Positions 1 through 35,544 of a DNA stretch of 35,544 nucleotides are shown here, in pieces; position 1 is the first letter of the stretch; each line of letters begins with the position of its first letter. Both the position numbers and the translations under genes were made by a program. This DNA is from a virus. Location: the IMG/VR virus record IMGVR_UViG_3300045996_000815, positions 1 to 35,544 of that record. The stretch is one strand, 5' to 3'. A model generated the notes under the pieces. That model had not been told where the DNA came from, made no database searches, and was given only the letters and a program-made list of their open reading frames with translations.

Positions 1-2855
1 TTCACCGGGGCTGCTTTGACAGCCGGTGTGGGGGTGGATTGTTTGGTCTGGTTCCCGGCGAACGCCTTGAGCACATCCTCGGGCTTGCCCTTCAGGGCAT
101 CCGGCAAGGACAAGGGTTCGATCGCCGGCTCACCCAGCTCGGGGAACGCCTGAACCAGGGAGTTATAGATCCCAGCCAGGGCTGCCTGCTCGGCCTCGAT
201 GCTCTGGTTCAGGTCGATCGAACGCAGCGACTTGGTGTTGGCGAACATGCCCTTGTGCTTGGCGCTGCCGTTGGCGGACGACAGCTTGAACTCACGGGTG
301 TCGGGCATCAGCGCCAGGTAGGGCAGCGCCGGAGCGTGCGGATCGTTGAGCGCGAAGTGATCGGTGATCGCCTGGACCTTGTTCTTCATGTGGGTGACGA
401 ACTTGCCCAGGTCCTGGAGCCGGGACTGCGCCAACGCCGTATTCCCGGACTGGACCGCCTGACGGATGCGGGTCATGTGCTGGATGGCGGAGGCCGGCTG
501 ACCGTCCTTGGCCCGCAGCGGATCGTTGGCCGAGAAGATCTGGGAGGACACGATGTCCTTGGTCTGGGTCAGGCCGTTGGCCGCGACCTGATCCAGGTAA
601 GCCTTCCGGACGTTGATCGCGTCGAGGCTGGTCTGAAGGGTCTGTTTCTGGCTCAGCGTCAGCGTGACCAGACCGTCGTCGGCGTGTTTCAGGATCGCCT
701 GGATCTTCTCCGGGGCGACTGCCGTCGGACTCAGACCGGCGGCCGCCACCGTGTTCAGGACCGCCCGCTCGCCGTCCGGGGTGCTCAGGGACTCGACCGT
801 GACTTCCCCGATCTGCTGATCGATCTTACCTTCGTCCGCCAGGGACAGGGCCTTGGTCAGCGCCCCCACGATCGAGGGCGACTGGCCGACCATCTCGATG
901 ATCTGCTGGTAGCGCTGGAACTCCTTGCGGATCGGATGATCGGCCGGCAGTTCCTCCAAGGCACCGGGGTTGGCTTCCTGGAGACGGGAGATCGGCTCCA
1001 TCAGCTCGTAGAGCGCCAGGGCTGCCTGGGTCTGTTCGGCGGGATCGGTGGCGTCATCGACCGCCGTGGCGGCCTCCAGGATCGCCATGGAGCGGTTGGG
1101 CGCCTTGCCCAGGGCATCGCGCAGACGGGCAGGCAGATGCTCTGTACGCTCGGTCGCAGCGTCGTAGCCAAGGGCCTGAACCAAGGAGGACACGTATTCC
1201 TTGGCCTGGGTCTTGGTCTCGGTCGTGACGGTCGGGGTATCGATCGCGTCGATCGCCGCGAGGACCTGCGCCTCGACCTGGGGAGCCTGAGCCACCAGAG
1301 CCGTGGTCTCCTGCTGGATCTTCTCGGCGCTGACCGGGGATTCCTGCTGGAGGATCTTCTCGCCCCGCTTGACGAGCCCGGCGGTCAGGCTGGCAGCACC
1401 CTGGGCACCGGCGCTGACCAGGCCGGTGACAGCGTCCACCGTGGTGCCAAGGGCGGCCCGCGGACCCTGGGAGCTTGCCACCGACAGGGCACCCGTCGCC
1501 GCACCAGTAACGGCCTGCGCCCCGACATCCTCGGACAACGCCTGGTCCGGGTTGACGTTGTTCTGGAGACCGACGTTGCGGGCGATCTGGCCGCTGGCCG
1601 ATTGGGTAAATTCCTCGACCGACTCCTGGCCGATTTCCCGGAGCGCCCCGGTCAGGGACGTGGCCTGGAACGGACGCTCCCCCGCCTTGCGGGCGATCAG
1701 CGAAGTCACCGCCGCCGCCGGAGCCTGCACCGCCGCGGCGTCGAGACCGGCCGACCTTGCCACCTCGTTGCGGGCCAGAACACCGGCTTCTTCCTCCGAT
1801 TTACCTTCGGCGACGAACGCCGCCTTGCTGTCCCGGAAAGACTGGGAGGTCTGTTCGAGCTGCTCGACCGGCGTGTTCAGCACGTCGGTGACCGTCCCCT
1901 GGAACGCCCCGCCGCCTTCCAACAGCGCCGTGGCCGCCGGCCAGGCAGCCCAGCTCGCGGCCCTGGAAGTCGCATCCGCGGCACGGGCCAGCGACATCCG
2001 GCCCAGGCCCCGATCCATCTCGGCGGCGAGCTTGACGCCAGGACCGGACAGCTTGCCCAGAGTGGCGGCTTCGCCGATCGCCTTGAGACCCTTGGTCACG
2101 ACACCGCCGGCGGCCAGGGAACCAATGGCATCCGTGCCGGCCTGGAGCGTGGTGGTCGGACTGGCGGCCAGATCCTCGGCGCCGCTGATCATGCCCCGGC
2201 CGAACGACTTCAGATCGGCGACCAGCTTGCTGTCGCCGTTCTCGATATCCCGATCGCGCAGCGCATTGTTGTCCCGGCTGGTCAGCCCAGTCCGGGCCTG
2301 GTTCAGACGCTCGGCGGCCTGAAGCGGCTCGGACTGGTAGCTCTTGGCCCCGACCACACCAGCGTTGATTCCCTTGGTGACGGCGGCTCCGAGATCGGCG
2401 TCCACCGCGCCGATGCCCCAGTTGGCGATCCCAGCGAGCTGGCTGATGCCGGTGGTGGGAATGCCGACCACGGCATCCTGGAGCACGTCGGCGCTGGACC
2501 GCTGAGCCGTGCTGTCCCGGAAGACCTGACCGGACGCCGTCGTGACATCGTTCTGAAGCTGCTGGCCCGCTTCCCCCCACTTACGTTTGAAGGTGTAGGG
2601 GTCCATCGAGCGCAGATCGCTTTCGATCTCGCTCATCGACTCCGAACCCCGGCCGGTCATCACACCGGTCGCGAGCTGGTAGGGATCGGGGGTGGGTGTC
2701 TTGCCGCCAATCGCCGCTTTCTTCTCGTCCGTCGCCGCAGCTACCGCAAGTTTCTTTGAGGTGCTGAGATCCGTCGAAGGAGCCGGTACCGGTGCCGGAG
2801 CTGCTTGAGGTGTGGTGGGCAGGACGTAATCCGAAAGGGAATTGTAGGAAGTCAT
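1..2855 (-). CDS. Large internal virion protein, C-terminus beyond left edge
   Basis: An uninterrupted minus-strand frame starts at the ATG at 2855-2853 (MTSYNSLSDY) and runs off the left edge, leaving 951 complete codons and no stop. The first 40 residues are Pro/Ala/Thr rich. The rest is Ala/Gln/Glu-rich helical sequence with a low-complexity Gly/Ala middle that could contact membrane. No enzyme motif is visible in this part. It is the last and largest of three genes lying after the head genes, the position of T7 gp16-type ejection proteins that leave the capsid with the DNA and form a channel through the envelope. A terminator-like hairpin and a second palindrome separate it from the gene upstream, so its level may be set apart. 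Role inferred from size, composition and position; a polyvalent-type protein is the alternative. Confidence 0.75.
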   Translation of the reverse strand, partial: MTSYNSLSDYVLPTTPQAAPAPVPAPSTDLSTSKKLAVAAATDEKKAAIGGKTPTPDPYQLATGVMTGRGSESMSEIESDLRSMDPYTFKRKWGEAGQQLQNDVTTASGQVFRDSTAQRSSADVLQDAVVGIPTTGISQLAGIANWGIGAVDADLGAAVTKGINAGVVGAKSYQSEPLQAAERLNQARTGLTSRDNNALRDRDIENGDSKLVADLKSFGRGMISGAEDLAASPTTTLQAGTDAIGSLAAGGVVTKGLKAIGEAATLGKLSGPGVKLAAEMDRGLGRMSLARAADATSRAASWAAWPAATALLEGGGAFQGTVTDVLNTPVEQLEQTSQSFRDSKAAFVAEGKSEEEAGVLARNEVARSAGLDAAAVQAPAAAVTSLIARKAGERPFQATSLTGALREIGQESVEEFTQSASGQIARNVGLQNNVNPDQALSEDVGAQAVTGAATGALSVASSQGPRAALGTTVDAVTGLVSAGAQGAASLTAGLVKRGEKILQQESPVSAEKIQQETTALVAQAPQVEAQVLAAIDAIDTPTVTTETKTQAKEYVSSLVQALGYDAATERTEHLPARLRDALGKAPNRSMAILEAATAVDDATDPAEQTQAALALYELMEPISRLQEANPGALEELPADHPIRKEFQRYQQIIEMVGQSPSIVGALTKALSLADEGKIDQQIGEVTVESLSTPDGERAVLNTVAAAGLSPTAVAPEKIQAILKHADDGLVTLTLSQKQTLQTSLDAINVRKAYLDQVAANGLTQTKDIVSSQIFSANDPLRAKDGQPASAIQHMTRIRQAVQSGNTALAQSRLQDLGKFVTHMKNKVQAITDHFALNDPHAPALPYLALMPDTREFKLSSANGSAKHKGMFANTKSLRSIDLNQSIEAEQAALAGIYNSLVQAFPELGEPAIEPLSLPDALKGKPEDVLKAFAGNQTKQSTPTPAVKAAPV

Positions 2856-2880
2856 CGGGGGGTCCGATCTAAGATATATT

Positions 2881-2901
2881 TGAGGTAGCCACCCTACCTC
2901 A
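2881..2901 (-). promoter_or_regulatory. Palindrome upstream of the large internal virion gene
   Basis: TGAGGTAG and CTACCTCA form perfect 8-bp arms around a 5-nt centre, 26-46 nt upstream of the ATG at 2855. It may be an mRNA hairpin or an operator. The core GAGGTA/TACCTC pair recurs in front of the integrase at 31340-31358. Confidence 0.4.
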
Positions 2902-2913
2902 TTATCGACCGCC

Positions 2914-2947
2914 CGAAAAGGCAGAAGCCCCCGTCAAGGGGGCTTCT
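2914..2947 (-). terminator. Hairpin terminator after the 700-aa internal virion gene
   Basis: AGAAGCCCCC (2923-2932) and GGGGGCTTCT (2938-2947) pair perfectly over 10 bp with a 5-nt loop. Read leftward the stem is followed by GCCTTTTCGG, a short broken U-run. It lies 39 nt beyond the stop of the 700-aa gene and would terminate or attenuate transcription into the large gene. Confidence 0.65.
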
Positions 2948-2985
2948 GGATACATCCAATAGGTTACAGACTCCTTATCGCCGGG

Positions 2986-5088
2986 TCAGAACATCTGCTC
3001 GTAGGGGAACTCCGGCCCGCCGGTCTTGTCCGCCTTGTTCTCCTCGTCCAGGGAAGTCCGGCCTGGGACCATGTTCTTGTCGCCGGATATCTTGTCCATC
3101 AGGGCCTGAAGACGCTGGGCCGCCTGGTTGCGGGCAATCGCGATCGGCTCAAGGCTCGCTTTGATATTCTTATTGACGGAGCCGTATTTCAGGGCGTTCT
3201 GGAGGATCGCATCCTTCTTTGCGAAGTCGGCCTGGGCTGCCGTCAGCAGATCCCTGTTGGCCTTGATGACATCGTTCTTGTCGGCGGCATCGCTGACCCG
3301 GCCGCTCTTGATGCCCTTGACCAGCGAGTCACGGACATCGTCCCGGACCTCACGGCCGTTGCCGATATAGCTGGTCCGCCCCGGCAGGGGGAGAGCATCC
3401 CAGATGCTCCTGGCTATGTTCCCGATCGCACCGGTGTCCTCGCCCTTGGACTTCTTCAGGATCTCACCGGCCAGGGCATAGCTGGGAACGCCCTGCTGCA
3501 TCAGGTTCTCGATCTGGCGGTCGAGGTTGGCCCGGTCGCCGCCATCGTAGATGCCGTCCTTCTTGGTCAGATCGTCGAGGACCTCGTTCTTGTCGGCCTT
3601 GGAGGACTGAAGCCCCCGCCAGTCGTCGGACAGGCCGGCGAACTCGCTGGCGTTGGAGGCTTCCCTGGCCGACATCCGGTTGGCCAGCCCGGTCACGTCG
3701 GCCTCCGAGAGGGCTTTCTGGACCGGCAGGTTCTGGGCATCGGAGGAACCAGTAGGGGAACCAGCAACAGGAGGAACCGCCCGGTTCAGGACCCGGTTGA
3801 CATCGACCCCGGTCTCGCCCCGGACGATATCGGCCCGGACCTCGTCGAAGGACTTGTCCTTGTAGAAGCCCGGTGTCGCGTTGACGTTCGGATTGGCCCA
3901 GGTGTCCTTGAGGTTGCCGTTCTTGCGCTCGTCGTAGATCCGGCGGGCCAGCTTCTCCTGGTTCTCCGGCGTCATGGGCGTGTTCTGCCAGCCCTCGCCG
4001 AACACCTTGGGACCGAAGTCGGACAAGGTCGCCTGGGTGAACTGGTAGGCGCCGACCGCCGAAGTGCCCTGATCGGCACCGGCCCCGATCTTACCCTTGG
4101 TGTTCGGGATCAGCGTGTTGCGGCCGTAGTCAACCGCCTCGCCCATCGTCATCGAGGAGACCGGCTTCTCCGGTGCGCCGTATTTGCCGTTGCCGTAGAC
4201 CGTGTCGTAGGCATTGCCCTCGGCACCGGCGGCATTGGTCCGGGGACCGCCGCCCGGAAATGCCTGGTCCGGCGGCAGGGCCGTCAGGTCCAGACCGATA
4301 TTGCCGGTTCCGACGGGAGCCAGCAGCTCCTTACCGTAGACGCCCCGCAGACGCTCGATCAGGGTGTTGTAGGCACGCGGCGAGATCTTGGACGAGACAC
4401 CTTCCAGAGCCATCGTCGCCAGTTCCGGCCTGCCCAGCTCGGCAAACTGACTGAAGTAGGACTCGACATCTTGGCGGTCCCGGTACTCCTCGGTGCCCCG
4501 GTCGAACAGGACACCGTCCTGGTTGATGCTCTGGACCGTCCTGGCCCGGTTCAGGCCGGCGGTGCCCTGGCTGCCGTAATCCTCGATCAGCTTGAGGGCG
4601 TCGGCACCCTTGATCCCCGGCACAGCCGTCTGGAGATGCTTGATGGCGCCGTCCACATTGCCGCTGCTGCCCAGCCGGGCGGCCTCGATCAAGGCCGGGC
4701 CGTTGGCGTCGAACAGCTCGTTTCTCTCCTGGACTCGGCCGAAGTCGTAGGCGTTCTTGTCCAGGACCTGCTGGGTGCTGGCGTTGGCCAGCAGGTCACC
4801 GGCCCGGCTGCCCAGGGTCCGGAGCGCCCCGGCCGAGGCATAGCCCTGGGCGTTGCCCAGGATGGTGCCGTTGTTCAGGGCCTCATTGAGGGCCGCCGGA
4901 TCGCTGTAGTTCAGGGCTCGGCCGAGAACGTCCCGGTCGGCCTGCTGCTCGCGCGCCTGCACAAAGCCGCCGATGCCGCTGTCGGCGGCCTTGAAGGCGT
5001 TGTTGAGAAGGAACCCCGCCGTGCGAACACCGTCGATCGCGGGGGAGAAGTTGGGCGCTTCGACGTTACGCCAGGTCAAGGGTGCCAT
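2986..5088 (-). CDS. Internal virion protein with lysozyme-like domain
   Basis: This 700-aa protein carries a lysozyme-superfamily segment at about residues 310-400: GEAVDYGRNT, then the SAVGAYQFTQATL core (344-356) and PENQEKLARRIYDERKNG, a pattern typical of phage transglycosylase/muramidase domains. Flanks are Ala/Gln-rich and helical, with no signal peptide. It probably rides in the capsid and cuts peptidoglycan locally during DNA ejection, the role of the T7 gp16 N-terminus or of virion-associated lysozymes. It lies 14 nt after the 172-aa internal virion gene and is followed by a terminator hairpin. The ATG at 5088 follows an AAGGAGGG-like ribosome site. The fold call is good; the exact bond cleaved is not known. 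Confidence 0.8.
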   Translation of the reverse strand: MAPLTWRNVEAPNFSPAIDGVRTAGFLLNNAFKAADSGIGGFVQAREQQADRDVLGRALNYSDPAALNEALNNGTILGNAQGYASAGALRTLGSRAGDLLANASTQQVLDKNAYDFGRVQERNELFDANGPALIEAARLGSSGNVDGAIKHLQTAVPGIKGADALKLIEDYGSQGTAGLNRARTVQSINQDGVLFDRGTEEYRDRQDVESYFSQFAELGRPELATMALEGVSSKISPRAYNTLIERLRGVYGKELLAPVGTGNIGLDLTALPPDQAFPGGGPRTNAAGAEGNAYDTVYGNGKYGAPEKPVSSMTMGEAVDYGRNTLIPNTKGKIGAGADQGTSAVGAYQFTQATLSDFGPKVFGEGWQNTPMTPENQEKLARRIYDERKNGNLKDTWANPNVNATPGFYKDKSFDEVRADIVRGETGVDVNRVLNRAVPPVAGSPTGSSDAQNLPVQKALSEADVTGLANRMSAREASNASEFAGLSDDWRGLQSSKADKNEVLDDLTKKDGIYDGGDRANLDRQIENLMQQGVPSYALAGEILKKSKGEDTGAIGNIARSIWDALPLPGRTSYIGNGREVRDDVRDSLVKGIKSGRVSDAADKNDVIKANRDLLTAAQADFAKKDAILQNALKYGSVNKNIKASLEPIAIARNQAAQRLQALMDKISGDKNMVPGRTSLDEENKADKTGGPEFPYEQMF

Positions 5089-5102
5089 GGATCAAACCCT
5101 CC

Positions 5103-5621
5103 TTATCGGGTCATCTTGTGGGAATTGACGTAGGCAGAGGCTTCGTCCTGGGACTTGCCCTCGACACCGTAGCGGGCACGGACCCGGTCTTCCAGAGATG
5201 TATTGTAGGAAGAGATCGAGTTGTTCAGGTTGGCGTTCGCCATCTCCCGGCTCAGCTTGTACTGCTTGTTCGCCAGGCCGAGCGCCTGGAGACCGGTGTA
5301 CAGGCCGGCCCCGGTCTGGAGAGCGCCCATCCCGAGCTGAAGGGTCGGCAGGTTCATGCCGAACCCCAGGGGACTGGCGCCGGCTCCGGCACCACCCAGG
5401 ACATCCGGCTGCTGGTTGGCCTTCAGCCAGTCCATCGAGGCGGCCATGCCGCCGGGCATGGTGATCTGCTGGTTGCCGGCCAACCCGCCCAGCTCGGGGG
5501 ACATGTAGCCGGCACCAGCACCCTGGCCTGACCCAAAAGAAAGATTGGGGGTCGGGGTCAGCGGCTGCGGCATGTTGATTCCAAACATGCCCGGATTGTA
5601 ATTCGCGATCGAGTTGCTCAT
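5103..5621 (-). CDS. Small internal virion protein (gp14-like)
   Basis: This 172-aa protein has a Gly/Pro/Met-rich N-terminal half (residues 1-95, glycine-rich around 26-45 and 74-85) and a helical C-terminal half. The stretch NNSISSYNTSLEDRVRARYG (about 133-152) resembles the conserved C-terminus of small internal virion proteins of podoviruses. It probably belongs to the ejectosome with the two larger proteins downstream. A GGAAG ribosome site lies 7 nt before the ATG at 5621. It starts 12 nt after the stop of the 834-aa gene, so the two are likely cotranscribed. Confidence 0.6.
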   Translation of the reverse strand: MSNSIANYNPGMFGINMPQPLTPTPNLSFGSGQGAGAGYMSPELGGLAGNQQITMPGGMAASMDWLKANQQPDVLGGAGAGASPLGFGMNLPTLQLGMGALQTGAGLYTGLQALGLANKQYKLSREMANANLNNSISSYNTSLEDRVRARYGVEGKSQDEASAYVNSHKMTR

Positions 5622-5633
5622 CGGGGGTCTTCC

Positions 5634-8138
5634 TTAACCGGTGATCGGTAGGTCGGTACTCAAAGTTATATCAGTGAAGTTGCTCAGCATCGAGAACGTC
5701 ATGTCGGCTACATCCGAACCTACCATCAAGGTACGTTGGAGGAAGGTGTCGAGCGGCTCCCCGAGAGACCCGTTCGGCCGGGACGGGGCATCGACGAGCT
5801 GGAGCGGGTTGAACAGGTTGACGCCCCCGGTCAGCTCCGAGAACGCCTGCTCGATCTCCTTGGCTCGCGTCGCGTAATCCTGGTTGACCTCGGCGGTCTT
5901 CGCCATCGTCTCGGCGGCCTGGCCCTGGAGGTAGCCGGCGATGCCGTCACCGGCCGCCAGGGTCAGCTTGAGGATGTTGTCCACCCGCATCAGGGAACCA
6001 AAGGAAGACGAGAAGCTGGTCCCGTTCATCAGGCCAGTGCCGACCTGGAGCGCCACGATCGAGGCGATCGTCCCGATGATGGCACCCAGCTTGTCGCCGA
6101 ACAGGGCGGTCGCCCCCTTCTGAAGAATGGCGGTCAGGACCATGGCGGCCACGGCGTTGGCGATCGCCCCGACTACGGTGGCCGCCACCGTTCCGGCGGC
6201 CACACCGAGCATGGCGCCGACGGCGGCGTTGGCGCCCAACAACCCGACGCTGCTGGCGCCGAAGCCACCCGTGAAATAGGTGATGGCGATGACGGCGATC
6301 ACCAGAAGCAGCTTGAAGAAGCCGGTCTGGTACCAGCGGGTCTTGACCACCTGGTAGCAGTTGAAGACCAGGAAGCAGCAGGCCGTGGCCATCTGGGTCT
6401 GGTCCTTGATGGGGAGCGCCTTGTAGACATCCTCGTGCAGGGGAATGATAAACCCCGACTCGTCCGTGTCGTCGAGCGCTTCCACCGCCAGGGTGTCCAC
6501 CGACTTGCCGCCGTAGATCAGGTTCCGGTGCTTCAGCCCGCCGATCACCAGGCGCTTCCAGGAAGTCGCCGAGACCTGCCAGTTCAGCGTGACGCTCTCG
6601 GAGGTCAGCGTGTCGGTGACCTGCTGGGCATACAGGCCGGTGCTCGGGTCCAGGACCCAGTAGACCGGCTCGAACTCCTCGGTCGTGCCCTGGGTGAACC
6701 AGAGATCGCCGGCCCCGTAAGCCCCGTCCAGGATGCCCGATCCGGTCTCCTCGACGAGGGTGTTCCAGGACACCCGGATGTTGTAGTTGATCACCAGGTT
6801 ATGGTCGGTGGTGACCTCGATCGAGCCAAAGGGCATCGGCGGATAGGGCAGCGTCATTGGTTCCGGGCCGACCGACCAGAGACCGGAGGTGTCCACGTTC
6901 TGCCGCCAGGTGGACCAGTCTTCCCAGGACGCCTTGGCCAGTTCGAACTGGTCCTTCCAGTCCTCGTAGACGGCGAGGCCGCCTCGGGTTGGGTCTTCCA
7001 GGATCATCTCGAAGAACTTGTAGATGTATTTGCGGGACGCATTCTCCTTGACGTTCAGGGAGACCCCGAACACCGCGTAGGCGTAGTCGATATCGGCCAG
7101 CGAGGGATTGTCGGCGACCTTCTCCTCCAGCGTGTCGTACCGGAGGGAGCCGAGAGCCCGGCGCACCGCCCGCTTGGACTGGGGATAGATGGTGGTCGGG
7201 TACAGGTCAGAGACGAACTGGTTGTTGAGCCGGATCGGAATGACCGGCAGGAAATCACCGCCGCTGTCGGGCACGGCCCACATGGCGTCGAGCACGGCGT
7301 TGCCGGTGTTCTGCTGGTAGATGAAGATCATGGGATCGCTGAAGGTCCTGACCGACGTGTCCTGGGTGTCGATCCGCCAGGACCGGACGGTCAGCACCGT
7401 GTCGAAATACATCGTCGAGGTCCGGATGAAGATCCCGTCCCCCGTCCCGGAGATCATCTCGACTTTGGTGTAGACATCGTGATCGGGGGTGCTGGCGGCG
7501 GTGTCATAGGTCCAGCCGGCGGTGCTGGGCCAGGGATCACCCATGCCCAGCGTGGTGGTGCTGCCGGTCACCACGGGCTCGTCCACCTCGGTGGTCGCTT
7601 CCGAGTAGGACGCAAAGAGGTAGGACGCCAGCGGGTCGAACCCGGTCGGCACGATATCCTCGGTGGAGGTGTCCTCGTAGGTGATCGTGATCGTCGAGGT
7701 CGCCTCGTTGAAGTCGGCGAGGTAACCGGTGTTGATCTGATCCGGGACGGTGTTGAGGATGTGCTGCTCGACCCAGTAGCTGTAATCGCCCCGGTCGATC
7801 ACCGCGGTCTGGATCACCACGGTGGTGCCAACCGTGTGCGGCAGCTCGCCGGCCAGCACGGTGGTGTCGATGCTGTCGCCGGAGATGATCGAGCCGGTGG
7901 CCAGCCCGATGTCGTCCGAGTAGCCGGAGCTGCGCGCCCAGCGGGCGAAGTTCTTCAGCCGGGAACCCGGCCCGCTGCGGTAGGCGTTGGTCACGGCATC
8001 GGGGATGCTGGGCTTGTTGCCCAGCACCGCGCTGATCGTGGCTGTCTTGAGAAAGTCCGCCCGGTCATCCTCGCCGCCCGCCAGATTGTAGGCGACCGAC
8101 GAGACCAGGACTTTCTTCTTGCCGCTGAACAGGCCCAT
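5634..8138 (-). CDS. Large virion structural protein with hydrophobic region
   Basis: This 834-aa protein starts MGLFSGKKKV and continues SSVAYNLAGGEDDRADFLK, an N-terminus I associate with structural proteins of Kuravirus-like and related podoviruses. Residues 1-590 are rich in Thr, Asp and aromatic residues and look beta-rich. Residues about 610-715 are strongly hydrophobic and Gly/Ala-rich, with several candidate membrane-spanning helices. The last 110 residues are helical and then disordered. The join of a beta-rich body and a membrane-active segment suits a tail-tip or ejection protein that enters the envelope. It sits between a 333-aa virion protein and the internal virion proteins. No enzymatic motif seen. 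Virion role likely; exact location unknown. Confidence 0.6.
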   Translation of the reverse strand: MGLFSGKKKVLVSSVAYNLAGGEDDRADFLKTATISAVLGNKPSIPDAVTNAYRSGPGSRLKNFARWARSSGYSDDIGLATGSIISGDSIDTTVLAGELPHTVGTTVVIQTAVIDRGDYSYWVEQHILNTVPDQINTGYLADFNEATSTITITYEDTSTEDIVPTGFDPLASYLFASYSEATTEVDEPVVTGSTTTLGMGDPWPSTAGWTYDTAASTPDHDVYTKVEMISGTGDGIFIRTSTMYFDTVLTVRSWRIDTQDTSVRTFSDPMIFIYQQNTGNAVLDAMWAVPDSGGDFLPVIPIRLNNQFVSDLYPTTIYPQSKRAVRRALGSLRYDTLEEKVADNPSLADIDYAYAVFGVSLNVKENASRKYIYKFFEMILEDPTRGGLAVYEDWKDQFELAKASWEDWSTWRQNVDTSGLWSVGPEPMTLPYPPMPFGSIEVTTDHNLVINYNIRVSWNTLVEETGSGILDGAYGAGDLWFTQGTTEEFEPVYWVLDPSTGLYAQQVTDTLTSESVTLNWQVSATSWKRLVIGGLKHRNLIYGGKSVDTLAVEALDDTDESGFIIPLHEDVYKALPIKDQTQMATACCFLVFNCYQVVKTRWYQTGFFKLLLVIAVIAITYFTGGFGASSVGLLGANAAVGAMLGVAAGTVAATVVGAIANAVAAMVLTAILQKGATALFGDKLGAIIGTIASIVALQVGTGLMNGTSFSSSFGSLMRVDNILKLTLAAGDGIAGYLQGQAAETMAKTAEVNQDYATRAKEIEQAFSELTGGVNLFNPLQLVDAPSRPNGSLGEPLDTFLQRTLMVGSDVADMTFSMLSNFTDITLSTDLPITG

Positions 8139-8151
8139 GATCCGGCCCGCC

Positions 8152-9153
8152 TTACAGGGGAACGTTGGTCTTGATGGTGGTCAAAACCTCGTCCAGGCTG
8201 GTGTTGCCGAAGCCGGTCGGCGCGGCCAGGCCCTCGTCCAGGGTCTTCATCGTGATCCAGGCATCGGAGAAGATCTTGGCCGCCTTGATCTCGATGTCCC
8301 GCTGGTAGCTGGTGATCTGCTGGGTGTAGAGGTCCTTCTGCTTGCCGGTCAGGCCGGCCACGGTGGCGGCGTCCGACCGGGTATTGAGCGTCTGCGCCCG
8401 CTGGACCTCGCCCTGCTCCGCGACCAGCGTCACCTGCTTGGGCAGCAGGTAGGTCAGGGTGTAGGTCAGGTTCGCCGACTGGGCGTTCTGGACGGCGATG
8501 TCGGCGGTCAGCTTGGCCGCCTGCTGCGGCAGCAGGGTCGCCAGGTTGTAGGCCGCAATGCTGTTGTTGGTCGTCTTGCCCACGTTGTCCAGGGTCAGGC
8601 CGGCCGACTGGAGCGGCAGCATGGTGCCGAGCGTGTAGGTCGCGATCCCGAAGTTGAGATCCTCGGTCGCCATCTTCAGCTTGGTCAGCCCGAGGTTGGC
8701 GATCTCGCCCATGCCCTGGACCTTGAGCACGGCATTCTTGAGCTTGGCGCTCTCGTTCTCGACCTTGGCCGTGATGGCGCCGACCTGGGCCTGGACACCC
8801 TGCCAGTAGGTCGTCTCACGGGCCAGCAGGAACTGGACGGCGCTGGTCATGGCACCCTGGGTCAGGGCCACGAACGCCTTGGTGTACTCGGCCCCGGTGA
8901 TCCGGTTGGCGTCGTACTCCGCCCGGAGATGGGCGGCGAAGCCGGTCATGATGGTATCGAAGACACCGGCGCCGCCGACCGTCCCGGAGGTGATGGCGGA
9001 CGCCGCCAGCCGGGTCACTTCCGTATACATCTCGGAGGTTGAGCCGCCGGGTATCGTGAACTCGGCCCCGGTCAGATCGACGGTGGGCAGTGTCAGATCG
9101 GAATCCAGGGCCGCGTAGAGGGCAATGCCGCTGGTATCTCCACCTTGGCTCAT
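8152..9153 (-). CDS. Putative virion protein, alpha-helical
   Basis: This 333-aa protein is predicted largely helical, with heptad-like Ala/Leu/Gln runs from about residue 100 to 300 (for example AVQFLLARETTYWQGVQAQV). It has no membrane segment or catalytic motif that I recognise. Its ATG at 9153 has AAGGAT about 7 nt upstream. It follows a strong hairpin terminator (9200-9229) and is separated by 13 nt from the 834-aa structural gene. Position among head and ejection genes suggests a tail or internal virion component. I do not recognise the family. Confidence 0.55.
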   Translation of the reverse strand: MSQGGDTSGIALYAALDSDLTLPTVDLTGAEFTIPGGSTSEMYTEVTRLAASAITSGTVGGAGVFDTIMTGFAAHLRAEYDANRITGAEYTKAFVALTQGAMTSAVQFLLARETTYWQGVQAQVGAITAKVENESAKLKNAVLKVQGMGEIANLGLTKLKMATEDLNFGIATYTLGTMLPLQSAGLTLDNVGKTTNNSIAAYNLATLLPQQAAKLTADIAVQNAQSANLTYTLTYLLPKQVTLVAEQGEVQRAQTLNTRSDAATVAGLTGKQKDLYTQQITSYQRDIEIKAAKIFSDAWITMKTLDEGLAAPTGFGNTSLDEVLTTIKTNVPL

Positions 9154-9199
9154 GATCGATCCTTCCGGGTTATGCTGTGCTGGGTTCTATGAACGAGAA

Positions 9200-9229
9200 C
9201 GGCCCGTCAGACGAAGGGTCTGCGGGCCG
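9200..9229 (-). terminator. Strong hairpin between the 204-aa and 333-aa genes
   Basis: CGGCCCG (9200-9206) pairs with CGGGCCG (9223-9229), and inside it CAGAC (9208-9212) pairs with GTCTG (9218-9222); a single T is bulged. Read leftward it is followed by TTCTCGTTC. The 12-bp GC-rich stem lies 24 nt beyond the stop of the 204-aa gene, consistent with an intrinsic terminator with a weak U-tail. Confidence 0.65.
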
Positions 9230-9253
9230 CTCAGACTACCTCGACCGAGAGGG

Positions 9254-9868
9254 TTAGGATACGCCGCCAGCGGCAGCCTGAGAAGCCGCCAGCTTGGCGA
9301 TTTCCTGGGGAGTCAGCGGCGGCAGAACCTCCAGGGCGAACTCGGGAACCAGCCGCTGCTCGACCGAGGTCTTGTCGGTGCCGGGGATCTTGCGGGTGCT
9401 GATCGACAGGAACTGCCGCTTCTTCAGCGCCTTGTAGATCACGTAGGGAACGTGGTAGCCGTTGTCGGTGGCGGCGCCGAAGGGGATGAACTTGCGCACC
9501 GTGCCGAGATACTCGTTGGCGACGGTGAAGATCTCGCCCGGCAGCTCGCGCTTCTTCGGGTCGAGGTTGGTGATCCGCAGCCGGATCAGCCTCATGTTTT
9601 CCTGGTGGAGCTTCTGGCGCAGGGTCTGCGGCTGGAGTTTCGCCGCGGCAGCAGCGGGAGCGGCGGGGAAATCATCGTCCTCCGGCTCGGCCTTCGCGTC
9701 GGCAGCTTCGTTCTCCATCTTCTGGCGAATGCGCTCTTTCAGCGTGTCGAGGCTGATGTTGTTCGAGAAGGCGATGCCCATCATCTTGGCTCGGCTTTTC
9801 AGCAGGGCCAGTTCATCGACGGCCGTCACGACTTCGTCCGAGTCATCCACCTGGTTCAGTGCGTCCAT
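9254..9868 (-). CDS. Head-associated protein with SAP/HeH-like N-terminal motif
   Basis: This 204-aa protein sits directly after the major capsid gene. Residues about 21-52 (LALLKSRAKMMGI, then NISLDTLKERIRQKM) have the helix-extended loop-helix look of SAP/HeH/Rho-N DNA- or protein-binding modules. An acidic, Ala-rich linker follows (about 53-78). The C-terminal part (about 80-195) is a mixed domain with LRIRITNLDPKKRELPGE-like beta sequence. Such genes are common beside capsid genes of podoviruses and jumbo phages and are usually unassigned. It could bind packaged DNA or decorate the head. Start at the ATG at 9868 is preceded by AAAGATAAACAGGA. Terminator-like hairpins flank it, so it may form its own transcript. 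Confidence 0.6.
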   Translation of the reverse strand: MDALNQVDDSDEVVTAVDELALLKSRAKMMGIAFSNNISLDTLKERIRQKMENEAADAKAEPEDDDFPAAPAAAAAKLQPQTLRQKLHQENMRLIRLRITNLDPKKRELPGEIFTVANEYLGTVRKFIPFGAATDNGYHVPYVIYKALKKRQFLSISTRKIPGTDKTSVEQRLVPEFALEVLPPLTPQEIAKLAASQAAAGGVS

Positions 9869-9915
9869 AACAAGCAGTCCTGTTTATCTTTAAGGGAAGT
9901 GGGACCGGGAGAAGC

Positions 9916-9941
9916 GAACCAGGAGGTTTCCCTCCTGGTTC
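9916..9941 (-). terminator. Hairpin terminator after the major capsid gene
   Basis: GAACCAGGAGG (9916-9926) and CCTCCTGGTTC (9931-9941) form a perfect 11-bp stem with a 4-nt loop (GAAA on the minus strand, a stable GNRA tetraloop), 13 nt after the capsid stop codon. The 3' tail GCTTCTCCC is only modestly U-rich. Likely a terminator or an mRNA-stabilising hairpin for the most highly expressed gene. Confidence 0.7.
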
Positions 9942-9953
9942 TGTGCTCAGCCC

Positions 9954-11171
9954 TTAGACGGGGGCGACGGTCTTGATGATGCCGATGCGCTCCGGACGCT
10001 TGATCAGGATACCGTAGTACCACTTGATCGAGCTGAAGCCGGTCTCGCCGTAGGGATCGTTACGGTCGGCGGTTTCCTTGCCCGGCATCTTGGTCATGAC
10101 CGAGAACTTCACCGACTTGCCGTCGGTCTGGAAACCGATCGTGGTGAAGCTGTCGTCGCCGATCACCAGCATCGGGAACACGTCGTAGTGCTCGACACCG
10201 GAAACCGTGGTCGAACGGTAGCCGGGGTTGGTTCCGACCGTGGCGCCGGCACCTTCCCAGGACAGCATCTCCGGAACCTGGATGATGCGGAAAGCGTCGA
10301 TCGAGCCGATCTCGCCGTTCATGATGGTGCCGGCGTCGGCGTAGTGCTGGACCTCGACGAACGCCTTGTTGCCGAACAGGTCGGTCAGGCCCTTGAGCAG
10401 GGGAACCAGCTCGGAACCAACGAAGATGAACCGGGCGGCGGCGATGGTCTTGGTGTCCACCAGGCGGGAGCCGGTGATGACCTTGGTCGCCTTGGGCGTG
10501 CGGTTGTCGGTCAGGATCTGATCGAGGCGCATCAGGTTGGCATACGTGACGATCGAGGCCGGGACCGAGGACACGACTTCACCGGTGATCTCGTCGTCGT
10601 CGGTGGCGGCACCGGCGAACAAAACGGCACCGGCGGCCAGCGCCAGGTCCTTCTGAAGCACCGCTTCGGTCATCTGGACCGCGCCGTTCATCAGCTCGGT
10701 GGACAGGTGGTCCATCAGCTCGCTGTCCGAGTCGAAGTCCAGGGCTTCCTGGGTGAACTCGGTGAAGAAACCGAACTTGTGGATCGAGCCTTCACGGGTC
10801 AGACGGGTGAAGCCGACCCGGTTGACGCGGCCACCATTCTCGGTCAGGGACGGCAGCTTCGAGGTGATCGTGCCGATGTCCTTGCTGGAACCATAGAGGT
10901 TGCCGTTGGCGGCCGTGACACCGGAAGCGTCGATGCCCTGGTCGTTGACGTTGCGGTCGTCGAGCAGGGGGACGTACTCGAACACCTTGATGGTCTTGCC
11001 GTAGTTCTTCGGCATGTTGGTGACCGAAGCGAGCGGGCTGAAATACTGCTCCTTGCGGGCGGTGATCAGGGCCTTCTTCATGTAGAAGAAGGTGTTCATC
11101 TGACCGTCGGAGCTGGAACCGTCGATGTCCGACTTGGAACCGTCGATGGGGGCGTTGTAATTCAAGGGCAT
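9954..11171 (-). CDS. Major capsid protein, N4-gp56 family
   Basis: This 405-aa protein matches the N4-gp56 major capsid family (HK97 fold) in length and pattern: N-terminal [20 protein letters not shown] (about 25-44), [39 protein letters not shown], the [20 protein letters not shown] helix and [20 protein letters not shown] near the end. It forms the icosahedral shell. No extended N-terminal delta domain is visible; the separate scaffold gene just upstream supplies that function. The start at 11171 has TTAAGGAAA upstream. A perfect 11-bp hairpin follows the stop, typical of strongly expressed capsid genes. Confidence 0.92.
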
Positions 11172-11194
11172 GATCAGGTTTCCTTAAGGGAGGC

Positions 11195-12391
11195 TCAGGA
11201 GCGTTGGGACATCTTCAGGAAGTCCTCGTCGCTCATCGCGAGAGGGTTCTTGGTCTGGTTAGTCTTCGGGGGCGCCATCCGCGTCGAAGACGCGGCCGTC
11301 ACCCGATCGGTGTTCACGACAGCCGGCTTGGGTTGCTGGACCCTGGTGACGACCGGAGCGGGGGCGGGCTTCGGTGCGGTCTGGGTACCCTGCTCGCCCA
11401 TCCGGCTGAAGACACCGGCGGCGTTCATCTCGTCGCCGACCGTCTTGTAGGCGGTGATGAACGGGGTGTTGGCGGCGATCAGTCCAAGCGTCCGGCGGCG
11501 GTCCAGCTCGCTCGTGATGACATCGTAGATGCCGTTGTCACGCTGGCTGTGGATCACCTGCATCAGCTCGGGTGAACTCCATAGGACTTCCTTAGACGCT
11601 TGATCCCAGCGGGTGTTGATGTGCTGAAGGGTCTCGGTACCGCTCTGGCTGGATCGGAGATCGTCCATCACGGCCGTGAAAGCCACTTCCTCATCGGAGA
11701 CCCGGTGATTGCCTCCTCGGTAGGACGGATCAACGGAGGTATCAATCTCCAGCGGATCTATCCCAGCGTCCTTGATCAGCTTCTGGATGGCGGCGGGATT
11801 CTTCTTCTCGACATCGATCAGGAAGGAGAGTTTGCCCTCGTCCAGAAGCCCGTTGTTCTCCAGCATCAGGAGGATCTTACGGTGCGGAGCCAGCTCCTGC
11901 ATTTTGCGGGTGTAGTTGGCACCCTGCTGCATGAGCTGGACGGCCTCATCGGGAGTCCTCAACTCGATTGATTTCCCGTTCGCCTTGAACGGGGCCATCA
12001 CCTTCTTGTAGAAGGCTTCGTAGTCCGGGGTGGACGATGCCTGATGTCCCGTGACGACCTCCGGGGGAGTGGCCCCCTTGAGATCCTTGGCGGCGCCCTT
12101 GTCCAAGTTATCTTGGGGGGCAGCCGGTGCAACCGGAGTCTCAGGCTGTTCTTGTCCCTGCGACTTATCTTGTAGGACGGTAGCATCGTCCGGGTCGGTT
12201 TGACCAGGAGTTTCCGTCTCGACGGTCTCCTCGGCCTCGGCCGGGGTTTCGACGGATTCGGCCGGAGCTTCCGGGGCCTCTGAACCAGAAGAGGAACCAA
12301 CGGGGTCAGCCGACTCGGGAACCGACGAGAGGTTCATGAACTCCTCGTCGGACATCTCCAGCAGACCGGTGGGGGTTTGTTCACCCGACAT
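11195..12391 (-). CDS. Putative scaffolding protein
   Basis: This 398-aa protein is acidic and low in complexity at the N-terminus (Glu/Ala/Pro/Thr-rich to about residue 115), helical in the middle (for example AFYKKVMAPFKANGKSIELR and LRTPDEAVQLMQQGANYTRK) and basic, Pro/Thr-rich at the end. It lies between portal and capsid genes, where podoviral scaffolds are found. A short motif occurs at both ends: LLEMSDEEFMNLS near residues 9-21 and LAMSDEDFLKMS at 385-396. Two copies of an acidic amphipathic helix could bind capsid or portal during procapsid assembly. Role inferred from position and composition; no protease domain seen. Confidence 0.7.
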   Translation of the reverse strand: MSGEQTPTGLLEMSDEEFMNLSSVPESADPVGSSSGSEAPEAPAESVETPAEAEETVETETPGQTDPDDATVLQDKSQGQEQPETPVAPAAPQDNLDKGAAKDLKGATPPEVVTGHQASSTPDYEAFYKKVMAPFKANGKSIELRTPDEAVQLMQQGANYTRKMQELAPHRKILLMLENNGLLDEGKLSFLIDVEKKNPAAIQKLIKDAGIDPLEIDTSVDPSYRGGNHRVSDEEVAFTAVMDDLRSSQSGTETLQHINTRWDQASKEVLWSSPELMQVIHSQRDNGIYDVITSELDRRRTLGLIAANTPFITAYKTVGDEMNAAGVFSRMGEQGTQTAPKPAPAPVVTRVQQPKPAVVNTDRVTAASSTRMAPPKTNQTKNPLAMSDEDFLKMSQRS

Positions 12392-12394
12392 ATC

Positions 12395-12727
12395 TTAGCC
12401 CTCGACTTCCTGGCGGGCTTCCTCGATCGCGTCTTCCAGATCACCGATCTGGCGTTCAGCATGGTTGCCCATCTGAACCGTGATCGACAGGAAGCGCCGG
12501 AGGTGGCCGGCCGCCTGCGCCATGGCCAGGCTGTCCGCCCGCTGCTCGGAGGTCAGCGCCGGATCGGCGCTGGAGTGGGCGTAACGGGCGCATTCCTGAA
12601 CGCAGAAGCGGTCGAGAATCAGGCTCTTGAACTCGGAGTTGCCGTAGAGCTTCAGGGCGGTGTCCCGGAGCTTGATGATCTCCTGAGCATCGGAGAGCTG
12701 CTTTTCGAGGGCAAAGACTTCAGACAT
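12395..12727 (-). CDS. Small helical protein between portal and scaffold
   Basis: This 110-aa protein begins MSEVFALEKQLSDAQEIIKL and is almost entirely helical, with a heptad-like N-terminus and an acidic C-terminal helix (about 88-110). Two cysteines lie close together (CVQECA, around 43-48). I do not recognise the family. It starts 33 nt after the portal stop, with AAAGGA upstream, and ends 3 nt before the scaffold start, so the three are translated from one message. A portal- or scaffold-associated assembly factor is plausible but unproven. Confidence 0.6.
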   Translation of the reverse strand: MSEVFALEKQLSDAQEIIKLRDTALKLYGNSEFKSLILDRFCVQECARYAHSSADPALTSEQRADSLAMAQAAGHLRRFLSITVQMGNHAERQIGDLEDAIEEARQEVEG

Positions 12728-12760
12728 TCTGATTGGTCCTTTGGGGGCTGTCAGGGTCGG

Positions 12761-15013
12761 TTAGGACTGAATGAGCGCCGGGTTGAGTGCGGAACCGAGG
12801 GTAGGATCATTGGGGTTAGAACTCAAGTTATATCGGGGGTCGTTTGCGGGTTGTCCACCAGATTGCTTCAACCGGTCGCTCAACTCGTTGTAGCCGATCG
12901 CCGCTTCCACGTCCGGCTTGGCCTCGTCCTTCTTGCGTCCCTTGACGAACGCCTTGGTCACTTCGAGGTCCTGGTTGCCCCGTGCCTGGGCCTGCTGCTT
13001 CTCCAGTTCGCGCGAGTGCGAGGTCCCGGTTTCCTGCTCGACGAAGTCAAGATTGGTCTTGTCCGCCATCGCCGATGCCTGGGTTGCCTTGGCCTTGTTG
13101 AGTTCGATCTCGGAGGCCAGCTTCTGGACTTCCATCTGGGCCTTCTGGAGTTCGATTTGGCGGAGCTGTTCGGTGACCGGATCGGGCTGCGGCTTCCAGG
13201 TCTTCAGGGTATGGGCCAGCACCGGCATCCGCTTGAGGGCCGCGATCTCCGACAGGATCAGCATCGAGATCGAGGGGTCCATGTTCGGACCCAGGGTCTG
13301 AAGCATGAAGCCGAGGTCCTGGGACTTGGAGTTATCGACCTCGGCGGTCGAAATATCGACCTCCAGGTCAAAGTTACCTTTGAGGTCCTCCCGCTTGACC
13401 GTGACGAACTCCTCGTTGGTGACCCGGACGACTTCCTCTTCCGACAGGAACTCGGCGTTCATCGCGATGACCTTGGCGCCGATCTCCTGCATGCCCTTGG
13501 CCAGGCGGCGGAGGATCGCCATCTCGCGCTTGGAGGCCGCGTCCAGAACGCCCCGGATGCCGGTGGCGACATCGCCGTAGGAGCTGCCGGACAGGCCGCC
13601 GGAGAACGACTTGACGCCGGTGAGGGCTTCCGCTTCCTGGTTCTGGAGCTGGAGCATCACCATCGCCGACTGCGGGATCTCGGGATACTTGTGCTCGATC
13701 AGGCCGGTCTGGGCCGGCTGGTTCGGATTGAACTCGTAGTCCTGGCCGCTCTCGAACCGGCGCCGGTTCAGGGGGTCCAGCATGCCCTTGACGAAACCCT
13801 GCTGGCCGTTGGCCGAGCGGCCCATCAGGTCGATCATGCCACGGGTCACCGCGCCCAGGATCTTCTGGTTGTCCTCCAGCATCTCGGCGTCCGGCTCGCC
13901 GTAGATCTCGCGCTTGACCGGCGAGTAGGCGACCACGACGAAGGGGAGCTTCTCGTCCGGGAACGGGTTCATCTCCATCCGGATCAGGGTGTCGCCGATC
14001 CAGGTGGCGACGAACGGTTCCAGCACGCCGTTGCCCTGGGTGTCGAAGAAGCCCCAGTATTCGTAGGCCACGACCTTCTTGCGCATCGCGTCGTTGAAGG
14101 CGAAGTTGTCAGGCGTGCTGGTGACATGGTCCGGCTGGGCCAGGGGGGAATTGCCCTCCCAGTTGACCTTGGCCAGGTTCTTGTAGCGCTTGCCCTCTTT
14201 CTTCAGCTCGGCCTGGTTGGTCTCGAAGCTGACGATCACGAACAGCGCCTTGTCCAGGTCGCCGCCGGCCGAGGGATCGATGTAGACGTTGGCCGGGTTC
14301 ATGATCTCGACGGTCGGCCGGTTCTCGATCACCTGCTCGGTCTCGACTTCCTGCTCACCCGTCTGGACCGCCGTGGTGACCGCACCCTGCTCCTCATACA
14401 GCTCCAGCGCCGCCAGGATCGCCGGGTCGGCCTGGGTGTCGAAGCTCGCCGGATCGGCGATCCGGGCGTCGAGGGCTTGGCGGAACATCTGGAGCTGCAT
14501 CGGGTCCTGGATCTCGTAGTGCGACCAGACCGGCTGTAGCGTCTTGACCTTGCGGGTCACCCGCTTCCAGCCGAGGCGGACGATCGCGGTGCCCTCGTCC
14601 ACCGTGGCCCGGACGTAGTCGTCGATGAACTTGACCCGGTTGAGCTTGGTCCGGAACTGCCAGTTCAGCACCAGCTCGTTCTGCTTGGCCGAGGCGTCGT
14701 CCTCGTGGGTGACCGGGCTGACCTTGAACAGCTTGTTGGAACCAAGGAAGGGCTCGGTCAGCGCCGAATACCGCCACTCGGCCTGACGGCGGATCAGCTT
14801 GGGCTGGACGGATGAACGACCCTTGACCTTGACGGGCTTGGCCTTGCCCTCGACCTTGAGCAGGTCGAGCCACCCCTGGATCTTGGACTGCTGGGCGTCA
14901 TGAGCCGGCTTGGCCGATTCCAGGTCCTGCTTGAGGGTCTGGATGGTCGGCTCGTTCTTCCAGCCCGTCAGCTTCTCGGCGTAGGGTGTCCGGGGGAGTT
15001 GGGTGTCGTTCAT
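12761..15013 (-). CDS. Portal protein
   Basis: This 750-aa protein has features of large podoviral portals: [19 protein letters not shown] (about 91-109), then [36 protein letters not shown] and the [18 protein letters not shown] core. The long C-terminal part is helical and Gln/Lys-rich (about 615-700) and would form the barrel inside the head. Twelve copies should form the ring at the DNA-entry vertex, where the terminase docks and the adaptor binds. The ATG at 15013 lies 38 nt after the holin stop. Size fits the SU10/phiEco32 type rather than the shorter T7 type. Noteworthy: it follows the lysis cassette instead of the terminase. Confidence 0.9.
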
Positions 15014-15050
15014 GATGATATACCGTCCGTCGGGGCAGGATTGCGGGGGG

Positions 15051-15455
15051 TCACTTGGTCGCCGTGCCCTTGATCTTCTCGAAGGTGCGCAGGCCGCCGA
15101 AGCCGAGCATCGCGAACACCAGCTCCATCAGGTAGTCGCCGTTGATGCTGGGCAGGACGATCGCGGGGTCGATGTTGACGGCGACGGCCGCCGCGATCGG
15201 CAGGCCGACATACTGCCAGGCCAGGCCAGCAGCACAGATCCAGCCGATGAAGGGACGCCAGCCGGCCACGAAGATGCTGGTGCTGGCGGCCTCGATCTTG
15301 TTGATCTCGACCTGGTTCTGGTTCTGCTGGGCCACCAGGTCGAGCAGCTTTGTTTGAGTGTCGGCGGCGGCCTTCTCGCGAGCGGCGGGGTCCGGAATGC
15401 GCCCGACCAGGTCACTGATGATGGGAACCAAAAGGGGAAGCAGGGCGGGCAGCAT
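15051..15455 (-). CDS. Holin, GTA-type 3TM family
   Basis: This 134-aa protein has a hydrophobic N-terminus ([18 protein letters not shown]), an amphipathic helix with [16 protein letters not shown], and two further membrane segments (about 67-92 and 105-122), including the [11 protein letters not shown] motif seen in the 3TM holin family found in gene transfer agents and many phages. It would make holes in the inner membrane to release the endolysin. It starts 5 nt after the endolysin stop. The ribosome site is within the end of the endolysin gene (GGAG), so translation of the two is probably coupled. Confidence 0.88.
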
Positions 15456-15460
15456 ACCGA

Positions 15461-15955
15461 TTACTCCAAGTTATCGAGGCAGAGGGTCAGGCACTCGACG
15501 GCCCGCCGGTTCCAGCCCAGGCCGTATTTTTCGAAGTTCCGAGTCGTCGCGTAGCGCAGCAGCCGGCGCACCGTGAGTTCCTTCAACATATCACGGGGGT
15601 GCTTCCGGTTCACAGCGGCAACCGTCCTGGGGCCGATTTGACCATCGGGAACCACGCCGGCCGCTTCCTGGAGCAGCTTGGCCGCGGCCCCCCGTCCCTG
15701 GTTGACGGATATGTCGAACAGCATGATGCCGATCACGCCGGGCAGCTTGGCACAGCCGGCGGGTGTCCAGTAGTCGGCCCGGTAGATCACCGATGCCTGG
15801 GACTCGGTCAGGTTCCGGATGTCCAGGTGGGGGTAGGCCCGCTGGCAGATCCCGTACTTGGTCAGCCCGCCGGGATCGTCGGGGTCGTCGGTCACCGTGG
15901 CGCCGCCCTCCTTGAGGAGGACGAAGGCCAGGGCCTGGGGGAACAGGTCAGTCAT
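15461..15955 (-). CDS. Endolysin, glycoside hydrolase family 108
   Basis: This 164-aa enzyme starts MTDLFPQALAFVLLKEGG. Glu16 in KEGG is the expected catalytic acid of GH108 muramidases, followed by TDDPDDPGGLTKYGI (22-36), the family signature. The C-terminal part (DISVNQGRGAAAKLLQEAAG and DGQIGPRTV, about 79-112) matches the peptidoglycan-binding module that completes the family, ending with GWNRRAVECL. It cuts the glycan strands of peptidoglycan at lysis. No signal peptide, so export depends on the holin. The ATG at 15955 overlaps the end of the preceding gene by 8 nt; a longer in-frame start would add low-complexity sequence unrelated to the family and is rejected. Confidence 0.92.
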   Translation of the reverse strand: MTDLFPQALAFVLLKEGGATVTDDPDDPGGLTKYGICQRAYPHLDIRNLTESQASVIYRADYWTPAGCAKLPGVIGIMLFDISVNQGRGAAAKLLQEAAGVVPDGQIGPRTVAAVNRKHPRDMLKELTVRRLLRYATTRNFEKYGLGWNRRAVECLTLCLDNLE

Positions 15956-16289
15956 GGGAGGAACTTCTCCGCTGGTGAAAGAGCTTGTCGATCTTGGTCT
16001 CCAGCCGGTCGAAGCCGGCGTCGATGCGTTTTTCCAGCTTCTCAAGATCGGTCTTGGTGGCGTAGGTCCGGACGATCTCCAACTGCCAGGACGACACCTG
16101 GGTTCGGACACCGGCTACCTCGGCATGGGCTTCGTCCAGCCGGATGTAGACTCTGTTCTTGAACTGATCCAAGTCTTCCTGCGTCTCCTTCACCTTGCCC
16201 AGGCAGTCATCCCGCGTCTTCCAGAGCAACCACACCATCCCGCCGAACAGCGGGACCGCGACGATCTCGATAAAGTCTTTCCAATCCAT
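15948..16289 (-). CDS. Membrane-anchored coiled-coil protein of lysis cassette
   Basis: This 113-aa protein has one N-terminal membrane helix (about 8-24, IEIVAVPLFGGMVWLLW) followed by a charged coiled coil (about 33-103) rich in Glu, Lys and Arg. The topology is like an inner-membrane spanin (Rz) or an antiholin, and the position directly before the endolysin supports a lysis role. No Rz1-type lipoprotein gene with a lipobox is seen in or beside it. The ATG at 16289 is chosen because GAGG lies 9 nt upstream; a frame extension to 16445 has no such site and reads through a terminator-like hairpin. It overlaps the endolysin start by 8 nt. Confidence 0.7.
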   Translation of the reverse strand: MDWKDFIEIVAVPLFGGMVWLLWKTRDDCLGKVKETQEDLDQFKNRVYIRLDEAHAEVAGVRTQVSSWQLEIVRTYATKTDLEKLEKRIDAGFDRLETKIDKLFHQRRSSSHD

Positions 16290-16359
16290 GATGACTAGCC
16301 TCGGCCGGGAGTGTGGTGGGTAGAGGTAAATTGGGGGGAGACTGCCTCTCTGAAGCTCG

Positions 16360-16385
16360 TCAAAAGGTCTGGTAGACCTACCTTT
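16360..16385 (-). terminator. Short hairpin with U-run before the lysis cassette
   Basis: AGGTCT (16365-16370) and AGACCT (16374-16379) pair with a 3-nt loop. Read leftward the stem is followed by TTTTG, so it looks like a small intrinsic terminator or attenuator in the 221-bp gap between the 625-aa spike and the lysis genes. Outer AAAGGT and ACCTTT could form an alternative pairing. Confidence 0.45.
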
Positions 16386-16460
16386 GCCCGCTCGTAATAT
16401 CCTGACCAAGGTGTTAAGAATTGAACCATCGTGATTGCCTCTCATACAGGCGTTGCGGGA

Positions 16461-16497
16461 GAGGGCGGGCGCAGGGTTGCAGCCTGCGCCCGCCCTC
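16461..16497 (-). terminator. 15-bp GC hairpin after the 625-aa spike gene
   Basis: GAGGGCGGGCGCAGG (16461-16475) and CCTGCGCCCGCCCTC (16483-16497) are perfect complements around a 7-nt loop, beginning 13 nt past the spike stop codon at 16511. There is no U-run on either side, so it could be a terminator of weak type, an RNase barrier or a transcript-end stabiliser. With the U-tailed hairpin at 16360-16385 it insulates the lysis cassette. Confidence 0.55.
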
Positions 16498-16510
16498 GTT
16501 AACGGCTCGG

Positions 16511-18388
16511 TTACGCCGTGTTGTCGGACCTTCCCAATTCACACCAGTTGGTGCCATCGAAGATCAGAGTGAGCCGGTCCTGCGGATGGCTCAGCGTGAA
16601 ATCCGCCGACAGGGTCAGGTTCCCCGCGGCATCCTTGGCGGTCACGTCGCGCCCTGAATTGCTGCTCTTGCAGATCAGGATTTGCCCGACATAGCCGCCG
16701 CTGATCGTGGCCAGGTCGTCGGATGCGGCCGACGCCTCGGTGTCGATCACGATTTCCTTGTCAAAGGTGGTGACCGTTATGACGCCGGTTGCGATCGTGA
16801 AGGTCCGCGTCGTGGCGTCGATCACCCGTGTGTCCACCCGGTTGGTCGCGGCGATGGCCGAGCCGAACGGGACGGAATTGCTGTGCGATACGCCCGTGAT
16901 GACGTTCAGGTTTCCAGCGTTGTAGAAGGCGTATCCGGAGCCGGTCTGCCCCGCAACCGTGGCGTTGATGACGTTGTAGTTCCCTTCCACGTAGACGCCC
17001 GAGCCGATCGGCGTTGAGACGGTCAGGCTGATGACGTTGTACGCCCCTGCTGTGGTGATCCGGCAGGCGTAGCCCCTCACGTCGTCGCACGCGGCGCTGA
17101 TCGTGTTGTAGTCGCCGGAAATGTAGATCCCATCACCGGAGTAGAGCGCGCCCACCTCAGCATCACCGGCCGGTGCCGTGCTGTTGCGGTGAGCAAAGCC
17201 GATCCGGTTCTTGGAGCCCGACACCACCAGCGCCGTTGTTCCGACATTGCGCGTCACGGCCGTGATGCTCCGGAACACGAAGCACTCCCCGATCTGGAAA
17301 TTGCTGCACGCCAGGGTCACGCCATCGAGCGTGGTGTTCGGCTGGGCATAGGTCAGCGCCGCCGCAGACCAGTTTGGGTGCAGCAGGCTGACGTTCCGAA
17401 CGATGAGTTTGCTGATGGCGCCATAGGTGCCGGTCCCCAGGTAGATGCCGCCGTTGTTGCTTTCCGTGGTGATGTGCTCGGCTTCCAGGCGCACCGTGTT
17501 GCGGGTTTGGATGCCGCGGCCGGCCCAGCACGCATAGACGTGGATCACGCCCACTTCCAGATTCACGCCGTCCATCACAATGCCGTCAATCGGCTGGCCG
17601 GCGTACACCGTCGATGTCTTGCGGGTTGTCTCCGCTGTGGGGCGGGTGTGCAGGCCGCACAGCCCGATGAACAGCGACTTCACGTAGATGTCGTTCGGCC
17701 CCAGGAAGATCACGCCCTCCTCCCCGAACACCCGGCCGTTCAGGCTGACTTGGCTGTACACGTCGTCAGAGGTCGGGATACTCGCCAGCAGGTCCGCGAA
17801 ATAGGCCCCGACTTGTGGGATGTTGCGGATCTCAACATCAATCTCGAAGGCGTAGCCCTGCACCTTCAGCCCGTAGCCGGTGGTGTTGTTGATCGTGTTG
17901 CTGGCGGCGTTCCAGTTCGAGGCCAGCCAGTTGCCGTTGATGGTCAGATCCTTGATGCCGAAGTACCGGGCATCGGTGGCGCCGTAGCCGGTTGTCTTCA
18001 CAACATCCGTGTTGGCCGCCGCCTTGAGCTTGAGGATCGTCGCTTCCTTGCCGGCCCCCTGGAGGGTGACCAGGGAGGGAAGGCTGATCGTGGTGCCGAC
18101 GCTGTAGGTGCCGGGAGGCAGGTACAGGACGCCGCCACCGGCCGCCGCCAGCGCCGCCAGCGCGAGGTTGATGTTGGCCGCGTCATCCGTCGTGCCGTCG
18201 CCGGTCACTCCGAAATCCTTGACCGACCACGTTTCCCGGATCTTGTCGTGGAGCGGCCGTTCGACCGCCCCGGTGCCGTCCTGGAGGATCAGGCTGAGGT
18301 CGGGACCGCCATGGATGATCCGGCTCGACCAGTTCTCATTGCCCTGAAATTCCGCGAGAGGGTGGTAGGTCGAGACATCGTGAGCCAT
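16511..18388 (-). CDS. Second tailspike, pectate-lyase-like beta-helix
   Basis: This 625-aa protein has a short N-terminal head (1-35), then DGTGAVERPLHDKIRE and WSVKDFGVTGDGTTDDAANI (54-73), the entry motif of the Pectate_lyase_3 family, and GGGVLYLPPGTYSVG. The body (about 75-540) is Gly/Asn/Val/Ile-rich with the spacing of a right-handed beta-helix. A compact C-terminal domain ends LSHPQDRLTLIFDGTNWCEL. It should trim or bind a surface polysaccharide. The short head suggests that it mounts on another spike rather than on the tail itself. It shares the SVKDFG-x-x-GDG-x-TDD segment with the 832-aa spike. Catalytic residues cannot be assigned from sequence alone. Terminator hairpins lie on both sides. 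Confidence 0.82.
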   Translation of the reverse strand: MAHDVSTYHPLAEFQGNENWSSRIIHGGPDLSLILQDGTGAVERPLHDKIRETWSVKDFGVTGDGTTDDAANINLALAALAAAGGGVLYLPPGTYSVGTTISLPSLVTLQGAGKEATILKLKAAANTDVVKTTGYGATDARYFGIKDLTINGNWLASNWNAASNTINNTTGYGLKVQGYAFEIDVEIRNIPQVGAYFADLLASIPTSDDVYSQVSLNGRVFGEEGVIFLGPNDIYVKSLFIGLCGLHTRPTAETTRKTSTVYAGQPIDGIVMDGVNLEVGVIHVYACWAGRGIQTRNTVRLEAEHITTESNNGGIYLGTGTYGAISKLIVRNVSLLHPNWSAAALTYAQPNTTLDGVTLACSNFQIGECFVFRSITAVTRNVGTTALVVSGSKNRIGFAHRNSTAPAGDAEVGALYSGDGIYISGDYNTISAACDDVRGYACRITTAGAYNVISLTVSTPIGSGVYVEGNYNVINATVAGQTGSGYAFYNAGNLNVITGVSHSNSVPFGSAIAATNRVDTRVIDATTRTFTIATGVITVTTFDKEIVIDTEASAASDDLATISGGYVGQILICKSSNSGRDVTAKDAAGNLTLSADFTLSHPQDRLTLIFDGTNWCELGRSDNTA

Positions 18389-18415
18389 GAATCACCATAA
18401 GTTTTAGGACGGTCT

Positions 18416-18430
18416 CGTATGGGCCGTCAG
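18416..18430 (-). promoter_or_regulatory. 15-bp element upstream of the second spike (copy 1)
   Basis: CGTATGGGCCGTCAG on the plus strand, 28-42 nt upstream of the spike ATG. A copy with 13 of 15 identical bases lies upstream of the SGNH gene at 19845-19859. It falls just after a terminator in the direction of transcription, where a restart promoter would be expected. Confidence 0.4.
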
Positions 18431-18435
18431 GTTAT

Positions 18436-18472
18436 AGAAAAGGCTATCTTAAGTCTAACCTCAAGATAGCCT
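18436..18472 (-). terminator. Intrinsic terminator after the SGNH gene
   Basis: AGGCTATCTT (18441-18450) and AAGATAGCCT (18463-18472) pair perfectly over 10 bp. Read leftward the stem is followed by TTTCTATAAC, a fair U-tail. It lies 33 nt beyond the SGNH stop codon and separates that gene from the 625-aa spike. Confidence 0.75.
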
Positions 18473-18504
18473 CCACTAACATATATCGTAGGTAACGCCG
18501 GCTG

Positions 18505-19803
18505 CTAACGGGCCAGCACCGTCGCCATGTCGATCGACGCCGCGGTCTCCCGATGCCCAAGCTGGGTCAGGTGGGTGCCGTCCGCCGTGTAGGCGCCGGC
18601 AACGCCCGTGGTCTTCCAATAGCCGGAGTCCAGCGAGCTTTCGACGGCGCCGCAGCACTCGATGTAGCCGGTCAGCGCGCTGGACGGAACCGAGCGTATC
18701 CAGTTGTTGGTGGCGACGCGGACAGCGTGGCTCGCGGAGTGTGTCTGGTTGTTGGTGGCGCTCGCCGGGCCGGTGGCCCAGCTATCGGAACTCGTGGTCA
18801 CCGGCGTGTAGGTGCACTGGTAAACCCGAGCACCCGTCGCACCGCACACAGACCAGATCGAGTTCAGCCGGCTCTGCATGGTCGCCAGGCTGGCCGCCGA
18901 GGTCAGGTCGTTGGAGCCCAACTGCTGAATGACGTGCGTCGGCTTGACACGGATCAGGAAGTCAATGAACCGGGAATAGCCGGCCGTGCCGAAGTGCGAC
19001 AGCGCCGTGCTGGCCCGCGTCCACTTGACGTAACCGTACTCGTTGCTGAGCGCCCGGCTCAGGTAGCCGTAGTCCCAGTACCCGGTCTCCGCCGTGTCGC
19101 CCTGCCCCCAGCCGGAGGAGGAACCAATGATCAGGACGTTGGCCGCGTCGCCGGCGTGCAGCCCCAGGATCGCCGACGGGCAGTAGACCGAGGCCGCCGA
19201 GAAGGAGGTATAAGACACGTCGTCCGACTTGTCGGTCGTGGAGGCGTAGCCCTCGCCGATGGCGGTGTTGGCGGCCTGGCTGACGGGCCACTTTTCGCCC
19301 AGGTTGGTCACCGTGACGTAGGTCCGGACAAAGAACTTGGTGTCGGCCGGGATGCTCACGAACACCGGGTCCGAGGTCACCTGCTCATCGAGCGCCAGCG
19401 TCTTGGTGCGGGTCGTGCCGCCGAAATAGACCGGGTAGGCGACGCCGTTGTATTCCACGCTGGCCTTGACCGTGTGGACGGCGTGGCCCGTCGCCTCGCC
19501 GGTGGCGCCGATCGTGCAGTTCGCGAAGCACAGCTTGAGCCCCATCACGGCACCGCCGCGCTTGGTCCAGTGGGCCGACCGGTAGTTGGTCGTCTGGCTG
19601 GAACCCGAGGAGAAGCCGTTGAACGGGAAGTGGGTGCGGTTGCACACGACACTGGAGCCCCAGGTGTTCGCTTTGTCGATGCCGGCGCGCAGTCCGGTAA
19701 CCGACGAGGTCAGCGTGGCTACGGACCCCGGAGCGTCGTAGGCCCGCCCGTTGGGATACAGGTTCGTTGCGTAGCGGGATGCCATGTAACGATTCGTCGT
19801 CAT
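18505..19803 (-). CDS. SGNH/GDSL-family esterase of the spike module
   Basis: This 432-aa protein carries the SGNH blocks in order: LIIGSSSGWGQGD (225-237, nucleophile probably Ser229), the block III motif QQLGSNDL (293-300) with Asn298, and ADGTHLTQLGH (407-417) with Asp408 and His411. Residues 1-210 are a Thr/Ser/Gly-rich beta domain that may attach to the virion or bind carbohydrate. Phage SGNH proteins of this kind remove O-acetyl or other acyl groups from capsule or LPS. Sitting between two beta-helix spikes, it probably works with them on a decorated polysaccharide. The ATG at 19803 reads MTTNRYMASR. The gene has its own terminator and a leader element shared with the next gene. Confidence 0.82.
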   Translation of the reverse strand: MTTNRYMASRYATNLYPNGRAYDAPGSVATLTSSVTGLRAGIDKANTWGSSVVCNRTHFPFNGFSSGSSQTTNYRSAHWTKRGGAVMGLKLCFANCTIGATGEATGHAVHTVKASVEYNGVAYPVYFGGTTRTKTLALDEQVTSDPVFVSIPADTKFFVRTYVTVTNLGEKWPVSQAANTAIGEGYASTTDKSDDVSYTSFSAASVYCPSAILGLHAGDAANVLIIGSSSGWGQGDTAETGYWDYGYLSRALSNEYGYVKWTRASTALSHFGTAGYSRFIDFLIRVKPTHVIQQLGSNDLTSAASLATMQSRLNSIWSVCGATGARVYQCTYTPVTTSSDSWATGPASATNNQTHSASHAVRVATNNWIRSVPSSALTGYIECCGAVESSLDSGYWKTTGVAGAYTADGTHLTQLGHRETAASIDMATVLAR

Positions 19804-19844
19804 GGTGGGTAAACTCCAGTTGGTGGTGCGGGGGTTGGTTAGGC

Positions 19845-19859
19845 CGTATGGATCGTCAG
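19845..19859 (-). promoter_or_regulatory. 15-bp element upstream of the SGNH gene (copy 2)
   Basis: CGTATGGATCGTCAG on the plus strand, 42-56 nt upstream of the SGNH ATG, matching the element at 18416-18430 at 13 of 15 bases. It sits inside a weak hairpin with arms GGCCGT (19842-19847) and ACGGCC (19861-19866). Confidence 0.4.
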
Positions 19860-19869
19860 AACGGCCGGG

Positions 19870-22368
19870 TTACGGGGTCTCCAGCGCCGCGACGCGGGCT
19901 GAAAGTTCCTGAACAGCCTTGATCAGGCTGCTGGTCAGTTCGCCGTAGCGAATGCCCTGTTTGGTCTCGCCGGTCAGCCGGGTTTCGCCGGTCGGGAATC
20001 CCTCGGCGTCCAGAACCTCTTCCTCGGTCGGGGTTTCGATGAAGGCGGCGTGGTCGATCCCCAGGCTTGCCAGCACCGCCTGAAGCTCCTGAGCCAGCAG
20101 ACCGTGGTGGGGGCGGACTCCGAGGCGGCCATCACCGCTGTCGATCAGCGTGTACTGCACCGGCCTCAAGAGATTGATGAAGTCCAGCCCCAGCGGTTCA
20201 TCGATAATGTCGGTCTTGTTGCGCGCGTCCGACGACACGACAACGGCGTTGGTGGTATCAATGTCGGTGAACCAGCCCTTAGATGTCCGGTTGGCCGTGC
20301 CGCCGATCACGTTGATGTAGGCCGTGTCCCAGCGCTGCGAGGTGGCCCCGAGATTGGTTCCAAGGTCGGTGGCGGGCCACGGTGCCTGGGTGAACTCCAC
20401 CCGGTTGGTCAGCCAGCGGGTGTTGAGAGCGCCGTTGATCGCCATACCGATCGTGTTGGTTCCCGATCGGTACAGCCCGCAATCCGGGTCACTGAGGAAG
20501 CTGAGCGCGGGAGCCGTAACCAGGCCATCGCCGGCCGCCAGGTTGCCAACCTGGGACAGTGGCCCATTAGCCCGAACCCGTGTTGTGGTGCCCACGTCGG
20601 AGATTGACGTGCTGTCGTTCCAGGTGTGCCACAGCGTGGTGTCCACCTGGAGGTATGTATCCGTCGCCCCGGCGTTCACCCGCAACAGTCGCTCCGGGTT
20701 GGTCGGCGTGCCGGAACGGGCATAAATCGGATTCACGATCCGGATGCGCGCGCAGCCGGTGTCGATCCGGAACGGGTAGTTCGTGGTTCCCGTGCCCGTG
20801 TTGATGAACTTGCAGTCCACGAACGAGCAATCGGCCTGACCTTCGGCGTAGTAGGCCAGCCGGCCGGTACCGTCCCACTCCCCAATGACCGTGCAGTCCA
20901 TCACATCGATGAACCGGTTCCCCGCCAGGGCGGTATCCGACCGCAACCGAACGCCGTAGACGCCATAGGCGCCCATGTTGATCACGCAGCCGGTGATGCG
21001 CCCGTACTCGCTTTCATCGATGGTGATCAGCGATTGCTGACTGTCGATCACCGCATTGTTGATCACGCCCGAGATGGTGCAGCCCGAGATGACAAAGTTT
21101 TTGCAGGTGCCCAGCTCGATGCCGCGACCGCACCCTTCCGCCACACAGCCGGTAATGGACACGCCGTCCACGTTCCGGACCTTGTAGGGGCTGCTGTCTG
21201 TGTTATTCCGCTCGACGCATCCGGTGATCGCCAGCCCCCGGCTCTGCGTCACGCCGCGGTCGGTGATGTAGATCAGATGCGCGGGGTTGCTGGTGGTGTT
21301 CTCGCAGTCGCGGCCGATCACCCGCTCGATCAGGCAGCCGTCAAACTGCCGCGCCAGGATGCCGAAATCATGCTTGATGATCACGCAATCCAGCACCCGG
21401 AAGTTCTTGGCCAGCGTGACGGTGTCCGCCTCCTGCCCGTGAAACCCGATCCCGGCCGTCCAGTTGTAAAATCGGCAGTTCTGAACCGTCAGGTCGTCGC
21501 CGCTGATCTGCAAAACGCCCGCGTGGTAATTGATGCCCGCCCGGTAGATACCGGACGATGTGCTGCCGGCCTTGGCCTGCGTCGAGTTCAGATAGATACC
21601 GCTGATCGTGATCTTGTTCGCGCTGACGATGATGCCCGGCGTCGTCGCCGTTACCTGCTGGATCTCAGCACCCTGCCCATACAGCCCGGCACCCTCCGTC
21701 GATGCCGTCAGGGGAGCCGTGATCTTGTACGTACCGGGCGGCACAAGGATGGGCTTGCCGGTCGCGAGTGCGAGGTTCAGTGCCGCCGTGTCGTCCGTCG
21801 AGCCATCACCGACCGCGCCGAAATCCTTGACCGAAACGACCTCGCGCACCTTGTCGCCGAGCGAGCGGGTGACCGCACCCGTACCGGTCTGGAGCACGTC
21901 CAGCTTGTCGGTGATGGCCTGCTGATCGCTCACCGTGTTGCTGATGCTGGCCGCCGTCACCCAGCCGGTGGAAACCAGCAGGGCCTCGGCCGCGTCACGG
22001 GCGGTATCCGCCAGAACGGCTGAAGCGGCTGAGGCACTGGCCGAAGCGGCGGCTGCGGTGGCTGAGGCACTGGCGGCCGTGGCCGAAGTCCCGGCGGCGG
22101 TGGCGGACACGGCGGCGGCTGATGCCGAGGCGGCGGTTGTCGTCACCACGCTGGTGATGGTATCCAGGGCCGCGGCGACGGCGGTCACGTCCTCCATCAC
22201 CTCGTCGATGTTGTTGATCAGTCCGAGGTTGGCCGAGACATGCTTGACCGCGGCGATGTTGGTGGCCACGGTGCGGACGGTATCGTAGGCGTTGCCGATC
22301 AGCTTGTCGGCGATCGGCTCGACCCCGTTGTAGGGGTCGTTGGCGGGGCGGTAACCCATCAGATCCAT
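19870..22368 (-). CDS. Primary tailspike with beta-helix and S74 autochaperone
   Basis: This 832-aa protein has a long N-terminal region (1-75), a low-complexity Ala/Ser/Thr helix (about 77-130), then GTGAVTRSLGDKVREV and VSVKDFGAVGDGSTDDTAAL (about 181-200), the Pectate_lyase_3 entry motif, and a beta-helix to about 600. The C-terminus is a Peptidase_S74 intramolecular chaperone: SSDARNKTDI with Ser713 and Lys718, five apart as in the known Ser-Lys dyad, then LRPVQYTLI and GLLAQELQAV. The chaperone should trimerise the spike and then cut itself off before Ser713. The ATG overlaps the end of the adaptor gene by 10 nt. The long head domain makes this the likely tail-attached spike and docking platform for the second one. 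Confidence 0.88.
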   Translation of the reverse strand: MDLMGYRPANDPYNGVEPIADKLIGNAYDTVRTVATNIAAVKHVSANLGLINNIDEVMEDVTAVAAALDTITSVVTTTAASASAAAVSATAAGTSATAASASATAAAASASASAASAVLADTARDAAEALLVSTGWVTAASISNTVSDQQAITDKLDVLQTGTGAVTRSLGDKVREVVSVKDFGAVGDGSTDDTAALNLALATGKPILVPPGTYKITAPLTASTEGAGLYGQGAEIQQVTATTPGIIVSANKITISGIYLNSTQAKAGSTSSGIYRAGINYHAGVLQISGDDLTVQNCRFYNWTAGIGFHGQEADTVTLAKNFRVLDCVIIKHDFGILARQFDGCLIERVIGRDCENTTSNPAHLIYITDRGVTQSRGLAITGCVERNNTDSSPYKVRNVDGVSITGCVAEGCGRGIELGTCKNFVISGCTISGVINNAVIDSQQSLITIDESEYGRITGCVINMGAYGVYGVRLRSDTALAGNRFIDVMDCTVIGEWDGTGRLAYYAEGQADCSFVDCKFINTGTGTTNYPFRIDTGCARIRIVNPIYARSGTPTNPERLLRVNAGATDTYLQVDTTLWHTWNDSTSISDVGTTTRVRANGPLSQVGNLAAGDGLVTAPALSFLSDPDCGLYRSGTNTIGMAINGALNTRWLTNRVEFTQAPWPATDLGTNLGATSQRWDTAYINVIGGTANRTSKGWFTDIDTTNAVVVSSDARNKTDIIDEPLGLDFINLLRPVQYTLIDSGDGRLGVRPHHGLLAQELQAVLASLGIDHAAFIETPTEEEVLDAEGFPTGETRLTGETKQGIRYGELTSSLIKAVQELSARVAALETP

Positions 22369-23072
22369 CCTCGTTTGGCGAAGCGGTTGTTGGTGGTGGC
22401 GATGCTGGTGGCGACCAGATCCTCCGAGATCGCCTCGGCGCAGATCTCCTCGTAGCGGGCCTTGTGCTCCAGCGCCTTGTTGGTCGCTTCCGCCGTGTTC
22501 ATCGCGCTGTAGACCTTCCAGGCGATGAACGCCGTCAGGGCTCCGACCAGCGGGTCCGGCAGCTCGACCTCACCGGTTGGAACCAAGTGGCTGAGGATCG
22601 GCGGCTGGGCCTGGTAGAGCACCGAGAGGGAGACCTCCGCGATGAAGTACGGCACCTGGAGAATCCGGGCCTGCGGCGTGAACACGCTGTTGGACAGCTC
22701 GGTGTCGTTGAGCGGCAGCTTGTTGCCGAGGCTGTCGTAGACGGCCAGCACCCGGATCACGTCGTTGGCAAACGTCTCCCGGCCCATGTCCTTGATGTAG
22801 GGGTACGCGACCTCGGCCGGGTTGTAGACCGTCTCGGAGAACCGCCGGTCCAGGTGGTAGTGGGTGATACCCTCGACCAGCTCGACGATCACATCCTTCT
22901 CGGACAGGATATATTTGGAGTAGAGCCGGAGCAGGCCCTCGTTGGCGTGCTGGACGATCCGGGGCTGGGCGGCGGCGGTGATCGTTCCCGCGCCGTCAGA
23001 CCCGATCGCCAGGTTGCTGAACTCGCCGTAGGACAGGAGTTGATACAGGTCTGTAACGGTGATGTTGGTCAC
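22359..23072 (-). CDS. Head-tail adaptor protein, SU10-adaptor-like
   Basis: This 237-aa protein matches the SU10-type adaptor of podoviruses: TVTDLYQLLSYGEFSNLAIG near the start, QPRIVQHANEGLLRLYSKYI (about 36-55), the RFSETVYNP and DMGRETFANDVIRVLAVYDS segments, and a helical C-terminus with ALEHKARYEEICAEAIS. It would ring the portal and connect it to nozzle and tailspikes. The start is GTG at 23072; a GGGGG ribosome site lies in a hairpin with arms GGGAACC and GGTTCCC (23076-23098), which may limit translation. Its end overlaps the primary spike ATG, linking adaptor and spike synthesis. Confidence 0.8.
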   Translation of the reverse strand: MTNITVTDLYQLLSYGEFSNLAIGSDGAGTITAAAQPRIVQHANEGLLRLYSKYILSEKDVIVELVEGITHYHLDRRFSETVYNPAEVAYPYIKDMGRETFANDVIRVLAVYDSLGNKLPLNDTELSNSVFTPQARILQVPYFIAEVSLSVLYQAQPPILSHLVPTGEVELPDPLVGALTAFIAWKVYSAMNTAEATNKALEHKARYEEICAEAISEDLVATSIATTNNRFAKRGWI

Positions 23073-23075
23073 GGT

Positions 23076-23098
23076 GGGAACCCCCTGGGTTGGTTCCC
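23076..23098 (-). promoter_or_regulatory. Hairpin over the adaptor ribosome-binding site
   Basis: GGGAACC (23076-23082) and GGTTCCC (23092-23098) pair over 7 bp with a 9-nt loop, 3 nt upstream of the GTG start. The only purine-rich ribosome site lies in the stem-loop boundary, so folding would block it unless ribosomes arrive from the terminase gene. Confidence 0.4.
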
Positions 23099-23108
23099 AA
23101 ACATATCT

Positions 23109-24695
23109 CTAAACGATATAGGAGGCGAGGGATAATTCCTCCGAAGAGGTAGCCTCCTCCCATCTGTCTACTTCGTCAGGGGTGGCCGGCATCGAGTCCG
23201 ACGGCTTCCACGGCCGGAGAAACCCCAGCATGGATATGGTGTCCAGGCAGTCGTCCTTGCCCTTGAGGCCGTTGACCGTGGCGAGCCGCATCTGCTGGAC
23301 GAAGTTGCCCATAATAGGGGACAGCTTGAGTTCTTCCGGGAAGTACATCTTGCCGGCCTTGAACCAAGGAACGACCAGGTTGAACCGCGCCAGCTTGTCG
23401 GTGATCGGCCGGATGCCGGGGGCACCGGACTTCTCAGAGCTGGCGAAATTGAACCAGATGTTCCGGTTGATCATCTCGCCCTGGAGCCATTGGATAAAGG
23501 CGCCCTGCTGCCCGGTGGTCTCGATGCCGACACTCTGCGGCTTGTACTCACTCACCAGGCGGAAGAGATCGTTGACCGTCCGGTCCATGGTCTGGCGCTC
23601 GCACACACCGTCCACCCAGAACCAGTCGCCGTTGGCGCTGTAGGCCCAGACCGAGATCACGCTGAAATCGGCGGTATCCTTCTTCGAGGTGGCGAAGTCG
23701 GTCGTGATGTAGAAATTAAACGAGTTCTTGTTGGTCAGCAGGTTCTGGCGCGCGTACCAGCGGATCTCGCTGTCCTGGACCAGGCGCTCCTCCTCGGAAC
23801 TGATCCGCAGCATCAGCTCCTGCATGAAGGCCGAGAGCTTGCCGGTCTTGACCGCCAGCTCGTACTGCTCGCTGACGTAATCGTAGGAGAACCGATCGGC
23901 CCAGGCGCCGGAGAATTCCTCGCGCGTGCAGGGGAACTTCTCGCAGACCGGCCAGACGTTGACATCCCAGGCGCCGGACTCCACCGCCTCGATCAGGATG
24001 TCGTCCTTATTAAAGGGCGTGCCGTTGAAGATCACCTTCCGTCTCGTTGGGTCCATCGCGTGGTTGACCCCCTTATAGACGGTGTCCTTGATCGTCATCA
24101 TGGCGGCGCGGGAGTGGGCGTCGTCGTCCGACACGAGGTCGTCGAGCACCGCCAGCACCGGCCGCTTGCCGAAGATCTTGGTGCCGCGCAGCCCCGTCTT
24201 GGCGCCGAACATCTTGATGCCGAGCGTCTCGCCCGAGCGGTTGGTGAACTCCAGGTAGTTGTCGGTAAAGCTGGCCTTGGGTATCCACTCCTGGAGGAAG
24301 TCGCTTTGTCGGTAGCGGTGCTCGATGTTCTTGCGGGCGGACTTGACGCCGTTGTCCATCGAGTCCGAGACGTAGATCATGCCGTCCACCGGGCCGAAGC
24401 CGGGGATGTAGTGGAACACCCCCAAAAATAAGCTGAGGTACTCCATGAACAGCGTGGTCTTGGCGGCGCCGCGGAACACCAGGTTGGCGATGTACTTCTC
24501 CTTGCTGACCACCTTGTCCAGCATCTTGAGATGGACGGGGGGCGTCTTGTTGCTCTCGCCCTGGACGCCGTTGGCCAGCTTGATGAAGTTCATGAAGGTC
24601 AGCGCGAACTCGGACGGCAGGTAGTCCGCCGAGTTCAGCTCGCGGTAATCGACCTGGTCGAGCCACTCGTCGAGTTCCTGTTTGATCAGCGCCAT
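23109..24695 (-). CDS. terL: Terminase large subunit
   Basis: This 528-aa packaging motor has an N-terminal ATPase: the Walker A-like FRGAAKTT at 74-81 (Lys79), a hydrophobic-acidic Walker B at VLAVLDD (180-186), and a coupling-type FNGTPFN (223-229). The C-terminal nuclease follows the RNase H fold with acidic residues Asp333 (YITTDFAT), Glu392 (VGIETTGQ) and Asp481/482 or Asp485 (GKDDCLDTISM). It pumps DNA through the portal and cuts the concatemer. The Walker A is atypical (RGAAKTT instead of GxxGxGKT), as in many podoviruses. It starts 1 nt after the putative small subunit stop, so translation is coupled. Confidence 0.95.
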   Translation of the reverse strand: MALIKQELDEWLDQVDYRELNSADYLPSEFALTFMNFIKLANGVQGESNKTPPVHLKMLDKVVSKEKYIANLVFRGAAKTTLFMEYLSLFLGVFHYIPGFGPVDGMIYVSDSMDNGVKSARKNIEHRYRQSDFLQEWIPKASFTDNYLEFTNRSGETLGIKMFGAKTGLRGTKIFGKRPVLAVLDDLVSDDDAHSRAAMMTIKDTVYKGVNHAMDPTRRKVIFNGTPFNKDDILIEAVESGAWDVNVWPVCEKFPCTREEFSGAWADRFSYDYVSEQYELAVKTGKLSAFMQELMLRISSEEERLVQDSEIRWYARQNLLTNKNSFNFYITTDFATSKKDTADFSVISVWAYSANGDWFWVDGVCERQTMDRTVNDLFRLVSEYKPQSVGIETTGQQGAFIQWLQGEMINRNIWFNFASSEKSGAPGIRPITDKLARFNLVVPWFKAGKMYFPEELKLSPIMGNFVQQMRLATVNGLKGKDDCLDTISMLGFLRPWKPSDSMPATPDEVDRWEEATSSEELSLASYIV

Positions 24696-24696
24696 G

Positions 24697-25437
24697 TCAC
24701 GGGACCTCTTCGGGCGTCACGTCGATGATCTTCTGGGCGGCGATGTCCTGGGTGCTGACCCCCTGGCCGATCATCGCGCGCTGCTGCTGGGCCAGCTTGG
24801 TCAACATATCTTTGAGTTCGTTCATGCCCGAGGTCTCGCGCATGTCGATGTTGACCAGCGGGCCGGACTCTTTTGGTTTGGCCAGGTGGGTCAGGATGGA
24901 GTTCGCCGCCTGGGTCCGGACCAGCTCGGACTGGGCACTGAGCATCAGCTCGGCCTGGGTGTTGATCGCGCGCTGGTAAATGTCCTGGTTCAGGACCCAG
25001 CTCGGCACCAGGGTCTGTTCCATGACGAGGTTGACCAGCTTGCCTCGGGCATAGGCCGAGACGTAGGCCGAGATGTCCTTAGCACTGGTTCCCTTGGCGA
25101 CCAGGGCCTGGTAGCGCTGGGGGAAGGTCTTGAAGTAGGCGTCCTGCTGGGTCATGCCCATCAGCCGGTGGCTGACGAAGACGACCGCGTGCAGGTAATC
25201 CTCGGTCTTGAACTTGCCCTCCTGGAGGACCTTGGTGTAGCTGATGAAGTTGTTCCGGACCTGCTCGGCGACGATCGGGTCGGAGACGATGTTGTTGACC
25301 AGATCGACGAAGGCCGGCGTCGCCGCCCCCTTGAGGTTGGCGGGCAGCGCCTTGGAGACCTGCTCGACCGTCAGGTCATCCGGGTTGGAACCAAGGGAAG
25401 GAACGGGGGGCACGGGGGCGGCGGGGAGGGTCGTCAC
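24697..25437 (-). CDS. Putative terminase small subunit
   Basis: This 246-aa protein is mainly helical after a Pro/Ala-rich N-terminus (1-30). Residues about 65-160 contain FKTEDYLHAVVFVSHRLMGM and KTFPQRYQALVAKGTSAKDI, consistent with a small-terminase helical core, and the C-terminus has ETSGMNELKDMLTKLAQQQR, which could contact the large subunit. It lies immediately before terL with a 1-nt gap, the usual place for the DNA-recognition subunit. The start is GTG at 25437 with AGGAG 6 nt upstream. I infer the role from position and size; no textbook helix-turn-helix is obvious. Confidence 0.65.
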   Translation of the reverse strand: MTTLPAAPVPPVPSLGSNPDDLTVEQVSKALPANLKGAATPAFVDLVNNIVSDPIVAEQVRNNFISYTKVLQEGKFKTEDYLHAVVFVSHRLMGMTQQDAYFKTFPQRYQALVAKGTSAKDISAYVSAYARGKLVNLVMEQTLVPSWVLNQDIYQRAINTQAELMLSAQSELVRTQAANSILTHLAKPKESGPLVNIDMRETSGMNELKDMLTKLAQQQRAMIGQGVSTQDIAAQKIIDVTPEEVP

Positions 25438-25449
25438 TTTCTTCTCCTA

Positions 25450-25566
25450 TTAATCTTTGGGGTCGGTGTCTCTGGGGGCGGGCTCGGCGGGGGCCGGGAC
25501 CGGGAGGTTCAGGCTGGTCCGGAGCAGAACGCCCCAGAGGATATACAGGGTGATGAACAGGGGCAT
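25450..25566 (-). CDS. 38-aa single-pass membrane protein
   Basis: A 38-codon frame starts MPLFITLYILWGVLLRTS, one membrane helix, and ends in a Pro/Ala/Asp-rich tail. AGGA lies 9 nt before the ATG at 25566, and the gene fits exactly in the gap between its neighbours (12 nt to the terminase small subunit). Size and topology resemble phage micropeptides acting on membranes, for instance pinholins or superinfection-exclusion peptides. Function unknown. Confidence 0.5.
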   Translation of the reverse strand: MPLFITLYILWGVLLRTSLNLPVPAPAEPAPRDTDPKD

Positions 25567-25580
25567 GTCTTACTTCCTAT

Positions 25581-25847
25581 TTATGTTTGGGGGGTGGGGG
25601 TGGGTTGGTTCGGTGCGGCCTGCGCCGCCCACCGCCGTCGCCACAGCCGCTTCGCGGCGGTGGCTCGGACGTGGCGGCTGGCCCGCAACTGGACCCGGTC
25701 CTGGCCGGTCGAGTCCCGGTGGATGCGGAAGTCGATGGTGTGGACCAAGTCACAGTCGCAGCAGGCCATCTTGTAGCCGGTCGCGACCGGCTGTATCCAA
25801 TCGGACCAGCCGTCGTCGTTCTCAATGACCTTGGTGTAGCGAGTCAC
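25581..25847 (-). CDS. Small protein with Cys-Cys-x-Cys motif
   Basis: This 88-aa protein has WSDWIQPVATGYKMACCDCD near residues 15-34, a pattern shared by a widespread group of small phage and prophage proteins of unknown function. CCDC plus the nearby His (LVHTIDF) could hold a zinc ion. The C-terminus is Arg/Ala-rich, then Pro/Thr-rich. The GTG start at 25847 overlaps the TGA of the preceding gene (GTGA), so they are translationally coupled. Confidence 0.65.
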   Translation of the reverse strand: MTRYTKVIENDDGWSDWIQPVATGYKMACCDCDLVHTIDFRIHRDSTGQDRVQLRASRHVRATAAKRLWRRRWAAQAAPNQPTPTPQT

Positions 25848-26206
25848 AGTTCACCTCTTCTAAGATGGGTCGTGTTGGCGGCGTAGAGGTACCGGCACTC
25901 GACCGCCAGGAACCCGAACAGGGTCCGGAGTTTCCAGAGCGCCTCCCGGTAGGCGCACCGCTCGCCCAGCGCCGGATCGAACGTCCCATCGCCGCTGCCG
26001 GTGCAGGCCCCCCGCACCACGTAGCCGGTGTCCAGGATCACGGTACAGATCGTCATCGTCGTGCCCGGCGGGGTGGCGTAGGTGACGGTGGCGATGCGGG
26101 CCTCGATCGCCTGGTCGGGGATGCTGTCCTGCGGATCGGCCCCCGGTGACGGGGCGAGGTAGCAGGGACGGTACCGGTCGGATGGGGGCGGCTGGCTGTG
26201 GGCCAT
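25844..26206 (-). CDS. Gp49/gp66-like conserved phage protein
   Basis: This 120-aa protein matches the Phage_gp49_66 family (N4 gp49, Sf6 gp66) from IEARIATVTYATPPGTTMTI through ILDTGYVVRGACTGSGDGTF and REALWKLRTLFGFL. Members are about 100 aa, occur in many tailed phages, and have no settled function. I use the ATG at 26206 (MAHSQPPPSD) because TGAGGAAG lies 9 nt upstream; an in-frame ATG at 26224 adds six residues but has no ribosome site. It is the first gene of the leftward late operon. Confidence 0.75.
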   Translation of the reverse strand: MAHSQPPPSDRYRPCYLAPSPGADPQDSIPDQAIEARIATVTYATPPGTTMTICTVILDTGYVVRGACTGSGDGTFDPALGERCAYREALWKLRTLFGFLAVECRYLYAANTTHLRRGEL

Positions 26207-26263
26207 GGTGGTCGTCTTCCTCATACTTATGTCTAAGGGCCGGGTTGCTCTCCCGATCCCCCG

Positions 26264-26297
26264 TCACAAAAGTAGCCCCCCTTTTGGGGAGGACTAC
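26264..26297 (-). terminator. Leftward hairpin terminator or attenuator ahead of the late operon
   Basis: GTAG (26272-26275) plus CCCCCC (26276-26281) pair with GGGGAG (26286-26291) and CTAC (26294-26297), with one G-U pair and a 2-nt bulge. Read leftward the stem is followed by TTTTGTG. It lies about 60 nt upstream of the first late gene. It could stop leftward transcription from the control region until late in infection. Confidence 0.5.
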
Positions 26298-26310
26298 CCC
26301 TTGCATTACC

Positions 26311-26379
26311 CAATCGATTGAGATAGAGTTTAGAGCATCCTTTGCTCTTAAACAACATCTCTAATATAAGATAGAGATG
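26311..26379. promoter_or_regulatory. Operator-like palindrome cluster in the divergent region
   Basis: Three palindromes lie within 69 bp: CAATCGATTG (26311-26320); AGAGCA/TGCTCT with a 5-bp centre (26332-26348); and CATCTCTA/TAGAGATG with an 8-bp centre (26356-26379). The last encloses an AT-rich ATATAAGA that reads TCTTATAT leftward, like a -10 box. The cluster lies between divergent operons, where repressor and promoter sites are expected. Confidence 0.5.
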
Positions 26380-26429
26380 CGATCCCCCTATTGTCTAAAG
26401 GCAGAGCTTTAGAACCAAGAAGGATATGA

Positions 26430-26602
26430 CCTTGACCTGAATTGTAATTTGGGTAAGGATAATATCATTCGGTGTAGCTGAGGCATTGCGATCCCCCAGC
26501 GGTGAGTGGGTAACTACCGCAGCCGGAGCAGGTTGTTTCTCCCTGAACCCGTGATCTGGCATGAGAGCCATCCACCCTAACCGGTGGGTGGCTTTCTTTT
26601 TT
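26430..26602 (+). ncRNA. Candidate small structured RNA ending in a terminator
   Basis: There is no open frame, but structure is clear. GCGGT and AGT (26499-26507, one bulged G) pair with ACT and ACCGC (26513-26520) around GGGTA. A GGTT/AACC pairing follows, then an intrinsic terminator (26567-26602). TTGACC (26432-26437) and GATAAT (26458-26463) could be a promoter, although 20 bp apart is wide. Since no rightward gene lies upstream, the terminator implies a short independent transcript. It resembles no RNA family I can name with confidence. Confidence 0.4.
26567..26602 (+). terminator. Rightward intrinsic terminator
   Basis: GCCATCCACC (26567-26576) pairs with GGTGGGTGGC (26583-26592), ten pairs with one U-G, a 6-nt loop, followed by TTTCTTTTTT (26593-26602). 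A textbook Rho-independent terminator on the plus strand with no gene upstream of it. Confidence 0.88.
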
Positions 26603-26631
26603 GATCATCGATAGGCAACGGGGAATTAGTT

Positions 26632-26650
26632 AAAATCCCTTAAGGATTTT
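26632..26650. repeat. Inverted repeat with AAGGAT half-sites
   Basis: AAAATCC (26632-26638) and GGATTTT (26644-26650) flank CTTAA. The TTAAGGAT core is the same as in the tandem repeat at 27251-27280, suggesting one binding protein for both. Confidence 0.4.
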
Positions 26651-26665
26651 CTTGGCCATATTTTT

Positions 26666-26696
26666 TTGAATATATTTTTTGGGCCATGCGGATAAT
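26666..26696 (+). promoter_or_regulatory. Possible rightward sigma70-type promoter
   Basis: TTGAAT (26666-26671) and GATAAT (26691-26696) are separated by 19 bp of T-rich sequence, about 165 bp upstream of the first rightward gene. The boxes are reasonable, the spacing is 2 bp too long, and the support is sequence similarity only. Confidence 0.25.
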
Positions 26697-26732
26697 TTTG
26701 ATGGGGATGTTCCATCTAGGGGTATTGGGTGG

Positions 26733-26790
26733 TCACACCCACCCTCACACGTGAGTACCCCCCCGGTCACACGTACTCACACCCTCACAC
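26733..26790. repeat. Cluster of five TCACAC repeats
   Basis: TCACAC occurs at 26733, 26745, 26767, 26777 and 26785. The inner pair adds an inverted repeat, GTGAGTAC (26751-26758) against GTACTCAC (26773-26780). The strand bias (C-rich on plus) and the density look like an iteron or multi-site operator. Confidence 0.45.
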
Positions 26791-26860
26791 CTACCCCCAC
26801 GTTATCCGGCCGCTTCGCGGCTTATGGATCATTCATCATCTTACCTTGGGGGTACCCATC

Positions 26861-27205
26861 ATGACCACTGTTGCCAGCACCCGCATGACGCTCGGCGCTC
26901 TGTTCGGTGCCATCACCACCACAGCAAACACCCTCAGCAACTCGCTCGGAGCCATCAACGATGGCGTCGAGATGCTGAACAAGACCATCGCCGACGCTTC
27001 CAAGCGTCAGCAGATCAGCTCACGCCAAGACATGGCTGCCTTCAAGGAACAGTATGCCCTGGAGACCGCTCAGCGGGTCCAGGAGTTCCACGACACCATC
27101 GGTGACTGGATCGACCAGCGTCCCGGTCGTGCCGAAAAATTCCAAGCAACTCTGGAACGCCTGCAAAACTCTATCGACGAAGACGACAAAACAAAGAAGT
27201 CCTAA
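26861..27205 (+). CDS. Early protein, coiled-coil, unknown
   Basis: This 114-aa protein starts MTTVASTRMTLGALFGAITT. The first 45 residues are Thr/Leu/Ala-rich and could form an amphipathic helix; the rest is charged and helical (about 50-105), with EKFQATLERLQNSI. It is the first gene of the rightward set, so probably early. The ATG at 26861 has GGGGGT 7 nt upstream. I do not recognise the family. Followed by a hairpin and the TTAAGGATAG repeat. Confidence 0.6.
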   Translation: MTTVASTRMTLGALFGAITTTANTLSNSLGAINDGVEMLNKTIADASKRQQISSRQDMAAFKEQYALETAQRVQEFHDTIGDWIDQRPGRAEKFQATLERLQNSIDEDDKTKKS

Positions 27206-27212
27206 ACCCTAA

Positions 27213-27244
27213 CCTCCTTCCCCTGCGCAAGCAGAGGAAGGGGG
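27213..27244 (+). terminator. Hairpin with GCAA tetraloop after the first rightward gene
   Basis: CCTCCTTCCCCTGC (27213-27226) pairs with GCAGAGGAAGGGGG (27231-27244) with one mismatch and one G-U, capped by GCAA, a GNRA tetraloop. The following AGTTCGTTAAGG is only partly U-rich. Terminator or mRNA 3'-end stabiliser. Confidence 0.5.
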
Positions 27245-27250
27245 AGTTCG

Positions 27251-27290
27251 TTAAGGATAGTTAAAGATAGTTAAGGATAGTTAAATCCTT
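27251..27290. repeat. Tandem 10-bp repeat TTAAGGATAG
   Basis: Three head-to-tail copies (27251-27260, 27261-27270 with one change, 27271-27280) plus TTAA, then ATCCTT in inverse orientation (27285-27290). One repeat per helical turn puts the sites on one face of the DNA, as for cooperative regulator binding. It lies 55-95 nt upstream of the next start codon. Confidence 0.55.
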
Positions 27291-27345
27291 TCTTAACTTC
27301 TCACCCTGAATCCTATCCCCAAATCCCGCTCTGAAAGTCAGCACC

Positions 27346-27456
27346 ATGACGATCAAATCCGGCCCCAACTGGCTCACCATCCGCTGGGGCATCCAGTGGT
27401 TCAAGCACAGCAAGCGCATCCACACACCCTGGTTCACCCTCTACATCGAGAGCTAA
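27346..27456 (+). CDS. 36-aa small protein
   Basis: A 36-codon frame reads MTIKSGPNWLTIRWGIQWFK at its N-terminus and is basic and rich in Trp, His and Ile, likely folding as a short beta-rich or membrane-surface peptide. It lies 4 nt before the 99-aa gene. Ribosome site is weak (GAAAGTC). The coding call rests on spacing, composition and the packed arrangement of early genes. Function unknown. Confidence 0.4.
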   Translation: MTIKSGPNWLTIRWGIQWFKHSKRIHTPWFTLYIES

Positions 27457-27460
27457 CACC

Positions 27461-27760
27461 ATGACCCAGTTACTAGACGATTCAGCTACGCTGAATCAGT
27501 TGTCGGACCTGGGGATTCCGGTCCCTCACATCGAGTTCATCCGCATCGTCGTTCCCGGCATCTGCGAGGTCCGGAACACCCGAACCAACAGCTCACACCT
27601 GTTCAAAGGCTGGGTCGATCTCGACGACCTGTTCAATCCCGACACCACACCGGATGGCGAGTGGATCGAGGTCTTCCTCGAACACGGCGAAACTGACAAC
27701 CTCGACGCCGCCTTCCTTGAGGCCGAACTGCGTGAGTGGTTGATCAAACTCCCGGCCTGA
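27461..27760 (+). CDS. Early protein of 99 aa, unknown
   Basis: An acidic protein starting MTQLLDDSATLNQLSDLGIP with a beta-rich middle (HIEFIRIVVPGICEVRN) and a helical, acidic C-terminus (DAAFLEAELREWLIKL). The segment EWIEVFLEHGE is nearly repeated out of frame just past the stop codon, showing a partial duplication. No family recognised. Confidence 0.6.
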   Translation: MTQLLDDSATLNQLSDLGIPVPHIEFIRIVVPGICEVRNTRTNSSHLFKGWVDLDDLFNPDTTPDGEWIEVFLEHGETDNLDAAFLEAELREWLIKLPA

Positions 27761-27764
27761 CTCC

Positions 27765-27797
27765 GAGTGGATCGAGGTCTTCTTTGAATACGGGGAG
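27765..27797 (+). pseudogene. Partial duplicate of the upstream gene's 3' part
   Basis: GAGTGGATCGAGGTCTTC is identical at 27659-27676 and 27765-27782, and the flank remains similar to 27797 (EWIEVFFEYGE against EWIEVFLEHGE). The copy is in another frame from the complete gene and lacks a start codon, so it is a remnant of a tandem duplication or of recombination with a related phage. Confidence 0.55.
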
Positions 27798-27803
27798 CTA
27801 GGC

Positions 27804-27822
27804 GATTGAGCTTGGCTCAATC
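27804..27822. terminator. Perfect 8-bp hairpin downstream of the duplicate
   Basis: GATTGAGC (27804-27811) and GCTCAATC (27815-27822) with a 3-nt loop. No U-run follows, so termination would be inefficient. Confidence 0.3.
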
Positions 27823-27895
27823 AGACTGGTTCCCACTAATTCATCTCTAATACAGAACAAATCGGCAACATCAATCCGCAGCTCAGGAGAATCAA

Positions 27896-28024
27896 ATGTA
27901 CAAGGTCTATCGTTCCAAGGGCGAAGGCACCACCATCGGCATCTACCGGGGTCTGTTCCAGACCCTGTGGACGGTCCTCAAGCTCAAGCTGGATGGCTAC
28001 AACACCAAGATCGTGAGGTATTAA
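27896..28024 (+). CDS. 42-aa small protein
   Basis: A 42-codon frame reads MYKVYRSKGEGTTIGIYRGL at its N-terminus, basic and rich in Tyr and Lys. AGGAGA lies 5 nt before the ATG, a strong ribosome site, and the stop is 2 nt before the next gene's ATG. Coding is well supported by these signals; function unknown. Confidence 0.55.
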   Translation: MYKVYRSKGEGTTIGIYRGLFQTLWTVLKLKLDGYNTKIVRY

Positions 28025-28026
28025 TC

Positions 28027-28206
28027 ATGGCCACAGGTACCCGTGCAGAGATCACCCTCAAGTTCTCGGTCAACCTCGACCTGGTACCAGGTTGGGGTGA
28101 CTGCGCCCAAGACTGGATCGAACTCATCAGAGATAATTTCCTGAACCAGCAAGCATACAAGCCCGAGGCTGATCTCATCAAGGTGTCTTACACCGAGCGT
28201 AAGTAA
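28027..28206 (+). CDS. 59-aa early protein
   Basis: MATGTRAEITLKFSVNLDLV opens a beta-strand pattern, followed by the short acidic helix CAQDWIELIRDNFL. It starts 2 nt after the previous stop and so is probably coupled. Followed directly by one of two near-identical GCGGC hairpins. No family recognised. Confidence 0.55.
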   Translation: MATGTRAEITLKFSVNLDLVPGWGDCAQDWIELIRDNFLNQQAYKPEADLIKVSYTERK

Positions 28207-28230
28207 GTAAGAGCGGCTCCGCCGCTTTTG
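28204..28230 (+). terminator. GCGGC hairpin element, copy 1
   Basis: AGCGGC (28212-28217) pairs with GCCGCT (28221-28226), followed by TTTG. The preceding AAGTAAGA is shared with copy 2 at 28612-28640. Small terminator or processing signal. Confidence 0.5.
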
Positions 28231-28265
28231 GAATAATTCCCCTCACGCCATAAGGAGCTTATGCA

Positions 28266-28604
28266 ATGGCCATCTCTTTCAGCAATTCCTTCGGTGGTAC
28301 TACCAGCACTGTCGCCCTGACACCGATCCAGAAGGAATTCGTCCATGTCCGCTGCGAGCATTTCCAGAAGCTGATCGCTGGCGACACGTCCTGGACCAGC
28401 CTGGCCGGTGCCATCGATGGTGCAGCCCAGCGCCTGGGTTGGGCTGCCGCCTTTGATTACAAGAACGTTCCCGTGTGCTCAGCCCTCCTGCGGGAGGCGA
28501 GCGGCAAGCACCACACCGATGTGGGAACACCAGGCTCTGTTGAGGAGCAGGCACACTTCCAGAGCATCGTGAAGGTGCTGAAGCTATTCTACAAGCAGTT
28601 CTGA
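28266..28604 (+). CDS. 112-aa early protein
   Basis: A protein starting MAISFSNSFGGTTSTVALTP, then a helical domain with EFVHVRCEHFQKLIAGDTSW and LRQFFSIVKVL-like leucines toward the end (IVKVLKLFYKQF). AAGGAG precedes the ATG. Its first ten residues resemble those of the 137-aa protein at 28921 (MAIDFTKTFGA), a possible shared N-terminal tag. It is bracketed by two copies of the same hairpin. Function unknown. Confidence 0.55.
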   Translation: MAISFSNSFGGTTSTVALTPIQKEFVHVRCEHFQKLIAGDTSWTSLAGAIDGAAQRLGWAAAFDYKNVPVCSALLREASGKHHTDVGTPGSVEEQAHFQSIVKVLKLFYKQF

Positions 28605-28611
28605 TCATCTA

Positions 28612-28640
28612 AGCAAGTAAGAAGCGGCTTCGCCGCTTGT
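28612..28640 (+). terminator. GCGGC hairpin element, copy 2
   Basis: AAGCGGC (28622-28628) pairs with GCCGCTT (28632-28638) around TTC, preceded by AAGTAAG like copy 1. The changed base pair at the stem top is compensated (CTCCG against TTCG loops), so the hairpin, not the sequence, seems to be kept. Confidence 0.45.
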
Positions 28641-28704
28641 GGGTATGAACACAGTTCGTACCCATCATCGTTGTTTCTTTGGTCTCTTTACCGGGAGTCA
28701 TCAC

Positions 28705-28869
28705 ATGAACGACCTCTTGCACAAGTACGGTCCCGAGCTTCTGTTCGCTGTCGCCAATCACCTGGACCAGTCCGGGTGGGCCGAGAAGAACAACGCCATG
28801 GATCTCGTGAACGAGATCTACACCGCTGTTGGACAAGAGACCCTCGAAGAGTTCACCACCGTCGCTTAA
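28705..28869 (+). CDS. 54-aa early protein
   Basis: MNDLLHKYGPELLFAVANHL starts an all-helical acidic protein ending with QETLEEFTTVA. GGGAG lies 9 nt before the ATG at 28705; an upstream in-frame start adds residues that read through the leader. Resembles small helical phage proteins of unknown role. Confidence 0.55.
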   Translation: MNDLLHKYGPELLFAVANHLDQSGWAEKNNAMDLVNEIYTAVGQETLEEFTTVA

Positions 28870-28920
28870 GACCTTCCCTCACCTTCCCTCAATCATCCCC
28901 TCAGCTCAGGAGAGACTATC

Positions 28921-29334
28921 ATGGCCATCGATTTCACCAAGACCTTCGGCGCTTCCAGCACCACCAGCACCAAGTCCTCGGCTCCGGCCGCTAACCACAG
29001 CGACAAGCCGAAAGCAAAATTCTGGATCAATCTCGGCTACGCCTCGGGCGTGATGGACGACGAGGGCAACGACCGCTTCGTGTCGCTGCCCGTCGGCATC
29101 CCGCTCGACACCCAGGACCGCCTGCCGACCACCAGCCGCAACAAGGAGTTCGCCGCCTTCCAGGCAGCCCGCAACGATCTGTTGGACCAGCTCATGGAGT
29201 TGGCGGGCGGTCTGGAGCCCGGTGAGGATTGCATCCTCAAGCTGGAGGTCCAGCTCCGCCGCGTCAACGACGAGCAGCCCGAAGCCAGCATCTCCGACAA
29301 CAAGTTCGCGCGCAAGATCGCGTTGGTTTCTTAA
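28921..29334 (+). CDS. 137-aa conserved phage protein
   Basis: After a Ser/Thr/Ala-rich leader (1-27) comes KAKFWINLGYASGVMDDEGN, then DRFVSLPVGIPLDTQDRLPT and EFAAFQAARNDLLDQLMELA, ending with a beta-rich segment (CILKLEVQLRRVND). This pattern occurs in small proteins of many proteobacterial phages, often in early regions near replication genes; a nucleic-acid-binding role has not been shown to my knowledge. GGAGAG lies 6 nt before the ATG. Followed by a terminator-like hairpin. Confidence 0.7.
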   Translation: MAIDFTKTFGASSTTSTKSSAPAANHSDKPKAKFWINLGYASGVMDDEGNDRFVSLPVGIPLDTQDRLPTTSRNKEFAAFQAARNDLLDQLMELAGGLEPGEDCILKLEVQLRRVNDEQPEASISDNKFARKIALVS

Positions 29335-29341
29335 CACTTTG

Positions 29342-29372
29342 AGCGCCTCCTGCACCCGCGGGAGGCGCTTTA
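29342..29372 (+). terminator. Hairpin terminator after the 137-aa gene
   Basis: AGCGCCTCC (29342-29350) and GGAGGCGCT (29361-29369) pair perfectly, followed by TTTAAG. Located 8 nt past the stop codon. Confidence 0.65.
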
Positions 29373-29439
29373 AGTTGGACTCGATAGTTCGACATAAGTT
29401 GGAGGACGATAAGCTATTCCAACTTTAGACGCTTTTTTT
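29371..29439 (+). promoter_or_regulatory. AAGTTGGA direct and inverted repeats, then a T7 run
   Basis: AAGTTGGA at 29372-29379 and 29396-29403 is repeated in reverse as TCCAACTT at 29418-29425. The last two form a stem with a 14-nt loop, and TTTTTTT follows at 29433-29439. It could be an operator with three half-sites, a second terminator, or both. Confidence 0.45.
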
Positions 29440-29475
29440 GAACATGGACCCCGAAACCCTAACCAGGTGACAAAC

Positions 29476-29616
29476 ATGACCCAAACCACCCCCAAAACCG
29501 AGCCCAAGCCGGCCCGCAAATGGACACGCCGGACTGTCCCTGAACTCTCCCCGTTCGAGGTCGAACAGCACGCGCTGGCCAACAAAGCCATGAGCACCAT
29601 CCACGCACCCTGCTGA
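29476..29616 (+). CDS. 46-aa small basic protein
   Basis: MTQTTPKTEPKPARKWTRRT begins a basic, Pro-rich peptide, with a short helix at VEQHALANKAMS. AGGTGA lies 6 nt before the ATG. The spacing to the next gene (18 nt) fits the dense early operon. Function unknown. Confidence 0.45.
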   Translation: MTQTTPKTEPKPARKWTRRTVPELSPFEVEQHALANKAMSTIHAPC

Positions 29617-29634
29617 GGGACGGAGTATCCCATT

Positions 29635-29850
29635 ATGAGTGACGAATTGAACACCGAGGTATTCCTGGTCATGACCAATCGCCGGGATGCTTCCTTCCCA
29701 GGTATCGCAAAGACCTGCGGTAACGGCGGCGCGGAGATGTTTCTCACCGAGGAGGCGGCCCAAGACTTCTGTCGTAAAATCTCAGGAGAACTCGGTAATC
29801 ACTTCGGGGTTTACCGTTCCCTCATCCAGATCGTGGAACGGCTCTCGTAG
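29635..29850 (+). CDS. 71-aa early protein
   Basis: MSDELNTEVFLVMTNRRDAS leads to FLTEEAAQDFCRKISGELG, a mixed alpha/beta fold, and a C-terminal strand (VYRSLIQIVERLS). GGAG lies 9 nt upstream of the ATG. Stop codon is 1 nt before the following ATG. No family recognised. Confidence 0.55.
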   Translation: MSDELNTEVFLVMTNRRDASFPGIAKTCGNGGAEMFLTEEAAQDFCRKISGELGNHFGVYRSLIQIVERLS

Positions 29851-29851
29851 C

Positions 29852-30037
29852 ATGGCCCACATCACCACCCGTGAAGAAGCGTTCACCGAGTACCAGACGC
29901 TGATCACCCGCTACGGCCTGTCCTGGTCCGCTGCCGTGCCCGTCCAGGCATGGGACCGGCTGACCGACGCCATCGCCTGGCTGTCCATCGAAGACCGCCG
30001 CAGAGCGGCCGGACTGCCCACCACATCCAACCTCTAA
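29852..30037 (+). CDS. 61-aa early protein
   Basis: MAHITTREEAFTEYQTLITR starts an all-helical protein with WDRLTDAIAWLSIEDRRRAA. It starts 1 nt after the previous stop, whose coding sequence supplies the ribosome site (GGAACGG), so coupled translation is likely. Function unknown. Confidence 0.5.
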   Translation: MAHITTREEAFTEYQTLITRYGLSWSAAVPVQAWDRLTDAIAWLSIEDRRRAAGLPTTSNL

Positions 30038-30061
30038 ATGCCCCATTGAACAGGGAAAGGC

Positions 30062-30346
30062 ATGCGACACGTGATTCAGAATATCGTAAGCAGTCTCCGC
30101 AAGATGCTGACCAAGGCACCCGTGGAAACCCTCTCCGAACCAAAGACCAAATCCAATCAGGTCGCCGGTATCGATGTCAACACCGATCAGTTACACATGA
30201 CCGATGGCCGAATCTATCAGATCACCCAGTACGCCGATCCTTACGGCAAGCAGTGCGATCCCGAGGACGCCTGCGCCGTCGAAGCCATGACCGGCACCAG
30301 CAAGATCCGAGTCGAGTTCTATTCAACCCGGTACACGTTGCACTGA
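30062..30346 (+). CDS. 94-aa early protein
   Basis: A basic N-terminal helix (MRHVIQNIVSSLRKMLTK) is followed by a beta-rich acidic domain (QLHMTDGRIYQITQYADPYG and KIRVEFYSTRYTL). GGGAAAGG precedes the ATG. The two cysteines in CDPEDAC could pair or bind metal. No family recognised. Confidence 0.55.
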   Translation: MRHVIQNIVSSLRKMLTKAPVETLSEPKTKSNQVAGIDVNTDQLHMTDGRIYQITQYADPYGKQCDPEDACAVEAMTGTSKIRVEFYSTRYTLH

Positions 30347-30354
30347 GAGAGATC

Positions 30355-30642
30355 ATGAGCATGAACTTCTACGGCCTGACGGCCGACAACAACACCGTCG
30401 ATTGTCCGGAGGATCTGGAAGTAAACCTGGCCAACGCCAACGCCAGGGTGATCCTCTTCCTGCTCGGCTTTGAGGCCAAGGACGGTTACTTCGAGGCCGA
30501 CCTCGACGAGTTCATCGGGACTATCCTGATCACGCCGGTCAACGAACCCTTCGCGGAATACCACACCCGGACGCTCGGACGCCTGCACGCCCTGGCCATG
30601 GACCTCAAAGCCCGCGGCGCCATCAAGATCTACGGAGCCTGA
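30355..30642 (+). CDS. 95-aa early protein
   Basis: MSMNFYGLTADNNTVDCPED begins an acidic alpha/beta protein with ARVILFLLGFEAKDGYFEA and a helical end (LGRLHALAMDLKARGAIKIY). GAGAGA lies 4 nt before the ATG at 30355. Its final codons carry the ribosome site (GGAG, 30634-30637) for the PrtN-like gene that follows. Function unknown. Confidence 0.55.
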   Translation: MSMNFYGLTADNNTVDCPEDLEVNLANANARVILFLLGFEAKDGYFEADLDEFIGTILITPVNEPFAEYHTRTLGRLHALAMDLKARGAIKIYGA

Positions 30643-30643
30643 C

Positions 30644-30910
30644 ATCAACACCCTCTTCCTCCTCATGGCCCGGTATAACGGTATGCCTGTCATACCTCTC
30701 ATCCAGGTACGCGACGACTACTTCTCCCATCTCAAGATCGATCAACTCCAAGCTAAATTACTCCGGGGCGAGATCCCCTTGCCGGTGGTCCGCTTCGATC
30801 AGACCAGCCAGAAATCCGCCAAGGGCGTTCCATTGGCGGATTTAGCCCAGTACATCGACGCCTGCGCCGAACAGGCCCGGCGTGAACTCCACCAGATGAC
30901 CAGACCCTGA
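30644..30910 (+). CDS. PrtN/excisionase-like regulator with a probable AUC start
   Basis: The protein matches the pyocin-activator PrtN family from its first residues: NTLFLLMARYNGMPVIPL, then VRDDYFSHL, GEIPLPVVR, QKSAKGVPLADLAQYID. Family members begin M-N-T-x-FLLMA. Here the codon in the Met position is ATC (30644-30646), and GGAG sits exactly 6 nt before it, whereas the first ATG (30665) falls at family residue 8 and has only pyrimidines upstream. I therefore place the start at ATC, giving 88 aa. The fold looks like a winged helix of the excisionase/AlpA type. PrtN activates pyocin genes in Pseudomonas; in this phage, two genes before the integrase, a role as directionality factor or late activator is plausible. 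Confidence 0.75.
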   Translation: MNTLFLLMARYNGMPVIPLIQVRDDYFSHLKIDQLQAKLLRGEIPLPVVRFDQTSQKSAKGVPLADLAQYIDACAEQARRELHQMTRP

Positions 30911-30928
30911 TCCAAAGAAAGACCCATC

Positions 30929-31162
30929 ATGATACAGATCACCGCCAACAAGGACCTGTTCGACGCCTGGAAGCTCATCGGCCAGCGGATCGGGAATCTC
31001 GGGGCCATCGTGCAGAACACCATGGAACTCTCCGAGGAAGACCTGATCGAATGGGCGCAGATCTTCGACGCCTGCCAGCAAGACCTCGACGCCCTGCTGA
31101 CCCAGACCGGGGAACACCTGACCGGCCGCGACGACGACGACGGCAGTGCCGATCCGGCCTGA
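30929..31162 (+). CDS. 77-aa acidic helical protein
   Basis: MIQITANKDLFDAWKLIGQR opens a helical protein with strongly acidic segments (MELSEEDLIEWAQIF) and a Gly/Asp-rich tail (GRDDDDGSADPA). The ATG at 30929 is preceded by AAAGAAAG. It is the last gene before the integrase control region. No family recognised; the acidic tail could mimic nucleic acid, which is speculation. Confidence 0.5.
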   Translation: MIQITANKDLFDAWKLIGQRIGNLGAIVQNTMELSEEDLIEWAQIFDACQQDLDALLTQTGEHLTGRDDDDGSADPA

Positions 31163-31251
31163 CAACCATACGCCGAAAGTACAGTTACAACATCTCGGCC
31201 AACATGACCCAACCAAGATATGAAAAACCCTTATGAAACAATATCTTATCG

Positions 31252-31292
31252 CCCCTGTCGGTCCAGTCCATCATCGGAGCAACCGACAGGGG
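31252..31292. terminator. Perfect 11-bp inverted repeat
   Basis: CCCCTGTCGGT (31252-31262) and ACCGACAGGGG (31282-31292) with a 19-nt loop. The 3' flank AAAGTATTTG has no U-run, so it may be a weak terminator of the early operon or a protein site. Confidence 0.4.
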
Positions 31293-31339
31293 AAAGTATT
31301 TGTTTATCAATAACTTAGCTCCCTTCCTCTCCTCCCTAA

Positions 31340-31358
31340 CGAGGTATCTTCTACCTCG
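31340..31358. promoter_or_regulatory. Palindrome CGAGGTA/TACCTCG
   Basis: Perfect 7-bp arms around TCTTC. The GAGGTA/TACCTC core also occurs in the palindrome at 2881-2901 upstream of the large internal virion gene. Dyad symmetry and a 12-bp centre-to-centre distance suit a dimeric repressor. Confidence 0.4.
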
Positions 31359-31402
31359 AATGTCCCACATTTCCGGGCATCAACCGGCATTAAAGTGACC
31401 CT

Positions 31403-31439
31403 CTACAACATTTCCGTACAACATGAGCCCATGTTGTAG
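31403..31439. promoter_or_regulatory. TACAACAT triple element upstream of integrase
   Basis: CTACAACAT (31403-31411), TACAACATG (31417-31425) and CATGTTGTA (31430-31438): two direct copies and one inverted, the last pair forming a 9-bp palindrome with a 4-bp centre, 26-62 nt upstream of the TTG start. It could be the integrase operator or part of the attachment site. Confidence 0.5.
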
Positions 31440-31464
31440 CGGGCATCAATGGGAGGGACTGGCA

Positions 31465-32529
31465 TTGGGCACCATCATCGAACGCCGCCGCAAGGACGGC
31501 AGCATAGCCTACCTGGTTCAGATCACCATCGCGAGCGGTGGTTCCACCCACCGCGAGAACCGGACCTTCGATCGACGCCAGGCCGCCCTGGTCTGGCTGG
31601 AGAAGCGCGAACGGGAACTGAACCAGCCGGGCGGACTGGACAAGGCCAGGCATCAGGCCGTCACGCTCGGCATGGCGATCGACCGCTACATATCCGAGTC
31701 CGAGAAGCAGATGGGCCGGACCAAGGCCCAGGTGCTGCGCACCATCCAGGGCATGACGATAGCCAACAAGCCGATCAGCACCATTACCAGCGCCGACCTC
31801 GTCGCCATGCTGAGAGAGATCGACGCCCAGCCCAGTACCCGAGGGAATTATCTCTCGCACATCTCGACCATCTTCGCCCTGGCCAGGCCCGCCTGGGGCT
31901 ACGACGCCGAGCACAGCACCGCCAAGGATGCAGCATCCAGTGCCAAGCGCCTCGGCATCACGGCCAAGTCCAAGCACCGCTCCCGGAGACCCACGCTCGA
32001 CGAGCTGGACCGGCTGATGGACCACTTCCAGGACCGCGAAACCCGGCGGCCGGCCATGATGCCGATGACCAAGATCATCGTCTTCGCGCTGTTCTCGGCG
32101 CGACGCCAGGAGGAGATCACCCGCATCCGCTGGGACGACCTCGATCCGGCCCACAGCCGAATCCTGGTCCGCGACATGAAGAATCCCGGCGAGAAGCTGG
32201 GTAATGACGTATGGTGCGACCTGCCCGAGCCAGCCCTCAAACTTATCCTGAGCATGCCCCGCACCGACCGTGAGATCTTCCCCTACACCACCGACGCGAT
32301 CAGCGCCAACTTCACCCGCGCCTGTCAGCTCCTCGGCATCGAGGACCTGGTGTTCCACGACCTGCGCCATGAGGCGGCCAGCCGGCTGTTCGAGATGGGC
32401 CTGAACATTCCCCATGTCGCCGCGGTCACCGGCCACCGGTCCTGGCAGAGCCTGAAGCGCTACACCCACCTCCGGACCACCGGGGACAAGTACCAGAACT
32501 GGACCCATAACCCAGCCGGGCAACCCTGA
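31465..32529 (+). CDS. int: Tyrosine site-specific integrase
   Basis: This 354-aa recombinase has an N-terminal arm-binding beta domain (GTIIERRRKDGSIAYLVQIT, 2-21), a core-binding helical domain (about 65-165) and a catalytic domain with Arg214 (SARRQEEI), Lys239 (RDMKNPG), His298 and Arg301 (HDLR), His324 (GHRSW) and the nucleophile Tyr333 (KRYTHL). All catalytic residues are present. I choose the TTG at 31465 because homologues begin M-G-T-I-I-E-R and GGGAGG lies 8 nt before it; an ATG at 31423 falls inside the palindromic element. It integrates the phage into the host chromosome and, with a directionality factor, excises it. Confidence 0.93.
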   Translation: MGTIIERRRKDGSIAYLVQITIASGGSTHRENRTFDRRQAALVWLEKRERELNQPGGLDKARHQAVTLGMAIDRYISESEKQMGRTKAQVLRTIQGMTIANKPISTITSADLVAMLREIDAQPSTRGNYLSHISTIFALARPAWGYDAEHSTAKDAASSAKRLGITAKSKHRSRRPTLDELDRLMDHFQDRETRRPAMMPMTKIIVFALFSARRQEEITRIRWDDLDPAHSRILVRDMKNPGEKLGNDVWCDLPEPALKLILSMPRTDREIFPYTTDAISANFTRACQLLGIEDLVFHDLRHEAASRLFEMGLNIPHVAAVTGHRSWQSLKRYTHLRTTGDKYQNWTHNPAGQP

Positions 32530-32580
32530 GCCTGTTTGTTTGGTTCCCAACCTTCAATCACCGGCTCGAAAGGAGCACCC

Positions 32581-33123
32581 GTGACACAGCGTTTGATATA
32601 CACGGGCATCGGGTCGAGGAAATCGCCCGAAGCCATCCAGCAGCAGATGATCATCATCGCCAAGCAGCTCGCCGAATCCGGCTGGCTGTTCCGCTCCGGC
32701 CACGCCGACGGAGCAGACCTCGCCTTCGAGATGGGCTGCATCATGGGCGATGGCCTGAAGGAAATCTTCCTGCCCTGGAAGGGCTTCAACAAGGCACCCC
32801 AGAACCACCGCGATTACATCGTGGTCCGGCCGACCCTGGAGCTGCATGACTTCTCCGCCAGCTTCCACCCCAACTGGACCGCCTGCTCCCAGGCCGCCAA
32901 GCTGCTCCACATGCGCAACGGCTGGCAGATGCTGGGGCCTGAAGGCGACCGGCCGACCGACATGGTGGTCTGCTGGACCCCCAACGGGGAACGCTCCGGC
33001 GGCACCGGCCAGGCTCTGCGTATTGCCGAACACTTCAACATCCCGGTCTTCGACCTGGCACTAAGCGAGACCCCCAAGCGGCTCTGCGAGTTCGTCATCG
33101 AGCGGGAGAGGAAAGCAGCATGA
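32581..33123 (+). CDS. SLOG/LOG-like Rossmann-fold nucleotide-binding protein
   Basis: This 180-aa protein has the SLOG superfamily pattern: first strand and loop LIYTGIGSRKSP (5-16), the helix-strand unit WLFRSGHADGADLAFEMG (35-52), a third strand MVVCWTP (128-134) and the Gly/Thr loop SGGTGQALRIA (139-149), ending in IPVFDLA. SLOG domains bind nucleotides or NAD-like ligands; relatives include DprA, cytokinin-activating LOG and the sensor domain of the Thoeris ThsA protein. The start is GTG at 32581, with AAAGGAG 4 nt upstream. The start codon of the next gene overlaps its stop (ATGA). Here it could hydrolyse or sequester a small nucleotide; a target is not known. Confidence 0.78.
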   Translation: MTQRLIYTGIGSRKSPEAIQQQMIIIAKQLAESGWLFRSGHADGADLAFEMGCIMGDGLKEIFLPWKGFNKAPQNHRDYIVVRPTLELHDFSASFHPNWTACSQAAKLLHMRNGWQMLGPEGDRPTDMVVCWTPNGERSGGTGQALRIAEHFNIPVFDLALSETPKRLCEFVIERERKAA

Positions 33124-33326
33124 GCAACGCCCCCAAACGTGGCCTGCGTCGCTTCGAGAAAGACGAAACCCAGGCCCTGCACAAGCTGATCCTCCAGATG
33201 AACAACCTCCACGCCAAAATGGGTGGTCGCACCCACCGCCCGGAACGCAAGGCGCTAAGCCGGTGCATCCAGATCCTCCAGCGGGAAAACGACCGCAAGT
33301 GGGCGGAGTTCGTCGATCAAACCTGA
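33120..33326 (+). CDS. 68-aa basic helical protein
   Basis: MSNAPKRGLRRFEKDETQAL begins a basic protein with two helices (about 16-35 and 42-62) ending in WAEFVDQT. It overlaps the SLOG gene by 4 nt (ATGA), a sign of coupled, near-equal synthesis, and might be its partner. No family recognised. Confidence 0.55.
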   Translation: MSNAPKRGLRRFEKDETQALHKLILQMNNLHAKMGGRTHRPERKALSRCIQILQRENDRKWAEFVDQT

Positions 33327-33345
33327 ACCAGAAGGAAACTCAACT

Positions 33346-33591
33346 ATGCCCGGTTCCCGGTACATCGGACCAAGGACCTGCTGGAACTGGCCCTGCACCG
33401 TCGATCCGGTCATTCCGGCTGGCAATTACGTCCTTGTCTACCTCGGAGCGCTGATCGCCGCAGGCTTAGCGTGCCATCTCCTGACCTTCCTGCTGCGCCG
33501 CCAGACCGTACCGGCCTGGGCGCTTCCCCTGCCCATAGCGGCCTTCCTGCTGGCCATCGTCCCGCTCTGGCGGATCTTCATCCACTTCTGA
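33346..33591 (+). CDS. 81-aa protein with two membrane helices
   Basis: After a short polar start with two cysteines (CWNWPC), two clear membrane segments follow: about 27-50 (YVLVYLGALIAAGLACHLLT) and 59-81 (LPLPIAAFLLAIVPLWRIFI). An AAGGA site precedes the ATG. Small two-helix proteins in early regions include superinfection-exclusion and holin-like proteins; which applies here cannot be told. Confidence 0.6.
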   Translation: MPGSRYIGPRTCWNWPCTVDPVIPAGNYVLVYLGALIAAGLACHLLTFLLRRQTVPAWALPLPIAAFLLAIVPLWRIFIHF

Positions 33592-33612
33592 CATCCACAC
33601 CCCGGAGCCGAC

Positions 33613-33948
33613 ATGAGCAACCCGATCATCATCCTGAACAAGCATCACAAGCCCAAGGAGAGCGACCGGAACTTCTATGTCGGTCGGGGCTCGGCCCTGG
33701 GCAACCCGTTTCCGATCACCGAGAGCCGTAACCGGGACGCCGTCATCAAGGACTTCGAGGACTGGCTGGAGGACCGAATCCGGAGCCAGAACAAGCACGT
33801 CCTCGCCCTGCTGAACACCATCGCCGAGGCGGCGATGGACGGCACCAACAAACCGGTCGGGCTGATCTGCTTCTGCGCTCCCAAGCGCTGCCACGCCGAG
33901 ATCATCCGCAAAGTCATCAACGCAGCGATCCAAGGAAAGAAGAAATGA
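33613..33948 (+). CDS. DUF4326-family protein
   Basis: This 111-aa protein has the DUF4326 signature: YVGRGSALGNPF (22-33), a helical middle, and LICFCAPKRCHAEII (84-98), whose Cys86, Cys88, Cys93 and His94 may bind metal or act as a thiol centre. The family is frequent in phages and often stands alone; its biochemical activity is not established as far as I know. It overlaps the next gene by 4 nt (ATGA) and lies in the same cluster as the SLOG protein. Confidence 0.85.
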   Translation: MSNPIIILNKHHKPKESDRNFYVGRGSALGNPFPITESRNRDAVIKDFEDWLEDRIRSQNKHVLALLNTIAEAAMDGTNKPVGLICFCAPKRCHAEIIRKVINAAIQGKKK

Positions 33949-34334
33949 GTAAACGAGTGTTTACGTTCGCGAGCAATGACGCCGGAATCCACGGCTCGGG
34001 AGACGCCAAGACCGCCTACACCAAATACGGTGCCCGCTACGGCAAGTCCTATGGGCACTACGGCGACAGCTTCGCCATCCCGACCAAGAGCGATGTCCTG
34101 GAAACTCTCCCCTTGAGTCGCATCGAGGACTACGTCCGGGGCTTCCTGGCCTACGCCCGTGGCCACCACAAGCTGGAGTTCCAGGTCACTCGGATCGGCT
34201 ACGGCCTGGGAGACCTCAACGAGGCTGATATAGCCGATCTGTTTGTCGGCGCATCCAACAACGTGCTTTTTGACAGGAAATGGTATCCGTACCTCGGCGA
34301 AACCGTCACCTACTGGGGCAGGTCAGATGACTAA
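33945..34334 (+). CDS. A1S_2505-family phage protein, macro-domain-like
   Basis: This 129-aa protein matches the family of phage non-structural proteins called A1S_2505: VFTFASNDAGIHGSGDAKTA (5-24), YGDSFAIPTKSDVLETLPL, the helix IEDYVRGFLAYARGHHKLEF, QVTRIGYGLGDL (80-91) and SNNVLFDRKWYPYL. The Gly-rich loops and the alternating strand-helix order are like a macro domain, a fold that binds ADP-ribose; that comparison is my inference. It overlaps the DUF4326 gene by 4 nt and the next gene by 8 nt. A role in processing ADP-ribose-type molecules during infection would fit the neighbours. Confidence 0.75.
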   Translation: MSKRVFTFASNDAGIHGSGDAKTAYTKYGARYGKSYGHYGDSFAIPTKSDVLETLPLSRIEDYVRGFLAYARGHHKLEFQVTRIGYGLGDLNEADIADLFVGASNNVLFDRKWYPYLGETVTYWGRSDD

Positions 34335-34521
34335 GCGCAACCCCCTCAACGACGCCGATTACTACTACGAGGACAAGCAGATCGACGACCTCAAAGACAC
34401 CGTCCACGCCCTGATATGCGATGTCGAGTACCTGCTGATTCGCGCCCACAAGCACCTGGTCGATCCCGACAGGATCAATGAGATCAAGCACCGGATCATT
34501 CACCTGAATACGGAGTCCTGA
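34327..34521 (+). CDS. 64-aa acidic protein
   Basis: MTKRNPLNDADYYYEDKQID begins a protein with an acidic-aromatic N-terminus and two helices (about 17-39 and 45-60). The ATG lies inside the previous gene (8-nt overlap). A longer upstream frame would overlap that gene over 90 nt and lacks a ribosome site. No family recognised. Confidence 0.55.
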   Translation: MTKRNPLNDADYYYEDKQIDDLKDTVHALICDVEYLLIRAHKHLVDPDRINEIKHRIIHLNTES

Positions 34522-34524
34522 ATC

Positions 34525-34935
34525 GTGACCACCGACACCCTGACCAAGACCATCCCCGGCACCATGGACCGTCCGCTGCACCGGACTGATTACGCCAACG
34601 GCCAGCTCTCGATCGTCTTCACCGATGCCGCCCACCTCGCGGACGCCTGGATCTTCGCCGACAAACACGGCAAGACCAAGGAGTTCGAACAGGGGATCAT
34701 GCGCCTGATCCGCTCGGCTCTGGGTAACGCGGTGCCCAGCCGCGCCTTCCAGCACCAGAGCTACCGCGAGGAGGGTGTCATGATCGAGTACCCGGCCCAG
34801 CCGGGTCAGGAAGTCAAGCTGACCATCCATCCCGACAGCCACGCAACGCCCTCGTTCCTGTTCCAGGAAACCCCTGGGCTGACCGGCGGGCTGATCTTCC
34901 ACAGCTACGACGCAAGCTGGACGATCCACACCTGA
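34525..34935 (+). CDS. 136-aa protein of unknown function
   Basis: After a Thr-rich N-terminus come LSIVFTDAAHLADAWIFADK and FEQGIMRLIRSALGNAVPSR, then a beta-rich end (GGLIFHSYDASWTIH). The start is GTG at 34525 with GGAG 8 nt upstream, 3 nt after the previous stop. No signal peptide, membrane helix or catalytic motif seen. Confidence 0.6.
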   Translation: MTTDTLTKTIPGTMDRPLHRTDYANGQLSIVFTDAAHLADAWIFADKHGKTKEFEQGIMRLIRSALGNAVPSRAFQHQSYREEGVMIEYPAQPGQEVKLTIHPDSHATPSFLFQETPGLTGGLIFHSYDASWTIHT

Positions 34936-34950
34936 ACCAAGAAAGGAATC

Positions 34951-35079
34951 ATGAGTCCCCTGCCGGGCACGCTCGCCTTCGCGTTCTGGCTCCACGCCCA
35001 CCTGCTGCGCCAGTTCACCCTCCGGATCTACACCCCCACCCTTGACCCAAAGAAAGTGATAGCCCCATGCAAGTCCTGA
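34951..35079 (+). CDS. 42-aa small protein
   Basis: MSPLPGTLAFAFWLHAHLLR starts a hydrophobic helix that may sit at a membrane, followed by a short basic tail. AAGGA lies 4 nt before the ATG, a strong ribosome site, and the stop overlaps the next gene's start by 13 nt. Function unknown; it could be a leader peptide for the thioredoxin-like gene. Confidence 0.45.
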   Translation: MSPLPGTLAFAFWLHAHLLRQFTLRIYTPTLDPKKVIAPCKS

Positions 35080-35306
35080 TCTTCGGCGCACCCTGGTGCG
35101 CGAGCTGCAAAGTCCTGAAGAAGCAACTGGAAGGTAAGACCTTCGACGGCTTCGAGATCGAGCACGTGGACATCGAGGCCAACCCGGCCCTGGCCACCAA
35201 GCACAACGTCATGTCGCTGCCGACCATCGTGGTCCCCGAGACCGGCCTGGTCCGGCGCAACGTCACGACTCTCAAGCAGTTCGCCGAGCTGCTGGCGTCG
35301 GTCTGA
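35067..35306 (+). CDS. Mini-thioredoxin/glutaredoxin-like protein
   Basis: This 79-aa protein has the redox motif WCASC (Trp10, Cys11, Cys14) after the first strand, the VDIE strand (34-37), and the cis-proline loop SLPTIVV (Pro52). It is shorter than E. coli thioredoxin (108 aa), like phage glutaredoxin-type proteins. It may reduce ribonucleotide reductase or cytosolic disulfides; no reductase gene is in the window. AAAGAAAG precedes the ATG at 35067. Confidence 0.85.
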   Translation: MQVLIFGAPWCASCKVLKKQLEGKTFDGFEIEHVDIEANPALATKHNVMSLPTIVVPETGLVRRNVTTLKQFAELLASV

Positions 35307-35308
35307 CC

Positions 35309-35521
35309 ATGGCGACGAAGCACGTCTTCACCGTCGAGATCGTCTTCAACGCCGGCACGCCGCCGACCTTCGGGACGAGCTACGTCACCGACCTCCTGCT
35401 GAGCAGGATCGAGGAGGACAACCTGATCGAGCTGGAGGCGGATCGGATCTCGATCCAGCACAGCTCGGGAGACTGCGACCCGATCGAGTCCGATGGGTGG
35501 GACGAGGAGGACTGGTTATGA
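35309..35521 (+). CDS. 70-aa acidic protein
   Basis: MATKHVFTVEIVFNAGTPPT leads a beta-rich small protein ending in the acidic tail GWDEEDWL. It starts 2 nt after the previous stop and overlaps the next start by 4 nt (ATGA). No family recognised. Confidence 0.55.
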   Translation: MATKHVFTVEIVFNAGTPPTFGTSYVTDLLLSRIEEDNLIELEADRISIQHSSGDCDPIESDGWDEEDWL

Positions 35522-35544
35522 GCGAGAACCCCCACGAAGACCTG
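35518..35544 (+). CDS. Start of a further rightward gene, cut by right edge
   Basis: ATG at 35518 overlaps the preceding stop (ATGA) and reads MSENPHEDL to the edge. The overlap arrangement used repeatedly in this operon supports a real gene, but only nine codons are visible. Confidence 0.4.

Follow-up and report, generated by a model that had tools for sequence, protein, structure and literature searches.

A SLOG-DUF4326-A1S_2505 gene cluster in the early region of an N4-like phage and its putative link to ADP-ribose handling

A cluster of SLOG, DUF4326 and A1S_2505 (hereafter A1S) genes lies among the early genes of an N4-like bacteriophage, and its families are probably tied to the handling of ADP-ribose, a molecule used by bacteria in antiviral alarms. 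The cluster can be regarded as the counterpart of the gp12-gp14 genes of phage N4 with an upstream SLOG gene, and the chances appear about even that its products bind or process ADP-ribose at the start of infection. In such a scheme, the proteins would be expressed early and act jointly: A1S, as a minimal TARG1/DarG-type macrodomain, would remove or capture ADP-ribose groups, DUF4326 would work on a breakdown product arising from this chemistry, and the SLOG protein would bind or sense a nucleotide or a nucleic acid. The probable aim would be to weaken host defences based on NAD-derived signals or on nucleic-acid ADP-ribosylation. The DUF4326, SLOG, Macro, and NADAR domains had earlier been predicted to counter ADP-ribose signals (PMC9503650).

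Phage lineage and gene layout

The window, i.e., the whole 35,544-nt stretch of DNA analysed, represents part of the genome of an N4-like phage (Schitoviridae), with a portal identity of up to 73%, a terL identity of 77-80% and an early synteny in common with this family; the portal counterpart at 73% identity lies on a 73.8-kb contig which itself bears the N4 RNAP2. The gene order terL, gp1-like, gp2-like, SLOG, DUF4326, and A1S is that of N4-like contigs, and the order of the last three is identical in loci L038 and L097. DUF4326 and A1S match gp12 and gp14 of N4, directly upstream of the RNAP1 and RNAP2 genes of that phage; the window stops at position 35544, short of the RNAP1/RNAP2 position in its relatives, and the portal-matched records carry RNAP2. 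No tRNA and no Rfam family was found in the window. A first reading as a Bcep22-like temperate podovirus, made because of integrase matches, was rejected, as a search with the whole record pointed to an N4-like phage. The presence of an integrase directly upstream of the cluster, within the early region, is unusual; of 255 loci, the N4-like L141 alone has a homologue.

All named genes of the cluster lie on the + strand (Table 1). The genes originally listed there, i.e., SLOG, a basic ORF, a two-helix membrane ORF, DUF4326, A1S_2505, and a CxxC protein, were all found, together with two ORFs of the run missing from that list (34327-34521 and 34525-34935). The overlaps of 4-8 nt that had been claimed between successive genes exist at three junctions (SLOG and the 33120 ORF, 4 nt; DUF4326 and A1S, 4 nt; A1S and the 34327 ORF, 8 nt) but not around the membrane ORF, which is separated from its neighbours by 19 and 21 nt; 131 nt lie between the thioredoxin-like gene and the one preceding it. 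Neither the basic nor the membrane ORF matches a family or has relatives in the 255 loci, and a search for relatives of the 34327-34521 ORF found none. Relatives of the 34525-34935 ORF lie directly 3' of A1S in two other N4-like contigs, and a close relative of the thioredoxin-like protein lies 3' of A1S in the N4-like contig L029. The thioredoxin-like gene and the small ORFs do not belong to the cluster consistently. The PADLOC models gave no match to the SLOG, A1S, and thioredoxin-like proteins of the window and a single weak one to its DUF4326 (E 0.023).

Table 1. Features of the cluster and of its upstream context in the window.
Feature	Position	Strand	Length (aa)	Match or property
phrog_4099 homologue, N4 gp2 counterpart (context)	28921..29334	+		early-region synteny marker of N4-like phages
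Tyrosine integrase (context, outside module)	31423..32529	+		PF00589, E 1.5e-19; phrog_1, E 6.8e-42
DprA-like SLOG, GTG start	32581..33123	+	180	phrog_768 'DprA-like', E 1.5e-51
Basic ORF	33120..33326	+	68	15 K/R vs 8 D/E
Membrane ORF, two predicted helices	33346..33591	+	81	two hydrophobic segments by hydropathy
DUF4326, N4 gp12 homologue	33613..33948	+	111	PF14216, E 4e-17
A1S_2505 family protein, N4 gp14 homologue	33945..34334	+	129	NF049995, macrodomain-like fold
ORF	34327..34521	+	64	
ORF	34525..34935	+	136	relatives in N4-like contigs L021 and L180
Thioredoxin-like protein, CASC motif	35067..35306	+	79	PF00085, E 2.1e-9

SLOG, DUF4326 and the neighbourhood of A1S

The SLOG protein, which is 53% identical to that of the N4-like contig L019/L176, keeps every position of the GIGSR, RSGxAxGAD, and GGT motifs that is invariant among 51 sequences. 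While the Pfam DprA model matches it below threshold (E 0.003), the same model is weakly matched by 46 of the 51 SLOG relatives, and in a profile search of solved structures DprA proteins were the closest whereas ThsA was not recovered. The SLOG of the window thus resembles DprA, a family binding ssDNA, rather than the Thoeris sensor that had been envisaged, and a ThsA-type SLOG found no support in these profile matches.

DUF4326 is scored by PF14216 at 63.1 bits, against a gathering cut-off of 25 bits, and the N4 gp12 protein carries the same annotation. The window copy retains all of the residues invariant in 63/63 DUF4326 sequences (R25, G30, N31, C86, C88, P90, C93, and H94), including the CxC...CH motif. 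Its AlphaFold2 (AF2) model is of high confidence (pLDDT 93.0) and found no significant match among PDB folds, those of solved rhodaneses and phosphatases included, which leaves a macro or nucleotide-binding fold unsupported. Rather than being macro-like or evidently nucleotide-binding, DUF4326 appears related to DUF488, DUF488-N3a being weakly matched by 41 of 63 members (best E 2.9e-5).

When viral contigs were scanned with single sequences, no SLOG, DUF4326, or A1S was recovered, and alignments were needed. With these, DUF4326 or SLOG was found near A1S at 26 of 37 Schitoviridae A1S loci but at only 2 of 43 loci outside this family, so that the co-occurrence in unrelated phages on which the original prediction turned is weak. 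Among the 37 loci, both genes are present in 5, DUF4326 alone in 12, SLOG alone in 9, and neither in 11; no positive association of SLOG with DUF4326 was found there (Fisher p 0.50), and an obligate trio with A1S was rejected on these counts. Given this mixed picture, the neighbourhood reflects mostly shared descent within one phage family; therefore, clustering alone is no proof of a joint pathway, and caution is needed in reading adjacency as such. Nor did a Pfam scan of 142 A1S neighbours, nearly all from outside Schitoviridae, reveal an ADP-ribose enrichment; these neighbours form a mixed set, with one PARP domain and two RNA ligases among them.

These observations, together with the DprA-type profile matches, are what would be expected if the cluster combined independent early functions in no common pathway, namely a DprA-like ssDNA-binding SLOG, a rhodanese-like DUF4326 enzyme and a macrodomain, adjoining only because N4-like phages hold many small early genes at this place. 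Such independence is a real possibility, if somewhat short of an even chance, and it has to be weighed against the fusions, of five architectures and seen in seven distinct proteins, that join these domains to one another or to ADP-ribose enzymes. They comprise A1S-NADAR (L305), ADP-ribosylglycohydrolase (ARG)-A1S (L303), A1S-YAcAr SLOG (L011), NADAR-DUF4326 (L028), and DUF4326-SLOG (Zuri, L025, and L146), the fusions of DUF4326 to SLOG and to NADAR being found in other N4-like phages. Independence is also at odds with a Burkholderiaceae MAG in which DUF4326 is directly upstream of A1S, and with the published co-occurrence beyond chance of Macro, NADAR, SLOG, and Nudix in DNA viruses (PMC9503650).

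The A1S fold and the state of the window copy

A1S scores 124.4 bits against NF049995, for which the NCBI cut-off is 45, and its AF2 model (pLDDT 92.8) matches TARG1, DarG, and viral macrodomains in the PDB with a probability of about 1 and a TM of about 0.6. The matches include TARG1 (E 0.002-0.004), DarG with ADP-ribose (5m3e, TM 0.64), and DarTG (7omu, probability 1.0). In an independent search with the sequence profile, TARG1 came near the top, weakly (E 0.4), with 61 positions aligned gap-free. Pfam Macro matched 0/74 A1S members, such a match being a criterion of detection and not a definition of the fold; by its predicted fold, A1S is a remote member of the macrodomain superfamily, as its earlier description as "macro-like" had it. 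Because of this fold, and of the fusions linking A1S, NADAR, ADP-ribosylglycohydrolase, SLOG, and DUF4326, a role in ADP-ribose handling is supported at the family level. It is at this level that the ADP-ribose/NAD link initially proposed stands, and not through unrelated-phage co-occurrence, a Thoeris-type SLOG or a nucleotide-binding DUF4326.

Residue K48 of A1S aligns with K84 of TARG1 and K80 of DarG, the catalytic lysine of these enzymes (PMC5179494), and is kept in the window and in about 90% of the viral A1S set, while Gly85 and Gly87, which correspond to the ligand loop of DarG, hardly vary. A1S positions 7-11 and 14 were discounted as evidence of conservation because they are fixed by the scan pattern, [IV]FVFGSNxxG. 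Taken with the DarG-ADP-ribose complexes among the best fold matches and with the precedent of other phage anti-DarT factors (PMC11481870), these residues would suit a DarG mimic removing ADP-ribose from phage DNA or RNA after attack by a host DarT-type toxin. This more specific role is nevertheless unlikely, considering that 116 of 187 A1S relatives have the lysine while about a third carry M or L instead, that the alignment to TARG1 is weak, and that Tyr and Asp occupy the loop of the window copy.

The latter residues bear on whether this copy is active. The changes A20D, C86Y, and G90D fall in conserved glycine-rich loops; the first two occur in no other of 187 A1S sequences and the third in one other, and D98 is seen in 0/73 relatives. 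With such substitutions at conserved loop positions, rare or absent in relatives, the predicted activity of the window copy is uncertain. Outright loss of function is doubtful, however, as the ORF is of full length, retains H16 and A21 (invariant) as well as G85, G87, and N106 (nearly invariant), and has intact gene overlaps on both sides. Least probable is a role in RNA repair or NAD metabolism rather than counter-defence, e.g., the removal of ADP-ribose-phosphate by-products of RNA end repair, on which macrodomains and 2H proteins act (PMC9503650): in Rhizobium phage B1VFA an RNA ligase is found two genes away from A1S, with a NadM/Nudix protein also nearby, and two RNA ligases occur in the neighbour set, but no gene for RNA repair or NAD biosynthesis was recognised among the scanned window proteins in or near the cluster.

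Comparison with known systems

The window and the classical laboratory phage N4 share homologous gp12 and gp14 genes, alike in order and strand, which likewise follow a gp2-like gene, with RNAP1/RNAP2 seen beyond them in N4. Unlike N4, the window has an upstream SLOG, an integrase, small ORFs and a thioredoxin-like gene, its A1S loops have diverged, and DUF4326 and A1S adjoin where N4 has gp13 between them. A literature search found no function for N4 gp12 or gp14. It is conceivable, and put forward only tentatively, that gp14 is an unrecognised TARG1/DarG-type macrodomain which, with gp12 and, where present, SLOG or NADAR, could make up an early-expressed enzyme set stripping or degrading the ADP-ribose products of bacterial defence across N4-like phages.

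Compared with TARG1 and DarG, A1S has a similar model fold, aligned lysine and glycine loop; however, it is smaller (about 125 aa), of low identity (12-16%), and its catalytic lysine is not universal, while at the place of TARG1 Asp125 the family has Ala and the window copy Gly. ThsA of Thoeris has the SLOG superfamily in common with the window protein (PMC9503650) but was not matched by the profile of the latter, and most viral SLOGs are YpsA-like (PMC9503650), whereas that of the window is DprA-like. The closest parallel in domain set and kinds of fusion is the viral ADP-ribose network of SLOG, Macro, NADAR, and DUF4326 (PMC9503650), the main text of which mentions neither A1S_2505, phage N4 nor Schitoviridae; the A1S family is joined to it here through fold and fusions. 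Since its families probably handle ADP-ribose, the cluster would be a new example of this proposed counter-defence toolkit and not a new kind of system, and the macrodomain placement of gp14 with the fusion links of gp12 and gp14 bears on how N4-like phages may survive NAD- or ADP-ribose-based immunity.

Conservation and layout of the gene cluster

The genes at 32581-35306 form a genuine early-gene cluster of an N4-like phage, and their families can be linked to the chemistry of ADP-ribose, which agrees with a prediction already published. What is new is the proposed placement of A1S_2505 (gp14 in phage N4) among the macrodomains, together with its fusion network, all of it computational.

The genes named in the original prediction, where they were proposed to form a module acting on nucleotide signals or NAD, are all found in the window sequence on the + strand. 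The overlaps described between them hold for SLOG with the basic ORF (4 nt), for DUF4326 with A1S_2505 (4 nt) and for A1S_2505 with the ORF that follows it (8 nt), but not for the membrane ORF, which is separated from its neighbours by 19 nt on one side and 21 nt on the other. Two additional ORFs belong to the same run.

Features of the gene cluster, the early region and the related fusion loci
Feature	Position	Remark
SLOG	32581-33123 (+)	
Basic ORF, 68 aa	33120-33326 (+)	
Membrane ORF	33346-33591 (+)	
DUF4326	33613-33948 (+)	
A1S_2505	33945-34334 (+)	
Additional ORF	34327-34521	
Additional ORF, 136-aa protein of no known family	34525-34935	Relatives directly after A1S_2505 in N4-like contigs L021 and L180
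Thioredoxin-like gene	35067-35306 (+)	
Tyrosine integrase	31423-32529	Within early region of N4-like phage
Perfect hairpin	27472-27500	ATTCAGC-TAC-GCTGAAT; similar to the next
Perfect hairpin	27797-27825	ATTGAGC-TTG-GCTCAAT
33-nt direct repeat	27658-27690, 27764-27796	Early region; copies 88% identical, 106 nt apart
DUF4326-SLOG fusion		Zuri gp15, L025, L146
NADAR-DUF4326 fusion	L028:8059-8931	N4-like contig; A1S_2505 1.1 kb downstream
A1S_2505-NADAR fusion	L305:6935-8437	Bacteroidales genome
ADP-ribosylglycohydrolase-A1S_2505 fusion	L303:6050-7342	Bacteroidales genome
A1S_2505-YAcAr SLOG fusion		Bacteroides phage DAC20

On viral contigs, DUF4326 lies within 10 kb of A1S_2505 in 18 of 80 loci and SLOG in 15 of 80, and these 33 neighbours are all on the same strand, 32 of them within 3 kb; co-occurrence counts, here and below, are descriptive because the loci are truncated and mutually related. 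As a comparison, with tblastn the DUF4326 query was found in 616 and the SLOG query in 1213 of 50,697 phage records. When the loci are divided by lineage, co-occurrence is frequent inside the Schitoviridae, where 26 of 37 A1S_2505 loci have DUF4326 or SLOG nearby, and rare elsewhere (2 of 43; Fisher p 3e-10), and the neighbours of A1S_2505 in other phages are mixed. Between SLOG and DUF4326 themselves, no positive association was found inside the Schitoviridae (p 0.50). The neighbourhood mainly reflects common descent, with modular exchange in addition.

Domain fusions and the nature of SLOG and DUF4326

The strongest evidence suggesting an ADP-ribose chemistry common to these families comes from the fusions listed in the table, together with a Burkholderiaceae MAG in which A1S_2505 lies immediately downstream of DUF4326.

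Regarding SLOG, the window protein is DprA-like by PHROG, the Pfam tendency of the SLOG set is also towards DprA (46/51), and its matches among solved structures are DprA, ThsA not being found among them; for this SLOG, the Thoeris-specific reading of the original prediction is not upheld. Binding of ssDNA has been suggested for DprA-type phage SLOGs (PMC7824862), and for the window SLOG a DNA-binding role and a cADPR role are equally likely.

The window DUF4326 protein matches PF14216, with the invariant R, N and CxC...CH residues intact. DUF488-N3a is weakly matched by 41 of the 63 DUF4326 members, which is compatible with the assignment of DUF4326 to the rhodanese-phosphatase group (PMC9503650). 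A search of PDB structures with the confident DUF4326 model (pLDDT 93.0) gave no significant match. In N4, gp9 (L003:2805-3119) appears to be a second DUF4326 copy that has degenerated and lost the CxC...CH motif.

A1S_2505 as a candidate macrodomain

None of the 74 A1S_2505 members matches Pfam Macro. The AlphaFold2 model (pLDDT 92.8) matches the structures of TARG1, DarG (with ADP-ribose) and viral macrodomains, with a probability mostly of about 1, a TM of about 0.6 and E values of 0.0007-0.05. In a separate run of the sequence profile against PDB sequences, TARG1 is among the best matches, which is support rather than proof since the E value is only 0.4. Over 61 residues without gaps, this alignment places K48 opposite the catalytic lysine of TARG1, the role of this lysine in TARG1 and DarG being catalytic (PMC5179494), and G85-x-G87 opposite the TARG1 GCG loop.

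Among 187 unique A1S_2505 sequences, H16 and A21 are invariant, G85, G87 and N106 almost so, and position 48 is Lys in 116. The window protein retains all six of these residues; its substitutions A20D and C86Y are absent from all other sequences of the set, and G90D is shared with one. The A1S_2505 family also includes bbp37 of Bordetella phage BPP-1 (L007:4950-5378), adjoining bbp36, whose gene is annotated as containing 'variable region 2'.

Phage lineage and place of the cluster in the genome

In this 35.5-kb virus record, the portal reaches up to 73% identity with its counterpart on a 73.8-kb contig. N4 RNAP2 is present in records with portals of this kind. The terminase is 77-80% identical to those of the nearest N4-like contigs, which have in common with the window the order terminase, gp1-like, gp2-like, SLOG, DUF4326 and A1S_2505. 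A homologue of the integrase occurs in just one of 255 loci (L141, also N4-like), and some N4-like viruses have been reported to carry integrases (PMC10654107). The two hairpins, whose stem changes compensate each other, may serve as promoters for early transcription by the virion RNA polymerase, or as signals of another kind.

In N4, the virion polymerase that the phage injects carries out early-gene transcription (PMC4496689). This early transcription, the portal and terminase identities, the gene order and the position of the N4 counterparts place the cluster in the early part of a Schitoviridae genome: in N4, gp12 is DUF4326 and gp14 is A1S_2505, immediately upstream of the RNA polymerase genes gp15 and gp16.
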